From: Candidatus Tectomicrobia bacterium
Lineage (GTDB): Bacteria; UBA8248
Direction of reading: 5' to 3'
Assembly: GCA_016192135.1 (NCBI GenBank)
Contig: JACPUR010000017.1
Coordinates: 1 to 64,000 of the forward strand
DNA: 64,000 bases
Below the pieces are notes generated by a model, which was given only the letters and a program-made list of their open reading frames with translations, had not been told where the DNA came from and ran no database searches. Below, piece by piece: positions 1 to 64,000 of this stretch (position 1 is the stretch's first letter; each line of letters starts with the position of its first letter). A program made the position numbers and the translations under genes.

Positions 1-140
<140 letters not shown>

Positions 141-216
141 CTTTTTAGGCAGGCTGGGCAGCTGGACAGGCGCGGCGGGCCGACCCGCCGGACGAGACGG
201 AGAAACAGGGACAGAG

Positions 217-525
<309 letters not shown>

Positions 526-541
526 CGGGAGATTCGGGAAG

Positions 542-1255
542 ATGGACTATATCATCGGCCGCAAGGCGGGCATGACCCAGGTATTCGCCCCCGACGGCGG
601 TCCCGTGCCCGTGACGGTGGTGGAGGTCGGCCCCTGCACGGTCGTCCAGCGCAAGACGCGGGAGAAGGACGGCTACGAGGCCGTCCAGCTGGGCTTCATG
701 CCCCGCCGGGAGAAGGGCCTCTCGAAGGCCGAGCTCGGGCACTTCAAGAAGGGGGGCGTCCAGCCCTTCCGGGTGGTGAAGGAAGTGCCGGTGACCGAGG
801 AGGACAAGGAGCTGCAGCCGGGCAGCGTCGTGGACGTGACGGTGTTCGATCGCGGGGACTGGGTGGACGTGACCGGCGTGACCAAGGGCCGGGGCTTCCA
901 GGGCGTCATCAAGCGCCACAAGTTCCGCGGCGGCCCGGGCAGCCACGGCGGCATGTTCGACCGGCTGCCGGGCTCGATGAGCGCCTCCTCCTTCCCCTCC
1001 CGCATCATCAAGGGGAAGCGCCTCCCGGGGCACATGGGGGCGGTGCAGCAGACCGTCCAGGGGCTCCTGGTGGTGGACGTGCAGCCCGAGTCGAACGCGC
1101 TCCTGGTCCGGGGGGCGGTCCCCGGGCCGAAGAACGGCGTGGTGCTCCTGCGCCGCAGCATCCGGGTCAAGAGGAGCGCCGCGGAAAAACCGAAGGAGCA
1201 GGTCCGCAGCATGAACCCGCTGAAGGCGTCCAAGCGCGCGGCGCGAGGCGGCTGA
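542..1255 (+). CDS. rplC: 50S ribosomal protein L3
   Basis: L3 is an early-assembly protein whose long loop reaches toward the peptidyl transferase centre. The conserved loop is present: [19 protein letters not shown] followed by GSHG. The protein is 237 residues, longer than the usual 205-215, because of a basic C-terminal tail of about 25 residues after the KRSAAEKP region. It starts 16 bases after rpsJ with a GGGAGA-like ribosome site and lies in the standard S10-operon position before rplD. Confidence 0.98.
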
Positions 1256-1263
1256 GGAAGGAC

Positions 1264-1908
1264 ATGGCCCAGATCGACGTGCATGACTTGAGCGGCAAGG
1301 TGGTGGGGCAGTTCGAGCTGCCCGACGCCGTCTTCGACGGGGAGGTGAAGCTCCACCTCATCCATCAGATGGTGAAGGCCCAGCTCGCCAGCCGCCGCGC
1401 CGGGACCCATTCGACGCTGACGCGGAGCGAGATCCACGGGACGAACGCGAAGCCCTGGCGGCAGAAGGGCACCGGCCGCGCCCGGGCGGGCGACGTGAAA
1501 TCGCCCCTCTGGCGGCACGGGGGCACCATCTTCGGCCCCAAGCCCCGCAGCTACGACCAGAAGGTGAACCGCAAGGCGCGCCGCACGGCGCTCAAGAGCG
1601 CGCTGAACCTGAGGTGGAAGGAAGGACGCCTCAAGGTGGTAGCGGACTTCGACCTGCCCGAGGCCAAGACGCGCCTGATGACGGGCGCCCTCCGCAGCCT
1701 CCAGGCCGAGGGCAAGACCCTCATGGTGACCGAGGCCGACCGCCCGAACTTCCTCCTCTCGGTGCGGAACATCCCGGGCACGAAGCCCATCCGGGTGGAA
1801 GGGCTCAACGTCTACGACATCATGTGGCACGAAACCCTCGTGTGCACGAAAGCGGCCCTCACGGCCATCGCCGAGAGGCTGACGGGCTCGGAAAGGCTGG
1901 CGGGCTGA
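1264..1908 (+). CDS. rplD: 50S ribosomal protein L4
   Basis: L4 lines the nascent-peptide exit tunnel and, in enterobacteria, represses its own operon. The extended-loop motif is clear: [20 protein letters not shown] then FGPKPRSY, roughly residues 75-100. Length is 214 residues, typical. It follows rplC by 8 bases and is followed 1 base later by rplW, so the two are probably translated together. Whether L4 autoregulates this operon cannot be judged from the sequence. Confidence 0.98.
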
Positions 1909-1909
1909 C

Positions 1910-2197
1910 ATGGAGACGACGCAGATCATCCGGCGGCCTTGCGTGACGGAGAAGAGCATCCAGTCCTCCGAGGCGGCCAACAAGGTGGTGTTCGAAGTGG
2001 ACATGCGGGCGAACAAGACCCAGGTGAAGAAGGCCGTCGAGGAGCTCTTCAAGGTGACGGTCCTCAAGGTGAACACCTTGTGGATGCCGGCCAAGCAGGT
2101 CCGCATGGGCAAGCGGGCGGGGATGCGCCCCGCCTGGAAGAAGGCGGTGGTCACCCTCAAAGAGGGCGACAAGATCGAGTTCTTCGAGACGGCTTAG
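1910..2197 (+). CDS. rplW: 50S ribosomal protein L23
   Basis: L23 surrounds the tunnel exit and is the docking site for trigger factor and the signal recognition particle. Seen here are the N-terminal RRPCVTEKS, the central FEVDMRANKTQVKKAVEELF and the end GDKIEFFE, all family signatures. It has 95 residues, normal. The single-base gap from the rplD stop suggests translational coupling. Confidence 0.98.
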   Translation: METTQIIRRPCVTEKSIQSSEAANKVVFEVDMRANKTQVKKAVEELFKVTVLKVNTLWMPAKQVRMGKRAGMRPAWKKAVVTLKEGDKIEFFETA

Positions 2198-2215
2198 GCC
2201 CGGAGGCTTCAGGAA

Positions 2216-3046
2216 ATGCCGGTCAAGAGATACAAGCCAGTGACCCCCGCGAGCCGATTCCAGGAGGTCCTCGTCCGGGACGACCTGACGAAGAAGCCCC
2301 CCGAGAAGGCCCTCACCCAGGGCATGTCGAAGTCGGGCGGCCGCAACAACAACGGCCGCATCACCGCCTACCACCGGGGCGGCGGGCACAAGCGCCGCTA
2401 CCGCGCCATCGACTTCCGGCGCGAGAAAGCCGGCGTGCCGGCCACGGTGCGGGCCATCGAGTACGACCCGAACCGCTCGGCTCGTGTGGCCCTGCTGGTC
2501 TACGCGGACGGCGAGAAGCGCTACATCCTCGCCCCCAAGGGCCTCCAGGTGGGCGACAAGGTGGAGTCCGGGCCCCGGGCCGACATCAAGCCGGGGAACG
2601 CCTTGCCGGTGGCCAGCATCCCCCTGGGGACGCTTTGCCACAACATCGAGCTCCGGCCGGGCGGCGGCGCCCGCATCGCCCGCAGCGCGGGGGTGAGCGC
2701 CCAGCTCATGGCGAAGGAGGGCCGCTACGCCCAATTCCGCCTGGCCTCGGGCGAGGTGCGGATGATCCACCTGACCTGCAGCGCCACCATCGGCGAGGTG
2801 GGCAACGCCGACCACGCCAACGTGAGCATCGGCAAGGCCGGCCGCGTCCGCTGGATGGGGTGGCGGCCGGTGGTCCGCGGCGTGGCCATGAACCCGGTCG
2901 ATCACCCGCTGGGAGGCGGCGAGGGCAAGAGTTCGGGTGGGCGCCATCCCTGCACCCCCTGGGGCAAGCCCACCAAGGGCTATAAGACGCGCACGAAGAA
3001 CAAGGCGTCGTCGAAGTTCATCGTCCGGCGCAGGGGCAAGAAGTAG
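2216..3046 (+). CDS. rplB: 50S ribosomal protein L2
   Basis: L2 is a large primary rRNA-binding protein needed for subunit joining and peptidyl transferase activity. The conserved C-terminal stretch [15 protein letters not shown] (around residues 222-236), containing the invariant histidine, and the following [15 protein letters not shown] are present. With 276 residues it has full length. It lies between rplW and rpsS as in most bacteria. Confidence 0.98.
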
Positions 3047-3072
3047 GATTCCGAGAGGGGGAAGGAAGAGCC

Positions 3073-3357
3073 ATGGCCCGTTCGCTGCATAAAGGCCCGT
3101 TCGTGGACGACCACCTGCTGAAGAAGGTCCAGGCCCAGGGCCGGGGCGGCGAGAAGCGCATGATCCGGACCTGGTCGCGCCGCTCCACCATCACGCCGGA
3201 GTTCGTGGGTCTCACCTTCGCGGTCCACAACGGCAAGAAGTTCATCCCGGTGTACGTGACGGAGAACATGGTCGGCTTCAAGCTGGGCGATTTCTCGCCG
3301 ACCCGGACCTTCAAGTCCCACTCCGGCATCACCAAGCGTGCCATCACGCTGAAGTAG
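3073..3357 (+). CDS. rpsS: 30S ribosomal protein S19
   Basis: S19 lies in the head of the small subunit, where it pairs with S13 and contacts the A-site region. Signatures: [11 protein letters not shown] at the N-terminus, [19 protein letters not shown] in the middle and GEFS-type [14 protein letters not shown] near the end. It has 94 residues and a good GGGGGAAGG ribosome site. It sits in conserved order between rplB and rplV. Confidence 0.98.
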
Positions 3358-3373
3358 GGTGAGGAGAAGGAAG

Positions 3374-3709
3374 ATGTCCAAGGCGACGCTGAAGCATCTC
3401 CGGGGCAAGCCGCGTAAGACGCGCCTGCTGGCCGATCTCATCCGTGGCAAGCGCGCCTCCGTGGCGCTGACGCTTCTGAGCCTCTCGACGGCCTCCTCCG
3501 CCAAGGCCATGGCCAAGGTGCTCCGCTCCGCGCTGGCGAACGCGACCGACCGCGGCCAGGCCGACGACCCGGAGAGCCTCGTCGTCCAGCGCGTGACGGT
3601 GGACCAGGGCCCCGTCCTCAAGCGGTTCCGGGCCCGCGCGCGGGGGCGCATGAACCACATCCGGAAGCGGAGCTGCCACGTCAACGTGGTGCTCGGCGAG
3701 AGTAAGTAG
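3374..3709 (+). CDS. rplV: 50S ribosomal protein L22
   Basis: L22 lines the exit tunnel with a long hairpin and binds all 23S rRNA domains. The start is set at the ATG preceded by GGAGAAGGAAG; an in-frame GTG 15 bases upstream would add only MRRRK and overlaps that ribosome site. This gives 111 residues, the usual size. Visible signatures are the N-terminal RGKPRKTRLLADLIRGK and the C-terminal hairpin RFRARARGRMNHIRKR. Confidence 0.97.
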   Translation: MSKATLKHLRGKPRKTRLLADLIRGKRASVALTLLSLSTASSAKAMAKVLRSALANATDRGQADDPESLVVQRVTVDQGPVLKRFRARARGRMNHIRKRSCHVNVVLGESK

Positions 3710-3727
3710 AGCAGAGAGGGAGAACGC

Positions 3728-4402
3728 ATGGGCCAGAAAGTTCATCCCGTAGGGTTCCGGGTGGGCATCACCCGCGGCTGGGTTTCCACTTGGTTCGCCA
3801 AGCGGGGCTACGCGGACCTCCTGCACGGCGACCTGAAGGTGCGCGATTTCGTGAAGAAGCGCCTCACCCACGCCGGCGTGAGCAGCGTGGAGATCGAGCG
3901 GGCCAGCAACCGCGCCCGGATCAACATCTGGACGGCGCGGCCGGGCATCATCATCGGCAAGCGCGGCTCCGAGGTGGACAAGCTCAAGGCCGAGCTCCAG
4001 GAGCTCACCGGCAAGCAGATCTACGTGAACATCAAGGAGGTCCGGAAGGCCGAGGTGGACGCCCAGCTCGTGGCCGAGAACATCGCCATGCAGCTCGAGC
4101 GGCGCATCGCCTTCCGGCGGGCCATGAAGAAGGCCGTCACCTCCGCCCTCCGCTTCGGCGCCAAGGGCATCAAGGTGCGCTGCGCGGGCCGCCTCGGCGG
4201 GGCGGAGATCGCCCGCTCCGAGTGGTACCGCGAGGGCCGGGTGCCGCTCCAGACGCTGCGCGCCGACATCGACTACGGCTTCGCCGAGGCCCGCACCACC
4301 TACGGGGCCATCGGCGTTAAGGTTTGGATCTTCCGGGGCGAGATGATCCGGTCGGCGCGGCGGCGTCCGCAGGCCGAGACGCCCGCGCCCACGGCTTCTT
4401 AA
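3728..4402 (+). CDS. rpsC: 30S ribosomal protein S3
   Basis: S3 forms part of the mRNA entry channel and has unwinding activity together with S4 and S5. The type II KH domain shows its GxxG loop in [16 protein letters not shown] (about residues 76-91). The start [17 protein letters not shown] and the end [15 protein letters not shown] are standard. With 224 residues it has normal length; the tail after RGE is proline- and alanine-rich and variable. Confidence 0.98.
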
Positions 4403-4423
4403 AGAGACGGAGCAGGCAGCGCC

Positions 4424-4843
4424 ATGTTGCAGCCCAAGCGGACGAAGTACCGCAAGCAGCAGAAGGGACGGACGCGGGGAGCGGCGACCCGGGGCACGGA
4501 GCTCGCCTTCGGGACCTTCGGCCTCCAGACGCTGGAGACGATCCGGATCACGGCCCGCCAGATCGAGGCCGCCCGCATCGCCATGACCCGCCACATCAAG
4601 CGCGGCGGCCGCATCTGGATCCGGATTTTTCCGGACAAGCCCGTGAGCAAGAAGCCCGCCGAGGTCCGCATGGGCAAGGGCAAGGGCACGCCCGAGGCCT
4701 GGGTCGCCCCGGTGCAGGCGGGCCGCATCCTCTACGAGATGGACGGGGTCACCGAGGCCGTGGCGAAGGAGGCCCTCCGCCTGGCGGCCCACAAGCTCCC
4801 CTGCAAGACGCGGGTGGTGAGCACGCAAGGAGGGGCGCGGTGA
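4424..4843 (+). CDS. rplP: 50S ribosomal protein L16
   Basis: L16 organises the A-site finger region of the large subunit near the peptidyl transferase centre. Signatures [16 protein letters not shown] at the start, [11 protein letters not shown]-like [16 protein letters not shown] and [16 protein letters not shown] in the middle are present. It has 139 residues. Its TGA stop shares four bases (GTGA) with the start of rpmC, an arrangement repeated several times in this window and typical of coupled translation. Confidence 0.98.
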
Positions 4844-5049
4844 AGTTCTCCCAGGTGCATGAGCTGAGCCCCGAGGAGCTGGCTCAAAAGGAAGGCGAGA
4901 TCCGGAAGGAACTCTTCAACCTGAAATTCCGGAAGGCGACCGGGCAGCTCGACAACACGGCCCGCGTCCGGAATCTCAAGCGGGACCTCGCCCGGGTGCT
5001 CACCAGTCAGAAACAGCGGGAGGCCCAGGCCCCCGCGGGAGGAAAGTGA
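4840..5049 (+). CDS. rpmC: 50S ribosomal protein L29
   Basis: L29 sits by L23 at the tunnel exit. It starts at a GTG overlapping the rplP stop by 4 bases, with AAGGAGGGG just upstream as ribosome site, giving 69 residues. The motif [20 protein letters not shown] followed by [20 protein letters not shown] is diagnostic. No ATG start is available in this frame near the right place, so the GTG start is firm. Confidence 0.97.
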
Positions 5050-5052
5050 GGC

Positions 5053-5316
5053 ATGCCGGAGAGCGAACGGGGCCGCCGGAAGGTCCGCATCGGGATGGTG
5101 GTCAGCAACAAGATGGACAAGACGGCCGCCGTGCTCGTCACGCGGACGTTCGCCCACTCCAAGTTCAAGCGGGTCATCCGCCGGAGCAAGAAGTACCTCG
5201 TGCACGACGCCGAGAACGCGCTCCAGGTCGGCGACTTCGTGCGCATCGTCGAGACCCGTCCCCTCAGCCGGCGCAAGCACTGGCGCCTGCTCGAGGTGAT
5301 CGAGCATTCTAAGTAG
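5053..5316 (+). CDS. rpsQ: 30S ribosomal protein S17
   Basis: S17 is a primary 16S rRNA-binding protein of the body of the small subunit, with an OB fold. Signatures: RIGMVVSNKMDKTAAVLV near the N-terminus, HPKFKRV-type HSKFKRVIRRSKKYLVHD and IVETRPLSRRKHWRLLEVIE at the end. It has 87 residues and begins 3 bases after rpmC. It is the last gene of the classical S10 operon. Confidence 0.98.
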   Translation: MPESERGRRKVRIGMVVSNKMDKTAAVLVTRTFAHSKFKRVIRRSKKYLVHDAENALQVGDFVRIVETRPLSRRKHWRLLEVIEHSK

Positions 5317-5340
5317 CGGGCGGGAGAGAGGGCAGGTCCG

Positions 5341-5709
5341 ATGATCCAGATGAGAACCATGTGCAGCGTCGCCGACAACTCCGGCGCCAAGAAGGTCCAG
5401 TGCATCAAGGTCCTGGGCGGCACCCGGCGGCGCTACGCGGGCGTGGGCGACATCATTGTGGTCGCCGTGAAGGAGGCCACCCCGAACGCCGGGGTCAAGA
5501 AGGGCGAGGTCCGCAAGGCCGTCGTGGTCCGCACGGTGAAGGAGACGGGCCGCGAGGACGGCACCTACATCCGGTTCGACGACAACGCCGTGGTCATCAT
5601 CAACGACGTGCGCGAGCCGGTGGGCACCCGCATTTTCGGCCCGGTGGCTCGGGAGCTGAGGCGCAAGCGTTTCATGCGCATCGTCTCCCTGGCCCCCGAG
5701 GTCCTGTGA
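5341..5709 (+). CDS. rplN: 50S ribosomal protein L14
   Basis: L14 lies at the subunit interface and contacts 16S helix 14. The 122-residue length and the motifs [35 protein letters not shown] and the terminal [11 protein letters not shown] are canonical. It opens the spc block; the 24-base gap from rpsQ shows no promoter, so S10 and spc genes are probably co-transcribed here. Confidence 0.98.
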
Positions 5710-5719
5710 GGTTTCGCCG

Positions 5720-6055
5720 ATGGGCGGAAGCGGCAAGACGCACGTGAAGAAGGGCGATATCGTCGAGGTGATCTCCGGCCGGGAGAAGGGGAAGCGCGGC
5801 AAGGTCCTCCGGGTGCTCAAGGAGGAGAGCCGGGTCATCGTCGAGAAGCTCAACATGATCAAGCGGCACACGAAGGCCCGCCAGGCGGGGCAGCAGGGCG
5901 GCATTATCGAGCGGGAGGGCAAGATCCACATCAGCAACGTGCTGCCCGTGGATCCCAAGACCACCAAGGCCTCGCGGGTGAAGCGCAGGCGCCTGGAGGA
6001 CGGCCGCCGCGTCCGGGTGACGCAGCGGAGCGGCGAGCTCCTGGACACGGTCTAG
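5720..6055 (+). CDS. rplX: 50S ribosomal protein L24
   Basis: L24 is an assembly initiator bound near the tunnel exit. The KOW motif is seen at the N-terminus: [22 protein letters not shown]. The following [15 protein letters not shown] and [18 protein letters not shown] fit the family. Its 111 residues are within the usual range. It starts 10 bases after rplN. Confidence 0.98.
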
Positions 6056-6077
6056 CGAGCGCTTGGAGCGTAGGGAA

Positions 6078-6629
6078 ATGGCATACATTCCGCGGATGCT
6101 GGAGTTTTACCGCACCCAGGTGACGGAACAGCTGCGCAAGGAGTTCGGCTACAAGAACGTCATGCAGGTGCCGCGCCCGGTCAAGGTCACGCTGAACATG
6201 GGGCTGGGCGAGGCCGTGGCGAACGCCTCAGTGCTGGAGAACGGGGTGAACGAGCTCACCATCATCTCCGGCCAGAAGCCGGTGGTGACGCGGGCCCGCA
6301 AGTCCATCGCCAACTTCAAGCTGCGGGCGGGGATGCCGATCGGCGCGATGGTCACGCTCCGCGGCCTGAGGATGTGGGACTTCCTCGACCGGCTCGTGAA
6401 CGTGGCGCTTCCCCGCGTGCGGGACTTCCGCGGCCTGAGCCCGAAGTCGTTCGACGGGCGGGGGAACTTCAGCATCGGCATCCGGGACCAGCTCATCTTC
6501 CCGGAGATCGACGTGGACAAGGTGGACAAGGCGCGCGGCCTGGGGGTGGTCATCTCCACCACCGCCCGGACGGACGAAGAGGGAAGGGCCCTGCTCCGGC
6601 TGCTTGGGGTCCCCTTCCGGACGAACTGA
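6078..6629 (+). CDS. rplE: 50S ribosomal protein L5
   Basis: L5 binds 5S rRNA and touches the P-site tRNA. The start is placed at the ATG after AGCGTAGGGAA; a TTG 15 bases upstream is in frame but overlaps this ribosome site. The protein then has 183 residues. Motifs: [36 protein letters not shown] and [19 protein letters not shown] are all diagnostic. Confidence 0.97.
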
Positions 6630-6649
6630 CAAGGGGCGGGAGGTCGGAT

Positions 6650-6835
6650 TTGGCCAAGCTTTGCAAGATCGCCAAGCAGCTTCAGAAGCCGAAGTTCGGG
6701 GTTCGCTTCCACAACCGCTGCCTGCGGTGCGGGCGGCCGCGCGGCTACCTGAGGCGTTTCAAGCTGTGCAGGATTTGCTTCAGGAACCTCGCCCTCCAGG
6801 GAGAGATCCCTGGAGTGACGAAGTCGAGCTGGTGA
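6650..6835 (+). CDS. rpsN: 30S ribosomal protein S14, zinc-binding type Z
   Basis: A 61-residue S14 of the short, zinc-binding type. Cysteines 24, 27, 40 and 43 form the CxxC...CxxC site around the [12 protein letters not shown] segment. The start is a TTG, with GGGGCGGGAGG just upstream; no ATG lies in frame nearby. S14 sits in the head of the small subunit next to S3 and S10. The zinc type is the ancestral form; many bacteria carry an alternative zinc-free paralogue, but none is present in this window. Confidence 0.97.
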
Positions 6836-6851
6836 GAGGAGGGGCGCGGAC

Positions 6852-7253
6852 ATGAGCATGACCGATCCTATCGCCGACCTTCTCACGCGCGTCCGCAACG
6901 CGGCGCGGGCCGGCCACACGAGGGTGGAGGTCCCGGCCGGCCGGATGAAGGGCGAGATTCTCGGCATCCTCCGGGCGCAGGGCTTCATTCAGAGCTACGA
7001 CTCGAAGCCTGGCCAGGGCGGGCAGGAGCTCCTGGTGATCAGCCTGAAGTCCCCGGTGAAGGGCAAGAACCCCCTCAACGGGCTGCGGCGGGTGAGCAAG
7101 CCGGGGCGGCGGGTGTACGTGGGCAAGGAAGACATTCCCAAGGTGCTGAACGGCATGGGGATCGCTATCCTCACCACCCCCAAGGGAATCCTCACGGACG
7201 AGGAAGCCCGGGCGCAGGGCGTGGGAGGAGAGGTGATCTGCGAGATTTGGTGA
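6852..7253 (+). CDS. rpsH: 30S ribosomal protein S8
   Basis: S8 binds the central 16S domain and is the regulator of the spc operon in Escherichia coli. Signatures: MTDPIADLLTRVRNA at the N-terminus, RVSKPGRRVYVGKEDIPKV and the terminal GVGGEVICEIW. The first of two in-frame ATG codons, six bases apart, is used, giving 133 residues. It lies 16 bases after rpsN. Confidence 0.98.
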   Translation: MSMTDPIADLLTRVRNAARAGHTRVEVPAGRMKGEILGILRAQGFIQSYDSKPGQGGQELLVISLKSPVKGKNPLNGLRRVSKPGRRVYVGKEDIPKVLNGMGIAILTTPKGILTDEEARAQGVGGEVICEIW

Positions 7254-7263
7254 GGGCTGCGTA

Positions 7264-7809
7264 ATGTCCCGTATCGGAAGAATGCCCATCCCCCTCCCGG
7301 CGGGGGTCGAGGTGAAGGTGGATGGCCAAGCCGTCACGGTCAAGGGGCCCAAGGGCTCTCTCAGCCGCCAGGTCCACCCGCGCATGAAGGTGGAGGTGGC
7401 CGGCGGCCGGGTGACGGTGAGCCGGCCCACCGACGGGCGGCTCGACCGGTCCTTGCACGGCCTCACGCGGACCCTCCTGGCCAACATGGTCGAGGGCGTC
7501 TCCAAGGGCTACGAGAAGGAGCTCGAGGTGGTCGGCCTTGGCTACCGGGTGGAGGCCCAGGGCAAGGGCCTCGTCCTCAGCGTAGGCTATTCGCACCAAG
7601 TGCGGGTCGAGGCCGTCGAGGGGATCGCCTTCGAGGTCCAGAGCGACCGCCAGCGGAACGCGATCAAGGTGAAGGGCATCGACAAGGAAGTGGTCGGCTA
7701 CGTGGCTTCCGAAATCCGGCGCATCATGCCCCCCGAGCCCTTCAAGGGCAAGGGAATCCGCTACACGGGCGAGTACGTGCGCCGCAAGGTCGGCAAGGCG
7801 GGCGTCTAG
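7264..7809 (+). CDS. rplF: 50S ribosomal protein L6
   Basis: L6 stabilises the sarcin-ricin loop region of the large subunit. The protein has 181 residues with the opening MSRIGRMPIPLPAGVEVKV, the middle GYSHQVRVEAVEGI and the C-terminal motif PPEPFKGKGIRYTGEYVRRK, which is the family signature. It starts 10 bases after rpsH in the standard spc order. Confidence 0.98.
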   Translation: MSRIGRMPIPLPAGVEVKVDGQAVTVKGPKGSLSRQVHPRMKVEVAGGRVTVSRPTDGRLDRSLHGLTRTLLANMVEGVSKGYEKELEVVGLGYRVEAQGKGLVLSVGYSHQVRVEAVEGIAFEVQSDRQRNAIKVKGIDKEVVGYVASEIRRIMPPEPFKGKGIRYTGEYVRRKVGKAGV

Positions 7810-7827
7810 CCCGGGGAGGACTGAACG

Positions 7828-8208
7828 GTGGCTGTGGCGAAAAAGCAGCTGGCATGGCAGGCCCGCAAGGCGCGGGTGCGCAAGCGGGTGAGCGGGACGG
7901 CCGACCGGCCCCGCATCACCGTCTTCCGCAGCGGAAAGCACATCTACGCCCAGCTGATCGACGATCGTACGGGCCGCACCATCGCGTCCGCCTCCTCGCG
8001 GGAGGAGGCGTTCGCGGCGCAGGCTGGGTCCGCCGAGAAGGTGCACGCGGGCAACCGGGCCGGGGCCGCCATCGTGGGCAAGCTGCTGGGCGATCGGGCG
8101 AAGGCCCAGGGCGTCGCCCAGGTGGTGTTCGACCGGAACGGCTATCTGTACCACGGCCGGGTGAAGGCCCTGGCCGACGGGGTCCGTGAGACGGGGGTGA
8201 AGTTCTGA
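7828..8208 (+). CDS. rplR: 50S ribosomal protein L18
   Basis: L18 delivers 5S rRNA to the large subunit together with L5. The motif [20 protein letters not shown] and the C-terminal [20 protein letters not shown] are diagnostic. It has 126 residues and a GTG start preceded by GGGGAGGAC. Its TGA stop overlaps the ATG of rpsE by one base. Confidence 0.98.
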
Positions 8209-8744
8209 TGGCGCGTGAACCGAGGGGTGGTCCCAGGAACCAGCCGGAGCCCGAAGAGCGGGAGTTCGTGGACCGCGTCATCTTCGTGAACCGCGTGGCC
8301 AAGGTGGTCAAGGGCGGCCGGCGCTTCAGCTTCAGCGCCCTGGTGACGGTGGGCGACCGCAAGGGCCAGGTGGGGCTGGGCCTCGGCAAGGCGAACGAGG
8401 TGCCCGAGGCCATCCGCAAGGGCATCGAGCGGGCCCGCAAGTCCATGGTGCGGGTTTCGCTGGACGGGGACACGATTCCCCACCAGGTGCTGGGGCACTA
8501 CGGGGCGGGACGGGTCCTCCTCAAGCCGGCCGCGCGGGGGACGGGCGTCATCGCCGGTGGTTCGGTGCGCGCGGTGCTGGACGTGGCCGGGGTGCGGGAC
8601 ATCCTCACGAAGTGCATCGGGACGAGCAACCCGCACAACGCGGCCAAGGCGGCCCTGGCGGGACTGAAGTCGCTGCGCAAGCGCGACGAGGTGCTCTCGG
8701 TCCGCGGCGTCGCGGCGGCGGGCGCCCCTCAGGCCCGGTCCTAA
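8208..8744 (+). CDS. rpsE: 30S ribosomal protein S5
   Basis: S5 lines the mRNA entry channel and affects decoding accuracy. The N-terminal dsRBD-like segment carries [18 protein letters not shown] followed by [15 protein letters not shown], and the C-terminal half carries [21 protein letters not shown]. It has 178 residues. The reading starts on the last base of the rplR stop codon (TGATG), so its translation probably depends on that of rplR. Confidence 0.98.
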
Positions 8745-8756
8745 GGAGCGGCGGCG

Positions 8757-8942
8757 ATGGCGGATCAGATCAAGATCACCCTGAAGAAGAGCGTCTCGGG
8801 CTCGAAGCCCGTTCACCGCGAGGCGCTCCGGGGCCTGGGGCTCCGGCGGATCAACCAGAGCGTGTACCGCAAGGACAACCCCAGCATCCGGGGCTTGATT
8901 TTCCAGGTGAAGCACCTGGTGGACGTGGAGGAGGGGGCCTAG
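8757..8942 (+). CDS. rpmD: 50S ribosomal protein L30
   Basis: L30 is a small peripheral protein of the large subunit, lost in some lineages but present here. The 61 residues contain KITLKKSVSGSKPVHREALR and GLRRINQSVYRKDNPSIRGL, both typical. It lies between rpsE and rplO in the normal order, with a GGAGCGGCG ribosome site. Confidence 0.97.
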   Translation: MADQIKITLKKSVSGSKPVHREALRGLGLRRINQSVYRKDNPSIRGLIFQVKHLVDVEEGA

Positions 8943-8957
8943 GCCCCCGGAGGAACG

Positions 8958-9460
8958 ATGGCCGATAAAAACCAAGGCGAAGGGCGCGTGACCGGCCTGG
9001 GCGACCTGCGCGGGAAGCCGGGCGCCACCCACAGCCGCAAGCGCGTGGGGCGCGGGCCGGGCTCCGGAATGGGGAAGACCTCCACCCGCGGCCACAAGGG
9101 CGCCAAGGCGCGCTCGGGCAACAAGAAGAAGCCCGGCTACGAGGGCGGCCAGATGCCCATCCAGCGGCGGCTGCCCAAGCGGGGCTTCCGGAACATCTTC
9201 GCCAAGGATTTTTCCGAGGTGAACGTGGGCCGGCTGGACCGCTTCGAGGCAGGGTCCGCCGTGGACGCGGCGGCCCTGCGCGCGAGCGGCCTGGTCCGCA
9301 AGCTCGCGGCCAACGGCGTGAAGCTGCTCGGGACGGGCGAAGTCAGCCGGGCCCTGCACCTGAAGGTCCAGGCCTGCAGCGAGTCGGCCCGGAAGAAGGT
9401 GGAGGGCGCGGGCGGCAGCGTCGAGGTGATTCCGCTGAAGGCCGCCCAGGGAGCGAGCGC

Positions 9461-9464
<4 letters not shown>
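8958..9464 (+). CDS. rplO: 50S ribosomal protein L15
   Basis: L15 is a late-assembly protein of the large subunit. Motifs: KRVGRGPGSGMGKTSTRGHKG and EGGQMPIQRRLPKRGF near the N-terminus. The length of 168 residues exceeds the usual 145-150, mainly through a longer N-terminal lead-in and linker segments. The last four bases (GTGA) are shared with the secY start. Confidence 0.98.
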
Positions 9465-10779
<1,315 letters not shown>

Positions 10780-10783
<4 letters not shown>

Positions 10784-11415
10784 GCGTAAAGCTCGTATTG
10801 CTGGGTCCTCCCGGCTCGGGAAAAGGGACGCAGGGAATCCTGCTGAGCAAGTTCTACGGCATACCGCAGATCTCGACCGGGGACATGCTCCGGGAGGCGG
10901 TGGCCGAGGGCTCGGAGCTGGGGAAGCGGGTCCAGGGGCATCTCACGAAGGGCCAACTGGTCCCGGACGACGTGATCATCTCCATCGTCGAGGAACGGGT
11001 CAGCCGGCCCGACTGCGCCCAGGGGTTCATCCTGGACGGTTTTCCGAGGACGGTGGACCAGGCGCGCGCCCTCGAGCGCGACCTGAGCGATGGGATCGAC
11101 GCGGTCGTATACCTCCAGGTGCCGAGAGAGGAGGTCATGGCCCGGCTGGCGGGGAGACTGACCTGCCGCAAGTGCAAGTCGGTCTTCCCGAAGGTGGACA
11201 CCTCCCTGTGCCCGGTCTGCGGAGGCGACCTCTACCAGCGCGACGACGACATGAGCAGCACGGTGGAGCACCGCCTGAAGGTGTTCGAGGAGCACACGGC
11301 CCCGCTCGTGGACTTCTACCGCACCTTGGGCAAGGTCCTCGAGATCGACGGCACGGGCCCGGTGGAGCGGGTGGCGCAGCGTGTGGAGGGCGAAATCGCC
11401 CGGGTGCTGGCGTGA
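10780..11415 (+). CDS. adk: Adenylate kinase, zinc-lid type
   Basis: Adenylate kinase interconverts ATP + AMP and 2 ADP in the cytoplasm. The P-loop GPPGSGKGTQ (residues 9-18), the NMP-binding ISTGDMLRE and the FILDGFPRT motif are intact. The LID domain carries four cysteines (129, 132, 144, 147), the zinc-binding form common in Gram-positives and many other bacteria but not in Escherichia coli. GTG start in the GTGA overlap with secY; 211 residues. The secY-adk-map-infA order is widespread. Confidence 0.98.
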
Positions 11416-11416
11416 C

Positions 11417-12169
11417 ATGGCCATCATGCTTCGCTCTCCGGAGGAGGTGGAGAAGCTCCGGGCCAGCAACCGGGCCGTGGCGCTGGTGATGAAGGAACTG
11501 AGAAAAGTCGTGAAGGCGGGAGTGACCACCCTGGAGCTGGACGCCCTGGCCGAGAAGCTCCTTCTCGACATGGGCGCCAAGCCGGCCTTCAAGGGCTACC
11601 GGGGTTACAGGCACACCATTTGCGCCTCGGTGAACGAGGAGGTCGTGCATGGCATCCCGTCCAAGCGGAAACTCAAGGAGGGGGACATCATCAGCATCGA
11701 TATCGGCGCCAAGCTGAACGGCTATTACGGCGACCACGCGGCCACCCTCCCGGTGGGGCAGGTGAGCGGCGCGGCGCGGCGCCTCATCCGCTGCTGCGAG
11801 CAGGCCCTCGTGAGAGGGATCGAGAAGGCGCGCTCCGGCAACCGCCTTTTCGACATCTCGCACGCCATCCAGGCGCACGCCGAGGAGGCGGGCTTCTCGG
11901 TGGTCCGGGCCTACGTCGGGCACGGCATCGGGACGAACCTTCACGAGGAGCCCCAGGTCCCCAATTTTGGCGATCCCGGGACGGGTCCCGAGCTCAAGCC
12001 GGGCATGGTGCTGGCCATTGAGCCGATGCTCAACGCGGGGGTGGCGGACGTGAAGGTGCTCGGCGACGAGTGGACCGTGGTAACGGCCGATTCCAAGCTC
12101 TCGGCCCATTTCGAGCACACGCTGGCCATCTCCGATGACGGGCCGGACGTGCTGAGCCTGGCCTCATGA
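11417..12169 (+). CDS. map: Methionine aminopeptidase, type I
   Basis: This enzyme removes the initiator methionine from nascent proteins. All metal-site residues of type I enzymes are seen: His78, Asp95 and Asp106 (in [19 protein letters not shown]), His169 (YVGHGIG), Glu202 (AIEPM) and Glu233. It has 250 residues and no N-terminal SH3-like extension. The ATG chosen lies one base after the adk stop; an upstream in-frame ATG would extend it deep into adk and is rejected. Confidence 0.98.
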
Positions 12170-12459
12170 GAAAGCCGCGCCGGTCGTCCGGGGGTGGCTC
12201 CAGGGGGAAGGGGCGCCCCCCGCGCGAGCGCGAGGAAAGGGCGCCGAAAGAGGACGTCATCGAGATCGACGGGGTCGTGGCCGAGACGCTGCCCAACGCC
12301 ATGTTCCGGGTCGAGATCGAGGGCGGGCACAAGGTGCTGGCGCACATCTCCGGCAAGATGCGGATGAACTTCATCCGGATCCTGCCGGGCGACGCCGTGA
12401 AGGTGGAGCTGTCGCCCTACGACCTGACGCGGGGGCGGATCACGAGCCGTTACAAGTAG
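12166..12459 (+). CDS. infA: Translation initiation factor IF-1 with a basic N-terminal extension
   Basis: IF-1 binds the A site during initiation. The OB-fold body is standard: [20 protein letters not shown], then [20 protein letters not shown] and [15 protein letters not shown]. The protein is 97 residues instead of about 72, because 27 mostly Arg, Lys, Gly and Pro residues precede KEDVIE. No ATG, GTG or TTG exists in frame between the first codon and the body, and the ATG overlaps the map stop (ATGA), so the extension appears real. Its role is unknown; added rRNA contact is a guess. Confidence 0.95.
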
Positions 12460-12474
12460 CCGAGGAATGAAGCC

Positions 12475-12588
12475 ATGAAAGTGCGCAGTTCGGTGAAGCC
12501 TATCTGTGACAAGTGCAAGGTGATTCGGCGCAAGGGCGTCGTCCGCGTCCTCTGCACCAATCCCAAACACAAGCAGCGCCAGGGCTAG
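12475..12588 (+). CDS. rpmJ: 50S ribosomal protein L36
   Basis: A 37-residue zinc-ribbon protein of the large subunit. It reads [20 protein letters not shown] and then [17 protein letters not shown], with Cys11, Cys14, Cys27 and His32 as the zinc ligands (the zinc-binding version). It has an AGGAATGAAGCC lead-in and lies between infA and rpsM, its usual place. Confidence 0.97.
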
Positions 12589-12613
12589 CCGGCGGCGCTG
12601 GAGGGAGAAGGCG

Positions 12614-12991
12614 ATGGCACGCATCGCGGGGGTGGACATCCCGAACGACAAGAACGTGGAGATCGCGCTCACCTACATCTTCGGCATCGGGCGTCCCTCC
12701 GCGCTGAAGATAACCGGGGACGCGAAAATCCCAGTCCACACGAAGATGAAGGACCTGACCGAGCAGCAGATCCAGGCCCTGCGCGAGCTTGTCGAGCGCC
12801 AGTACACCGTGGAGGGCGATCTACGGAGCCGGGTGTCCATGAACATCAAGCGCCTCATGGACATCGGCTCCTACCGCGGCCTCAGGCACCGGCGCGGCCT
12901 GCCGGTGCGGGGGCAGCGCACCCACACGAACGCGCGCACCCGCAAGGGGCCGCGCAAGACCGTGGGATCGAGGAAGAAAGAGACGAAGTAG
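12614..12991 (+). CDS. rpsM: 30S ribosomal protein S13
   Basis: S13 forms intersubunit bridges in the head of the small subunit. Motifs: [28 protein letters not shown] and the C-terminal [20 protein letters not shown] with the basic tail. It has 125 residues and a GGAGGGAGAAGG ribosome site. It opens the alpha block proper. Confidence 0.98.
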
Positions 12992-13012
12992 GCCACGCGA
13001 GGAGGATCAGAG

Positions 13013-13417
13013 TTGGCGCAAGCGGGCAAGGGAAAGCGGCCGGGGAGCAAGCGGCGCCGGGAGCGCCGGGCCATCGGCAAGGGTCAGGCCCATATCCTGG
13101 CCACCTTCAACAACACGATGATCACCATCTCCGACGCCGGCGGGAACGTCGTCTGCTGGGCGTCGGCGGGGGCCGAGGGGTTTAAGGGCTCGCGCAAGAG
13201 CACGCCCTTCGCCGCCCAGATGGCGGCCGCCTCGGTGGCCAAAAAGGCGCTCGACCTTGGGGTGACCTCGGTGGAGGTCCTGGTGAGCGGGCCGGGCTCC
13301 GGCCGGGAGGCGGCCATCCGCTCCCTGGCGGCCGCGGGCCTGGAGGTTTCGCTCATCCGCGACGTGACGCCGATTCCGCATAACGGCTGCCGGCCGCGCA
13401 AGCGGCGCCGGGTGTAG
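13013..13417 (+). CDS. rpsK: 30S ribosomal protein S11
   Basis: S11 lines the platform near the mRNA exit. Motifs: [33 protein letters not shown]-like [19 protein letters not shown] and [20 protein letters not shown] at the end. It has 134 residues. The start is a TTG preceded by GCGAGGAGGATC; there is no suitable ATG in frame. Confidence 0.98.
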
Positions 13418-13449
13418 AGCCGGGGCAAGAGAGAGGGGGGTAAACCGGG

Positions 13450-14082
13450 TTGGCTCGATACAAAGAAGCTGTCTGCCGCTTGTGCCGCCGAGAGGGAATG
13501 AAGCTCTTTCTCAAGGGCGATCGCTGCCTGGGGGACAAGTGCTCCGTCGAGAAGCGCGCGTTTCCGCCGGGGCAGCACGGCGCCGCCCGCATCCGAAGCA
13601 AGGTAAGCGAGTACGGCCAGCAGCTCCGGGAGAAACAGAAGGTCCGGCGCGTCTACGGCGTGCTCGAGCGCCCCTTCCGGCGCTACTACGGGGAGGCGTC
13701 GCGGCAGAAGGGAGTCACCGGAGACAACCTCATGCGGCTCCTGGAAACCCGCCTCGACAACGTGCTTTACCGTGCCAGCCTGGCCGATTCCCGGCCGCAG
13801 GCGCGGCAGCTCGTCACGCACAGCCACGTGACCGTCAACGGCCGCAAAGTGAACCGGCCCGCCTATTTGCTGAAGAAGGGTGACGTCGTCTCCCTCAAGG
13901 AGAAGAGCAAGAAGGTCGAGGGAGTCCAGCGGAGCGCCGAGAAGGGGAAGGCGCGCGGCGTGCCGGCCTGGCTGGACGTGGACCTGACGGACATGCAGGC
14001 GAGGATAGTCGAGCTGCCCGGGCTGGCGGACGTTCAGCTCGATATCAACGTGCAGCAGATCGTCGAGCTCTACTCCAAGTAA
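13450..14082 (+). CDS. rpsD: 30S ribosomal protein S4, zinc-binding type
   Basis: S4 nucleates assembly of the body of the small subunit and contributes to decoding fidelity. The N-terminus carries four cysteines (9, 12, 26, 31) in the zinc-binding arrangement. The S4 RNA-binding domain shows [20 protein letters not shown] and [13 protein letters not shown]. It has 210 residues and a TTG start after a long purine stretch (GAGAGAGGGGGG). In Escherichia coli S4 represses the alpha operon; the target is not recognisable here. Confidence 0.98.
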
Positions 14083-14153
14083 TCGCCGAGGGCGGCAGGC
14101 GCCGCCGCAGCCGCAGGACATGGGGCGGATCGCCGCTCGGAGGGCATAGGCAC

Positions 14154-15167
14154 ATGAGTCAATACGCGGACTTGGTCAAGCCGTCCAGCCTGGAGACGGA
14201 AAAAGAATCGCTGACGGACACGTTCGGCCGGTTCGTCGCAGAGCCGCTGGAGCGGGGCTACGGGACCACCCTCGGGAACGCGCTGAGGCGCGTGATCCTC
14301 GCCTCGCTCCAGGGCGCCGCCTTCACGGCGGTGCGGATCGAGGGCGTCTACCACGAGTTCTCCTCCATCCCGGGCGTGATGGAGGACGTGACCGACATCA
14401 TCTTGAACCTGAAGGAAGTGGTCATCAAGGTGGAGACGGACCAGCTCCCTCTGCGCCTCACCTACCAGCACAAGGGCTCGGCCGCCGAGTTCAAGGCGGG
14501 CGACATCCAGTCGCGGCCGGGGGTGCGCGTCCTCAACCCCGGCCTCCACATCGCCACCCTGAACGAGGAGGCGAACCTGGACATGGAGCTCATCGTGGAC
14601 GCGGGCCGGGGCTACGTCCCCGCCGAGCGGAACGCGGACGCCAACCTGGGGCCGCAGTTCATCCCGATGGACTCGGTGTTCTCCCCCATCCGCCGGTGCG
14701 CCTTCCGGGTCGAGAAGACCCGGGTGGGCGACGTCACCGACTACGACAAGCTCATCCTCGAGGTGGTCACGAACGGTACCATCGCCCCGGTGGACGCCGT
14801 GGCTCACGCGGCGAAAATCCTGAAGGACAACCTCCAGATCTTCATCAACTTCGAGGAAGAGGAGGCGCCTAAGACGCCCGAGGTGGACGAGCGGCGCCAG
14901 AAGCTGGTCGAGAACCTGCGCCGGAGCGTCGAGGAGCTCGAGCTCTCCGTGCGCAGCTACAACTGCCTCAAGAACGCCCGCATCCACACGCTGGGCGATC
15001 TCGTCCAGAAGACCGAGGCCGAGATGCTCAAGACGCGCAACTTCGGCCGCAAGAGCCTGAATGAGATCCGGGAGATCCTCAGCTCGATGGGGCTCTCCCT
15101 CGGGATGGACCTGTCCCAGCTCCGGATCAATCCGCAGGACCTGAACCGGCCGGGCGAGGAAGGCTAG
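14154..15167 (+). CDS. rpoA: DNA-directed RNA polymerase subunit alpha
   Basis: The alpha dimer is the scaffold for core RNA polymerase, and its C-terminal domain contacts UP elements and activators. The N-terminal domain shows [20 protein letters not shown] and [13 protein letters not shown]; the C-terminal domain (about residues 255-325) shows [20 protein letters not shown] and [14 protein letters not shown]. It has 337 residues, complete. The 71-base gap from rpsD is the largest within the alpha block. Confidence 0.98.
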
Positions 15168-15175
15168 GAGAAGTC

Positions 15176-15607
15176 ATGCGACACCTCAGGACCGGAAAGA
15201 AGCTGGGCCGCACCAGCAAGCACCGCATCGCCATGACGCGGAACCTCGTCACCTCGCTCATCGACGAGGAGCGCGTGCGGACCACCCTCGCCAAGGCGAA
15301 GGAGGTGCGCCGCCACGCCGAGAGGATCATCACCATCGGCCGGCGGGGCGGTCTCCACGCACGGCGCCTCGTGGCGGCCTACCTGATGACGCCGGCCTCG
15401 GTGAAGAAGCTCCTGGAGACCATCGGCCCCCGCTACAAGGAGCGGCCCGGCGGCTACACGCGCATCCTGCGCCTGCCGCCCCGCCCCGGCGACTCCGCTC
15501 CGATGGCGTTCCTGGAGCTGGTGGACCGTGACACCACGCGCGAGAAGGCCAAGCAGGAGCGGCGCCAGAAGAAGCAGGAAGCCGAAGGGGGCCAGGCCGG
15601 CTCCTAG
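15176..15607 (+). CDS. rplQ: 50S ribosomal protein L17
   Basis: L17 lies at the tunnel exit face of the large subunit. The opening MRHLRTGKKLGRTSKHRIAM and the segment AKEVRRHAERIITIGRRG are the family signature, and the end of the body reads APMAFLELVDRD. Its 143 residues include a charged C-terminal tail. It is the last ribosomal gene of the block and is followed by a strong intrinsic terminator. Confidence 0.98.
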   Translation: MRHLRTGKKLGRTSKHRIAMTRNLVTSLIDEERVRTTLAKAKEVRRHAERIITIGRRGGLHARRLVAAYLMTPASVKKLLETIGPRYKERPGGYTRILRLPPRPGDSAPMAFLELVDRDTTREKAKQERRQKKQEAEGGQAGS

Positions 15608-15630
15608 CGGCGTTTATCACCGGCGGAGGA

Positions 15631-15670
15631 GAGGGAGAGCCCGGTCCAGCGGCTCTCCCTCTTTTTTTTT
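15631..15670 (+). terminator. Intrinsic terminator of the alpha operon
   Basis: A perfect 11-bp stem (GAGGGAGAGCC at 15631-15641 and GGCTCTCCCTC at 15651-15661) with a 9-base loop is followed at once by nine T residues. It lies 23 bases after rplQ. This is the strongest Rho-independent terminator in the window and closes the ribosomal superoperon. Confidence 0.95.
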
Positions 15671-15686
15671 GCGAAAGGAGCCCCGA

Positions 15687-16115
15687 ATGACCGGATCGCG
15701 CGGCCGCCCCGACGCGGACGGCTGCTTCGTCTGCGGCCCCGCCAATCCCATCGGCCTCAAGCTCGCCTTCCGCCTGGAGGGGGAGGTGTGTCGGAGCGAG
15801 TTCACGCCGCAGGCGGTCCACCAGGGCTACGACGGCGTGACCCACGGAGGGATTCTCTTCAGCGCCCTCGACGACGTGATGGCGAACTGGCTCTTCCTGC
15901 GGGGGGCCCGCGCCTACACCGCGCGGGGGGAGATCCGCTACCGCGAGCCGGTGCCCGTGGGCACGCCGCTGATCCTCGAGGGGAGGCTCAAGGCCGCGAA
16001 GGGCCGCTTCGTCACCCTGCGGGGGCTCGCCCTGCGCGCCGGGGACGGCGGCACGGTCGCCGAGTCCGAGAGCGTCTTCCACGTGGTCGACCCGGGACGG
16101 GGAGGATGGTCATGA
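15687..16115 (+). CDS. PaaI-type hotdog-fold acyl-CoA thioesterase
   Basis: This 142-residue protein belongs to the single-domain hotdog thioesterases. The N-terminal CFVCGPANPIGLKL and the HGGILFSALDDVMAN segment (the HGG...D active-site pattern) are typical. Such enzymes hydrolyse acyl-CoA esters; the acyl group cannot be predicted. It starts after GCGAAAGGAG, directly downstream of the alpha-operon terminator, and overlaps alanine dehydrogenase by 4 bases (ATGA), so the two are probably co-expressed. Confidence 0.85.
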   Translation: MTGSRGRPDADGCFVCGPANPIGLKLAFRLEGEVCRSEFTPQAVHQGYDGVTHGGILFSALDDVMANWLFLRGARAYTARGEIRYREPVPVGTPLILEGRLKAAKGRFVTLRGLALRAGDGGTVAESESVFHVVDPGRGGWS

Positions 16116-17224
16116 TCGTCGGTATCCCCAAGGAGATCAAGAAGGACGAGCACCGCGTCGCCCTCTCGCCGGGCGCCGTGGAGGCCCTCGCGGCGGCGGG
16201 CCACACCGTCCTCGTCGAGAAGGGCGGGGGGGCCGGGGCGGGCATCGCCGACAAGGAGTACGAGGACGTGGGCGGGCGCATCGCCCTCTCGGCGGACGAG
16301 ATGTGGCGCCAGTCCGACATGATCGTCAAGGTCAAGGAGCCGCTCAGGCCGGAGTACGCCCGCATGCGGGAGGGCCAGATTCTCTTCGCCTTCCTGCACC
16401 TGGCCGCCGCCAAGACCCTCGCGCGGGTCCTCCTGAAGAAGAAGGTCGTGGCCATCGCCTTCGAAACCGTGCGCACCCCGAACGGCTCCCTCCCCCTCCT
16501 CCAGCCCATGAGCGAGATAGCGGGCCGCATGGCCGTCCAGGAGGGCGCGAAGTACCTGGAGAAGAGCATGGGGGGCCGGGGAGTGCTGCTCTCCGGCGCG
16601 CCGGGGGTGCCGAAGGGGAACGTGGTCATCCTGGGGGCGGGGATGGTCGGGAAGAACGCGGCCAAGATCGCCGTCGGGCTGAACGCCGACGTCACGGTGC
16701 TCGACGTGAACCATTCCCGGCTGGAGTACGTGGACGACATCTTCGGGGGCCGGGTGAAGACCCTCACGTCCACCCGGTTCTCCATCCGGGAGGCGGTGCG
16801 GGGGGCGGACATCCTCATCGGGGCTGTCCTTCTCCCCGGCGCCCGGGCGCCCCTCCTCGTGCCGCGCCCGCTCGTCAAGCAGATGAACCCGGGCTCGGTC
16901 ATCGTGGACGTGGCGGTGGACCAGGGAGGCTGCGTCGAGACCATCCGCCCCACCTACCACTCCAAGCCCACCTATGTGGTGGACGGCGTCATCCACTACG
17001 GGGTGGCGAACATGCCGGGAGGCGTCCCCCGCACGAGCACTTTTGCCCTCTCCGCCGCCATCCTGCCCTACACCCTGGAGCTCGCGAACCTGGGGGCAGC
17101 CGAGGCCCTCCGCGCCCTGCCCGAGCTGGCCGGAGGCCTGAACGCGGCCGGCGGCCGGATCACCCATCCCGCCGTCGCCGAGGCGCTGGGGATGAAGTAC
17201 GCGAGGGTGGAGGAGGTGGTTTAG
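16112..17224 (+). CDS. ald: Alanine dehydrogenase
   Basis: NAD-dependent alanine dehydrogenase reversibly deaminates L-alanine to pyruvate and ammonia. Catalytic and substrate residues Arg15, Lys75 and His96 are in place, and the nucleotide-binding loop GAGMVG (175-180) is followed by Asp198. Length is 370 residues, exactly the family norm. The second of two in-frame ATG codons is chosen: GGAGG lies 6 bases ahead of it but directly abuts the first (16106). The start overlaps the thioesterase stop. Confidence 0.95.
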   Translation: MIVGIPKEIKKDEHRVALSPGAVEALAAAGHTVLVEKGGGAGAGIADKEYEDVGGRIALSADEMWRQSDMIVKVKEPLRPEYARMREGQILFAFLHLAAAKTLARVLLKKKVVAIAFETVRTPNGSLPLLQPMSEIAGRMAVQEGAKYLEKSMGGRGVLLSGAPGVPKGNVVILGAGMVGKNAAKIAVGLNADVTVLDVNHSRLEYVDDIFGGRVKTLTSTRFSIREAVRGADILIGAVLLPGARAPLLVPRPLVKQMNPGSVIVDVAVDQGGCVETIRPTYHSKPTYVVDGVIHYGVANMPGGVPRTSTFALSAAILPYTLELANLGAAEALRALPELAGGLNAAGGRITHPAVAEALGMKYARVEEVV

Positions 17225-17243
17225 GAGGGAGGCCATAGGCCCT

Positions 17244-17335
17244 GTCATTCCGAGGGCGTGAGCCCGAGGAATCTGCTTTTGGTTCTTTGTGCGTTAAAAA
17301 TAGAGAAGCAGATTCCTCGCTTCGCTCGGAATGAC
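17244..17335. repeat. Inverted-repeat element with CATTCCGAG ends
   Basis: The outer arms GTCATTCCGAG (17244-17254) and CTCGGAATGAC (17325-17335) are perfect complements, as are the inner arms CGAGGAATCTGCTT (17265-17278) and AAGCAGATTCCTCG (17306-17319). The loop is A+T-rich. Elements with these ends are scattered between genes in many bacterial genomes and resemble REP or MITE-like sequences. It lies between the convergent genes ald and the CoA-transferase. Confidence 0.85.
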
Positions 17336-17358
17336 ATCCAGGGGCGTTTCCCTTTTGT

Positions 17359-17390
17359 CTGTAGGGGCGAGGCATGCCTCGCCCCTACAG
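17359..17390. repeat. Perfect 32-bp palindrome of the GTAGGGGCG family
   Basis: The arms CTGTAGGGGCGAGGCA and TGCCTCGCCCCTACAG are perfectly complementary with no loop. It belongs to the same family as the hairpin elements at 53135, 56238 and 58562. It has no T run on either side, so it is not a standard terminator, though it lies between two convergent gene ends. Confidence 0.85.
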
Positions 17391-17414
17391 AAATTCCCGT
17401 CCGTCGCACTCTTT

Positions 17415-18605
17415 CTACACCACCCCCTCGTCCCTCAATTTCTTCCGCGCGGCGGCGTCCAGCTTGAGGACGGATTCGAGTACCTCGTCCGTGTGCTGGC
17501 CGAGGGAGGGGGGCGGGGTGCGCACGGCGCCGGGGGTGGCCGAGAGCTTGATGGGGACGCCGGTGACCTTGGTCCGCCCCGCCTGGGGCACGTCCACCTC
17601 CACCACCATCTCCCGGGCGAGCACCTGGGGCTCGGCGAACACCTGGTCGAGGGTGTTGATGGGGCCGCAGGGCACCCCCGCCTTGCGCAGCGCCGCCAGG
17701 GTGGGCTGGAGATCCCGGGCGGCGAAGAAGGGGTCGAGGATGGCCTGGAGGGCCTCGCGGTTCCCCACCCGGTTAGCGTTCACGGCGAAGCGCGGGTCCT
17801 GCTTGATGTCCGTGAGGCTCATGGCGTCGCAGAAGCGGCGCCAGAGGCTGTCGTTCCCCACGCCGAGGTTGAAGTAGCCGTCCCGGCACTTGTAGGTCTC
17901 GTAGGGGGTGATGGAGGGGTGCCTGTTGCCCCGCCGGGGCGGCACCTTGCCCGTCGCGAAGAAGCCGGTGGCGTGGTAGGTGAGGAGCGCCACCTGGCCG
18001 TCCAGCATCCCCACGTCCACCATCTGGCCCTCTCCGGTGCGCTCGCGGTGGAAGAGGGCGAGGAGGATGCCGTTCGCGGCCAGCATGCCCGCCGTGATGT
18101 CGGCGACCGAGGCGCCCACCTTGGCGGGGGGGCCGTCCGGCTCCCCGGTCAGGCTCATGACGCCCCCCTCGCCCTGGATGACCACGTCGAAGCCGGGCTC
18201 GCTCTTCCGCGGGCCGGTCTGGCCGAAGCCCGACACCGAGCAGAAGACGGCGCGCGGGTTCAGGCGGTGGATCTCCTCCCAGGGGAAGCCCAGCTTGTCC
18301 AGCGTTCCGGGGCGGAAGTTCTCCACCACCACGTCCGAGGCGCGGATGAGGCCGGCGAGGAGGGCCTTGCCCCTCTCCTTCTTCAGGTCCAGGGTGACGC
18401 TCTTCTTGTTGCGGTTGATCGAGATGAAGTAGGTGCTCACGCCGTTCAGGAAGGGAGGCCCCCAGGCGCGGGTGTCGTCTCCGCCGTCGGGGTTCTCGAC
18501 CTTGATGATCTCGGCCCCCATGTCCCCCAGCATCATGGTGCAGTAGGGGCCGGCCAGGATGCGGGTGAGGTCCAGGACCCGGATGCCAACGAGCGGTGCG
18601 GGCAT
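17415..18605 (-). CDS. CaiB/BaiF-type CoA-transferase (family III)
   Basis: Family III CoA-transferases move CoA between carboxylic acids through an enzyme-bound aspartyl anhydride. The opening GIRVLDLTRILAGPYCTMML, the catalytic Asp169 in KVGASVADITAG and the ENFRPGTLDKLGF segment are all seen. The start is placed at the ATG preceded by GGAGAGACGCCTCAC, giving 396 residues; a start 42 bases upstream adds an unconserved stretch. It lies 49 bases after the beta subunit of the decarboxylase pump, so it may supply or recycle the CoA ester used there. The acyl pair is unknown. Confidence 0.9.
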   Translation of the reverse strand: MPAPLVGIRVLDLTRILAGPYCTMMLGDMGAEIIKVENPDGGDDTRAWGPPFLNGVSTYFISINRNKKSVTLDLKKERGKALLAGLIRASDVVVENFRPGTLDKLGFPWEEIHRLNPRAVFCSVSGFGQTGPRKSEPGFDVVIQGEGGVMSLTGEPDGPPAKVGASVADITAGMLAANGILLALFHRERTGEGQMVDVGMLDGQVALLTYHATGFFATGKVPPRRGNRHPSITPYETYKCRDGYFNLGVGNDSLWRRFCDAMSLTDIKQDPRFAVNANRVGNREALQAILDPFFAARDLQPTLAALRKAGVPCGPINTLDQVFAEPQVLAREMVVEVDVPQAGRTKVTGVPIKLSATPGAVRTPPPSLGQHTDEVLESVLKLDAAARKKLRDEGVV

Positions 18606-18654
18606 GTGAGGCGTCTCTCCTTGAGCGGGTTCGGCCGGCGGGCTCAACTCGCCG

Positions 18655-19779
18655 TCAGGGCTGGAGGAGTGAGATCAACACCCCGGCCGCGACGGCCGAG
18701 CCGATGACGCCCGCCACGTTGGGCCCCATCGCGTGCATGAGGAGGAAATTCTTGGGGTTCGCCTCCTGGCCCACCTTCTGGGCCACCCGGGCGGCCATCG
18801 GGACGGCGCTCACCCCGGCCGCACCGATGAGGGGGTTGATGGGATCCTTGCTGAAGCGGGCCATGACCTTCCCGAAGAGGACGCCCGAGGCCGTCCCGAT
18901 GCTGAAAGCGAGGAAGCCCAGGAGGAGGATGCCCAAGGTTTCGAGCTTGAGGAAGGTCTCGGCCCGCATGGAGGCCCCGACCGAGGCTCCGAGCAGGATG
19001 GTCACGATGTTGAGGAGCTCTCCCTCCGAGGTCTTGAGGAGGCGGTCGACCAGGCCGCTCTCCCGGAAGAGGTTGCCCAGCATGAGCATCCCGATGAGGG
19101 GCACGGCCGAGGGCACGATCAGGCCGCAGAGGATGGTCGAGACGATGGGGAAGAGGACACGGGCCGGCTTGGGCACGGGCTTGAGCTGGAGCATGACCCG
19201 GGATCGCTCCTCCACGGTCGTCAGGGCCCGCATGATGGGGGGCTGGATCAGGGGGACGAGAGCCATGTAGCTGTAGGCGGCGACCGCGACGGGGCCCAGG
19301 AGCTCGGGGGCGAGCTTGGAGGCGGTGTAGATGGCCGTCGGGCCGTCCGCCCCCCCGATGATGCCGATGGCGCCCGCCTGCGGAAGGTTGAAGCCGAGAA
19401 GCACGCTCAGGATGAGGGCGCCGAAGATGGCGAACTGCGCGGCGGCTCCCAGCAGGAGGGTCTTGGGGTTGGCGAGGAGGGGGCCGAAATCCGTCAGGGC
19501 CCCGATCCCCATGAAGATAATGGGGGGGAAGATGCCGAACTTCACGCCGAAGTAGAAGTAGTAGAGGAGCCCTCCCTCGTCGAACATCCCTCCTCCCGGC
19601 ATGTTCGAGAGGAGCATCCCGAAGGAGATGGGAAGCAGCAGCAGCGGCTCGAATTCCTTCACGAGCGCCAGGAAGAGAAGGATGCAGGAGACGGCGATCA
19701 TGAGGAGATCGCCCCACTTCATGGCGTAGAAGCCCGTCTCGCGCAGGAACAGCGACGCCGCGCCGTCCAGGCCCGTCAT
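18655..19779 (-). CDS. mmdB: Sodium-pumping decarboxylase, beta (membrane) subunit
   Basis: The beta subunit of biotin-dependent sodium pumps decarboxylates carboxybiotin and couples this to Na+ export through the inner membrane. The 374-residue protein is highly hydrophobic, with many membrane segments, and carries GGADGPT (142-148) with the essential Asp145. Its ATG overlaps the stop of the biotin-carrier gene by 4 bases. Sequence alone does not separate methylmalonyl-CoA, glutaconyl-CoA and oxaloacetate pumps; the neighbouring carboxyltransferase does. Confidence 0.93.
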
Positions 19780-20210
19780 GCGATCTCCAGGAGGACTTGG
19801 CCGGTTTCGACCTTGTCCCGCGCCTGGACGCGGATCGAGCGGACGGTGCCGGCCACCTCCGCGCTGATGACGTTCTCCATCTTCATGGCCTCCAGGACGA
19901 GGAGCTTGTCTCCCACGGCAACGGTGTCGCCCTCCTTGACCGCAATCGAGAGCACCTGACCCGGCAGGGGGCTAAGAACGGTGCCGCTGCCGCCGCCGGC
20001 CAGGTGCCGGGGCGGGGCCGCGGCGGGGCGGGGCACCGAGGCGCGGGAGCGGGCCGGAGAGGGAGTGGCGGCCTGGGAAGGGTTTTCTTCCTCGACCTCG
20101 GCGAAGTGCTCCTGGCCGTCCACGATGATCCTGAGCCGGTTCGTCCCCGCCTCGCGCTCGGCCTCGATGGCGTACCGCTTGCCGCCGATGGTCAGGTGGA
20201 ATTTCTTCAA
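19776..20210 (-). CDS. Biotin carboxyl carrier subunit of the decarboxylase pump
   Basis: This 144-residue protein has a C-terminal biotinyl domain with the motif LEAMKMENV; Lys110 is the biotin attachment site. An Ala/Pro-rich linker (about residues 46-75) joins it to an N-terminal segment, the layout of free-standing carriers such as MmdC or GcdC. It shuttles CO2 from the carboxyltransferase to the membrane beta subunit. It overlaps both neighbours by 4 bases, showing tight coupling of subunit synthesis. Confidence 0.93.
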
Positions 20211-20524
20211 CGGGGCCTCCTCAGGGGCGAGCTGGCCCGCCCCCGCGCCGCCCAGCGGGTGGAGCGGCGAGTGACGGAGGGGATGTAGAGCGACGGGCCC
20301 TCGGTCTCGATGAAGTGGGCGGCGGCGGCCGCCAGGACCACCTCCACCCCGGCCCCCTCCTGCGCGGGAGCGGCCGGCCTAGGGGCCCCCACAGAAACTT
20401 GCGGAGCCTCGCGGTAGAGCCAGGTGAGGAGCTGCATCGTCCACATGAGGAGGATGAGGGAGAGGAACACCACCCCCATGCCGATGACGGCGAGGACGAT
20501 GGCCTGCACCAAGAGGGCGAGCAC
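20207..20524 (-). CDS. Decarboxylase pump gamma/delta subunit, OadG family
   Basis: This 105-residue protein has one N-terminal membrane segment (about residues 4-27, rich in Val, Leu and Ile) followed by a Pro/Ala-rich stalk and a basic end (RRSTRW), the layout of OadG/MmdD subunits that hold the pump complex together. Primary sequence is poorly conserved in this family, so the call rests on topology and on position between the carboxyltransferase and carrier genes. Confidence 0.85.
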   Translation of the reverse strand: MLALLVQAIVLAVIGMGVVFLSLILLMWTMQLLTWLYREAPQVSVGAPRPAAPAQEGAGVEVVLAAAAAHFIETEGPSLYIPSVTRRSTRWAARGRASSPLRRPR

Positions 20525-20534
20525 GCCGCGGCTC

Positions 20535-22079
20535 CTAGAGAGGGATGTTGCCGTGCTTCTTGTCGGGGCGCTGCTGGCGCTTCCGGGAGGTCATCTCCAG
20601 GGCCCGGAGGAGCTCCCGCCGGGTGAAGCGGGGCTCGATGATGGTGTCCACGAGCCCCTGCCCCGCCGCCGTGTATGGCTTGGCGAAGAGCTGGCGGTAC
20701 TCCTCGATCTTCTGCTTCCGCATCGCCTCGGGGTCCGGGGCCTCGCTGATCTCGCGGCGGAAGATGATGTTCGCCGCGCCGTCCGGCCCCATGACGGCGA
20801 TCTCCGCCGAGGGATAGGCGATCACGCGGTCGTATCCCAGCCCGAATCCGCTCATGGCGATGTAGGCCCCGCCGTAGCTCTTGCGGAGGATGACGGCGAT
20901 CTTGGGGACGGTGGCCTCGCTGTAGGCGAAGAGCACCTTGGCCCCGTGGCGGATGACGCCGCCGTGTTCCTGGTGGGTGCCGGGGAGGTAGCCGGGCACG
21001 TCCACGAAGTTGAAGATGGGAAGGTTGAAGGCGTCGCAGAAGCGGACGAAGCGGGCGAGCTTGTCGGAGCTGTCGATGTCCAGCACCCCCGCGAGGTGGG
21101 AGGGCTGGTTCCCGACAATCCCGGCGGGCCGGCCCTCCAGGCGGGCGAAGCCGACCACGATGTTCCGGGCGTAGCGCTCCTGCACTTCCATGAAGTCTCC
21201 GGCGTCGAACACGTTCCGGATGACGTCCCGCACGTCGTAAGCGCGTTTCTCCTCCGCCGGGACGGTCTTCTCGAGCTCAGGGTTGTCGTCGGGCGGCCAG
21301 TCCGTGAGGGGCGCCACGGGGGGGTCGTCCAGGTTGTTGGCCGGGAGGAAGGAGACGAGCTTGCGGATCATCTCGAAGCACTCCCGCTCGTCCCGCGCCA
21401 CGAAGTGGGCGTTGCCGCTCACCGCGCTGTGCACGTGGGCCCCGCCCAGGTCCTCGAAGGTCACCTCTTCCCCCGTCACCGCCTTGATGACGTCGGGGCC
21501 GGTGATGAACATCTTGCTCAGCCCCTCGACCATGAACACGAAATCGGTGATGGCGGGGGAATAGACCGCGCCGCCCGCGCACGGGCCGAGGATGACCGAG
21601 ATCTGGGGGATGACGCCCGAGGCCTGGGTGTTCCGCTCGAAGATGCGGGCGTAGCCGTCGAGGGCGCGGACGCCCTCCTGGATGCGGGCGCCGCCCGAAT
21701 CCAGGATCTGGATGAAGGGGCATCCCGCCTTCATGGCCAGGTCGATGACGTGGACGATCTTTTGGGCGTGAGTTTCGCCGAGGGAACCGCCCAGGGTGCC
21801 GAAGTCCTGGGACGAGACGAAGACGAGCTGGCCGCCGATCCGCCCGCTGCCCGTCACCACTCCGTCCCCCGGGCTGCGGCGCTGGGACATCCCGAAATCG
21901 GCGGAGCGGGACTGGGCGAAAAGGTGGATCTCGGCGAAGCTGCCCGGGTCCAGGAGGACGTTCAGCCGCTCCCGCGCCGTGAGCTTACCCTGCTTGCGCT
22001 GGCGCTCCTCGGAGGCCTTTCCCCCCAGGGTTTCGGCCTCCGCCGTCAGGCGGCGCAATTCCTCAATCGGATCCGGCAT
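20535..22079 (-). CDS. mmdA: Methylmalonyl-CoA decarboxylase alpha subunit (carboxyltransferase)
   Basis: This 514-residue biotin-dependent carboxyltransferase moves the carboxyl group from an acyl-CoA to biotin. It has two crotonase-like halves, with the oxyanion segments DSGGARIQEGV and GPCAGGAVYSPA in the first, and RKSYGGAYIAMSGFG in the second; it ends in KHGNIPL, common to MmdA and propionyl-CoA carboxylase beta chains. Gene order with gamma, carrier and beta subunits favours decarboxylation with sodium export over carboxylation. Size excludes glutaconyl-CoA decarboxylase, which is larger. The start has AGGGGACGCC ahead. Confidence 0.9.
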   Translation of the reverse strand: MPDPIEELRRLTAEAETLGGKASEERQRKQGKLTARERLNVLLDPGSFAEIHLFAQSRSADFGMSQRRSPGDGVVTGSGRIGGQLVFVSSQDFGTLGGSLGETHAQKIVHVIDLAMKAGCPFIQILDSGGARIQEGVRALDGYARIFERNTQASGVIPQISVILGPCAGGAVYSPAITDFVFMVEGLSKMFITGPDVIKAVTGEEVTFEDLGGAHVHSAVSGNAHFVARDERECFEMIRKLVSFLPANNLDDPPVAPLTDWPPDDNPELEKTVPAEEKRAYDVRDVIRNVFDAGDFMEVQERYARNIVVGFARLEGRPAGIVGNQPSHLAGVLDIDSSDKLARFVRFCDAFNLPIFNFVDVPGYLPGTHQEHGGVIRHGAKVLFAYSEATVPKIAVILRKSYGGAYIAMSGFGLGYDRVIAYPSAEIAVMGPDGAANIIFRREISEAPDPEAMRKQKIEEYRQLFAKPYTAAGQGLVDTIIEPRFTRRELLRALEMTSRKRQQRPDKKHGNIPL

Positions 22080-22161
22080 GGCGTCCCCTGTGAATGTGGA
22101 GCCGCTTGATAAGCGCCTTCAGGGCCGAGCCCGCCGGCGTCGTGAGGAGAGGGCCAAGGAT

Positions 22162-22190
22162 GTATTAAAGCTCCCTCCGTTCGTCGTCAA
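22162..22190 (-). promoter_or_regulatory. Predicted sigma-70-like promoter of the decarboxylase operon
   Basis: Reading the minus strand, TTGACG (22190-22185) and TAATAC (22167-22162) are separated by 17 bases, about 80 bases upstream of the mmdA start. The -35 box matches the consensus in five positions, the -10 box in three. No operator or riboswitch was recognised in the leader. Confidence 0.5.
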
Positions 22191-22296
22191 GCCCTCCCGG
22201 GGGCGAGGGGAAGAGCCTCCCGGCGGCCCTGCCAGCGTAATAGGCGGCCAAGGGAGAGGGGCAATCGGCGGGGGCGCTCTTTCCAGGGCGGGAGGG

Positions 22297-23214
22297 TCAG
22301 GCGGCGGGCTGATCCCAGTTCATGATGCCCGCGTGCAGGAGCTGGCCGGGAAGCTGGCGGCCCAGCAGAGACTCGGCCAGGGCCACCGCCTCGAGGAGCC
22401 TGGGGAGGCCGATGCCGGTCTCGACTCCCATCTCGTGGAGCATGTTGACGGTGTCCTCGGTGGCGATGTTCCCGCTGGCGCGGGGGGCGAAGGGGCACCC
22501 TCCCATGCCCCCGGCCGAGGCGTCGAAGCTCTCCGCCCCCGCCTCGAGGCCCGCGAGGACGTTCGCCAGCCCCGAGCCCCGGGTGTTGTGGAAGTGGAGG
22601 CCGAAGCGCGCCTCCGGGAAGCGCCCCTTGAGGTGTTCCAGCATCCGGCGCACGGCGGCGGGATTCGTCACCCCCACGGTGTCGGCCAGCGTGACCTCCT
22701 CGCACCCCATTTCCAGGTAGGCGCCGGCCACGCGCTCCACCGCATCGAGGGGCACCCGGCCTTCGTAGGGGCAGCCGAAGGCGGTGACGACCCCCCCGCG
22801 CGCGGGGAGGCGGGCCTCCCGGGCCATCCGCGCCACCTCGCGCGCCGCCGCGAGCATCTCCTCCCGCCCCGCCCGGAGGTTCTTGCGGTTGAACGCCTCG
22901 CTGGCCGCCACGAAGAGCACGATGCGGTCCACCTTGCATCGGAGCGCCCGCTCCATCCCCCGCACGTTCGGAACGAGCGCCTCGTAGGCCGTGCCCGGCT
23001 GCCGCTCGATGCGGGCCAGCACCTCCTCCGCGTCCGCCATCTGGGGGACGTGCTTGGGGTGGACGAAGCTCGTCACCTCGATCCGCGGCACCCCGGCCGC
23101 GGAGAGAAGGTCCACGAGGCGCACCTTGGCTTCGGTGGGGATCTGCTGCTTCTCGATCTGGAGCCCGTCCCGGGGCCCCACCTCGATGATCGTCGCGCGC
23201 GGGGGGAGGGTCAT
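22297..23214 (-). CDS. Hydroxymethylglutaryl-CoA lyase
   Basis: HMG-CoA lyase splits 3-hydroxy-3-methylglutaryl-CoA into acetoacetate and acetyl-CoA, the last step of leucine breakdown. The signature GGMGGCPFAPRASGN with Cys240, the metal-site FHNTRG (His207, His209) and the active-site RDGLQ (Arg15, Asp16) are intact. It has 305 residues. It begins 6 bases after the upstream hydrolase gene. No other leucine-degradation gene lies in the window, so related aldolase-type lyases remain possible. Confidence 0.9.
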   Translation of the reverse strand: MTLPPRATIIEVGPRDGLQIEKQQIPTEAKVRLVDLLSAAGVPRIEVTSFVHPKHVPQMADAEEVLARIERQPGTAYEALVPNVRGMERALRCKVDRIVLFVAASEAFNRKNLRAGREEMLAAAREVARMAREARLPARGGVVTAFGCPYEGRVPLDAVERVAGAYLEMGCEEVTLADTVGVTNPAAVRRMLEHLKGRFPEARFGLHFHNTRGSGLANVLAGLEAGAESFDASAGGMGGCPFAPRASGNIATEDTVNMLHEMGVETGIGLPRLLEAVALAESLLGRQLPGQLLHAGIMNWDQPAA

Positions 23215-23220
23215 GGCTGC

Positions 23221-24162
23221 TCACCGCTTCAAATGCCGGTCGAAGTAGGCGACGACCTTGGCGGTGGCGTCGAGCTGGACCGGGTCGGGCTCGTACTTTC
23301 CGCTCCGGGCCCGGATGGGATAGATGTAGCCGTGCTCCGGGTGGTCGTAGGACACCCACTCCACGTCTTTCGCGGCCTCTTTCAGGAGCTCGTAGGTCGC
23401 GCGGAAGACCCCCTGGAGGTGGTCCGTCTCCCGCCCCATCACGAGGATGGGGGTGTTGATGGTACGGATGCGCTCCATGGCGATCTTTCGGTCCGTCCGG
23501 GCGAGAATCCTGCCCGCTGGGCCCAGGTCCTCCTCGTCCACCTGGCGCAGCCGGGTGCGGGGGTCGAAGCCCTGGCTCCCCTCCGGATGGAGCACGAGGA
23601 ACTCGTGGGAGGCGGGCTCGCTGGCCACGGCGCAGGCGACGCCGTGGTACTCCGAGGTGATCTTGAGGATCATCTCCCCCCCGTGGCTCATCCCGAGGAG
23701 GCCGACCCGGCCCTTGTCGATGTAGGGGAGGGCCTTCACGTGCTCGATGATGGAAATCTCGTCCTCGTACTCGAGGGGGGAGCGGTTGAGGAGGAGGCGC
23801 TTCGTCCGCACCCCGCGCATGAGCTTCTCGCCGTTGTTGTAGCCGAGCTCCACCTCGGCCCGGTAGCGCAGCCAGGCGCAGGCGTAGCCCGCCGCGAGCA
23901 GGCGCTCCATGATGTAGCCCCGGTTCTGCACCGCATCCCGCACCCAGCGCATGCCCTCGCTCCCGTTCCCCGAGGCGAGGAGGACGACGGGGAAGGGCCC
24001 CTCTCCGTGGGGCTTGCGGAGCCCGATGGGCGTGTAGAGGCCGTCGATGGTTTCCACGTACATGAGGTGAACCGGGATGTCCGAATCCTGCACCTCCTCG
24101 GTGACGACGACGTGCTCCGGGTCGATGCGGGCGGGCGCTTCGGGCTGGGCGGTCTGGGTCAC
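23221..24162 (-). CDS. Alpha/beta hydrolase, dienelactone hydrolase or S9 peptidase-like
   Basis: A 313-residue serine hydrolase with nucleophile Ser159 in GLLGMSHGGEM, probable acid Asp247 (GRETDHLQG) and His277 (DHPEHGY). The substrate is unknown. The start is the GTG preceded by AGGAGGGCTCCC; the open frame continues 109 codons further upstream, but that part overlaps the GH15 gene and is not conserved in style. It lies 38 bases after the GH15 gene and 6 before HMG-CoA lyase on the same strand. Confidence 0.75.
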   Translation of the reverse strand: MTQTAQPEAPARIDPEHVVVTEEVQDSDIPVHLMYVETIDGLYTPIGLRKPHGEGPFPVVLLASGNGSEGMRWVRDAVQNRGYIMERLLAAGYACAWLRYRAEVELGYNNGEKLMRGVRTKRLLLNRSPLEYEDEISIIEHVKALPYIDKGRVGLLGMSHGGEMILKITSEYHGVACAVASEPASHEFLVLHPEGSQGFDPRTRLRQVDEEDLGPAGRILARTDRKIAMERIRTINTPILVMGRETDHLQGVFRATYELLKEAAKDVEWVSYDHPEHGYIYPIRARSGKYEPDPVQLDATAKVVAYFDRHLKR

Positions 24163-24200
24163 GGGAGCCCTCCTGGCTTTGGGGGATTCTCCCGTCCATT

Positions 24201-26030
24201 CTAAGGCGAAGGGCGGCCGGGCGCCAAGGGCTCCGCCTCGCTCTCCGACCTCTGCTCGGCCGGCCCGGTCTTGAGCATCAGATTGTAGGCCGTGTTGATG
24301 AGCGCAACGTGGGAGAAGGCCTGGGGGAAGTTGCCCAGCATCCGCTTGCCGGAGGGATCGTACATCTCGGCCAAAAGCCCCACATCGTTGCGGACGGCGA
24401 GCAGGCGCTCGAAATATTCCGCAGCCTCCTCGTGCCGTCCCTGGAGAGTCAAGTTGTCGGCCAGCCAGAAGGAGCAAAGGAGGAAGCATCCTTCCCCTTC
24501 TTGGATCCCGTCCACCCCGGTGACGGGGGCGTAGCGCGCGACGAAGCCATCCTTCATGAGGCCATGCTGGATGGCCTCCACCGTGCCCAGCATGCGGGGG
24601 TCATTGGCCGGCAGGAAACCCACCAGGGGAAGCATGAGGAGGCTCGCGTCGAGCTCTTTGGAGCCATAAAACTGCACGAAGGAGTTCAGGCCCCCGTCGT
24701 AGCCCCGCTCGAGCACATCCGCCCGAATGGCGTCGCGGAGCTTGCGCCAGCGGGCCACCGGCCCGTCGAGCCCGTGCCGCTCGGTCGCTTTGACCGCGCG
24801 ATCCATGGCCACCCACGCCATCACCTTCGAGTGAGTGAAATGGCGGCGCGGCCCGCGCACCTCCCAGATGCCCTCGTCGGGCTCCTGCCACTTCGACTCC
24901 AGGTGATCGAGCAAGGCACGCTGAAACCTCCAGGCGTGCTCGTCGGGCTCCAGGCCGGCCTTTCGCGCGAAATGGAAGGCGTCCATGATCTCGCCATAGA
25001 TATCGAGCTGGAACTGCTCGTACGCCGCGTTTCCGATGCGGACCGGAGCGGAGCCGCCATAGCCGGGCAGCCACTCCAGCTCGAACTCCGTCAGCCGCCG
25101 CTCCCCCGAGAGGCCGTACATGGCCTGGACCTGGGAGGGCGTGCCCGCCACGGCGCGCAGAAGCCAGTCGCGCCAGCACCCGGCCTCCTCCGCATATCCG
25201 GCGAGCATCAGCGCGTAGAGGGTATAGGTCGCATCCCGGAGCCAGCAGTAGCGGTAGTCCCAGTTGCGGCTCCCTCCGAGCCACTCGGGCAGGGAAGACG
25301 TCGGCGCGGCCACGATACCTCCCGTGGGAGCGTAGGTGAGGGCCTTCAGGGTGAGGGCCGAGCGTATGACCGCCTCCCGCCATCTCCCCTTGCAGGGGGA
25401 TTTGGCGGACCACTCGCGCCACCAATCCTCGGTCTCATGGAGGGATCGGAAGACGTCGGGCGCTCTCGGGGGCGTGACGTACGAGGGATGCCATCTGAGG
25501 AGGAATGGGATCTGCTGGCCTTCGGACAACGTGAACTCGGCGACCGTGGTCAGGTTCTCACCATGCGTCGGCACGGAAGTGGACAGGTGCAGCGTATCCG
25601 GACCTCCTACCGCCACGAGGTCCTCACCATCCGCCCGGCGCACCCAGGGCACGACCGATCCATAGTCGAAGCGGATGATGAGCTGCATCCGCATGGGGAC
25701 CTCGCCCGAAACGCCCTCCACCACGCGCACGAGGTCCGCCTCGGACGTGCGGGGCAGCATAGCGTCCACGACGCGGACCGCGCCGGAGTCCGTCTCGAAC
25801 TCGGTTTCGAGCACCATGGTTTCGCCGCGGTAGCGGCGGCGGGTGCGGCGGACCCGGCCGGAGGGAGCCAGGAGCCAACGGCCGTGCTCGGGCCCTCCCA
25901 GGAGAGCGGCGAAGCAGGCGCTTGAGTCGAACCGCGGGAAGCACAGCCAGTCGATGGAGCCGTTCCGGCCCACCAGGGCCGCCGAATGCAGGTCGCCTAT
26001 CAGCGCGTAATCCTCGATGCGGAGGGGCAT
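24201..26030 (-). CDS. Glycoside hydrolase family 15 (glucoamylase or trehalase type)
   Basis: GH15 enzymes release glucose from alpha-glucans or trehalose. The N-terminal beta-sandwich begins IEDYALIGDLHSAALVGRNG, the form usual in bacterial and archaeal intracellular members. The catalytic (alpha/alpha)6 barrel shows SRNWDYRYCWLRDATYT (254-270), a probable general acid Glu390 in GIWEVRGP and general base Glu513 in EGEGCFLLCSFWLADN. It has 609 residues and no signal peptide. It follows the glucose dehydrogenase-like gene by 13 bases. Trehalase activity is as likely as glucoamylase. Confidence 0.88.
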   Translation of the reverse strand: MPLRIEDYALIGDLHSAALVGRNGSIDWLCFPRFDSSACFAALLGGPEHGRWLLAPSGRVRRTRRRYRGETMVLETEFETDSGAVRVVDAMLPRTSEADLVRVVEGVSGEVPMRMQLIIRFDYGSVVPWVRRADGEDLVAVGGPDTLHLSTSVPTHGENLTTVAEFTLSEGQQIPFLLRWHPSYVTPPRAPDVFRSLHETEDWWREWSAKSPCKGRWREAVIRSALTLKALTYAPTGGIVAAPTSSLPEWLGGSRNWDYRYCWLRDATYTLYALMLAGYAEEAGCWRDWLLRAVAGTPSQVQAMYGLSGERRLTEFELEWLPGYGGSAPVRIGNAAYEQFQLDIYGEIMDAFHFARKAGLEPDEHAWRFQRALLDHLESKWQEPDEGIWEVRGPRRHFTHSKVMAWVAMDRAVKATERHGLDGPVARWRKLRDAIRADVLERGYDGGLNSFVQFYGSKELDASLLMLPLVGFLPANDPRMLGTVEAIQHGLMKDGFVARYAPVTGVDGIQEGEGCFLLCSFWLADNLTLQGRHEEAAEYFERLLAVRNDVGLLAEMYDPSGKRMLGNFPQAFSHVALINTAYNLMLKTGPAEQRSESEAEPLAPGRPSP

Positions 26031-26043
26031 GGGGTTCTCCCGT

Positions 26044-27093
26044 CTATGCGGTGAAATCGAGGATGGTTTTCACGTCCCGCGAGGAATCGCGCTCCGTCAT
26101 CTCGTTCCAGCGGTCGAGCGGCAGCCGCCGGGTGATGAGCCGCCCGAGCCACCGGCGGTCGGCGCCCGCCAGCGCGGCGGCGGCGGCCTCGAAATGGCTC
26201 CGGTTGGCATTCACCGATCCGAACACGGCGTCATTCTCGAGCACGAGCTTGGTGCTCAACCCGCCGACGTCGAGCTCGATGGCGCGCCCCCCGGAGCTGA
26301 TGCCCGTGAGGCAGACGATGGAGTGGGGGCAGTTGTGGCGGATTGCATCCACCACGATCTGAGGTGCGCCCGTCGCCTCGATCACCACGTCCGCCCTGGG
26401 GCAATCCGTCTCGATGGCGCCGGTGTGGTAGAAGGCTCCCAGCCCGGCGGCGAGCTCTGGCTTGATCCCTTTCTCGTTCCGATCGAAGAGGTGCACCTCC
26501 AGCCCCCGCTGCATGCCGAGCAGGGCCGCGAGCAGCCCGATGGGGCCGGCGCCCGTCACCAGCACCCGGCGCGGCTCCCAGTGCGCCCGCCGCCCGATGC
26601 GCTCGATGTGGTCCCAGGCCTTGGCGACGATGCTCGCCGGCTCGAGGAGGACGCCGAGCTGGCCGAGAGCAGGATCCACCCGGACGGCGAAGCCCGGCTC
26701 GATGCGGAAGCGCTGCGAGGCGAAGCCGTGCCGGCCCTTGATGCCCCGCTCGGTGAAGAGCCCGTTGCGGCACATGTCCCACTCGCCGGCGGCGCAGTTC
26801 GGGCAGGGCACGGGGTCGGGCCGGCGGACGATGCCCGTCACCCAGTCGCCGGGCGAGAGGCCGGACCCGGGCGGCGCCTCCCGCACCCGCCCGATCGACT
26901 CGTGGCCCAGGATGAGGTGTCCCTCCCCCTCGGGCGCCTCCCCGTAATGCCCGGCGAGAATCTCCCGGTCCGTGCCGCAGACGCCGACGGCGACGGTCTC
27001 GACGAGGATGGGGCCGTCCCTCTCGGGAGGCTCGGGCACGTCCCGAATCCGTCCGGAATCCGCTTGGCCGGGGATGACGGTGAGGGCTCGCAA
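26044..27093 (-). CDS. Glucose 1-dehydrogenase-like zinc MDR enzyme
   Basis: A medium-chain dehydrogenase of the glucose dehydrogenase type: catalytic zinc ligands Cys39 (GVCGTDRE) and His64-Glu65 (GHESIG), structural cysteines in CPNCAAGEWDMC (97-108) and Rossmann motif GAGPIGLLAAL. The TTG start giving MRALTVIPGQ matches the usual N-terminus (349 residues). An in-frame ATG 31 codons upstream is possible but has its purine-rich site only one base away. With the GH15 gene next in the transcript, a route from glucan or trehalose to glucose to gluconolactone is suggested. Confidence 0.8.
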   Translation of the reverse strand: MRALTVIPGQADSGRIRDVPEPPERDGPILVETVAVGVCGTDREILAGHYGEAPEGEGHLILGHESIGRVREAPPGSGLSPGDWVTGIVRRPDPVPCPNCAAGEWDMCRNGLFTERGIKGRHGFASQRFRIEPGFAVRVDPALGQLGVLLEPASIVAKAWDHIERIGRRAHWEPRRVLVTGAGPIGLLAALLGMQRGLEVHLFDRNEKGIKPELAAGLGAFYHTGAIETDCPRADVVIEATGAPQIVVDAIRHNCPHSIVCLTGISSGGRAIELDVGGLSTKLVLENDAVFGSVNANRSHFEAAAAALAGADRRWLGRLITRRLPLDRWNEMTERDSSRDVKTILDFTA

Positions 27094-27351
27094 TGCGGAA
27101 CGCTCGCCGGCGGCCGGGTGGAAGACGTGCGCGAATCGATCCGGCGGCAGGAATTCCAATTTAACAGCTTGGGGATGGACTTTCATCCCTCCCGTCCCGG
27201 AGGCGGGCCGGAAATCACGCGAAAATGAAAGAATGGGTTTCGTCTGGAAGCCGTATTCGCTTGGGGAGACGCGATCCGATGGGGGTTTTCCCCCCCCATA
27301 TCACGGGCGGAAAAGCCGCATCTTTCCCCGTCCCGCCCCGCAGGGGCGCCT

Positions 27352-28704
27352 TCACACCGTCAAAAAGGCGTAGCGGAAGAGAAAAAGAACCGAGAGGAGG
27401 TAGACCAGGGGATGCGCGTCCCCTGTGCGGTCCGTCACCAGCTTCAGGATGGAATAGAGGATGAAGCCGAAAGCGATGCCCTCCGTGATGCTGAAGGTGA
27501 AGGGCATGATGATCGCACAGAGAAAGGCGGGGAGGTACTCGGTGGGGTCGTCCCAGTCGATGTGCTTGAGGGAGGAGATCATGAACGATCCCACCACGAT
27601 CAGGGCGGGGGCGATGACGGGGTAGAGCACTTTCTTGGGGCCGATGCCGACCCCTCCGCCCACCGTCTGGATCAGGGGGGTGAAGAAGAGCGCCAGGAGG
27701 AAGAGGGCCGAGGTCACCAGGTTCGCGAGCCCCGTCCGCGCCCCGGCCGCCACCCCCGCCGCGCTCTCGATGTAGCTCGTGATCGTCGAGGTCCCCAGGC
27801 AGGCGCCCCCCGTCGTGGCGAAGGCGTCGGCGGTCAGAGCCTCTCGCGCCTTGGGGAGCACTCCCCCCTTCATCAGGCCAGCCCGCTCCCCCACCCCGAC
27901 CAGGGTCCCCACCGAATCGAACATGTCGAGGAAAAGAAAGATGAAGACCGCGGTCCAGAAGCCCGGCTCCAGCCAGCGGCTCATGAGGTCGAGCCGGAGA
28001 AGGGTGGGGGTGATGGAAGGAGGCGCGCTCGTCAGCCCGCGGAACTCGATGAACCCAGTGGCGACCCCCACGGCGGCCGATACAAGCATGCCGATGAGCA
28101 TCGCCCCGCGCACCCGGAGGCTCATGAGGGCCCCGGTCAGGACCAGCCCGAAGATGGTGAGGAGGACCGGGGCGGCCGTCAGCGCGCCCAGGCCGATGAT
28201 GGTGCCCGGCCGGTCGATGACGATGCCGCCGTACTGCATCCCCACCAGGGCGATGAGAAGCCCGATGCCCACCGCGATGGCGTGGCGCAGGGAGGAGGGC
28301 ACGGCGTGGAGGATCTTCTCGCGCAGGCCCACCAGGCTGAGGACCACGAAGGCGGCGCCCGCCAGCGCCGTCGCCCCCAAGGCCTCCTGCCAGCTGTATC
28401 CCAGGCCGCCCGCCGCCGCCGCCCCGCAGACCGTGAAGGCGAAGAAGAAGTTGTGGCCCATGGCCGGGGCCATGGCGATAGGATAGTTCGTCATCAAGCC
28501 CATGAGGGCGGTGAAGGCGGCCCCACCCAGGCAGGTGGCGGCGAGGACGGCCCCCGCGTCCATCCCCGCCTGGGAGAGGACCACGGGCTGAACGAAGATG
28601 ATGTAGGAGAGGGCGAGAAAGGTGGTTGTGCCGCCAAGAACTTCTTGGCAGATGCTGGTCCCGTGGCGCTCCAATTCAAAACGGCGGCCCAGCCATTCGG
28701 TCAT
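27352..28704 (-). CDS. Purine permease, AzgA-like (guanine/hypoxanthine uptake)
   Basis: A 450-residue membrane protein of the nucleobase-cation symporter 2 superfamily, AzgA branch, as shown by GTTTFLALSYIIFVQPVVLS near the N-terminus, the MAPAMGHNFFFAFTV segment and FLFLDMFDSVGTLVGVGERA in the middle. About 12-14 membrane segments are visible. The ATG overlaps the stop of the phosphoribosyltransferase gene by 4 bases. Pairing with that enzyme supports uptake of hypoxanthine or guanine and immediate conversion to nucleotide. Confidence 0.9.
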   Translation of the reverse strand: MTEWLGRRFELERHGTSICQEVLGGTTTFLALSYIIFVQPVVLSQAGMDAGAVLAATCLGGAAFTALMGLMTNYPIAMAPAMGHNFFFAFTVCGAAAAGGLGYSWQEALGATALAGAAFVVLSLVGLREKILHAVPSSLRHAIAVGIGLLIALVGMQYGGIVIDRPGTIIGLGALTAAPVLLTIFGLVLTGALMSLRVRGAMLIGMLVSAAVGVATGFIEFRGLTSAPPSITPTLLRLDLMSRWLEPGFWTAVFIFLFLDMFDSVGTLVGVGERAGLMKGGVLPKAREALTADAFATTGGACLGTSTITSYIESAAGVAAGARTGLANLVTSALFLLALFFTPLIQTVGGGVGIGPKKVLYPVIAPALIVVGSFMISSLKHIDWDDPTEYLPAFLCAIIMPFTFSITEGIAFGFILYSILKLVTDRTGDAHPLVYLLSVLFLFRYAFLTV

Positions 28705-29234
28705 TTCGAGCTCTCGCCGGGCTGGTAGGCGCGGATGTCCGGCAGGGTGCGGAATTCCTCCGCGAAGTCGAGGCCGTACCCCACGACGAAGACGTCCGCG
28801 ATCGTGAACCCGACGTGGTCGGCCCGGGCGTCCACCCGGCGGCGCGAGGGCTTGTCCAGCAGGACGCAGGACCGCAGCGAGGCGGGCCTCCGCGCCAGGA
28901 TGGCCCGCCGGACGGCCGCCATCGTGTGTCCCGTGTCGAGGATGTCGTCGATCAGGAGGACATGCCGCCCTTCCACCGGGCCCAGCGCTTCCGCGCCTAC
29001 CCGGACCTCGCCCGCGCTCTCGGTGGCGTCCCCGTAGCTCGAGGCCGACAGGAACCCCACGCTGACCTCCCGCTTCAAGGAGCGGAGGAGATCCGCGGCG
29101 AAGAAGACGGCGCTCTTGAGGACGACGACGCAGTGGACGGGCCCGGGCGGCAGGGCGGCGTCGAGCTCGCGGGCGAGCTCCCGGACGCGGCGGCGGATTT
29201 TCTCCTCCGGGATGAGCGTCTCGCCCAGGGGCAC
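28701..29234 (-). CDS. hpt: Hypoxanthine phosphoribosyltransferase
   Basis: This 177-residue enzyme converts hypoxanthine or guanine plus PRPP to IMP or GMP. The PRPP-binding motif HVLLIDDILDTGHTM (about 91-105) and the C-terminal DFAEEFRTLPDI are family signatures, and the flexible-loop SYGD (67-70) is present. It overlaps the purine permease gene (ATGA), forming a salvage module. It is the third gene of a minus-strand run beginning with the MocA-like gene. Confidence 0.93.
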   Translation of the reverse strand: MPLGETLIPEEKIRRRVRELARELDAALPPGPVHCVVVLKSAVFFAADLLRSLKREVSVGFLSASSYGDATESAGEVRVGAEALGPVEGRHVLLIDDILDTGHTMAAVRRAILARRPASLRSCVLLDKPSRRRVDARADHVGFTIADVFVVGYGLDFAEEFRTLPDIRAYQPGESSK

Positions 29235-29260
29235 GCCGCCGCTCCTCCGCCAGCCGGGCC

Positions 29261-30418
29261 TCAGCCCGCCTCCTGGTAGAGCCGCCGCATCTCCGCCTCC
29301 CCCGCGAAGACGGGGTTGGTCTGGACGGAGCCGCTCTTGGCCGCCTCACGGGCCATCATTTCCAGGCCATCCTCCGACCAGCCGCAGTAGGCCCGGAAGG
29401 TGGAGGGGATGCCGATGTCCCGGCCCAGGGCGCTCACCTCCTCGATGGCGGCCTCGGCCGCGGCGGGGTCGCGCGGATCGGCGTCCTCCCCGGCCAGCAG
29501 GGGGGCCATCCGGGCGTACTTTTCGCGCATGGCGGGGAGGTTGAAGCGCATGACGGGCGGGAGAAGGATGGCGTTGATGGTCCCGTGGTGGCCGCCGAAG
29601 GCCATGAAGTAGGGATGGGTGAGGGCGTGGACGATGCCCAGGCCCGTGTTGGTGAAGGAGGCGCCCGCCAGGGTGGCGGCTAGGGCGAGGGCGTCGGCGG
29701 CCTCGGGATCGGCGGGGCTCTCGACGAACCGCCGGGCGTGCTTCCCGATGAGGCCGATGGCCTGCATGCACATGGCCTCGGTCCAGGGGCTCGACTTGGG
29801 CGAGCCGATGGACTCGATGGCGTGGGTCAGGGCGTCCATCAGGGCGCCCGCCGCGACCGGGCGGGGCAGCTTCGCGAGGAGGGAGGAGTCCACCACGGCC
29901 AGATCGGCATAGAGCATGTCGCTATGGATGCTGGCCTTCACCTGCCGCTCGGTGTCCGTGATGATGGAGGCCCGCGTCACCTCGCTCCCGGTGCCGGCCG
30001 TCGTGGGGACCGCGATGAAGAGGGGGACGCGCTTGGCCGGCTTGCTCACCCCGTAGTAGTCCGAGATATTCCCCCCGTTCGAGATGAGGGCCCCCATGGC
30101 CTTGGCCGTGTCCAGGGCGCTGCCGCCCCCCACGGCGACCATGCCCTGGCAGCCGTTCGACGCGTAGAACTCCCTGGCGCGAGGGATGCTCTCGTCCGAG
30201 GGGTTGGGCTCGGCCTTCTCGAAGAGGCAGCAGTCCACCCCCGCCTTCTTGAAGCCCGCCAGGACGGGCTCGAGAACGCCCGCCGCCGTCAGGCCCGGAT
30301 CGGTGAGGAGCATCGGCCGTTTCATGCCCAGGGCCCTGGCCTCCTCTCCGACGGAGACTGCCTCTCCCCGACCGAAGCGGACACGCGGCCCGCGCGAGAT
30401 CTGGAACGGCTGTACCAT
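29261..30418 (-). CDS. Iron-containing alcohol dehydrogenase
   Basis: A group III metal-dependent alcohol dehydrogenase, oxidising or reducing an alcohol/aldehyde pair with NAD(P). The nucleotide motif GGGSALDTAKAMGAL (97-111) and the metal-binding histidines in GIVHALTHPY and FGGHHGTINAI are present. The start is taken at ATG preceded by GGAGAGCCTC, giving 385 residues; another ATG lies 15 bases upstream. Substrate unknown; butanol, lactaldehyde or 1,3-propanediol types are all possible. Confidence 0.88.
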   Translation of the reverse strand: MVQPFQISRGPRVRFGRGEAVSVGEEARALGMKRPMLLTDPGLTAAGVLEPVLAGFKKAGVDCCLFEKAEPNPSDESIPRAREFYASNGCQGMVAVGGGSALDTAKAMGALISNGGNISDYYGVSKPAKRVPLFIAVPTTAGTGSEVTRASIITDTERQVKASIHSDMLYADLAVVDSSLLAKLPRPVAAGALMDALTHAIESIGSPKSSPWTEAMCMQAIGLIGKHARRFVESPADPEAADALALAATLAGASFTNTGLGIVHALTHPYFMAFGGHHGTINAILLPPVMRFNLPAMREKYARMAPLLAGEDADPRDPAAAEAAIEEVSALGRDIGIPSTFRAYCGWSEDGLEMMAREAAKSGSVQTNPVFAGEAEMRRLYQEAG

Positions 30419-30482
30419 GAGGCTCTCCTTCACAAGGATGAAGATAGTACCGCTGAGGGCGCGAGGCCCCCAATTCGCCCCC

Positions 30483-31103
30483 TCAAACCGCCTCGAATTT
30501 GGCTCGCAGCCGCATATGGTCGGCCTCGGTGTCGAGGTCGAGGAAGAGGTCCTCCTCTTCGACGGAGACGGCCGCGACGCGTTCCTCCCGCTCGAGCCGG
30601 CGCAGGATATGCCGCGCGCCCTCGTCCCCCTGGACCCCGGCGATCTCGTCCCGGAGGGAGGCCGAGAGCAGAACGGGGTTTCCCCGCCGGCCCTCGTGGT
30701 AGAGGGCCGCAGCCAGCGTCCCCGTGGGGGCGGAGGCGAAGGCGTCGATCAAGCGGTCCACCCAGCCCGCAGTGAGCAGGGGCTGATCCCCCAGGGCGAA
30801 GAGGAGCCCATGGGCGTCCGGCGAGGCCTGCGCCAGCCCCGCCCTCAGGCTCGTGCTCTGGCCCTGGGCGTAATCGGGGTTGTGGACAATGCGGAGGCGC
30901 AGGCCTTCCAGGGCGGCGGTCACGGCGAGGGCGTCGTGGCCGGTCACGGCGATGACCTCGGCCGCGCGGGAGTCCGCCAGGGCCAGGGCGGCGCGCCGGA
31001 CGACGGGCATCCCGCCGGCGGGGAGCAGGAGCTTGTTCCGCCCGAGACGCCGGGAAAGTCCCGCGGCGAGCAAAATGGCCGAAATTTGCGGGTCCCGCGG
31101 CAT
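30483..31103 (-). CDS. MocA-like molybdenum cofactor nucleotidyltransferase
   Basis: A 206-residue NTP transferase with ILLAAGLSRRLGRNKLLLP at the N-terminus, PDYAQGQSTSLRAGL and ALGDQPLLT, the pattern of MocA-type enzymes that attach CMP to molybdopterin. Members of this family serve molybdenum hydroxylases. An ATG 37 codons upstream is in frame, but that extension would cover the predicted promoter. The gene is divergent from an operon containing a molybdopterin oxidoreductase, although that family normally uses cofactor without the nucleotide. Confidence 0.8.
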   Translation of the reverse strand: MPRDPQISAILLAAGLSRRLGRNKLLLPAGGMPVVRRAALALADSRAAEVIAVTGHDALAVTAALEGLRLRIVHNPDYAQGQSTSLRAGLAQASPDAHGLLFALGDQPLLTAGWVDRLIDAFASAPTGTLAAALYHEGRRGNPVLLSASLRDEIAGVQGDEGARHILRRLEREERVAAVSVEEEDLFLDLDTEADHMRLRAKFEAV

Positions 31104-31146
31104 GGAGAGAGCTCCGGAATGGAGGGCAATAGGAGGAGCCGCTGCG

Positions 31147-31175
31147 AACGTACGGGATGCGAAGGAGGGTGTCAA
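31147..31175 (-). promoter_or_regulatory. Predicted promoter of the MocA-like gene and downstream run
   Basis: On the minus strand a perfect TTGACA (31175-31170) is followed after 17 bases by TACGTT (31152-31147). The predicted transcript starts near 31140, about 35 bases ahead of the MocA-like start. It stands back to back with the plus-strand promoter at 31192, the two -35 boxes being 16 bases apart. Confidence 0.5.
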
Positions 31176-31191
31176 TTTCGGGGCCGTTCCG

Positions 31192-31221
31192 TTGACAGGG
31201 CTCGGGAGAGGCACCTAAGAT
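31192..31221 (+). promoter_or_regulatory. Predicted promoter of the SDR/cyclase/molybdoenzyme operon
   Basis: A perfect TTGACA (31192-31197) is followed after 18 bases by TAAGAT (31216-31221, four of six consensus positions). The predicted transcript starts about 60 bases before the SDR gene. Only 16 bases separate its -35 box from that of the divergent promoter, so a single bound regulator could control both. Confidence 0.5.
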
Positions 31222-31288
31222 CGGTTCTTCGGCGCGAGGTTTCCTTCCCTCCTTCCGGCCCACCGGGCCGCCACCCGAAGAATGAGCC

Positions 31289-32038
31289 ATGGCGAGGGAA
31301 TTCGAGGGCCAGCTTGTCCTGATCACCGGCGGCGCCGGGGATATCGCGCGGGCCGCCGCCCGCCGGTTCGGGGAAGGGGGTGCCCGCCTCGTTCTGACCG
31401 ACACGGACGGGAGCGGCCTGGAGGCCGCCTGCGGAGAGCTGAGAGCGGCGGGGGCCGAGGCTGAGGGGCGGCTCCTGGACGTGACGGACGTCCGGGCGGT
31501 GGAGGAGGCCGTAGAGAGCCTCCGCGCCGCCCGGGGTGGCCTCGACGTGCTGGTCAGCTGCGCCGGGATCTACCGCCACCGGCTGGTGGTGGAGATGACC
31601 GGGGAGGAGTGGGACCGGACCCTCGGCGTGAACCTGAAGGGGGTGTTCGCGGCCTGCCGGGCGGCGGGGCGCGTGATGGTCTCCCAGGAGCGCGGGGGCG
31701 CCATCGTCAACCTGGCCTCGGTGTCGGCCCAGCGCGGGAGCGCCCTCCACGCGCACTACTGCGCCTCCAAGGCGGGCATCATCGGCTTCGGCCGCGCCCT
31801 GGCGCTCGAGCTGGCCCCCCGCGTGCGGGTGAACGCGGTCGCCCCTGGGATCATCGAGTCGCGGATGATCGCCGAGATGCTCCCCGTGCGGGGCGAGGAC
31901 TGGCGGCGCCAGATCCCGCTGGCCCGTTTCGGCCGGCCGGAGGACGTGGCGGAGGCCATCTGCTTCCTCGCGGGGAGCCGCGCCTCGTATATTAACGGCG
32001 CCGTGCTGAACGTGAACGGCGGCATGTGGATGGATTAA
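31289..32038 (+). CDS. Short-chain dehydrogenase/reductase, FabG-like
   Basis: A 249-residue classical SDR: cofactor loop TGGAGDIA (13-20), catalytic Ser144, Tyr157 and Lys161 (YCASK), the NLASVSAQRG strand and a C-terminal YINGAVLNVNGGMWMD. It uses NAD(P) on an alcohol or ketone. It is the first gene of a catabolic-looking operon. FabG activity in fatty acid synthesis is possible, since fabG is missing from the fab cluster at 41-47 kb, but the gene context argues for a separate substrate. Confidence 0.88.
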   Translation: MAREFEGQLVLITGGAGDIARAAARRFGEGGARLVLTDTDGSGLEAACGELRAAGAEAEGRLLDVTDVRAVEEAVESLRAARGGLDVLVSCAGIYRHRLVVEMTGEEWDRTLGVNLKGVFAACRAAGRVMVSQERGGAIVNLASVSAQRGSALHAHYCASKAGIIGFGRALALELAPRVRVNAVAPGIIESRMIAEMLPVRGEDWRRQIPLARFGRPEDVAEAICFLAGSRASYINGAVLNVNGGMWMD

Positions 32039-32060
32039 TCCGAGGGACAGGGAGAGCGAC

Positions 32061-32774
32061 ATGGCGTACAAAAATCACCAGATCGTGGACCTCACGCAGC
32101 CGATCTACGTCGGCATGCCCGTCTTCGTGGGCCATCCGGACACCTGGCGGTGGACCCACATGACCCACGAGGTCAGCGCCGCGAGCGGGCGCTTCAAGAG
32201 CGAGATGAGCTACTACTCCGGCATCGTCCAGGTGTGCGAGCACGGGCCCACCCACGTGGACTCCATCAGCCACCTCGACCCCTCCCCGAGCGCCCCCCAC
32301 ATCGACAAGATGCCCTTCGACTTCTTCTACTCCCGGGGCATCACCATCGACTTCGAGAACGTGGCCGACAACAGCTACATCAGCGCCGACGACATCAAGC
32401 GCCGTCTCGACAAGTACAAGCTCGAGATCAGGCCGGGCGACACGCTGCTCTACACCTACGGCCATTACAAGCGCCACTATCCGCGCCCCTCCTACACCAC
32501 GGCCTACGCCGGATGGACGCGGGAAGCCGCCGAGTACGTCTACGGCCAGTGCGGCTGCCTCAACGTGGGCACCGACGCCCCGAGCATGGACATGGCCCAG
32601 AGCCCCGAGTACCCCTGCCACCTCGTCTGCCGCGACCTGGGGCGCACCAATACCGAGAACCTGTGCAACGTCGAGGAGGTGGTGGGCAAGGAGTTCCTCT
32701 ACATCGGGCTGCCCCTGAAGATCCGGGACGGCTCGGGCTCTCCCATCCGCGCCATCGCCGTGCTGAACGCCTAA
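32061..32774 (+). CDS. Metal-dependent cyclase-family hydrolase (kynurenine formamidase-like)
   Basis: A 237-residue member of the cyclase family (the group that includes bacterial kynurenine formamidase and some isatin or lactone hydrolases). The metal-site motif is HGPTHVDSISH with His61, His65, Asp67 and His71; the N-terminal IVDLTQPIYVGMPVF is also typical. The Gly-Pro-Thr-His variant replaces the more common Gly-Thr-His. Substrate unknown. It lies 22 bases after the SDR gene. Confidence 0.85.
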   Translation: MAYKNHQIVDLTQPIYVGMPVFVGHPDTWRWTHMTHEVSAASGRFKSEMSYYSGIVQVCEHGPTHVDSISHLDPSPSAPHIDKMPFDFFYSRGITIDFENVADNSYISADDIKRRLDKYKLEIRPGDTLLYTYGHYKRHYPRPSYTTAYAGWTREAAEYVYGQCGCLNVGTDAPSMDMAQSPEYPCHLVCRDLGRTNTENLCNVEEVVGKEFLYIGLPLKIRDGSGSPIRAIAVLNA

Positions 32775-32811
32775 TGGACGCCGTCCCCTCCGGGTACAAG
32801 GGAGGGAGAAG

Positions 32812-33846
32812 ATGAAAGCGCTCGTGAAGACCGCCAAAGGCCCGGGCCGCATGGAGATCCTCGATATTGAGGAGCCCCGGACCGGCCCGGGCCAGGTGAA
32901 GGTGAAGGTTGTCCGCGCCGGCATCTGCGGAACGGACGTGCACATCGCCTCCGGGGAGTTCTTTCACTATCTGCCGCCGCTGGCCCTCGGGCACGAGTTC
33001 GCGGGCACGGTGGCCGAGGTGGGCGAGGGCGTCGAGGGCATCGCGGTGGGCGATCGGGTGACGGCCGAGCCCACCAAGTCGACCTGCGGCACGTGCCTCC
33101 ACTGCCGCTCGGGCGCCTACAACCGCTGCGACAAGCGCGACATCGCGGGGGTGGTGAGCCACGGGGCCTTCACGGACTACGTCGTCACGCGGGCGGCCTC
33201 CGTCCATAAGCTGCCCGATTCGGTGAGCTTCACGGCGGCCGCCCTCACGGAGCCCCTGGCGGTGTGCGTCCACGGGGTGACGGAGCAGTGCTCCCTCCGG
33301 GAGGGGGATCTCGTCCTGATCTGCGGACCGGGGCCAATCGGGCTCACCTGCCTCCAGGTGGCCCGCGCCTTCGGCGCCCGGGTCGTCGTCGCCGGCACCC
33401 TGGGCGATGTCCACCGCCTCTCCCTGGCCGAGCGCCTGGGGGCGGAGCGGACGGCGATGGTCGAGGGAGAGGCCCTGCGGGATTTCGTGGCCGATTCCAC
33501 CGAGGGCTGCGGGTTCGACATGGCCATCGAGGCGGCCGGGGCGCCCGCCGCCTTCCGGACCTGCCTCGAGTTCATCCGGAAGGGCGGGCAGATCCTGCAG
33601 ATCGGCATTCCGGGCCGGCCGGTCGAGGTCGTCATGGATCAGGTGGCCTGGAAGGAAGTGCGCATCGTCGGCACCTTCGGCCAGAAGGACACGGCCTGGC
33701 GCACGGCGATCCGCCTGATGGCCGAGAAGCGGGTGGACATGGAGGCGCTTGTCTCCGATATTGTCCCTCTCAGCGAATGGGAGAGCGGTTTCCGCCTCGC
33801 CGGAGAGGGCGCGGGCGTGAAAGTACTGCTCGATCCGGAAAAGTAA
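32812..33846 (+). CDS. Zinc-dependent alcohol dehydrogenase (sorbitol/threonine dehydrogenase-like)
   Basis: A 344-residue medium-chain dehydrogenase with catalytic zinc ligands Cys39 (GICGTDVH) and His61-Glu62 (GHEFAGTV), four structural-zinc cysteines (92, 95, 98, 106) and the Rossmann motif CGPGPIGL. It oxidises a polyol, amino alcohol or hydroxy acid with NAD. It follows the cyclase gene by 37 bases with a GGGAGGGAGAAG ribosome site. Confidence 0.9.
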   Translation: MKALVKTAKGPGRMEILDIEEPRTGPGQVKVKVVRAGICGTDVHIASGEFFHYLPPLALGHEFAGTVAEVGEGVEGIAVGDRVTAEPTKSTCGTCLHCRSGAYNRCDKRDIAGVVSHGAFTDYVVTRAASVHKLPDSVSFTAAALTEPLAVCVHGVTEQCSLREGDLVLICGPGPIGLTCLQVARAFGARVVVAGTLGDVHRLSLAERLGAERTAMVEGEALRDFVADSTEGCGFDMAIEAAGAPAAFRTCLEFIRKGGQILQIGIPGRPVEVVMDQVAWKEVRIVGTFGQKDTAWRTAIRLMAEKRVDMEALVSDIVPLSEWESGFRLAGEGAGVKVLLDPEK

Positions 33847-33873
33847 GCCCGCCGAGACGAGGGAAGGAGAAGC

Positions 33874-34470
33874 ATGGCGCTGTTCTCCCGGAAGAAGGAA
33901 TTCCAGGACCGCTACGGCGAGCGTATTCCGCCGGGCCAGACGGTGACGGAAAAGTGGCCCGTCCTCCACCACGGGTCCGTCCCCCGGGTGGACCTCGCGA
34001 AGTGGGACTTCCGTGCCTTCGGGGAGGTGGAGGAGGAGCTGCGCTTCACTTACGAGCAGTTCACCGCGCTCCCCATGGCCGAGGTGCGGTGCGACATCCA
34101 CTGCGTCACCCACTGGAGCCGGATGGACAACGCCTTCTTCGGCGTCCCCTTCAAGGAATTTATGAAGCGGGTCCACCTCAGGCCCGCCGCCCGCTTCGTG
34201 ATCATCCACTGCGAGGGGGGCTACACGACCAACCTCCCTCTCGAGGCCTGCATGGACGACGGCGTCCTGTGGGCCTGGAAGCACGACGGCAAGGATCTCG
34301 CGCCCGAGCACGGCTGGCCGCTGCGCCTCGTCGTCCCCAAGCGCTACTTCTGGAAGAGCGCCAAGTGGGCGCGTGGGATCGAGTTCTCGGCCGTGGACAA
34401 GCCCGGCTTCTGGGAGCAGAACGGCTATCACAACAACGCGGATCCCTTCGCGGAGGAGCGGTACTGGTGA
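33874..34470 (+). CDS. Sulfite-oxidase-like molybdopterin oxidoreductase, cytoplasmic
   Basis: A 198-residue protein of the sulfite oxidase/MsrP molybdopterin domain family. RCDIHCVTHWSRMDNAFFGV includes Cys77, the expected molybdenum ligand, and YTTNLPLEACMDDGVLWAW and GWPLRLVVPKRYFWKSAKW form the rest of the cofactor pocket. No twin-arginine or Sec signal, dimerisation domain or haem domain is present, unlike periplasmic MsrP. Electron partner unknown; the flavin reductase encoded next is a candidate. Confidence 0.88.
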   Translation: MALFSRKKEFQDRYGERIPPGQTVTEKWPVLHHGSVPRVDLAKWDFRAFGEVEEELRFTYEQFTALPMAEVRCDIHCVTHWSRMDNAFFGVPFKEFMKRVHLRPAARFVIIHCEGGYTTNLPLEACMDDGVLWAWKHDGKDLAPEHGWPLRLVVPKRYFWKSAKWARGIEFSAVDKPGFWEQNGYHNNADPFAEERYW

Positions 34471-34522
34471 ACGCCGCCCGCCTCCGCCCGGGAGACCGCC
34501 CGTCAGCCGAAGGGGCTGCCTG

Positions 34523-35029
34523 ATGGGGATCGATCCCAAGCTCTTCCGCTCGGCCCTGGGCCGCTTCGCCACCGGGGTCACGGTGGTGACGGTCAAGAAC
34601 GGCTCCGCCTGCCGGGGCATGACGGCCAACGCCTTCTCCTCCGTCTCGCTCGACCCGCCCCTCGTGCTCGTGTGCGTGGATCAGCGCGCGGTGAGCCTGG
34701 ATCTCATCCGGCGCGCCCGGTGCTTCGCGATCAATTTCCTGGCCGAGGAGCAGAAAAAGCTGTCGGACTGGTTCGCGGGCAAGGGTAAGGATGTGCCCGA
34801 TCAATTCGCCGAGATCCCCAACGAAATCGGCGAGAACGGCTCCCCCGTCCTCGGGGGCCACATCGGGGCACTGGAGTGCGACCTCCACGAGGAGCACAAG
34901 GGGGGGGACCACGCCATCTTCGTCGGCCGGGTGACGCGCGTCCTCCTGCCCGAGGAGGTCCGCGCCCCCCTCCTTTTCTATGCCAGCGCCTACCGCAAGA
35001 TGAACATGGGGGCCACCTTTGACGCCTAG
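34523..35029 (+). CDS. Flavin reductase-like FMN-binding protein
   Basis: A 168-residue flavin reductase (HpaC-like split barrel): FRSALGRFATGVTVVTVKN, GMTANAFSSVSLDPPLVLVC and a C-terminal HAIFVGRVTRVLL. Such proteins use NAD(P)H to supply reduced FMN or FAD to a monooxygenase. No monooxygenase lies nearby, so delivery of electrons to the adjacent molybdoenzyme or to an enzyme encoded elsewhere are both open. The start is the ATG after AGGGGCTGCCTG. Confidence 0.88.
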   Translation: MGIDPKLFRSALGRFATGVTVVTVKNGSACRGMTANAFSSVSLDPPLVLVCVDQRAVSLDLIRRARCFAINFLAEEQKKLSDWFAGKGKDVPDQFAEIPNEIGENGSPVLGGHIGALECDLHEEHKGGDHAIFVGRVTRVLLPEEVRAPLLFYASAYRKMNMGATFDA

Positions 35030-35053
35030 CGCCGCCCCCGCCGGAGGCGGGAG

Positions 35054-35839
35054 GTGACCCGCCCGGCCTCCGCCGAGGGCCGCTTCCGCGCCGTCGCCTT
35101 CGACCTGTTCGACACCCTGGTGGACTTCGACCCGCAGCGCATCCCCGAGGTGATCATCGACGGGAGGCGGGAGCGCACCACCTCCCGCGCCGCCTATGAC
35201 GCCCTCTTCGAGGCGGGCTACCACCTGCCGAACTACCCCGCCTTCCATCTCCTCTGGCTCGACACTTCCCGGGAGCTCTGGGAGGAGCGCAACCGCAGCC
35301 CCGAGTACCTGGAGGTTTCCTCCACGGAGCGCTTCCGGCGCCTGCTCGACCGGCTCGTGTCCATCCCGGGCCCCAAGAAGGAGGAGGCGGCGGCGCTCGC
35401 CAGGGACACCCACATGGAGGCCATTATCGGGTCGGCCGGCTTCCCTGCCGCCCGCTTCGCCATGCTCGACCGCATCCGGGAGGCGGGGCTCCGGATGGGG
35501 GTGATCTCCAACTTCGATCACACCCCTGCGGCGCACCGGCTCCTGGAGCGGCGCGGGCTCTCGGGCTACCTGGACGTGGTCGTGGTTTCGGAGGAGGAAG
35601 GTTTCCGCAAGCCGGCGCCCCGGCTCTTCCTCAAGGCGGCCGGGGGCTTGGGCGCGGTGCCTGGGGAGGCCCTCTTCGTCGGGGACGACTTCGAGGCGGA
35701 CGTGAGGGGGGCCCAGGCGGCGGGGATGCCCTGCGCCTGGCTCAACCGCCGGGGAGAGGCGTCTCCCGAGGGCGCCGCCCCTCCCGATTTCGAGATCCGA
35801 AAGGTCGAAGAAACCCTCCGGCTCCTCTCCCTCGCCTAG
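35054..35839 (+). CDS. HAD-superfamily hydrolase
   Basis: A 261-residue HAD phosphatase-like protein. Motif I is AFDLFDTLVDFDP with nucleophile Asp17; motif II is GVISNFDHTPAA; Lys of motif III lies in FRKPAPRLF; motif IV is FVGDDFEADVRGA. The helical cap is inserted after motif I. It probably hydrolyses a phosphate ester; the L-2-haloacid dehalogenase group has a similar layout. GTG start after GGCGGGAGGT. Confidence 0.85.
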   Translation: MTRPASAEGRFRAVAFDLFDTLVDFDPQRIPEVIIDGRRERTTSRAAYDALFEAGYHLPNYPAFHLLWLDTSRELWEERNRSPEYLEVSSTERFRRLLDRLVSIPGPKKEEAAALARDTHMEAIIGSAGFPAARFAMLDRIREAGLRMGVISNFDHTPAAHRLLERRGLSGYLDVVVVSEEEGFRKPAPRLFLKAAGGLGAVPGEALFVGDDFEADVRGAQAAGMPCAWLNRRGEASPEGAAPPDFEIRKVEETLRLLSLA

Positions 35840-35848
35840 GGCCGACGC

Positions 35849-36577
35849 TTGGCCATCTTCGCTTTTCAGCACACCGACGCGGAGCATCTTTCGCTGCTGG
35901 GCGGGGTCCTCATGCGGCGGCGGATCCCCGTCCGCTACTTCCCCCTTCACCGGGGCCATCCCCTTCCTTCTCCGGAGGAGCTGTGGCGTGAGGCGAGGGG
36001 CCTCGTGGTGCTGGGCGGCCCCATGGGGGTCCATGAGGCGGAGAAGCATCCTTGGCTAAGGCCCGAGATGGCGCTCCTCGGGGAGGCCCTGCGGCGGGAT
36101 TTTCCCGTCTATGGCCTCTGCCTGGGGAGCCAGCTCATGGCCGGAGCGCTCGGGGCGCGGGTGTATCCGGGCGGGGCCAAGAAGGAAATCGGCTGGTTTC
36201 CGGTCCAGCGGACGGGGGAGGGCGCCCGCGACCCCCTGCTGGCCGGTGAGGGGGACGAGTTCACCGCCTTCCAGTGGCACGGGGACACGTTCGATCTTCC
36301 GGCGGGCGCCGCGCACCTCGCCTCCTCGGAGCGCTATCCGCACCAGGCCTTCCGGTCCGGGCGGAGGGGCTACGCCTTCCAATTCCACCTCGAGGTGGCC
36401 CCGGAGGACATCCGCCGGTGGCTCCGGGCCTTCGCCGGGGACCTGGCCTCCGCCCGCTCGGACGCCGATCCTAATGAAATTCTCGCCCGGATGCCCGCCG
36501 CCATCGGGGAGCTGAACGCCCGGGCGGAGCGCCTGTTCCTCCGCTGGCTGGAGATGGCGGGGTACCCGCCGGCCTGA
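35849..36577 (+). CDS. Class I glutamine amidotransferase-like protein
   Basis: A 242-residue GATase1 domain with catalytic Cys91 (YGLCLGSQLMAG), His180 and Glu182 (FQFHLEV) and the GGPMGVHEA turn. Stand-alone members hydrolyse glutamine or gamma-glutamyl compounds, or were annotated as GMP synthase homologues; the ATP-pyrophosphatase domain of GMP synthase is absent. It uses a TTG start 9 bases after the HAD gene, with only a weak ribosome site, so translation may depend on the upstream gene. Confidence 0.85.
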   Translation: MAIFAFQHTDAEHLSLLGGVLMRRRIPVRYFPLHRGHPLPSPEELWREARGLVVLGGPMGVHEAEKHPWLRPEMALLGEALRRDFPVYGLCLGSQLMAGALGARVYPGGAKKEIGWFPVQRTGEGARDPLLAGEGDEFTAFQWHGDTFDLPAGAAHLASSERYPHQAFRSGRRGYAFQFHLEVAPEDIRRWLRAFAGDLASARSDADPNEILARMPAAIGELNARAERLFLRWLEMAGYPPA

Positions 36578-36656
36578 AGAGCCCTTGCCCCCCGGCGGGC
36601 TCTTCTCTAAGATTCGGCGCCGGATGTTCCCCCCCTTTGCCAGGAGATTGGCGGCG

Positions 36657-37916
36657 ATGGCTGAACCCATTCGAGGCGAGATCGTCGCCATCGGGACCGA
36701 GATGCTCCTCGGCGACCTGATCGACACCAACAGCGCCTTCATCGCGCAGCAGCTCAAGTCCATCGGCGTCAACATGTATTTCAAGCACACCGTGGGGGAC
36801 AACCTCGACCGCATCGCCTCGGTCATCGGCAGCGCCCACGCCCGCAGCCAAGTGGTCATCACCACCGGCGGCCTCGGGCCCACGGTGGACGACCTCACGC
36901 GGGAGGCCGTGGCCAAGGCGATAGGGGTGGAGCTCGAGTTCCGCCAAGACCTCTACGATTACATCGACGCCTACTTCCAGCGGCGCGGCTTCAAGATGTC
37001 GGACAACAACCGCAAGCAGGCCTTCGTGCCCAAGGGGGCGACCGTCATCGAGAATCCCCGGGGCACGGCCCCGTGCTTCTACTGCGAGGACGCGAAGGGC
37101 ATCATCCTCGTGAGCCCGGGCGTGCCCCACGAGATGCGCTACATCATCGGGGAAAGGGCCATCCCCATCTTGCGCGAGAAGTTCCCGCTGACCGACGTCA
37201 TCCGCACCCGGGTGCTCAAGAGCTGTGGCCTGGGGGAGAGCCGGGTGGACGAGATGATCGGGGACCTCTTCCGGGAATCGGTGAATCCGAGCATCGGAGT
37301 GCTGGCCCACCCCGGACAGGTGGACGTTCGCATCACGGCCCGCGCGGCGAGCATCGAGCAAGCGGAGAAGATGATCGACGGCCTCGAGGTCAAGGTCCGC
37401 GAGCGGCTGGGAGCGGCGATCTATGGAGTAGGAGAGGTCACGCTCGACGCGGCGGTGGCGCGCCTTCTCGCCGAGAAGGGCCGCACCCTGGCTCTGGTGG
37501 AGTCGAACACGGGCGGGGCCATCCTCCAGCGCCTGTCCTCCTGGCCCGAGCGGGTGAAGTTCCTCAAGCGCGGCGTGGTGGCCCTCAATCCCGAGGAACT
37601 CTCGCGCATGTTCCGCCTCCCGCTCGACAAGGAGCCCTCCGGCCAGGACTTCGCCGAGGCCCTGGCCGTGCGCGTCCGGGAGGAGAGCGGCGCGGACCTG
37701 GGGCTGGCGGTCTTTGGGCCGAACCCTCCCGAGAACATCGAGCCGGAGAAGAGCCGGGCGGCCATCAAGGTCGGCAACACCTACGTCGCCCTCTCCACGG
37801 ACAGCAAGGTGTTCCACTACGAGGGGAACTTCGGCGGGGACGAGCGCTTTGTTCAATCCCGAGTGCCCGTCTATGCCCTCGACCTCGTCCGGAGGGCCCT
37901 CCTGGGGCTGGATTAG
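36657..37916 (+). CDS. cinA: CinA-like protein with degenerate amidase domain
   Basis: CinA proteins combine an N-terminal COG1058 pyrophosphatase domain with a C-terminal nicotinamide mononucleotide amidase domain. The N-terminal part is well conserved: IVAIGTEMLLGDLIDTNSAF and TTGGLGPTVDDLTREAVAKA. In the C-terminal part the usual ESCTGG is ESNTGG and the usual AGPTGG-type loop reads VFGPNPPEN, so amidase activity is doubtful. The protein has 419 residues. The start is the ATG after GGAGATTGGCGGCG; a longer frame upstream is not conserved. Confidence 0.85.
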   Translation: MAEPIRGEIVAIGTEMLLGDLIDTNSAFIAQQLKSIGVNMYFKHTVGDNLDRIASVIGSAHARSQVVITTGGLGPTVDDLTREAVAKAIGVELEFRQDLYDYIDAYFQRRGFKMSDNNRKQAFVPKGATVIENPRGTAPCFYCEDAKGIILVSPGVPHEMRYIIGERAIPILREKFPLTDVIRTRVLKSCGLGESRVDEMIGDLFRESVNPSIGVLAHPGQVDVRITARAASIEQAEKMIDGLEVKVRERLGAAIYGVGEVTLDAAVARLLAEKGRTLALVESNTGGAILQRLSSWPERVKFLKRGVVALNPEELSRMFRLPLDKEPSGQDFAEALAVRVREESGADLGLAVFGPNPPENIEPEKSRAAIKVGNTYVALSTDSKVFHYEGNFGGDERFVQSRVPVYALDLVRRALLGLD

Positions 37917-38018
37917 CCCCTTCCTGCCGGTGCCACTGGCTCCACTGCACAATATGCGGGGTATCTCCTATCGGCCCTTTCCATATCTGGGGAAAGATCG
38001 CTTTTCCATCCTTTTTTC

Positions 38019-38046
38019 TTGCAATGACCCTAACCATAGATATAAT
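38019..38046 (+). promoter_or_regulatory. Predicted sigma-70-like promoter of the M23 peptidase gene
   Basis: TTGCAA (38019-38024) and a perfect TATAAT (38041-38046) are spaced by 16 bases in an unusually A+T-rich stretch for this window. The predicted start near 38053 leaves a leader of about 80 bases to the preferred GTG start. Confidence 0.6.
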
Positions 38047-38131
38047 TGATGTTTAGGATAGATAGCTTATGTAAGACATGAGCAAAAACCCTCGATTGTG
38101 CCACCGCCCGGCGCAAGAGGAGAGCCTGCGC

Positions 38132-39535
38132 GTGGCCATCCAGCTCGGGCGGATCTCCCCGCAGGGGGAGAAAAAGGTCCCGGCCTTCCGTCACCTCTTG
38201 CTTTTCGGTTTTCTCGTCCTGGGTCCGGTCCCTTTCCTGCTGGGAGGATGCCAGACGCTGGATGCCCCCCTCCAGGCGTTGCTCGGATACTTCCGCTCCG
38301 AAGGGGACAAAGGGGCTTCGGAGCAGGCGGAAATCCCCTCTCCGCCCCAGTTCGGGGCTCTTCCCAGCGGGCGGCTCCAGCCGGACGACGCCCAGCCGGA
38401 CGACGGCTCCGTCTCGATCCAGACCGGGAGCTTCGCCCCCCAGGACACCGTGGAGAGTCTGCTGCGGGGCAACGGGCTCGGCCCGGGCCAGATACAAGAG
38501 GTCATCGCGGCCGCCCCGGCGGGATACCCCCTCTCCCGCGTGGGGGAGGGCCGGAGCTACGAGGTGGCCATCGGCCGGGAAGGGCTCCTGCGCCTGATGT
38601 TCCAGCTCGACGACGAGCGCCGCCTCCGCGCCTACCGGACGCGGCGGGGCCATCTGCGGGTCCGCCCCGAGCGGATCCCCTACGATGTCGAGGTGGTCCG
38701 GCTCCAGGGGAAGATCCAAGGCAGCCTGTTCGAGACGGTGGCCCGGGCGGGGGCCTCCCCCCTCGTGGCGATGGCGGTGGCGGACATCTTCGGCTACGTC
38801 GTCGACTTCCATAAGGAGCTGCAGGAAGGGGACCAGATCGACATCCTCATCGAGCGCCGCTCGCTCCATGGAAAGGAGGAGGGCTTCGGGCGGATTCTCG
38901 CCGCGAAGCTGGCGATCGGCGGCCGGGAGCGCTCGGCCTATTTCTTCGAGCCCGCCGGCGCCTACTACAGCGCCCAGGGCGAGACGCTCCGCCGGTCCTT
39001 CCTGCGCTCGCCGCTCCGGTACACCCGCATCAGCTCGGGCTTCACCGGCGCCCGCTTTCACCCCCTCCTCAAGCGCGTCCGGGCCCACTACGGGGTGGAC
39101 TACGCGGCCCCCATCGGAACGCCCGTGCGGGCGGTGGCGGACGGCCTGGTGGTGTTGGCGGGCCCGCAGGGAGAGGCGGGGAACATGGTCCGCCTTGTGC
39201 ATCAGGGGCAGTACGAGACCTCCTACCTTCACCTTTCCCGCTTCGCGAAAGGAATCCGGGCCGGAAGGAAGGTGAGCCAGGGCGACGTGATCGGCTATGT
39301 CGGCTCGACCGGCCTGTCCACCGGCCCTCATCTGTGCTATCGGATTGTCCGCCGGGGCAAGCCGCTTGACCCGATCTCGGGCGACCTGCCCGCCGGCTGG
39401 CCCCTTCCGGCGGACCAGCGGGCTGGGTTCCGGCGGGCCGTCCAGCAGCGCGAGGCGGAGTGGGCCGAGGCGCCCCTCCTGGAATCGGCCGGGGCGGTCG
39501 CGTCCGCGGACGCCACGAAGCCGCCTGCATTCTAA
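38132..39535 (+). CDS. M23 murein endopeptidase-like lipoprotein
   Basis: This 467-residue protein has a lipoprotein signal: basic start, hydrophobic LLLFGFLVLGPVPFL, and lipobox LLGGC with Cys40. A mixed central region precedes the C-terminal LytM/M23 domain: His319 and Asp323 (HYGVD), His367 (YLHLS) and His400 (TGPHLCY). The last zinc histidine of the usual HxH is Cys402 here. The GTG start has GAGGAGAG at ideal spacing; the ATG 54 bases upstream has none. It probably trims peptidoglycan or regulates amidases in the periplasm. Confidence 0.87.
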   Translation: MAIQLGRISPQGEKKVPAFRHLLLFGFLVLGPVPFLLGGCQTLDAPLQALLGYFRSEGDKGASEQAEIPSPPQFGALPSGRLQPDDAQPDDGSVSIQTGSFAPQDTVESLLRGNGLGPGQIQEVIAAAPAGYPLSRVGEGRSYEVAIGREGLLRLMFQLDDERRLRAYRTRRGHLRVRPERIPYDVEVVRLQGKIQGSLFETVARAGASPLVAMAVADIFGYVVDFHKELQEGDQIDILIERRSLHGKEEGFGRILAAKLAIGGRERSAYFFEPAGAYYSAQGETLRRSFLRSPLRYTRISSGFTGARFHPLLKRVRAHYGVDYAAPIGTPVRAVADGLVVLAGPQGEAGNMVRLVHQGQYETSYLHLSRFAKGIRAGRKVSQGDVIGYVGSTGLSTGPHLCYRIVRRGKPLDPISGDLPAGWPLPADQRAGFRRAVQQREAEWAEAPLLESAGAVASADATKPPAF

Positions 39536-39544
39536 GAGGGCCTG

Positions 39545-40054
39545 ATGCTGATCCCGTACGAAGGAAGGCTGCCCAAGGTGCATCCGACTGCCTGGCTCGC
39601 CGAGACGGCTGTTCTCATCGGCGACGTCGAGGTCGGGGAGGAGTCCAGCGTCTGGTACGGATGCATCCTGCGGGGCGACGTCATGCACATCCGGGTCGGC
39701 AAGCAAGTGAACATCCAGGATGGCTCCATCCTGCATGTGGAAAGGGGCAAATATCCCTGCATCCTGGGGGATGCCGTGTCGGTGGGCCATTTGGCCATCG
39801 TCCACGGCTGCGAAGTCGGGGACGGCGCCCTCATCGCCATGGGCGCCATCGTCCTCAACAACGTTAAGGTGGGTGCGGGCGCAGTGGTGGGCGCGGGCTC
39901 GGTGGTGCCCGAGGGAAAGGTCATCCCCCCCGGGACCCTCTGGATGGGGACCCCAGCCAAGTACGTGCGCGACCTCCGCGAGGACGAGCGCGAGCGCTTC
40001 CGGATGACGGCTGTGCACTACAGCGAGCTGAAGGACAGCTACCGGCGGGCATAG
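39545..40054 (+). CDS. Gamma-class carbonic anhydrase-like protein
   Basis: A 169-residue left-handed beta-helix protein with hexapeptide repeats (for example VEVGEESSVWYGCILRGDV). Three metal-binding histidines typical of gamma carbonic anhydrases are present: His64, His82 and His87. Close relatives include YrdA and PaaY, some of which lack hydratase activity or act on CoA thioesters. It follows the M23 gene by 9 bases and precedes the Ppx/GppA gene. Confidence 0.9.
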   Translation: MLIPYEGRLPKVHPTAWLAETAVLIGDVEVGEESSVWYGCILRGDVMHIRVGKQVNIQDGSILHVERGKYPCILGDAVSVGHLAIVHGCEVGDGALIAMGAIVLNNVKVGAGAVVGAGSVVPEGKVIPPGTLWMGTPAKYVRDLREDERERFRMTAVHYSELKDSYRRA

Positions 40055-40083
40055 CTTCGGCCCCATTTCTAGGCGCCTCTCCC

Positions 40084-41025
40084 ATGAAACCGTCTTCTCA
40101 CCCTTCCGGGCGGCCCCTGGCCGCCGTCGTCGATCTGGGCACGAATGCCGCGCGGCTCGCCATGGCCTCCCTGGGGTCTTCCGGGGAATTAATCTCCCAG
40201 GGCCGCTGGCGCGAGCTGATCCGCCTGGGAGAGGGCCTGGCGCGGACGGGGGTTCTTTCCCCGGCCGCGATGGACCGGGGGGTCGCCACCCTGAGGCGTT
40301 TTGCGGCTCTCATCGCGGAGCGCCGGGTGGACGCCCTGGACGCCGTGGCGACGAGCGCCCTGCGCGAGGCGGCGAACGGGGGGGAGTTCCTCGCGCGGGC
40401 CGGGGAGGCGGGGGTCCCCCTGCGAGTGATTTCCGCTGGCGAGGAGGCCCGCCTGGCCCTGGCGGGGGTATGGACCAGCCTCGCGCCCGCGCCGCCGAGG
40501 GCGGCGGTCTTCGACATCGGCGGGGGCAGCCTCGAGATCATCCTCGCGGAGGAGGGGAGGCCGGTGGAGGCCGCCAGCGTCCGGGCGGGGGTGGTGTATC
40601 TCACCGAGCGGCACCTGACGGCGATGCCGACCCCTCCGGAGCAGGTGGAAGCGTGCGCGGGGGCGGTGCGCGAAATGCTGGCTGGCCTCCCGTTTCCGCC
40701 TCCGGGGGAGGCGGCCCTTCCCTTGCTCGGCTGCGGGGGGGTGGTCGCCCTGGCCGGTTTCATGGGCAAGGAGGGGGGGGAGAGGATCAACGGCCGGATG
40801 CTGGGCCTGGGCGAGCTGGAGGGTTGGATTTCCCGGTTCGCCCGCCTCGACTTCGCCGGCCGGCGGGCCTTGCCCGGGTTCGAGCCGGGGCGGGAGGACG
40901 TGGCGCTGGCGGGCTTGATCGTGGCCAGGGAGGTCCTCCGGTGGTCATCTCGGGAGGTTTTTCGGGTATCGACCGGAGGGGTGCGCGAGGGGCGGCTGCG
41001 GGAACTCCTGCTGGGGTACAAATAA
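40084..41025 (+). CDS. Exopolyphosphatase/pppGpp phosphohydrolase (Ppx/GppA family)
   Basis: A 313-residue ASKHA-fold phosphatase. The first phosphate motif AVVDLGTNAARLAMA, the SALREAANG segment and the second motif FDIGGGSLEIIL are conserved, and a late GCGGVVALAG loop completes the site. It is the short form lacking the C-terminal HD domain of Escherichia coli Ppx and GppA. It may degrade polyphosphate or pppGpp. Last gene before the fab cluster promoter. Confidence 0.88.
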   Translation: MKPSSHPSGRPLAAVVDLGTNAARLAMASLGSSGELISQGRWRELIRLGEGLARTGVLSPAAMDRGVATLRRFAALIAERRVDALDAVATSALREAANGGEFLARAGEAGVPLRVISAGEEARLALAGVWTSLAPAPPRAAVFDIGGGSLEIILAEEGRPVEAASVRAGVVYLTERHLTAMPTPPEQVEACAGAVREMLAGLPFPPPGEAALPLLGCGGVVALAGFMGKEGGERINGRMLGLGELEGWISRFARLDFAGRRALPGFEPGREDVALAGLIVAREVLRWSSREVFRVSTGGVREGRLRELLLGYK

Positions 41026-41084
41026 AGGTCTGAAATTACAAAAGTTAACGAAACATCAGCCCCCACCCCTGCCGGGCGGGTCAT

Positions 41085-41113
41085 TTGACAGACGGGGGCC
41101 GCCCTTTTATAGT
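41085..41113 (+). promoter_or_regulatory. Predicted sigma-70 promoter of the yceD-rpmF-plsX-fab cluster
   Basis: A perfect TTGACA (41085-41090) and TATAGT (41108-41113, five of six positions) with the ideal 17-base spacing. The predicted start near 41120 gives a leader of about 60 bases that can fold CGGGGA (41123-41128) on TCCCCG (41137-41142). It is the best-matching promoter in the window. Confidence 0.75.
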
Positions 41114-41178
41114 CCCGGTTCTTCGGGGAGTCGAGGTTCCCCGGTCAGGATTTTAAAGGCTGCCCGGGAGGGAACGCC

Positions 41179-41718
41179 ATGGAGGGAAGCCTCCGGATTT
41201 CCCTTTCCCGCGTCCCGGATGAAGGCCTCGATCTCGATATTGAGATTGAGACAGCGGATTTGGAACTGGAAGAAGGCGCCTGGCCCCCCCTGCGGGATGT
41301 GAGACTGGCGGGGCGGCTGGAGCGAACGGGACCCTCCGAGGCGGTTTTCAGGGGCGAGGCCCGGGGGACTTTCCGGCTGCAGTGCAGCCTGGGCCTGGCG
41401 GATTTCGATTTTCCCGTCTGCGAGGCCGTCGTGGTGTATTTCATGCCCCGGCCGCCGGAAGCCGGAGCGGAGGCAGAGGAAGACATCGAGCTGGGGGAGA
41501 GCGACCTCGAGGTGGCCTACCTCGACGGCGAAATCCTCGATCTCGGGCTTCCCCTCCGCGACCAATTGGGCCTGGCCATCCCGTTGCAGCCCAAGTGCCC
41601 GGAAAAGTGCCTGGGCGAAGACCCCGAGATGTGCCGGCGCCTGGAGGCGGGCGAAGGCGTCGGAGGGGGGCAGGAGGCCGACCCGCGCTGGTCGGCCCTT
41701 CGAGGCTGGCGGAAATAG
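41179..41718 (+). CDS. yceD: YceD/DUF177 family protein (large-subunit rRNA accumulation protein)
   Basis: A 179-residue acidic protein of the DUF177 family, called YceD in Escherichia coli, where it affects 23S rRNA accumulation. The C-terminal cysteine motif PLQPKCPEKCLGED is typical of the group, as is the RLECSL-like FRLQCSLGLADFDFPV. Sequence identity is low outside these, so the call also rests on its position immediately ahead of rpmF and plsX, which is widely conserved. Confidence 0.85.
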   Translation: MEGSLRISLSRVPDEGLDLDIEIETADLELEEGAWPPLRDVRLAGRLERTGPSEAVFRGEARGTFRLQCSLGLADFDFPVCEAVVVYFMPRPPEAGAEAEEDIELGESDLEVAYLDGEILDLGLPLRDQLGLAIPLQPKCPEKCLGEDPEMCRRLEAGEGVGGGQEADPRWSALRGWRK

Positions 41719-41792
41719 GGAGCGGAAAAAATCCGGGGGTCCCCGGTTCCGGAATTCACTCCACCGCGTGAACTGCCAGGAGGTGTTGTTCC

Positions 41793-41975
41793 ATGGGTTT
41801 GCCCAAGCGCCGTCATTCACAGACCCGGGGCCGCAAGCGGAGGACGCACTACAAGGCGTCCACCCCGCCCCAGGCCGTGTGCCCCAACTGCGGCTCGGCC
41901 GTGCTTCCGCACCGCGTGTGCACGAACTGCGGCCACTACAAGGGCCGCAAGGTGATGGAAGTCACGGAGCCATAG
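41793..41975 (+). CDS. rpmF: 50S ribosomal protein L32, zinc-binding type
   Basis: A 60-residue protein beginning MGLPKRRHSQTRGRKRR with zinc cysteines 30, 33, 43 and 46 (CPNC and CTNC). L32 binds at the base of the large subunit near the tunnel exit. Strong ribosome site CCAGGAGGTG. Its place between yceD and plsX links ribosome and lipid synthesis genes, as in Escherichia coli. Confidence 0.97.
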   Translation: MGLPKRRHSQTRGRKRRTHYKASTPPQAVCPNCGSAVLPHRVCTNCGHYKGRKVMEVTEP

Positions 41976-41987
41976 ACGAGAACCCGG

Positions 41988-43088
41988 ATGAAAATCGCCG
42001 TTGACGCCATGGGAGGGGATTATGCCCCCGCCGCCGCCGTGGAAGGGGCGGTCCTCGCGTGGCGCGAGTTCGGGATCGAGACCATTCTCGTCGGCGCTCC
42101 CGCCCGCATCGAGACGGAACTCGCCCGGCTCGATGCGCGCGGCCTCCCCCTGGAGGTGAGGGAGGCCACTCAGACCATCGAGATGGGGGAGTCGCCCTCC
42201 CGCGCGCTGAAGGGCAAGCCCGATTCCTCCATCCGCGTCGCCATCCGGCTCGTGAAGGGCGGCGAGGCCTCGGCCGTCTTCTCGGCGGGCGATACCGGCG
42301 CCGCCTTCGCGTCGGCCCTCTACGAGCTGCAGCGGCTGAAAGGCGTCATCCGCCCCGCCATCGCCGCCCTCATCCCGACACTCAAGGGTTTCTCAGTCAT
42401 GCTCGACGTGGGGGCCAACCTCAATCCCAAGCCGCAGCAGCTTTTCCAATACGGGCTCATGGGGGCCGTCTACACGGAAGCGGTGCTGGGCAAGGACCGC
42501 CCCACCGTCGGGCTGCTGAACGTCGGCGGCGAGGACACCAAGGGAACCGAGGCCCTCAAGGAAGCCCACCAGCTCTTCAACCTCAGCGATCTCAACTTCG
42601 TGGGCAACGTCGAGGGGAACACGATCTTCCAGGGCATACCGGACGTGATCGTTTGCGACGGCTTCTCGGGGAACGTGGCCCTGAAGGTGAGCGAGAGCCT
42701 GAGCGAGATGTTCACCTCGCTTCTCCGGGACGAGGTCGAGCACTCCTTCCGCAGCAAGATCGGCTACATGTTCCTCCAGAACGGCATCAAGTCCATGCGC
42801 AAGCGGACGGACTATTCCGAGTACGGCGCGGCGCCTCTGCTGGGCGTGGGCGGGCTGTGCACCATCGGGCATGGGCGGAGCAACCCCAAGGCCGTGAAGA
42901 ATGCCATCCGGACCACCGCGGAGATCGTGAAGCGCGATCTCAACACCAAGATTCAGGCCGAGATTGACAAGCACCTCGCCGTCCAGCGCAGCGGGGAGGT
43001 CGGCTGGCGGCTGTGGAACCAGATTCGGACGGGGCTTTTCCACGGCTCCGCTCAAGAATCAGCGGGCAAGGAGAGAGAGGAACTGTAG
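41988..43088 (+). CDS. plsX: Phosphate acyltransferase PlsX
   Basis: PlsX converts acyl-ACP to acyl-phosphate, feeding PlsY in phospholipid synthesis. The 366-residue protein shows MKIAVDAMGGDYAP at the start, VFSAGDTGAAFASALYELQR, LDVGANLNPKPQQLFQ and GFSGNVALKVSE, all family signatures. A peripheral inner-membrane protein. It begins 12 bases after rpmF. Confidence 0.96.
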   Translation: MKIAVDAMGGDYAPAAAVEGAVLAWREFGIETILVGAPARIETELARLDARGLPLEVREATQTIEMGESPSRALKGKPDSSIRVAIRLVKGGEASAVFSAGDTGAAFASALYELQRLKGVIRPAIAALIPTLKGFSVMLDVGANLNPKPQQLFQYGLMGAVYTEAVLGKDRPTVGLLNVGGEDTKGTEALKEAHQLFNLSDLNFVGNVEGNTIFQGIPDVIVCDGFSGNVALKVSESLSEMFTSLLRDEVEHSFRSKIGYMFLQNGIKSMRKRTDYSEYGAAPLLGVGGLCTIGHGRSNPKAVKNAIRTTAEIVKRDLNTKIQAEIDKHLAVQRSGEVGWRLWNQIRTGLFHGSAQESAGKEREEL

Positions 43089-43145
43089 GCCAACCCGGCC
43101 TGCGCTCGTTCCGTTCCGCCCACCCGCCCACTCTGGAAGGGGCCC

Positions 43146-44132
43146 ATGAAGCGCTCAGCCATCCTCGGGACGGGGTCCTATGTCCCGGACAAGATTCTGA
43201 CGAACGCGGACCTCGAGAAGATGGTCGACACGAGCGACCAGTGGATCCGCGAGCGCACCGGCATCCGCGAGCGGCGTGTGGCCGGCCCCGAGATCGCCGC
43301 CTCCGACCTGGGCATCCGGGCGGCCAACAGCGCCCTCGAGGCGGCGGGGATGGATTCCAAGGATCTCGACCTCATCATCTTCACCACCCTGACGCCGGAC
43401 ACCATGTGCCCCGCCGCCGCCTGCTGGCTCCAGGCCGGCATCGGCGCCCACAAGGCCGCCGCCTTCGATCTGAACGCGGCCTGCTCGGGTTTCATCTACG
43501 GGCTCCAGACCGCCGACGCCTACATCCGCTCCGGCCTGATGCGGAACGTCCTGCTGGTCTCGGTGGACATCATGACCCGCGTCATCGACTGGTCCGACCG
43601 GGGCACCTGTGTCCTCTGGGGTGACGGCGCGGGCGCCGTCGTCATAAGCGCCGCGAACGACGGCCGCAAGGGCGTCATCGACTCCCTCATCCGCAGCGAC
43701 GGGCGGGAGGCCGAGCTCATCTTCATCGCGGGCAGCGGCTCCCGCCTCTCGCCCATCACGCCCCAGGCCGTCCAGAACCACGAGCACACGCTCAAGATGA
43801 AGGGGCAGGAAACCTTCAAGACCGCCGTCCGCTGCTTCATCGACGTGTGCGTGGAGACCCTGGAGCGCAACGGCATGAAGCTCTCGGACGTCGACGTCTT
43901 CATCCCGCACCAGGCGAACCTGCGCATCATCGAGGCGGTGGCGAAGCGCCTCCAGCTTTCGATGGACCGCATCATCGTCACCGTCGACAAGTATGGTAAT
44001 ATGTCCTCCGCCACCATCCCGGTCGCCTTGGACGAATGGGTGCGGGAAGGGAAAATCCGCCGCGGCGATCACGTGCTGATGGCCGCTTTCGGCGGAGGGC
44101 TCACTTGGGGAGCGTCGCTGGTCGAATGGTAG
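43146..44132 (+). CDS. fabH: Beta-ketoacyl-ACP synthase III
   Basis: FabH starts fatty acid synthesis by condensing an acyl-CoA primer with malonyl-ACP. The Cys-His-Asn triad is intact: Cys113 (NAACSGFIYGL), His255 (IPHQANLRI) and Asn285 (KYGNMSSATIP). It has 328 residues. It follows plsX by 57 bases; a 98-base gap separates it from fabD. Confidence 0.97.
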   Translation: MKRSAILGTGSYVPDKILTNADLEKMVDTSDQWIRERTGIRERRVAGPEIAASDLGIRAANSALEAAGMDSKDLDLIIFTTLTPDTMCPAAACWLQAGIGAHKAAAFDLNAACSGFIYGLQTADAYIRSGLMRNVLLVSVDIMTRVIDWSDRGTCVLWGDGAGAVVISAANDGRKGVIDSLIRSDGREAELIFIAGSGSRLSPITPQAVQNHEHTLKMKGQETFKTAVRCFIDVCVETLERNGMKLSDVDVFIPHQANLRIIEAVAKRLQLSMDRIIVTVDKYGNMSSATIPVALDEWVREGKIRRGDHVLMAAFGGGLTWGASLVEW

Positions 44133-44230
44133 GCCCAGCCGTTCCCATCGATGCCTTGAACCGCCCGGCGATTCCCTCCTTTCCCTCCGGAGAGCGGCCC
44201 CGCGCCTGACGCGCGGGAGCGACCACTTCC

Positions 44231-45178
<948 letters not shown>

Positions 45179-45398
45179 AGGCCGGGGCTGTTATAATATA
45201 AAAAATGCCCCTTGAGAGAGCCCTGTCGCTCTTCCGGGACTGGCCCGGAGCCGCGCGGGGGCTGGCGGCGGGCAGACGGCGTGCCTGGGGCTTGGCTGTT
45301 AGCCGCGCCGGAGGGCACACCGCATGCCGCTGGGTTCCGGCTACCCCCTTCATGCGGGGCGGGCACAGGCGGCACGGACAAAGACGGGAGGGTGGATC
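45179..45398 (+). other. fabD-acpP intergenic region and acpP leader
   Basis: This 220-base stretch replaces the usual fabG. It holds an extended -10 element near its start and a 65-codon open frame (ATG 45205, TGA 45400-45402) whose stop overlaps the acpP GTG by four bases. The frame begins about where transcription is predicted to start and has no ribosome site. The peptide is rich in Arg, Ala, Gly and Trp and resembles nothing recognised. CCGCATG (45321-45327) and CATGCGG (45351-45357) can pair as a hairpin. No fabG remnant is visible. Confidence 0.5.
45189..45197 (+). promoter_or_regulatory. Predicted extended -10 promoter of acpP
   Basis: The sequence TGTTATAAT matches the extended -10 consensus TGnTATAAT exactly, in a short A+T-rich patch. 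No good -35 box lies 16-18 bases upstream, as often seen with extended -10 promoters. The predicted start is near 45204, next to an ATG at 45205, leaving about 195 bases before the acpP start. Confidence 0.5.
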
Positions 45399-45659
45399 GT
45401 GACGGAAGGCACGGAGAACATCGCCGCTCAGGTGAAGGAGATCGTAGCGGAGCAGTTGAGCGTGGACGCCGAGAAGGTGGTCCCCGAGGCCTCCTTCATC
45501 AACGACCTCGGCGCCGACTCGCTCGACACGGTGGAACTCGTGATGGCCTTCGAGGAGAAGTTCGGCCTCGAGATCCCGGACGAGGACGCCGAGAAGATTT
45601 CTACCGTGCAGGATGCCGTCAACTACATCGCCAGCCGCAAGCCGGCAGGGGCGCATTAG
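45399..45659 (+). CDS. acpP: Acyl carrier protein
   Basis: An 86-residue acidic four-helix protein carrying growing acyl chains on phosphopantetheine. The attachment site is Ser41 in [14 protein letters not shown], and the end [17 protein letters not shown] is typical. The GTG start has GGGAGGG seven bases upstream; upstream in-frame codons would add unconserved sequence. A separate promoter could allow higher expression than the enzymes upstream, as is normal for this abundant protein. Confidence 0.96.
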
Positions 45660-45704
45660 CCTGGGCGAGGGGCTCCGCCGCCCGCGCCGGGGAGAAAGCC
45701 TAGC

Positions 45705-46976
45705 GTGCAAAAGCTTCCTCGCAACGAGATACGGGTCGTGGTCACGGGCCTCGGCCTGGTCACCCCCTTGGGGGTCGGCGTCACCGAGAACTGGAAGGCG
45801 TTGATGGAGGGCAGGTCGGGCGTCGGCCCCGTCACCCGGTTCAACCCGGAGCGCCTTCCCACGCAGATCGGGGCCGAGGTCAAGGGCTTCTGCCCCGAGA
45901 ACTACATCGACAAGAAAGAGATCAAGAAGATGGATCTCTTCATCCAGTACGTCCTCGCGGCCACCCAGATGGCCTTCGACGACGCCCTCCTCAAGGCCCC
46001 GGACAAGGAAGAGGCCCCGCGCTACGGCGCCATCATCGGCGTAGGCCTCGGCGGCCTTCCGGCCATCGAGACCCACATGAGCATCCTCGAGGCGAAGGGC
46101 CCCCGCCGGCTGAGCCCCTTCTTCATCCCGATGCTGCTGGCCAACCTGGCGGCCGGCAACGTCTCCATGCGCTGGAATCTCAAGGGCCCGAACAGCTGCA
46201 CTGTCACCGCCTGCGCCTCGGGAAACCACGCCATCGGCGACGGCATGAAGTGCATCCAGCGCGGCATCGCCGACGTCATGGTGACCGGGGGCGGCGAGTC
46301 GTGCCTCACCGAGCTCGCCATGGCCGGCTTCTGCGCCATGCGGGCACTGAGCACCCGCAACGGCGATCCCCAGCACGCCAGCCGGCCCTTCGACGCCGAG
46401 CGGGACGGCTTCGTGATGGGCGAGGGCAGCGGCGTCCTCATCCTGGAGAACCTGGAGCATGCCAAGGCGCGCAACGCCCCCATCTACGCCGAGCTGACCG
46501 GCTACGGGCTCACCGCCGACGCCTACCACATCACCTCCCCCGACCCCGACGGCGACGGCGCGGCCCGCTGCATGGAGATGGCCATGCAGGACGCCGGCGT
46601 CTCCATCGACGAGGTGGACTACATCAACGCCCATGGCACATCGACCGAGCTGAACGACAAGCTCGAAACCACGGCCATCAAGCGCGTCTTCGGCGAGCAG
46701 GCCTACAAGCTCGCCGTCAGCTCCACCAAGTCCATGACGGGGCACCTCCTGGGCGCCGCCGGCGGCGTGGAGTCCGTTTTCACCGTGCTGGCGCTCAAGA
46801 ACCAGTGCATCCCCCCGACCATGAACTACGAGAAGCCCGACCCCGACTGCGACCTCGACTACGTCCCCAACCGCCCGAGGAGCGCCGGCCTCCGCTGCGC
46901 GCTCACCAACTCTTTCGGCTTCGGCGGGACGAATGCCACCTTGCTCTTCAGGCGGCATGAGGCCGATGCCGCCTAG
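45705..46976 (+). CDS. fabF: Beta-ketoacyl-ACP synthase II
   Basis: FabF elongates acyl-ACP chains. The Cys-His-His triad is seen at Cys170 (VTACASGNHAIGD), His310 (NAHGTSTELND) and His347 (SMTGHLLGAAGGVE). Length is 423 residues, slightly above the usual 410. GTG start with GGGGAGAAAG ahead. It follows acpP by 45 bases in the standard order. Confidence 0.97.
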   Translation: MQKLPRNEIRVVVTGLGLVTPLGVGVTENWKALMEGRSGVGPVTRFNPERLPTQIGAEVKGFCPENYIDKKEIKKMDLFIQYVLAATQMAFDDALLKAPDKEEAPRYGAIIGVGLGGLPAIETHMSILEAKGPRRLSPFFIPMLLANLAAGNVSMRWNLKGPNSCTVTACASGNHAIGDGMKCIQRGIADVMVTGGGESCLTELAMAGFCAMRALSTRNGDPQHASRPFDAERDGFVMGEGSGVLILENLEHAKARNAPIYAELTGYGLTADAYHITSPDPDGDGAARCMEMAMQDAGVSIDEVDYINAHGTSTELNDKLETTAIKRVFGEQAYKLAVSSTKSMTGHLLGAAGGVESVFTVLALKNQCIPPTMNYEKPDPDCDLDYVPNRPRSAGLRCALTNSFGFGGTNATLLFRRHEADAA

Positions 46977-46986
46977 GGAGAATCCG

Positions 46987-47766
46987 GTGGCGGCGGACAT
47001 CCTTCCCGCTCCCGGGGGAGCCGGCGCCCCGAAGAAGGGCCGCCGGGCGAAGGCCCCGGCCCCCGAGCTTCCGATCGCCGAGATTGAAGGGCGCATCGGG
47101 CACCGCTTCGCCGACCCCAGCCTCCTCGTCCAGGCCCTCACCCACCGTTCCTTCTCCCAGGAGAGCATCCCCCCGGGCCCGGACAACCAGCGCCTGGAGT
47201 TCCTGGGCGACGCCGTCCTCCAGCTCATCGTGACCGAGCGCCTCTGGCGCGGCCACGGCGAGGCCGACGAGGGCGACCTCACGCGGATGCGCTCCGAGCG
47301 CGTGAGCGGCCAGGCCCTGGCCCGCGCCGCGCGCCGGCTGGGCATCGCGGACTACCTGCGCCTGGGGCGGGGGGAGGAGAAGACGGGCGGACGCGGCAAG
47401 GCTTCCATCATGGCCGACGCCTTCGAAGCCCTGGTGGGGGCCCTCTACCTGGACGCCGGCTATCCGGCCTGCGTACGCTGGGTGGAAGACCGGCTCTGGG
47501 AGGCCTCCCCGGAGGAGGCGAACGGGGACGGCCTCGACTACAAGAGCCAGCTCCAGGAGGCCCTCCAGCGGCACAGCCGCCGGCTGCCCCTCTACACCGT
47601 CATCCGCGAGAGCGGCCCCGAGCACCTGAAGGTCTTCGAGGTCGAGGTGCGGCACGACGGCCGCGTCCTCGGCCAGGGCACTGGGACGACGAAAAAGGCC
47701 GCCGAGCAGGCCGCCGCGCGGGAGTCGCTGCGCGCCCTGGAAGGCGGCTCCGGCGATCCCGCCTGA
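46987..47766 (+). CDS. rnc: Ribonuclease III
   Basis: RNase III cuts double-stranded RNA, including rRNA precursors. The catalytic signature NQRLEFLGDAVLQ (67-79) and ADAFEALVGALYLD are intact, followed by a C-terminal dsRNA-binding domain (about 180-250; DYKSQLQEALQRH and GTTKKAAEQAAARESL). The start is placed at GTG after TAGGGAGAATCCG, giving 259 residues with a basic, Pro/Ala-rich N-terminal lead of about 25 residues; ATG codons 30 and 21 bases upstream overlap the fabF end and are less likely. Confidence 0.95.
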   Translation: MAADILPAPGGAGAPKKGRRAKAPAPELPIAEIEGRIGHRFADPSLLVQALTHRSFSQESIPPGPDNQRLEFLGDAVLQLIVTERLWRGHGEADEGDLTRMRSERVSGQALARAARRLGIADYLRLGRGEEKTGGRGKASIMADAFEALVGALYLDAGYPACVRWVEDRLWEASPEEANGDGLDYKSQLQEALQRHSRRLPLYTVIRESGPEHLKVFEVEVRHDGRVLGQGTGTTKKAAEQAAARESLRALEGGSGDPA

Positions 47767-47778
47767 GGCGCTTTCCGC

Positions 47779-47807
47779 TTTACATCCCCCGGGCCCTCTG
47801 CTAACGT
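47779..47807 (+). promoter_or_regulatory. Possible promoter ahead of smc
   Basis: TTTACA (47779-47784) and TAACGT (47802-47807) with a 17-base spacer lie about 62 bases ahead of the preferred smc start. The -35 match is good, the -10 match moderate. It would let smc and ftsY be expressed apart from the fab genes. Confidence 0.4.
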
Positions 47808-47868
47808 AAAACTTCCTTCCGCCCCGCCCTTTCGCGCGATGCGTCATGCGCCCGCCGAGGAAACGGCA

Positions 47869-50800
47869 TTGCGGTTCAAACGCCTGGAAATGCAGGGCTT
47901 CAAGTCCTTCGTGGACCGGACCGTCATCGAGCTGGGCGACGGCATCACGGCCATCGTGGGGCCCAACGGCTGCGGCAAGAGCAACGTCTGCGACGCCGTC
48001 CGCTGGGTGCTGGGCGAGCAGGCCCCCAAGGCCCTCCGCGCCAAGAGGATGGAGGACCTCGTCTTCAACGGCAGCGCCGAGCGCAAGCCGCTCGGCATGG
48101 CCGAGGTCACCCTCACCCTCACCGACCTGAAGGGCACGGTCACCTCCCCCCTCTACAAGGACTACGAGGAGGTGGCCGTCACCCGCCGGCTCTACCGCTC
48201 GGGCGAGAGCGAGTACCTCATCAACCGAAACCCCTGCCGGCTGAAGGACATCGTCGACCTCTTCCTCGACACCGGCGTCTCGCTCGACACCTTCTCCATC
48301 GTCGAGCAGGGCCGCATCGAGGGGCTGGTCAACGCCCGTCCCCAGGACCGGCGCCTCCTCATCGAGGAAGCGGCAGGGATCATGAAATACAAGAGCCGGC
48401 GCAACGAGGCGCTCCGCAAGCTGGAGCTCGCCCAGGCGAACCTCCTCCGGGTGGCCGACGTCCTCCGCGAGAAGGAGGGCCGGCTGCGCTCCCTGCGGCG
48501 CCAGGCGCGGAAGGCGGCCTTCTTCAAGGAGTATCAGAGCGAGATCAAGGCCCTCGACCTGCGCATCGAGGCGCTGGACCTCCTCCGCCTCGAGGACGAG
48601 CTCAGGCCCGCCGAGGCGGAGTACGAGCGGCTGAAGGAGCGCGAGGAGGGGCACCTGGCCGCCCTCGCCTCCCGCGAGGCCGAGCGCGAGACCGTACGCG
48701 CCCAGGTGGCCGAGCGCTCGGAGTCCCTGGCCGAAACGCGCCGCCGCGCCGTCGAGGTGGAGGGCTACATCCAGCGGCTCGAGAACAGCCTGGAGATGCT
48801 CCAGGGGCGGCTCGTCGAGCTGGACGCCGAGGACGCCCGCCGCGCCGAGGAGGCCGAGGCGCTGGCCCGCGAGGCGGCGCGGCTCGGGGAGGAGCGCGGG
48901 CGGCTGGCCGAGCGGGAAACCGCCTTCGCCGGGGAGGCCGCGGCCGCCCAGCGCGCCTTCGACCTGCGCTCGGCCGAGCTCTCCGCGGTGCGGGCGGAGC
49001 TGGCCGATCTGGAGGCCGCCCTGGCCGAGGCCCGGCGCGTCCAGGAGCGGGAGTCGGAGGCTTTTGGCGACGCCCGGCAGCGCACGGCCCTGGCCGAGTC
49101 CCGCCTCGAGGCCATCGCCCAGTCCACCGAGCGCCTCGGGCGCGAGGCGGAGGAGGCGGGGCGGGCCCTCGATGAGGCGCGGGCCGATCTCGAGGCCGCC
49201 GCGCGGCGGCTCGAGGAGATCGCGGGCGAGAGCGCCCGGCTGCGCGAGGAGTCGGACCGCGCGGCCCGGGAGCAGGCGCGCGTCGAGGCCGGCCTCCGGG
49301 CCGAGGAGGCGGCGCTCGCCGCCGCCCGCGAGGCCGTGGTCGAGGCGCGCTCCTCCCAGCGCGCCATCGAGGAGCTCCGCGCGGCCTCCCCCGAGCGCGC
49401 GGGGGCCGGCGCCTTCCGCGCGTGCGGCGCCCAGGCGCTCGCCGCCCTGGCGGACGTCCTGAGCGTCGATCCCGCGCACGAGAAAGCCATCGAGGCGGCG
49501 CTCGGGGAGCGCCTCCTGGGCGTGGTGGTGCCGGACGCGGAGTCCGCCGCCGCCGCCATCCGGGCGCTCGCCCGGGCGGGCGCCGGCCGGGGCATCGCGC
49601 TTCCCCTCGGGGCCCGGCAGGCCCACGCGGGGCCGCTCCCGGCGGTGGAAGGCGTCCTGGGGAGCGCCGCCTCGCTCATTCGGTGCGCCCAGGAATACCG
49701 TCCCCTCGTGGAGAGCCTTCTCTTCGGGGTGGCGGTCGCGCGCGATTTGGATGCGGCGCTCGCCGCCTGGCGCTCCAGCCCCTTCGGGACGACCTGGGTG
49801 ACGCTCGGGGGCGAGGTGCTGCTGCCCTCGGGCGCGGTGGAGGGCGGCGCCCCCGTCCCCGCCGCGGCGGGCGTCCTGGAGCAGTCCCGGCGACTGGAGG
49901 CGCTTCGGCTCCAGGCCGGGGAGGGCGAGGCCCGGGTGGCCGCCCTGGAGGGGGCCTGTGCCCGCCTGCGCGAGGAGCTCGCCCGGGCGGAGGAGGAGGC
50001 CGTCCGGCTCGCCCGCATGGCGCGGGAGGCCGATCTCGCCCGGGTCGGGGCCGAGGGGGTGAAGCGCTCCTGCCAGGAGAAGTGGGAGGCCGTCCGGGAG
50101 CGCCACGAGGCCCTCCTGCGCGAGCGGGAGCGGATGCGCGAGGAGCGCGAGCGCCTCGATCGGGAGCGCGCGGAGGCCGGGGAGGAAGGGGCCCGCGCCG
50201 AGCACTCCTCCCGGGAGGCCGAGGCGCGCTCGCAGGCCGCGGAGGAGGAGCTGCGGCGGGTGGGCGCCCGGGCGGCGGAGCTCGAGGCCGAGGCGGCCGA
50301 CCGCCGGGTGGCCCTGACCGAGGCGCTGGGGAAGGCGTCGGGCGCGCGGGCCGAGCTCCAGCGGCTCGAGGACAGCCTGGGCCAGAACGCGGCCCGGCAG
50401 GCCCGGCGCGAGGAGGAGAAGCAGGACTCGCTGCGCAAGCGGGAGCGGGTGGAGGCGGGGATGGCCCAGAGCCGCGAGGAGCTGGCCCGCCGCGTGGAGG
50501 AGCGGGCCTCCGCCGAGGCCGAGCAGCGGGAGCGGGTCCGGGCGCTCGAGGAGACCCAGGCCCGGGACGAGGAGCTGGGGAACCTCCTCCGGCAGATGCG
50601 GGCCGAGGCGGCCGATCTGCAGGCGCGCATCTCGGAGGCCGCCGAGCGGCGCACGACGCTGCGCGTCCAGCGGGAGTCCCTCATCGCCTCGGCGCGCGAA
50701 ACCCATCAGGTGGACCTCCCCGAGGCCGCCGAGCGGGAACGGGGCGAGCTGCCCCTCTACCAGGAGCACTTCAACCGGCTGGAAATGCTGCGCCAGCGGC

Positions 50801-51471
50801 TCGAACGCATGGGCGAGGTGAACCCCCTCGCGGCCAGGGAGTTCGACGATATCAACCACGAGTACTCCTTCCTCAAGGAGCAGCAGGAGGACCTGGAGCG
50901 CTCCATCGCGGACCTGCACGCCACGATCGAGCGCCTGAACCGCACCACCCGGACACGCTTCCTGGAGGCCCTGGAGCAGGTGCAGAAGGCCTTCGTGGAC
51001 ATCTTCGGCCGGCTCTTCCAGGGCGGAGAGGCGCGGATGTTCCTGCTCGACCCCTCCGACCCGCTCGAGTCGGGGGTGGACATCGAGGTGCGGCCCCCGG
51101 GCAAGCGCCCGGCGAACATCATGCTCCTCTCGGCGGGGGAGAAGGCGCTGACGGCGCTGGCGCTGCTGTTCTCCGTCTTCTCGGTGCGGCCGAGCCCCTT
51201 CTGCCTCCTGGACGAGGTGGACGCCACGCTCGACGACCAGAACGTGGGCCGCTTCCGCGACGTGATCGCCGAGTTGGAGGCCAAGAGCCAGTTCATCGTC
51301 ATCACCCACAACAAGCGCACCATGTCCTTCGCCTCCCAGCTCTACGGGGTCACCCAGCGCGAGAAAGGGGTGTCGGAGGTCGTCTCGGTGCGCCTGAACC
51401 GGAAGGAAGACGGGACGAACGGGGCCCCGGCCTCCGCGGCCGGGGAAGAGTTGCCGGCCCGGGGCGCCTGA
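47869..51471 (+). CDS. smc: Chromosome segregation protein SMC
   Basis: SMC forms ring-shaped dimers that extrude and compact chromosome loops. The N-terminal head has Walker A GPNGCGKSNVCDAVRWVLGE from residue 31; two long coiled-coil arms rich in Glu, Arg and Ala flank a hinge near residues 500-640; the C-terminal head has signature LLSAGEKALTALALLF (from 1086) and Walker B CLLDEVDATLDD. A TTG start preceded by GAGGAAACG gives MRFKRLEMQGFKSF, the normal SMC N-terminus and 1200 residues; an ATG ten codons upstream lacks a ribosome site. Confidence 0.96.
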   Translation: MRFKRLEMQGFKSFVDRTVIELGDGITAIVGPNGCGKSNVCDAVRWVLGEQAPKALRAKRMEDLVFNGSAERKPLGMAEVTLTLTDLKGTVTSPLYKDYEEVAVTRRLYRSGESEYLINRNPCRLKDIVDLFLDTGVSLDTFSIVEQGRIEGLVNARPQDRRLLIEEAAGIMKYKSRRNEALRKLELAQANLLRVADVLREKEGRLRSLRRQARKAAFFKEYQSEIKALDLRIEALDLLRLEDELRPAEAEYERLKEREEGHLAALASREAERETVRAQVAERSESLAETRRRAVEVEGYIQRLENSLEMLQGRLVELDAEDARRAEEAEALAREAARLGEERGRLAERETAFAGEAAAAQRAFDLRSAELSAVRAELADLEAALAEARRVQERESEAFGDARQRTALAESRLEAIAQSTERLGREAEEAGRALDEARADLEAAARRLEEIAGESARLREESDRAAREQARVEAGLRAEEAALAAAREAVVEARSSQRAIEELRAASPERAGAGAFRACGAQALAALADVLSVDPAHEKAIEAALGERLLGVVVPDAESAAAAIRALARAGAGRGIALPLGARQAHAGPLPAVEGVLGSAASLIRCAQEYRPLVESLLFGVAVARDLDAALAAWRSSPFGTTWVTLGGEVLLPSGAVEGGAPVPAAAGVLEQSRRLEALRLQAGEGEARVAALEGACARLREELARAEEEAVRLARMAREADLARVGAEGVKRSCQEKWEAVRERHEALLRERERMREERERLDRERAEAGEEGARAEHSSREAEARSQAAEEELRRVGARAAELEAEAADRRVALTEALGKASGARAELQRLEDSLGQNAARQARREEEKQDSLRKRERVEAGMAQSREELARRVEERASAEAEQRERVRALEETQARDEELGNLLRQMRAEAADLQARISEAAERRTTLRVQRESLIASARETHQVDLPEAAERERGELPLYQEHFNRLEMLRQRLERMGEVNPLAAREFDDINHEYSFLKEQQEDLERSIADLHATIERLNRTTRTRFLEALEQVQKAFVDIFGRLFQGGEARMFLLDPSDPLESGVDIEVRPPGKRPANIMLLSAGEKALTALALLFSVFSVRPSPFCLLDEVDATLDDQNVGRFRDVIAELEAKSQFIVITHNKRTMSFASQLYGVTQREKGVSEVVSVRLNRKEDGTNGAPASAAGEELPARGA

Positions 51472-51510
51472 GGCGCGCGGCGCCCCCTCCCGGACATCGG
51501 TTTTTCCCGT

Positions 51511-51533
51511 CCCCGGCGGCCATCCCGCCGGGG
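51511..51533 (+). other. Strong hairpin between smc and ftsY
   Basis: A perfect 9-bp stem (CCCCGGCGG and CCGCCGGGG) with a five-base loop is followed 7 bases later by TTTTT and then by the ftsY ribosome site TTGGAGG. The T run is too far from the stem for a classical terminator; partial attenuation between smc and ftsY is possible. Confidence 0.45.
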
Positions 51534-51557
51534 GCGGCGCTTTTTGGAGGTTCGCCC

Positions 51558-52640
51558 GTGGCATTCGGATTCTTCCAAAGGAAAAAAGAAGAAAAGAAGC
51601 CCCCCGCCGGGGGGGAGGCGCCGCCGGGCGAAGGAGCCGCTGAAGAGGCGCCCCCGGAGGCGGCCGCGCCCGAGGAGGCGGCACCCGCTCCTCCTCCCGC
51701 GCCGCCCCGGCGCGAGGGCTGGTTCGGCCGCCTGCGCTCGGGCCTGGCCAAGACGCGCGAGAGCTTCCTCGGGAGGGTCGGAGGCATCCTGCGGCGCCGG
51801 CCCCGCATCGACGCCGAGACCATCGAGGAGCTGGAGGAGGCCCTCTACGCGGCGGACCTGGGGCCCCTCACGGTGGAGCGGGTGCTCGATCGGCTGCGCC
51901 GGGGGGAGGGGGGCCGGGGCGAGCCCGCCGGGCGCCTGCGCGCCCTCCTCCGGGAGATGCTGGCCCACCCGGCCGTCCCGCCCCGGGCCGCGCCCGCGGC
52001 CCCCGCGAAGGGCGACCCCCGCGTCATCTTCCTGGTCGGGGTGAACGGGGCCGGGAAGACCACCACGGCGGGCAAGCTGGCCGCCCGCTACGCCGCCGAG
52101 GGCCGCCGGGTCATGCTGGCCGCCGCCGACACCTTCCGGGCCGCCGCGGGGGAGCAGATCGAGATCTGGGCGGGGCGGGCGGGCTGCGAGCTGATTCGCC
52201 TGCAAGAAGGCGCGGATCCCTCCGCCGTGGTCTTCGACGCCCTCCAGGCGGCCAAGGCGCGGGGGGCGGAGGTCCTGCTCGCCGACACGGCCGGCCGCCT
52301 CCACACCAAGAAGAACCTCATGGAGGAGCTCAAGAAGGTGCGCCGCGTGGCGGAGCGGCTGGTGCCGGGCGCCCCCCACGAGGTGCTGCTCGTCCTGGAC
52401 GCCACGACCGGCCAGAACGCCCTGGCCCAGGTGCGGGAGTTCGGGGCGGCGCTGGGGGTGACGGGGCTCGTCCTCACCAAGCTCGACGGCACGGCCAGGG
52501 GCGGGGTGGTGGTCGGGGCCGCCCACGAGAGCGGTATCCCCGTCCGCTATATCGGGGTGGGGGAGGGGGTCGAGGACCTCCTCGATTTCGACCCGGACGC
52601 CTTCATCGCCGCCCTTTTCGGGGATGCCGAAGAGGCGTGA
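51558..52640 (+). CDS. ftsY: Signal recognition particle receptor FtsY
   Basis: FtsY is the membrane-associated GTPase receptor that docks the signal recognition particle. After a Pro/Ala/Glu-rich acidic A domain (residues 1-52) come the N domain and the G domain with P-loop GVNGAGKTTT (161-170), DTFRAAAGEQIEIW, DTAGRLHTKKNLMEEL and TKLDGTARGG. Length 360. GTG start after TTGGAGGTTCGCCC. The frame is open far upstream through smc, but that part is not FtsY. Confidence 0.96.
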   Translation: MAFGFFQRKKEEKKPPAGGEAPPGEGAAEEAPPEAAAPEEAAPAPPPAPPRREGWFGRLRSGLAKTRESFLGRVGGILRRRPRIDAETIEELEEALYAADLGPLTVERVLDRLRRGEGGRGEPAGRLRALLREMLAHPAVPPRAAPAAPAKGDPRVIFLVGVNGAGKTTTAGKLAARYAAEGRRVMLAAADTFRAAAGEQIEIWAGRAGCELIRLQEGADPSAVVFDALQAAKARGAEVLLADTAGRLHTKKNLMEELKKVRRVAERLVPGAPHEVLLVLDATTGQNALAQVREFGAALGVTGLVLTKLDGTARGGVVVGAAHESGIPVRYIGVGEGVEDLLDFDPDAFIAALFGDAEEA

Positions 52641-52682
52641 TCCGGGGGTGGCCGGACCGCGCTCGGGCATCTTTTAGATGGG

Positions 52683-52896
52683 CTTTATCCCTCAATATCC
52701 CTTATTATCCGCGACACCCTCCCCGCCGGGCCGAATCATCGAAAAGGCGTTATTTCCCGTTACTAAGCGTTACTAGCCGTGACGTCCTCCTTTTCGCCCT
52801 GAGCGCCCCGCCCCCCTCCGGACGCGGTAAGACCAGGAGAAAAAAAGGGGGCTTTATCCCCTCTTTATCCGTTATTAAGCCTTACTAACCGTGACG
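52683..52896. repeat. Three clusters of 10-bp-phased degenerate repeats
   Basis: Cluster A (52683-52714) has successive ten-base units ending in TATCC. Cluster B (52747-52784) reads TTATTTCCCG, TTACTAAGCG, TTACTAGCCG, then TGACG. Cluster C (52851-52896) reads TCTTTATCCG, TTATTAAGCC, TTACTAACCG, then TGACGG. B and C align over about 35 bases; A is more diverged. The period of ten is not a multiple of three, which argues against coding, and equals about one helical turn, as in arrays bound by a DNA-binding protein. Function unknown. Confidence 0.75.
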
Positions 52897-52941
52897 GCCG
52901 TTTCCTCCTGAATAAATTCCCCTGGGATTCTTGCTTGCAGG

Positions 52942-52960
52942 GGCGGGTTTGAAACCCGCC
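52942..52960. repeat. 19-bp palindrome related to the GTAGGGGCG family
   Basis: GGCGGGTTT and AAACCCGCC are perfect complements around a central G, preceded by CAGG. The same G-rich stem pattern as the neighbouring hairpin elements suggests a relic or solo member of that family. Confidence 0.6.
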
Positions 52961-53134
52961 CTCCAGATGGAGGCGGCCAACGCCTGTGGTCCTAATCCGC
53001 CAACTCCATCCGCGGTCGTCAATGACCGTACAGACAAAGACGGCGCGCCGCCCGCCACGGACAAGATAACGCCTCGCCGCCCGGGGCCGGTTACCGCAAT
53101 TTCGCGCACGTTCATGCTGGACGGGAAAAATTGT

Positions 53135-53206
53135 CTGTAGGGGCGAATCTTGTATTCGCCCCTCCGGCGGGGGAATGCGGGGCGAACACGAGGTTCGCCC
53201 CTACAG
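53135..53206. repeat. Paired hairpin element, GTAGGGGCG family
   Basis: Outer ends CTGTAGGGGCGAA and TTCGCCCCTACAG are perfect complements. Inside are two 9-bp hairpins: GGGGCGAAT/ATTCGCCCC with loop CTTGT (53140-53162) and GGGGCGAAC/GTTCGCCCC with loop ACGAG (53179-53201). The two units are inverted relative to one another, as in paired REP elements. It ends 26 bases before the mrcA stop codon. Confidence 0.85.
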
Positions 53207-53232
53207 GGGCTGGAGCCTTTCCCTTGCTACCC

Positions 53233-55491
53233 TCAGTTCTCCTGCAGGAAGCGGGGCAGCTCGCCCTTGGGGGGGCAGGCCTCGGTGGGCTCGGTGCCCT
53301 GGACGAAGGCCTCGGGGCGGGCCTTCCCCGGGCACCAGCGGGAGGGGAGGAGGCCCGTGCCGGCGTTGATCCGGATGAAATTGATGCCCGGCGGGGGCGG
53401 GGGGAGGGACTTGTCCAGCTCCCGCCCCTGGAGCCAGCCCTTCATCACGTCGATCCAGACGGGCAGGGCGGCCGTGGCCCCCGAGGCGCGGAAGCCCATA
53501 TCCTTGTTGTCGTCCCGGCCCACCCATACGCCGACCACGATGTCGTTGACGAACCCGACGAACCAGGCGTCGCGGAACTCGTTGGTCGTCCCGGTTTTCC
53601 CGGCGGCGAAGGCGGGCAGGCCCCGCGCGGCGCGGCCCGTCCCCTCCAGCACCACCCCGCGCAGGAGGAGCTTCATCTGGTAGGCCGTCTCGGGACTGAT
53701 GGCCTGGTGGACGACGGGCACGTTCTCCTCCAGCACCCGGTTGCTGCCGTCGGTCACCCGCTCGAGGTCGTAGGGGCGGGCGTAGAGGCCGCGCCGGGCG
53801 AACGGCACGAAGGCCGCCGTGAACTCGATGGGGGTCACCTCGAAGGTGCCCAGCCCGAGGGAGAGAAAGGGGTCCATCGGGGAGCGGATGCCGAGCCGCC
53901 GGGCGTAGTCGATCACGCGCTGGGGGCCAATCTGGTCCACGAGCTTGATGGTGGCCAGGTTCAGGGACTGCTCCAGCGCCGTGCGCAGGGTGACGGGGCC
54001 GTAGAAGCGGTCGGTGTAGTTGCGGGGCTTCCAGTCCTTGGGGGTGCCCGGCATCCGGCGGACGAAGGGGGCGTCCACGAGGATGTGCGCCGGGGTGTAG
54101 CCGTTCGCGAGGGCGGCCGCCATGATGATGGGCTTGAAGGAGGAGCCCGGCTGGCGGTGGGCCTGGACCGCCCGGTTGAACGGGTGCCGGCGGAAATTGG
54201 TGCCCCCCACCATGGCGCGGATGGCGCCGGTGGCGGGGTCGAGGGCGACGACGGCGCCCTGGATGCTCTCCTGCCACTCCAGATGGACGCGCTTCTGCTC
54301 CGCCTCCACGTTCACCACCCGGCCCAGCACCAGGTCCCCCTCGCGCAGGAAGGCCGGGTCCACCTCCTTCGGCAGGGGCATCACCGCCTCGTAGCCCCCG
54401 ATGACGCCCCGGACGGCGCGGTCCTTCACCTCGGCGACGCGGAACTGGAAGCCGCTCCCCAGGCGCGGGGGCTTCTCCAGGGGCTTCGGGGGAAGGGGCG
54501 CGAAGCCGCGCTGCGCGTTCATCCGCTCCACGCCCTTCAGGAGGCTCTCGTGGGCGATGCGCTGCAGCTTGAGGTCCAGCGTGGTGTGGACCTGCAGCCC
54601 GCTCCGGTAGAGGGCGGGGCCGAAGCGGCGGTCGAGCCGCTGGCGGATGTTCTCGACGAAATAGGCGGACTCGGGGTGGACGTTCGAGACGGGCGGGGCG
54701 AGCCGCAGGGGCTCCTCGGCCGCGCTCCTCTCCTGCTCCCCGGTGATGTGCCCGAGCTCCTGCATCCGCCGCAGCACCAGGCGGCGCCGCTGGAGGGCGT
54801 TCTCCGGGTTAAGGCGCGGATTGAACCGCGCGGGCGCCTTGGGGAGGCCGGCGAGGGTGGCCGCCTCGGCCAGCGACAGCTCGCCGGCCTGCTTCCCGAA
54901 GTAGATGTGGGAGGCCGCCTCCACCCCGAAGGCGCCGCTGCCGAGGTAGATCTGGTTCAGGTAGAACTCGAGGATCTCGTCCTTGGTGAAGCGCCGCTCG
55001 ATCTCCAGGGCCAGGAGGGCCTCGCGGACCTTGCGCGAGAGGGTGCGGTCGGGGGTGAGGAAGAGCACCTTCGCGAGCTGCTGGGTGATGGTGCTGGCCC
55101 CCTGGACGTAGCGGCGCTCCATCGCGTTCCGGACGATGGCGCGGAGGATGTCGCGGTAGCTGACGCCGGGGTGCTCGTAGAAGCGGTTGTCCTCGATGTC
55201 CAGGAAGGCCTGGCGGACCACGGGCGGAATGCGGGAGAGGGGGGTGGGGATCCGCTTCTCCTGGTACAGCTCGGCGATGAGCTGCCGGTCGCGCCCGTAC
55301 ACCTGGGTGATGGTGCTCGGGCGGTAGTCCCGGAGGTAGTCCAGCTCCGGAAAATCATAGAGATAGGAGAAACCCGCGCCGAGCGCCAGGCCGCCGGCCG
55401 CTGCCATGATGATCAACAGGAAAAGGAACCGGTTCCGGGCGAAGCGGGCTCTCAGCGGCACGGGAGGACCTCGGCGGGCCGGGGGAGGCAT
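53233..55491 (-). CDS. mrcA: Penicillin-binding protein 1A, bifunctional
   Basis: A 752-residue class A PBP that polymerises and cross-links peptidoglycan. A cytoplasmic basic lead is followed by one membrane anchor (about 21-43). The transglycosylase domain has catalytic Glu100 (DIEDNRFYEHPGVS); an OB-like insert spans about 345-410; the transpeptidase has Ser450-xx-Lys453, SLN (509-511) and KTG (632-634). The start is the ATG downstream of the predicted TATAAT; two ATG codons further upstream would lie at or before the transcription start. Confidence 0.95.
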   Translation of the reverse strand: MPPPARRGPPVPLRARFARNRFLFLLIIMAAAGGLALGAGFSYLYDFPELDYLRDYRPSTITQVYGRDRQLIAELYQEKRIPTPLSRIPPVVRQAFLDIEDNRFYEHPGVSYRDILRAIVRNAMERRYVQGASTITQQLAKVLFLTPDRTLSRKVREALLALEIERRFTKDEILEFYLNQIYLGSGAFGVEAASHIYFGKQAGELSLAEAATLAGLPKAPARFNPRLNPENALQRRRLVLRRMQELGHITGEQERSAAEEPLRLAPPVSNVHPESAYFVENIRQRLDRRFGPALYRSGLQVHTTLDLKLQRIAHESLLKGVERMNAQRGFAPLPPKPLEKPPRLGSGFQFRVAEVKDRAVRGVIGGYEAVMPLPKEVDPAFLREGDLVLGRVVNVEAEQKRVHLEWQESIQGAVVALDPATGAIRAMVGGTNFRRHPFNRAVQAHRQPGSSFKPIIMAAALANGYTPAHILVDAPFVRRMPGTPKDWKPRNYTDRFYGPVTLRTALEQSLNLATIKLVDQIGPQRVIDYARRLGIRSPMDPFLSLGLGTFEVTPIEFTAAFVPFARRGLYARPYDLERVTDGSNRVLEENVPVVHQAISPETAYQMKLLLRGVVLEGTGRAARGLPAFAAGKTGTTNEFRDAWFVGFVNDIVVGVWVGRDDNKDMGFRASGATAALPVWIDVMKGWLQGRELDKSLPPPPPGINFIRINAGTGLLPSRWCPGKARPEAFVQGTEPTEACPPKGELPRFLQEN

Positions 55492-55519
55492 CGGCGGCTC
55501 GGCCTCCCCCCACGGCGCC

Positions 55520-55548
55520 ATTATAGGACCCCCCCCGGGGGGCCGCAA
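55520..55548 (-). promoter_or_regulatory. Predicted promoter of mrcA
   Basis: On the minus strand TTGCGG (55548-55543) is followed after 17 bases by a perfect TATAAT (55525-55520). The predicted start near 55513 lies about 22 bases before the chosen mrcA ATG and supports that start over the upstream ones. Confidence 0.5.
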
Positions 55549-55644
55549 TGGGGGTTTTCCGGGGGCGGGGCGTTGACAAAATCCCCGCCCTTTGGGCCAA
55601 TAAGGGCCAACTGAGGCCGGAAGTCCGCCGCTTGGAGGCCGGGT

Positions 55645-56175
55645 GTGCTAGATGGCGCGCGGGTCCTTGTGCTGAATCAGACGTATGAACCCATCCACAT
55701 CTGCAACGCGCGCCGGGCCATCCGCATGGTGCTCCTGGGCAAGGCCGTCAGCATCGAGGACGACGGCCTCCTCGTCCGCAGCGAGTCGTTCCAGTTCCGG
55801 CTCCCCGCCGTCATCCGCCTGCTGCGCTTCGTCCACATCCCCCGCACGGGCGATATCCCCTTCAGCAAGAAGAACATCTGGCGGCGGGACAACTACACCT
55901 GCCAGTACTGCGGCTCCATGGACGCGGTGCTCACCGTGGACCACGTCATCCCCCGCTCGCGCGGCGGGCTGAGCTCCTGGGAGAACGTCCTGTGCTGCTG
56001 CCGCGCCTGCAACGCGCGCAAGGGCGACCGGCTCCCCCACGAGGCCGGGATGACCCCCCTGCGGCCCCCGCGCAAGCCGCGCTTCTTCCATCCCGAGGCT
56101 ATGGGCCCCCGGCTGAACGACGCCGTCCGGCAGCACTGGAGCAAGTACCTCCGGCCGTTCGAGCCCTCGCGGTAA
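55645..56175 (+). CDS. HNH endonuclease family protein
   Basis: A 176-residue protein with a C-terminal HNH domain: CQYC (Cys86, Cys89), TVDHVIPRSRGG (Asp99, His100), and CRACNARKGDR (Cys119, Cys122, Asn123, Lys126). The two CxxC pairs would hold structural zinc. The N-terminal VLVLNQTYEPIHICNARRA is shared by a broad group of chromosomal HNH proteins of unknown role, not by restriction enzymes. GTG start after TTGGAGGCC. A TTGACA lies at 55573 but no convincing -10 follows. Confidence 0.87.
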   Translation: MLDGARVLVLNQTYEPIHICNARRAIRMVLLGKAVSIEDDGLLVRSESFQFRLPAVIRLLRFVHIPRTGDIPFSKKNIWRRDNYTCQYCGSMDAVLTVDHVIPRSRGGLSSWENVLCCCRACNARKGDRLPHEAGMTPLRPPRKPRFFHPEAMGPRLNDAVRQHWSKYLRPFEPSR

Positions 56176-56535
56176 ATAAAAAAAAGAAGCCGGAATATCC
56201 CGGATACGCCAAAGCGGAAACGCCCCGTTTTGCCCCCGTAGGGGCGAACTTTGTGTTCGCCCATCCTTGTTCGAATGGGGCGAATACGAGATTCGCCCCT
56301 ACAAAAATCAGGCACCTGCCCCGGGACGGGGCCGGGCCAGGCATCGACTTTGAGCCCCCGCGTGGCACGCCGCGCGGGGCGAGGGGGCCTTCTCCCACGG
56401 ATGGATGGCAGGGGATGACGCCCTCTCTCCAACAATGCCTTTCGCCCTTTCTCCTCTCTCCCCGATCCGCTAAACTGTCCTGTTGCCGCCTCGGCCTCCG
56501 CGGGGAGGCCCTTGCCACCGCAGGGATAATTCCGC
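56176..56535. other. 360-base intergenic region ahead of uvrB
   Basis: It holds a paired hairpin element of the GTAGGGGCG family in its first part and a strong hairpin at 56356-56379 (CCCCGCGTGG and CCGCGCGGGG, loop CACG, one G-T pair). No clear promoter with both boxes was found; GATAAT at 56525 is too close to the uvrB start. No LexA-type box was recognised. No gene seen. Confidence 0.6.
56238..56302. repeat. Paired hairpin element, GTAGGGGCG family (second copy)
   Basis: Same layout as the copy near 53.1 kb. Hairpin one, GGGGCGAAC/GTTCGCCC with loop TTTGT (56241-56262), is followed by a 14-base spacer and hairpin two, GGGGCGAAT/ATTCGCCCC with loop ACGAG (56277-56299). Compared with the other copy, the last stem pair of each hairpin is switched (T-A for C-G and the reverse), so pairing is kept while sequence changes. 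Confidence 0.85.
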
Positions 56536-58536
56536 ATGGGCGCCTTTCAACTCGTTTCCGAATACGCCCCCACGGGAGACCAGCCCCAGGCCATCGAGGC
56601 CCTGGTGCGGGGCTACCGGGAGGGCCAGCGCCAGCAGGTGCTGCTGGGCGTCACCGGCTCGGGCAAGACCTTCACCATGGCGAACCTGATCGCCCACCTG
56701 GAGAAGCCCACCCTCGTCCTGGCCCACAACAAGACCTTGGCCGCCCAGCTCTATAACGAGTTCAAGGGGTTTTTCCCCCACAACGCGGTCGAGTACTTCG
56801 TGAGCTACTACGATTACTACCAGCCGGAGGCCTACGTCCCCACGACGGACACCTACATCGAGAAGGACGCCTCCATCAACGAGGAGCTCGACCGCCTGCG
56901 CCACTCCGCCACCCGCTCGGCTCTCACCCGGCGGGACGTGGTGGTGGTGGCCAGCGTGAGCGCCATCTACGGCCTGGGCTCCCCCTCGGACTACTTCGAC
57001 CTCCACATCCAGCTCGAGCGGGGCATGGAGATGAACCGGGAGGAGCTCCTCACCCAGCTCGTGCGCATCCAGTACCGGCGGAGCGACACGGAGCTCAGGC
57101 GGGCCTCCTTCCGCGCCCGGGGGGACGTGGTGGAGATCCTCCCCGCGCACGAGGATGAGCAGGCCCTGCGCGTCGAGTTCTTCGGGAACGAGATCGACGC
57201 CATCGCCGAGATCGACCCGGTGCGGGGCGCCGTGCTGCGCAAGCTCGACGTGGCGGACATCTACCCGAACAGCCACTACATCACCCCCGAGGAGCGCCTG
57301 GGCCGGGCGGCGCAAAGCATCGAGAAGGAACTGTGGGCGCGGACGGCCGAGCTCCTCGCCGAGGGGAAGGAGGCCGAGTCGCGGCGCCTCCAGCAGCGCA
57401 CCCTCCAGGACATGGAGATGCTGCGCGAGGTGGGCTACTGCCACGGGGTCGAGAACTACAGCCGGCACCTGGACGGCCGCCTCCCCGGCGAGCCCCCGGC
57501 CACGCTCTTCGCCTACTTCCCGCAGGACCACCTGGTCATCGTGGACGAGAGCCACCAGAGCGTGCCCCAGCTCCGGGGCATGTACCGGGGGGACCGCTCC
57601 CGCAAGGAGACCTTGGTGAACTACGGCTTCCGGCTCCCCTCGGCCCTGGACAACCGGCCCCTCAAGTTCGAGGAGTTCGAGGGCCAGCTCCGCGACGTGC
57701 TCTACGTCTCGGCCACCCCGGGCCCCTACGAGCTGGAGAAGAGCGAGGGGGTGGTGGCCGAGCAGATCCTCCGGCCCACCGGGCTGGTGGACCCTCCGGT
57801 CGAGGTGCGGCCCGTGAGCGGCCAGGTGGACGATCTCCTGGGCGAGGTGCGCCTGTGCGCGGCCAAGGGGGAGCGGGTGCTGGTGACCACCCTCACCAAG
57901 CGCTTCTCGGAGGACCTGACCGAGTACTACGAGGACCTGGGGGTGCGGGTGCGCTACCTCCACAGCGACATCGACGCGCTGGAGCGGGTGCGCATCATCC
58001 GCGACCTGCGCTCGGGGGCCTTCGACGTCCTCATCGGCATCAACCTCCTCCGGGAGGGGCTCGATCTCCCCGAGGTGGCGCTCGTGGCCATCTTCGACGC
58101 GGACAAGGAGGGCTTCCTGCGGTCGGAGACCTCTCTCATCCAGACGGCGGGGCGGGCGGCCCGGCACGTGAACGGGCGGGTGATCATGTACGCGGACCAC
58201 ATGACCGAGAGCATGCGCCGGGCCATCGGGGAGATGGAGCGGCGCCGCTCCATCCAGCTCGCCTACAACGAGGCGAACGGCATCGTGCCGCGCTCCATCC
58301 AGCGCCGGATGGACGGCCTCCTCGAAACCGTCTGGCTGCCGGACTACGTGGAGACGGCTGCCGTGGCCGAGGAGGAGTCGCCCTACGGCGAGGTTTCGGC
58401 CGAGGACGCTCCGGCCCTCGGCGCGCTGCGCGCGCAGATGAAGGAGGCCGCCCAGCGCCTCGAGTTCGAGCGCGCGGCGGAACTTCGGGACCGCATCCTC
58501 GCCATCGAGCGCCGCCAGCTGGGATTGAAGGTGTAG
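56536..58536 (+). CDS. uvrB: Excinuclease ABC subunit B
   Basis: UvrB verifies DNA damage with UvrA and recruits UvrC for nucleotide excision repair. The 666-residue protein has Walker A GVTGSGKT (38-45), the beta-hairpin [12 protein letters not shown], the [13 protein letters not shown] segment, the DESH box followed by QSVPQ, helicase motifs [20 protein letters not shown] and QTAGRAARH, and a C-terminal UVR helix pair ([11 protein letters not shown]) that binds UvrC. Complete. Confidence 0.97.
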
Positions 58537-58561
58537 GGCAAGCCCGACCGTCCCGCCCGCC

Positions 58562-58720
58562 GGGGCGAACCTTGTGTTCGCCCCGCGCGGGCTCCGCCAC
58601 CGGCGCGGATTGCATGTGTAGTGGCGTATGGCGATACGCTCCTACGGCCTCGCCGCCGGGTTCCGTAGGGGCGGCCCCCCGTGGCCGCCCCTACATGGGG
58701 CAGGCACGGGGGCCTGCCCC
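58562..58720. repeat. Cluster of four GTAGGGGCG-type hairpins
   Basis: In order: GGGGCGAAC/GTTCGCCCC with loop CTTGT (58562-58584), identical in plan to the first hairpin of the paired elements; GTAGTGGCGTAT/ATACGCTCCTAC (58618-58645, two mismatches); GTAGGGGCGGCC/GGCCGCCCCTAC (58665-58694, perfect); and GGGGCAGGC/GCCTGCCCC (58697-58720, perfect). The stems share the GTAGGGGC end while the inner sequence varies. Confidence 0.8.
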
Positions 58721-58793
58721 TACAGGCCCTGCAAGGGCGCCGGGGCATGGCGGAACCCGGGCCATGTCCACAAATAGCATGGGCGGATTCTCC

Positions 58794-58832
58794 TTCCTTC
58801 GGGGCCGTAGCCCCCTTCGGAGGGCGAAGGAA
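58794..58832 (+). other. Possible branched RNA fold in the uvrC leader
   Basis: TTCCTTCG (58794-58801) and CGAAGGAA (58825-58832) form an 8-bp closing stem. Inside, GGGC/GCCC with loop CGTA (58802-58813) and a short CC/GG helix with loop TTCGGA (58814-58823) follow directly, giving a compact three-way junction. It ends 45 bases before the uvrC start. It may be a regulatory leader or just another repeat-derived structure. Confidence 0.35.
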
Positions 58833-58877
58833 CAAGGAAGCCCGGTTGTGATTGGTCACTGAGGTTAGGAGCGGATT

Positions 58878-60755
58878 GTGCAGGACCAGGCCGAAACCGT
58901 CCGGGGGGATCTCCAGGAGGCCGTGCGGCGCCTCCCCGATGGCCCCGGCATCTACATCTTCAAGGGGGCGGGGGGGGAGTTCCTCTACGTCGGCAAGGCC
59001 ACCCGGCTCAGGAGCCGGGTGCGGAGCTACTTCGCCCGGCGGCTGGACCGCAGCCCCTGGATCGCGCGGATGGTGGAGGACATCGCCTCCATCGAGCACG
59101 TCACCACCTCGAACGAGGTGGAGGCGCTCATCCTCGAGAGCAACTACATCAAGCGGCACCGCCCCAAGCACAACGTGCTGCTGCGCGACGACAAGCACTT
59201 CCCCTACCTCAAGATGAGCACCCAGGAGGACTACCCCAGGCTCAGCGTCGTCCGCCGCCCGGCCGGGGACGGAGCGGACTACCTCGGGCCCTTCCCCTCG
59301 CCGGGGAACCTGCGCCGGACCATCCGCTTCCTCCAGAAGTCCTTCCACATCCGGGCCTGCACCGGGGGGATCGAGGACAAGACCTCCAAGCGCTGCATCT
59401 ATTTCCAGATGGGCCAGTGCCTGGGGCCCTGCGACGGCCTCCAGGGCCAGGAGGAGTACCGGGCCGGGGTGGAGGACGCCCTGGACTTCCTCCGGGGGCG
59501 GAGCACGGAGGTGGTCGCGCGCCTCCGGGCCGGGATGGAGCGGGAGGCCGAGGCGCTGCGCTTCGAGGCGGCGGCCAAGATCCGGGACCGCATCCGCGAC
59601 ATCGAGGAGCTGACGGCCCAGCAGCGCCAGCGGGTGGCCTCCGCGCGCGAGGCCGACCAGGACATCCTGGGCCTCCACCGGGAGGGCGGCCGGGCCGTCT
59701 TCCGGATGTTCTTCGTGCGCGGGGGGCGCCTCCTGGGGGACCAGGTGTTCTCCCTCGCTGCCCCGGCCGAGCTGCCCGGCGGGGAGGTGGTCTCGAGCTT
59801 CATGAAGCAGTACTACGCTTCCCAGTCCTTCCTCCCGGCGGAGGTGCTGCTCCCGGCCGCCCCGCCGGACGCGGAGGTCATCGCCCGCTGGCTCGCCGGG
59901 CGCAAGGATCGTAAGGTGGAGGTGCTCACGCCCCGGAGGGGGGACAAGCGCCGCCTCGTCGAGATGGCCTGCGAGAACGCGGCCCAGTCGGCCGAGGGCG
60001 AGGCGGCCGCCGTCCTCAAGGAGCAGGCCGCCCTCGGCGCCGTCCAAAGGGCGCTGGGGCTCGAGGGCCCGCCCGCCCTCATCGAGGCGTTCGACATCTC
60101 GAACCTGCGCGGGAGCCACATCGTCGGGGCGAGCGTGGCCTTCCGCGACGGCAAGCCCCTTAAGGACAGCTACCGGCGCTACCGGGTGCGCTCGGTGGCC
60201 GGGTCGGCGGACGACTTCGCCTCCATGCGGGAGATCGTGCTCCGCCGCGTGGAGCGCCTGGTGAACGAAGGAGGCGAGATGCCCGGCCTCATTCTCATCG
60301 ACGGCGGGAAGGGCCAGCTCTCGGCCGCCGCCGCCGCCCTGGAGGAGGCGGGTGCCGCCGACGTGGGGCTGGCCGCGATCTCGAAGGGCCGCACGGCCGA
60401 CAACCCGACGGATCAGGACGTGTTCTACCTCCCGGGCCGCTCCGAACCCGTGCGGATGGAGGAGGGGAGCCCGGGCAAGCTTCTGCTCCAGCGCATCCGG
60501 GACGAGGTGCACCGCTTCGTCCTCACCTACCACCGCGCCCGCCGCTCCAGCGGCGAGCTGCGCAGCGGCCTCGACGACGTGCCGGGCCTCGGGCCCAAGC
60601 GCCGCCGCAACCTGCTGCGCGCCTTCGGGAGCCTGCGCGGGGTGCTCGACGCCGGCGACGCCCAGCTCCTCGCCGTCCCGGGCATCACGCCCGCCGTGGT
60701 GGCGGCCCTCCGGGAGAAGCTGGGGGGGGGCCCGGCCGCTGAGGAGGCCCCGTGA
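58878..60755 (+). CDS. uvrC: Excinuclease ABC subunit C
   Basis: UvrC makes both incisions around a DNA lesion. The 625-residue protein has the N-terminal GIY-YIG nuclease (PGIYIFKGAGGEFLYVGKAT, about 23-42), a UVR domain (EREAEALRFEAAAKIRDRI), the RNase H-like C-terminal nuclease (EAFDISNLRGSHIVGASVAF, LILIDGGKGQL) and terminal helix-hairpin-helix motifs. GTG start after GGTTAGGAGCGG. Its stop overlaps lnt by 4 bases (GTGA). Confidence 0.97.
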   Translation: MQDQAETVRGDLQEAVRRLPDGPGIYIFKGAGGEFLYVGKATRLRSRVRSYFARRLDRSPWIARMVEDIASIEHVTTSNEVEALILESNYIKRHRPKHNVLLRDDKHFPYLKMSTQEDYPRLSVVRRPAGDGADYLGPFPSPGNLRRTIRFLQKSFHIRACTGGIEDKTSKRCIYFQMGQCLGPCDGLQGQEEYRAGVEDALDFLRGRSTEVVARLRAGMEREAEALRFEAAAKIRDRIRDIEELTAQQRQRVASAREADQDILGLHREGGRAVFRMFFVRGGRLLGDQVFSLAAPAELPGGEVVSSFMKQYYASQSFLPAEVLLPAAPPDAEVIARWLAGRKDRKVEVLTPRRGDKRRLVEMACENAAQSAEGEAAAVLKEQAALGAVQRALGLEGPPALIEAFDISNLRGSHIVGASVAFRDGKPLKDSYRRYRVRSVAGSADDFASMREIVLRRVERLVNEGGEMPGLILIDGGKGQLSAAAAALEEAGAADVGLAAISKGRTADNPTDQDVFYLPGRSEPVRMEEGSPGKLLLQRIRDEVHRFVLTYHRARRSSGELRSGLDDVPGLGPKRRRNLLRAFGSLRGVLDAGDAQLLAVPGITPAVVAALREKLGGGPAAEEAP

Positions 60756-62305
60756 CGGCTCGCGACGTCGCCTCCGCGGTCCTCTCGGGTTTGATGCTGG
60801 CGTCGCTCTTCCCGCCCTTCCGCTTCGACGCCCTGGCCTGGGTGGCCCTCGTGCCCCTACTCTGGTCCCTCCACGGGAAGCGCCCCCACGAGGCGGTGGC
60901 GCTGGGCTTCCTGACGGGGCTGGTGGCCTACGGGATCATCGTCTGGTGGGTGAAGCTCACGATGGTCCGCTACGGGGGCCTCCACCCGGCCCTCGCCTGG
61001 CTCATCACCCTGCTGCTGGTCGTTTACCTGGCGGCCTACGCCGCCGTCTTCGCCGGCGTCCTGGTCCGCGTCTGCCCCGGGGGGGAGCTGGGCATGTTCC
61101 TCCTCGCGCCGCCGCTGTGGGTGGGGCTGGAGCTCGCGAGGGCCCATCTTTTCTCGGGCTTCCCCTGGGCGCTCCTGGGCTACAGCCAGTACCAGGTGCT
61201 GCCCGTCATCCAGATCGCCGACCTGGGCGGAGTGTACGCCGTCTCGTTCTTCATCGTGCTCATCAACGCCGCCGTCTGGCACTTCTTCCGCAACCCCCAC
61301 CGCGTCCCCTTCGCGGTGATCGGAGGAGCCGTGCTGGCCACGGTGCTGGTGCTGGGCTACGGCTACCTGCGCCTCTACGAGGTGCCGCGGGACTCCGGCG
61401 CCCCCTCCAAGCCGGTCGGGATCGTCCAGGGCAACACCGACCAGGCCGTCAAATGGTCCCCCGCCTGGCAGGAGGCCATCATGGCGGAGCTCAACCAGCT
61501 CACCTCCGCCGTGGCGCGGGACCTCCGGGCCAAGCCCAAGGGGGAGGCGCCCCCCCTCATCGTCTGGCCCGAGGCGGCCGCCCCCTTCATCTACGCCGAC
61601 CAGCCCCGCTGGCGGGAGCGGATTCGGCGGACGGCCCGGGAGGCGGGGGCTTACCTCCTCTTCGGCTCCCTGGCGGTGGACCGGAGCGGCGAGCGGCCCC
61701 GCCTCCTGAACTCGGCCTATCTCATCGCCCCCGACGGCCGGGAGCTGGGCCGCTACGACAAGATGCAGCTCGTCCCCTTCGGGGAGTACGTGCCCCTCGC
61801 GCGCCTCCTCTTCTTCGTGCAGAAGCTCGTGCCGGTCATCGGCACCTTCGCGGCGGGGGAGGAGCCGGTGATCTTCAAGGCCAATTCGCCGGGGGAGCGC
61901 TTCGGCGCCCTCATCTGCTTCGAGGTGATCTTCCCGCACGTGGCGCGCCGGCTGCGGGAGGCGGAGTACCTCGTCAACATCACGAACGACGCCTGGTTCG
62001 GCCGCTCGGCGGCCTCCGAGCAGCATCTGTCGATGGTGGCCCTGCGGGCGGTGGAGCTTCGCGTGCCCATCGTGCGCGCGGCCAACACCGGCGTCAGCGC
62101 CTTCATCGACGCGCGGGGGCACATCCGGGAGAGGAGCCCCCTGTTCGCCCCCTGGCGCAAGTCCAGCCTCATCGCGCCGCGCAAGGGGCCCCCGCCCCTC
62201 TACGCGCGGACGGGCGACGTCTTCGCCTTCGCCTGCGCAGCCGTGGCGCTCGCCGCCGTCCTGGCGGTCACGGCCCGCGGCCGGCGGCGGGTGTGGTATC
62301 ATTGA
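60752..62305 (+). CDS. lnt: Apolipoprotein N-acyltransferase
   Basis: Lnt adds the third acyl chain to lipoproteins in the inner membrane of diderm bacteria. The N-terminal part has about seven membrane segments; the nitrilase-like domain has the catalytic triad Glu274 (IVWPEAAAPF), Lys337 (YDKMQLVPFGEYVP) and Cys389 (GALICFEVIFP). Length 517, typical. It overlaps uvrC by 4 bases. Its presence supports a Gram-negative envelope and fits the lipoprotein signal of the M23 protein. Confidence 0.96.
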   Translation: MTARDVASAVLSGLMLASLFPPFRFDALAWVALVPLLWSLHGKRPHEAVALGFLTGLVAYGIIVWWVKLTMVRYGGLHPALAWLITLLLVVYLAAYAAVFAGVLVRVCPGGELGMFLLAPPLWVGLELARAHLFSGFPWALLGYSQYQVLPVIQIADLGGVYAVSFFIVLINAAVWHFFRNPHRVPFAVIGGAVLATVLVLGYGYLRLYEVPRDSGAPSKPVGIVQGNTDQAVKWSPAWQEAIMAELNQLTSAVARDLRAKPKGEAPPLIVWPEAAAPFIYADQPRWRERIRRTAREAGAYLLFGSLAVDRSGERPRLLNSAYLIAPDGRELGRYDKMQLVPFGEYVPLARLLFFVQKLVPVIGTFAAGEEPVIFKANSPGERFGALICFEVIFPHVARRLREAEYLVNITNDAWFGRSAASEQHLSMVALRAVELRVPIVRAANTGVSAFIDARGHIRERSPLFAPWRKSSLIAPRKGPPPLYARTGDVFAFACAAVALAAVLAVTARGRRRVWYH

Positions 62306-62373
62306 GCGGGTCCGCCCCGCCGGCCCCCCGGCCCCCCGGCCTGGAAAAAGACCGGGAAAAAAGAGAGGAAGGA

Positions 62374-63496
62374 ATGGAAGAACTCATCCGAAAGAGCCAG
62401 AAGCTGTGCGACCGCCTCCAGGCCCTCCGGGGGCGTCTTTGACCTCGACCGCCTCGAGGCCGAGCGCGCCAGACTGGACAATCTCGCCGGGTCGGCCGGC
62501 TTCTGGAACGACGCCGAGGCCGCCCAGAACGCCCTGAGGCGCCGCTCCTCCCTGACGCGCACCATCGACGCCTGGAACGCCCTCCACAAGAAGGCGAAGG
62601 ATCAGGCCGAGCTCCTCCAGCTCCTCCAGATGGAGGAGCAGCCCGACGGCGGCCTCGAGGCCGAGGTCGCCAAGGCGCTCGACGAGGCGGCCGCGGAGAC
62701 CGAACGGCTCGAGTTCCGCCTCGTGATGGACTCCGAGGAGGACGCCAAGAACGCCATCGTCTCGGTGAACGCCGGGGCGGGGGGCGTCGAGAGCCAGGAC
62801 TGGGCGGAGATGCTCCAGCGCATGTACATGCGCTGGGCCGAGAAGCGGGAGTTCGGGGCGCGGCTCATCTCCATCCTGGCGGGGGAGGAGGCGGGCATCA
62901 AGAACGCCACCTTCATCGTCGAGGGCGAGTACGCCTACGGCTACCTCCGCGCGGAGGTGGGGGTGCACCGCCTGGTCCGCATCTCGCCCTTCGACGCGAG
63001 CGCCCGGCGGCACACCTCGTTCGCCTCGGTGGACGTCACCCCCGAGGTGGACGACGACGTGGAGATCGAGATCAACGAGAGCGATCTCAGGGTGGACGTC
63101 TACCGCAGCTCCGGCGCGGGCGGCCAGCACGTGAACACCACGGACTCCGCCGTGCGCATCACCCACCTGCCGACGAACATCGTGGTCACGTGCCAGAACG
63201 AGCGGAGCCAGCACAAGAACCGCGCCACCGCCATGAAGCTCCTCCGCGCCCAGCTCCACGAGGCGGAGCGGCGCAAGCGCGAGGAAGAGAAGGAGGCGCA
63301 GCACGCGCTCAAGAAGACCATCGCCTTCGGCAGCCAGATACGCTCCTACGTCCTCCACCCCTACCAGATGGTGAAGGACCACCGGACGGACGTGGAAACC
63401 TCCAACGTGACCGCCGTCCTGGACGGCGGGATCGATCCGTTCATCGACGCCTACCTGCTCTCCCTCCTCGAGGCCAGGGCCGAGGCGCGGAAATAG
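62374..63496 (+). CDS. prfB: Peptide chain release factor 2 (programmed +1 frameshift)
   Basis: RF2 ends translation at UGA and UAA. Twenty-two codons from ATG lead to CTT-TGA; a +1 shift continues at GAC (62441) for 351 codons, giving 373 residues. SPF (204-206), which reads the stop codon, and GGQ (249-251), which triggers hydrolysis, fall almost exactly at the Escherichia coli RF2 positions. The split is the classic autoregulatory frameshift, not a sequencing error. The ribosome site AGAGGAAGGA is strong. Confidence 0.97.
62428..62443 (+). promoter_or_regulatory. RF2 autoregulatory frameshift site
   Basis: CGGGGGCGTCTTTGAC: an internal ribosome-site-like GGGGG, then slippery CTT, the in-frame stop TGA (62440-62442) and C. 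When RF2 is scarce the ribosome pauses at UGA and slips one base forward, making full-length RF2. The Escherichia coli site has the same layout, with AGGGGG and CUUUGAC. Confidence 0.95.
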
Positions 63497-63510
63497 CCGG
63501 AAAGGAACCG

Positions 63511-64000
63511 ATGGCAGGCCCCTCACCCGACCAGGAGCCCAAGGACTCCTCCGCGGACCCCGCCGAGGAGAACGCCCTCGTCGCCCAGCGCCGGCGCAAG
63601 CTGGAAGCCCTCCGGGCGGCGGGGGAGAACCCCTTCCCCAACCGCTTCCGCACCACCCACCGCATCGGGGACATCGTCGAGGCCTACGGCCCGCTCGGCG
63701 AAGCGGCGCTCGCCCCGGCGAAGGAGGGGCGCTTCGCCGTCGCGGGCCGCCTCATGGGCAAGCGCCTGCAGGGGAAGGTCGTCTTCATGGACCTGCGCGA
63801 CGGTTCGGGCCGCATCCAGCTCTTCCTCCGCCAGAACGACCTGGGCGAGGAGTCCTTCGCCCGCGCCAAGGAGCTGGACGTGGGAGACATCGTGGGAGCC
63901 GAGGGAGGCGTTTTCCGCACCAAGACGGGGGAGCTCTCCATCTGGGTGCGCGCCTTCTCGCTCCTCACGAAGAGCCTCAGGCCCCTGCCCGAGAAGTGGC
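63511..64000 (+). CDS. lysS: Lysyl-tRNA synthetase, class II, N-terminal part (partial)
   Basis: The window ends after 163 residues. The visible part is the anticodon-binding OB fold of class II LysRS: RRRKLEALRAAGENPFPNRF leads in, then FAVAGRLMGKRLQGKVVFMD and LRDGSGRIQLFLRQND, and VGDIVGAEGGVFRTKTGELS. An acidic, poorly conserved stretch of about 20 residues precedes this. ATG start after GGAAAGGAACCG, 14 bases behind prfB; prfB-lysS is a common pair. The catalytic domain is outside the window. Confidence 0.95.
   Translation, partial: MAGPSPDQEPKDSSADPAEENALVAQRRRKLEALRAAGENPFPNRFRTTHRIGDIVEAYGPLGEAALAPAKEGRFAVAGRLMGKRLQGKVVFMDLRDGSGRIQLFLRQNDLGEESFARAKELDVGDIVGAEGGVFRTKTGELSIWVRAFSLLTKSLRPLPEKW

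Follow-up and report, generated by a model that had tools for sequence, protein, structure and literature searches.

The intergenic region between the convergent genes ftsY and mrcA of a Candidatus Tectomicrobia bacterium probably belongs to a set of about 45 non-coding packaging-site modules that are dispersed in the genome and serve a domesticated, GTA-like phage system, a reading that we base on sequence comparison. It is very likely that the module belongs to the regulon of a domesticated phage; that its phased arrays would be sites for the small terminase subunit (TerS) is likely, and that these sites would direct packaging of the chromosome has about an even chance. The region was studied within a window of 64,000 nucleotides, the whole stretch of DNA analysed, which represents contig C17 of a genome of 3.92 Mb in 41 contigs. 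Genome statistics were obtained from 20-kb samples, partly picked around matches.

Phased arrays between ftsY and mrcA

The region (52641-53232; 592 bp) is enclosed by ftsY (51558-52640, plus strand) and a convergent mrcA-type penicillin-binding protein gene (53233-55461, minus strand; named as in the initial annotation), and holds three lag-10 clusters, at 52681-52719, 52742-52787 and 52859-52895. None of 2000 dinucleotide shuffles of the region gave at least three such clusters (shuffle mean 0.05), and clusters sought in the same region at lags 7-9, 12 and 13 were absent. Clusters B and C agree at 87% over 31 nt, and GC content is 41-51% in the arrays, compared with 60% in the intergenic region and 69% in the window. 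The initial annotation, made from the sequence of the window, had described three 10-bp-phased clusters between the convergent genes, two of them alignable, in A+T-rich DNA against a G+C-rich background, and this description is borne out in all three respects.

Read on the minus strand, each array of the window forms a site of about 47 bp (52896 to 52850, 52784 to 52738 and 52716 to 52670). Array 1 (CGTCACGGTTAGTAAGGCTTAATAACGGATAAAGAGGGGATAAAGCC; 52850-52896, minus strand), a putative pac-like site, reaches a weight-matrix score of 56.8; array 2 (CGTCACGGCTAGTAACGCTTAGTAACGGGAAATAACGCCTTTTCGAT; 52738-52784, minus strand) scores 45.2 and matches, at 84% over 32 nt, the array within terS of G002, a sister genome; and array 3 (TGTCGCGGATAATAAGGGATATTGAGGGATAAAGCCCATCTAAAAGA; 52670-52716, minus strand) matches, at 80% over 46 nt, an array inside a terS gene on contig C30. 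All are built of direct repeats and not of palindromes. At the far end of array 1, a terminator-like sequence, GGGGATAAAGCCCCC followed by seven T residues (52840-52861, minus strand), was read from the sequence, as at several other copies, and GGGGATAAAGCCCC followed by five to seven T residues stands at the end of several copies of the module. No Rfam family matched at gathering score within the window. The feature is, moreover, bigger than the three clusters, as a promoter-like signal (53120 to 53063, minus strand) precedes the arrays.

The surrounding DNA records part of the history of the module. The window contains, as non-coding DNA, a copy of an ABC-permease 3' end (..FALSALAPLRAR*; 52789-52835, plus strand) that is coding in the copy on contig C40; the loci compared were the window, L010 (C40) and L009 (C21), and the 3' end has been copied with the array into other intergenic regions. 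Its presence in the window shows that the array was copied from locus to locus as part of a larger segment, and modules spread through such segmental copying. REP-like palindromes form a separate dispersed repeat outside the site: one (GGGCGGGTTTGAAACCCGCCC; 52941-52961, no strand assigned) lies between the promoter-like signal and array 1 and another (GGGGCGAAT..ATTCGCCCC) at 53139-53200, both are dispersed in the genome, and in many modules such palindromes are inserted between signal and arrays.

The promoter-like signal and the dispersal of the module

The upstream part of the signal in the window is a B box (AGCATGAACGTGCGCGAAATTGCGGTAAC; 53092-53120, minus strand), which in other copies is itself a 10-bp direct repeat (GCGCGAAATTGCGCGAAATTGCGG). 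The signal TTGCGG - 25 bp - TATCTT (53063-53099, minus strand) points into the arrays; the conserved box to the right of the arrays reads GCGCGAAATTGCGGTAAC on the minus strand, with TAYNTT exactly 25 bp past TTGCGG. In the sampled intergenic DNA of this genome, this pair of motifs was found 14 times at a spacing of 25 bp and never at 19 other spacings, the spacer being invariant in length and variable in sequence. Genome-wide, the signal was matched 53 times and its reversed control 5 times, so that about 50 copies exist, and a pattern with the spacer one base short, used as a negative control, stayed at chance level. The 25-bp spacing also holds for a changed box, TTGAGG, in the sister genome G002 (5 vs 0) and, as TTTGCSG-N25-TATNNT, in g5, another genus.

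In a set of 30 signals, 33 lag-10 clusters lie in the 600 bp downstream and none upstream; a constant distance from signal to array was sought and not found. Nearly all signals that are not placed before phage-type genes lead into non-coding DNA with between one and four phased arrays. We read the signal as a putative activator-dependent promoter. For the B box only, an array for activators of the BldC/MraZ type is a possible lead, and a sigma-54 promoter was rejected as a poor fit by eye. In G011, a genome of g5 (L223, L225, L226, L229, L231), the array often stands between two inward-facing B boxes, an arrangement of convergent promoter-like signals.

The phased unit pattern occurs 61 times genome-wide, with no matches for the reversed control, and the module of signal and arrays stands at about 45 dispersed places. 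In a 447-kb sample at a threshold of 17, 23 intergenic clusters were found at lag 10 against 0-4 at other lags, and the coding DNA of that sample held no lag-10 clusters. A+T-containing arrays occur in 8 of the 25 regions between convergent genes, in 10 of the 187 tandem regions and in none of the 35 divergent ones; densities in this sample are biased because it was partly chosen around matches, with gene orientation unaffected. A weight matrix trained on the sites recovered 120 registers against 4 in the control, and the information content of the matrix varies with a period of 10 bp (lag-10 autocorrelation 0.54). Sites have a mean gap of about 71 kb and a minimum of 12.5 kb, a weak sign of avoidance (P 0.005, post hoc). 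These counts speak against an occurrence once per chromosome and, with no smc association at about 45 places, against the suggested link to smc and ftsY. The initial annotation had also named a random, unphased distribution as counter-evidence to its reading; the scatter is there, and the phasing is kept everywhere. A Rho rut site (C-rich, with YC every 10 nt) was rejected on the grounds that modules stand in both orientations in tandem intergenic regions.

By FtsY, the nearest named relatives are the Candidatus Tectomicrobia MAGs JACPCT010000320 and MGDP01000167, followed by sponge-type MAGs labelled Nitrospinota. Close DNA-level copies were not found in relatives; the sequence is restricted to this genome and only the architecture is conserved. 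Conservation of the ten-base period in relatives, which the initial annotation had made a test of its reading, was found between ftsY and mrcA of another genus, where 10-bp phasing recurs with a different unit (AATTTATCGA). Downstream of ftsY in g5 stand ATTTATCGAT-type 10-bp arrays together with GCAAATGCGGGCAAATGCG boxes, each motif occurring tens of times per genome and the reversed patterns giving no matches. Few orthologous site positions are common between genera or with G002, the ftsY-mrcA region being the main exception, and sites turn over between genomes.

Phage-type genes and putative small-terminase paralogues behind the signal

Six placeable signals stand before phage-type genes, with no array in these cases, and the signal lies 54-87 bp upstream of terL, a capsid/protease gene, a holin-like gene and an operon ending in the core terS. 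Behind the terL gene (phrog_675, 4e-46; Pfam GpA_ATPase) lies that for the portal (phrog_10963, 7.5e-39); the head-protease/capsid gene (Phage_capsid_4, 1.6e-44) is the first of a tail cluster that includes neck and minor-tail matches; two tape-measure-like genes stand under signals of their own, each with a small ORF in front; and the other signal-led units are the operon with core TerS last and the gene for the holin-like small protein. An endolysin-type amidase gene (phrog_1794, 1.7e-27) also has the signal upstream, with an array in between. All of these lie among host genes, terL and portal on C10, the capsid/tail cluster on C20, the amidase on C30 and the second tail gene on C41, as do the terS paralogues on C2, C14 and C30. 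Capsid, terminase, portal, tail and lysis genes are host-encoded at dispersed loci, as in a GTA, the genes recovered being short of a complete GTA set. In every genome inspected, a conserved RNase H-like gene (FCGIDTGERCALAVRE..; L331:7550-8221, minus strand, and its orthologues) separates terL from the portal gene, and this gene gave no PHROG match.

The terL gene is single-copy in 14 of the 18 family genomes. Its identity of 83 and 79% within the genus and 61-67% to other genera runs parallel to that of FtsY (86 and 80%, and 65-70%, respectively). Its host neighbours are kept, namely the amtB/P-II region in g3 and g5 and a substrate-binding protein gene in G002, and the core-TerS operon has a host neighbour common to this genome and g5. 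Among the matches listed, those to phage records reach at most 27% identity. The genes are vertically inherited at fixed loci, in the manner of a GTA and not of a recent prophage, and the GTA-like system may form particles, which would package host DNA and not a phage genome.

Three further signals precede genes for putative HTH-bearing TerS paralogues (C30, C14 and C2), with a 10-bp array inside each ORF, over the HTH-coding part; in the example on C30, the array GTCACGGATAATAACGGATATTGAGGGAAAAAACGTGTCAAAAG codes for SRIITDIEGKNVSK. In the TerS family, 13 of the 14 members match phrog_426, terminase small subunit (best 2.2e-9), and Phage_Mu_Gp27/PF11985 (E 0.01 or better), the first member standing at 27.3 bits in Pfam, just under the cut-off of 28; the TerS assignment of the paralogues comes with modest scores, at E about 1e-5. 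The predicted fold places an HTH (pLDDT >90) before further helices in a model with a pTM of 0.46, and its best PDB fold matches, with weak E-values, are the small terminases of G20C and P74-26, the best viral match being a DUF3486 protein. The core TerS (C10) appears to be without an N-terminal HTH; three to four HTH-bearing paralogues are encoded elsewhere in the genome, and it is the HTH-bearing ones that carry arrays. This split between core and HTH-bearing TerS was noted at L331:15291-15833 (minus strand) and L372, and the same one seems present in G002.

Used as queries, the three terS-internal arrays gave 27, 9 and 11 matches (the gene itself included for two) against none for each reversed query, and each array recovered its own family of dispersed intergenic arrays (about 26, 8 and 11). 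For one array type (TTCAGGGATATTCAGGG; TTCAGGGATATTCAGGGATGTTCAGGCTTATT; L346, L334, L343, L342, L164, L172), no terS partner was found. The terS genes of G002, G007 and G014 have a lag-10 excess at the same codons, and the single clear dispersed array in the G007 sample resembles, by eye, the array of that genome's own terS. In g5, the single terS detected is without an internal array, though dispersed arrays are common there, and the location of an array inside terS is therefore not universal. A position in or adjoining terS, as known for pac sites, is accordingly seen here and in G002, G007 and G014, and not in g5.

Candidate packaging start sites and rival readings

In phages of the SPP1/SF6 type, pac covers the promoter of terS together with the beginning of the gene, TerS is proposed to choose intrinsically bent DNA in which A+T runs alternate with G+C pairs, and the HTH motifs of the TerS ring stand about one helical turn apart (PMC4737164). 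The module matches this pac in its promoter-like signal, its phased A+T/G+C repeats and the presence of arrays inside terS, and the arrays are for this reason proposed as pac-like start sites, in which the phased alternation expected of a pac site is seen as a 10-bp period. In the proposed mechanism, the GTA-like regulon would use its promoter (B box, then TATNTT at exactly 25 bp) to read into one to four arrays of about 45 bp, whose 10-bp direct repeats carry an A+T-rich step once per helical turn; a TerS ring, showing one helix-turn-helix per helical turn, would wrap the phased DNA and, once on the array, recruit the large terminase, which at a pac site makes the initiating cut; and packaging of chromosomal DNA would begin at the array. 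The common promoter would co-express the machine, and possibly the sites, together. The initial annotation suggested repeated binding to one face of the DNA, which agrees, by analogy, with small-terminase HTHs set one helical turn apart, and its guess of a binding array would be right in kind and wrong as to the partner.

Likeness to SPP1/SF6 pac, with its small terminase G1P, thus extends to the site over the terS promoter and gene start, the A+T/G+C alternation and the HTH spacing near a helical turn, whereas about 45 chromosomal copies without a gene, a strict 10-bp direct-repeat register, and several array sequence types paired with several TerS paralogues set the present system apart. For RcGTA, packaging is described as random, and neither discrete start sites nor cos or pac equivalents are known; the random choice of host DNA in reported GTAs is attributed to the loss of the DNA-binding domain from the small terminase (PMC6854486, PMC7947584). 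With RcGTA and its relatives, the system shares structural and packaging genes at several host-flanked loci, single-copy, vertically inherited and under one common promoter type, as well as a core TerS that appears, as in RcGTA, to have no N-terminal HTH (PMC6854486). It differs in its additional HTH-bearing TerS paralogues and dispersed pac-like sites, and in packaging genes that resemble Mu gp27 and a GpA-type TerL; such pac-like sites would argue against packaging of the random, RcGTA type. In P22 generalized transduction, packaging of host DNA starts at host pseudo-pac sites, about ten in number and chance resemblances (PMC11226127). The chromosomal sequences described here likewise resemble pac, with a packaging role that is proposed, but they are abundant, multi-unit and equipped with the promoter-like signal of the regulon itself. 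Dispersed intergenic repeats such as REP/BIME are similar in having many intergenic copies and none in divergent regions; a REP/BIME identity is not supported, as its unit is palindromic and the modules consist of a promoter-like signal with phased direct repeats.

Among the alternatives, non-functional debris, that is, terS promoter and gene fragments or MITE-like repeats copied by recombination, is unlikely. Segment copying is indeed visible in the window copy with its permease 3' end from the C40 locus, few sites are at orthologous loci in the sister genome, and the arrays are similar to terS DNA; however, no terS sequence lies between signal and array, the spacer varies in sequence and not in length, several array types stand behind one signal, and conservation tracks the 10-bp period. 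The distribution between divergent (0/35) and convergent (8/25) regions, and the phasing with a different unit between ftsY and mrcA of another genus, also count against debris. Slightly less probable again is that the arrays are operators for TerS-like HTH regulators, or a lambda-like replication origin within an initiator gene. No gene that could be regulated follows the arrays of the dispersed copies, many of which lie between convergent genes, and the proteins match terminase and not initiator or repressor families, even though every non-coding array sits behind a promoter-like signal, the SPP1 TerS-pac complex lowers transcription of the motor operon (PMC4737164), and an A+T-rich phased repeat inside a gene would also fit an origin.

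It is very unlikely that the modules are small-RNA genes, yielding a 10-nt-repeat transcript with an intrinsic terminator that might serve, for example, as a decoy for a CsrA-like or phage RNA-binding protein. The signal ahead of the arrays and the terminator-like T tracts at the end of several copies would suit such genes, but the period equals a helical turn, the A+T/G+C alternation suits DNA bending, the length between signal and array and the inserts there vary freely, and g5 has two signals facing each other across an array; arrays inside terS ORFs and the lack of an Rfam match in the window point the same way. Least probable of all, and hardly credible, is a chromosome-organising site, such as an SMC/ParB loader or an array for a nucleoid protein or bacterial histone. 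A protein that bends DNA or wraps it like a nucleosome could use phased A+T steps, and the sites are dispersed with the wide gaps given above, yet the promoter-like signal and the array sequence are common to phage packaging genes, and the repeats are direct, not inverted, with no tie to smc. The segregation site and chromatin anchor guessed at in the initial annotation are not supported, given the same sharing of signal and array with dispersed phage-packaging genes and the occurrence at about 45 places. A ParB/parS or SMC-loading site is likewise not supported: few inverted repeats near the origin or smc would be expected, and direct repeats at about 45 dispersed loci were found.

The reading of the arrays as pac-like start sites may extend, with roughly balanced odds, to a GTA lineage of Tectomicrobia that possesses a dedicated, genome-wide set of start sites, in which several TerS paralogues, paired with one phased pac-like sequence apiece, would direct the packaging of chosen chromosomal regions. 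Marked start sites for the loading of chromosomal DNA are not known for any reported GTA (PMC6854486, PMC7947584). If the reading is true, gene transfer would be site-directed instead of random, with the sites promoting their own spread. The system would also offer a set of naturally occurring TerS-site pairs with which to address how small terminases recognise DNA, an open question, and its promoter-like signal, with its invariant spacing, provides an easy way of searching uncultured bacteria for GTA regulons. By combining HTH-bearing TerS paralogues, dispersed pac-like sites and a common promoter signal, such a lineage would show a domesticated phage with a programmed, non-random map of chromosome transfer.
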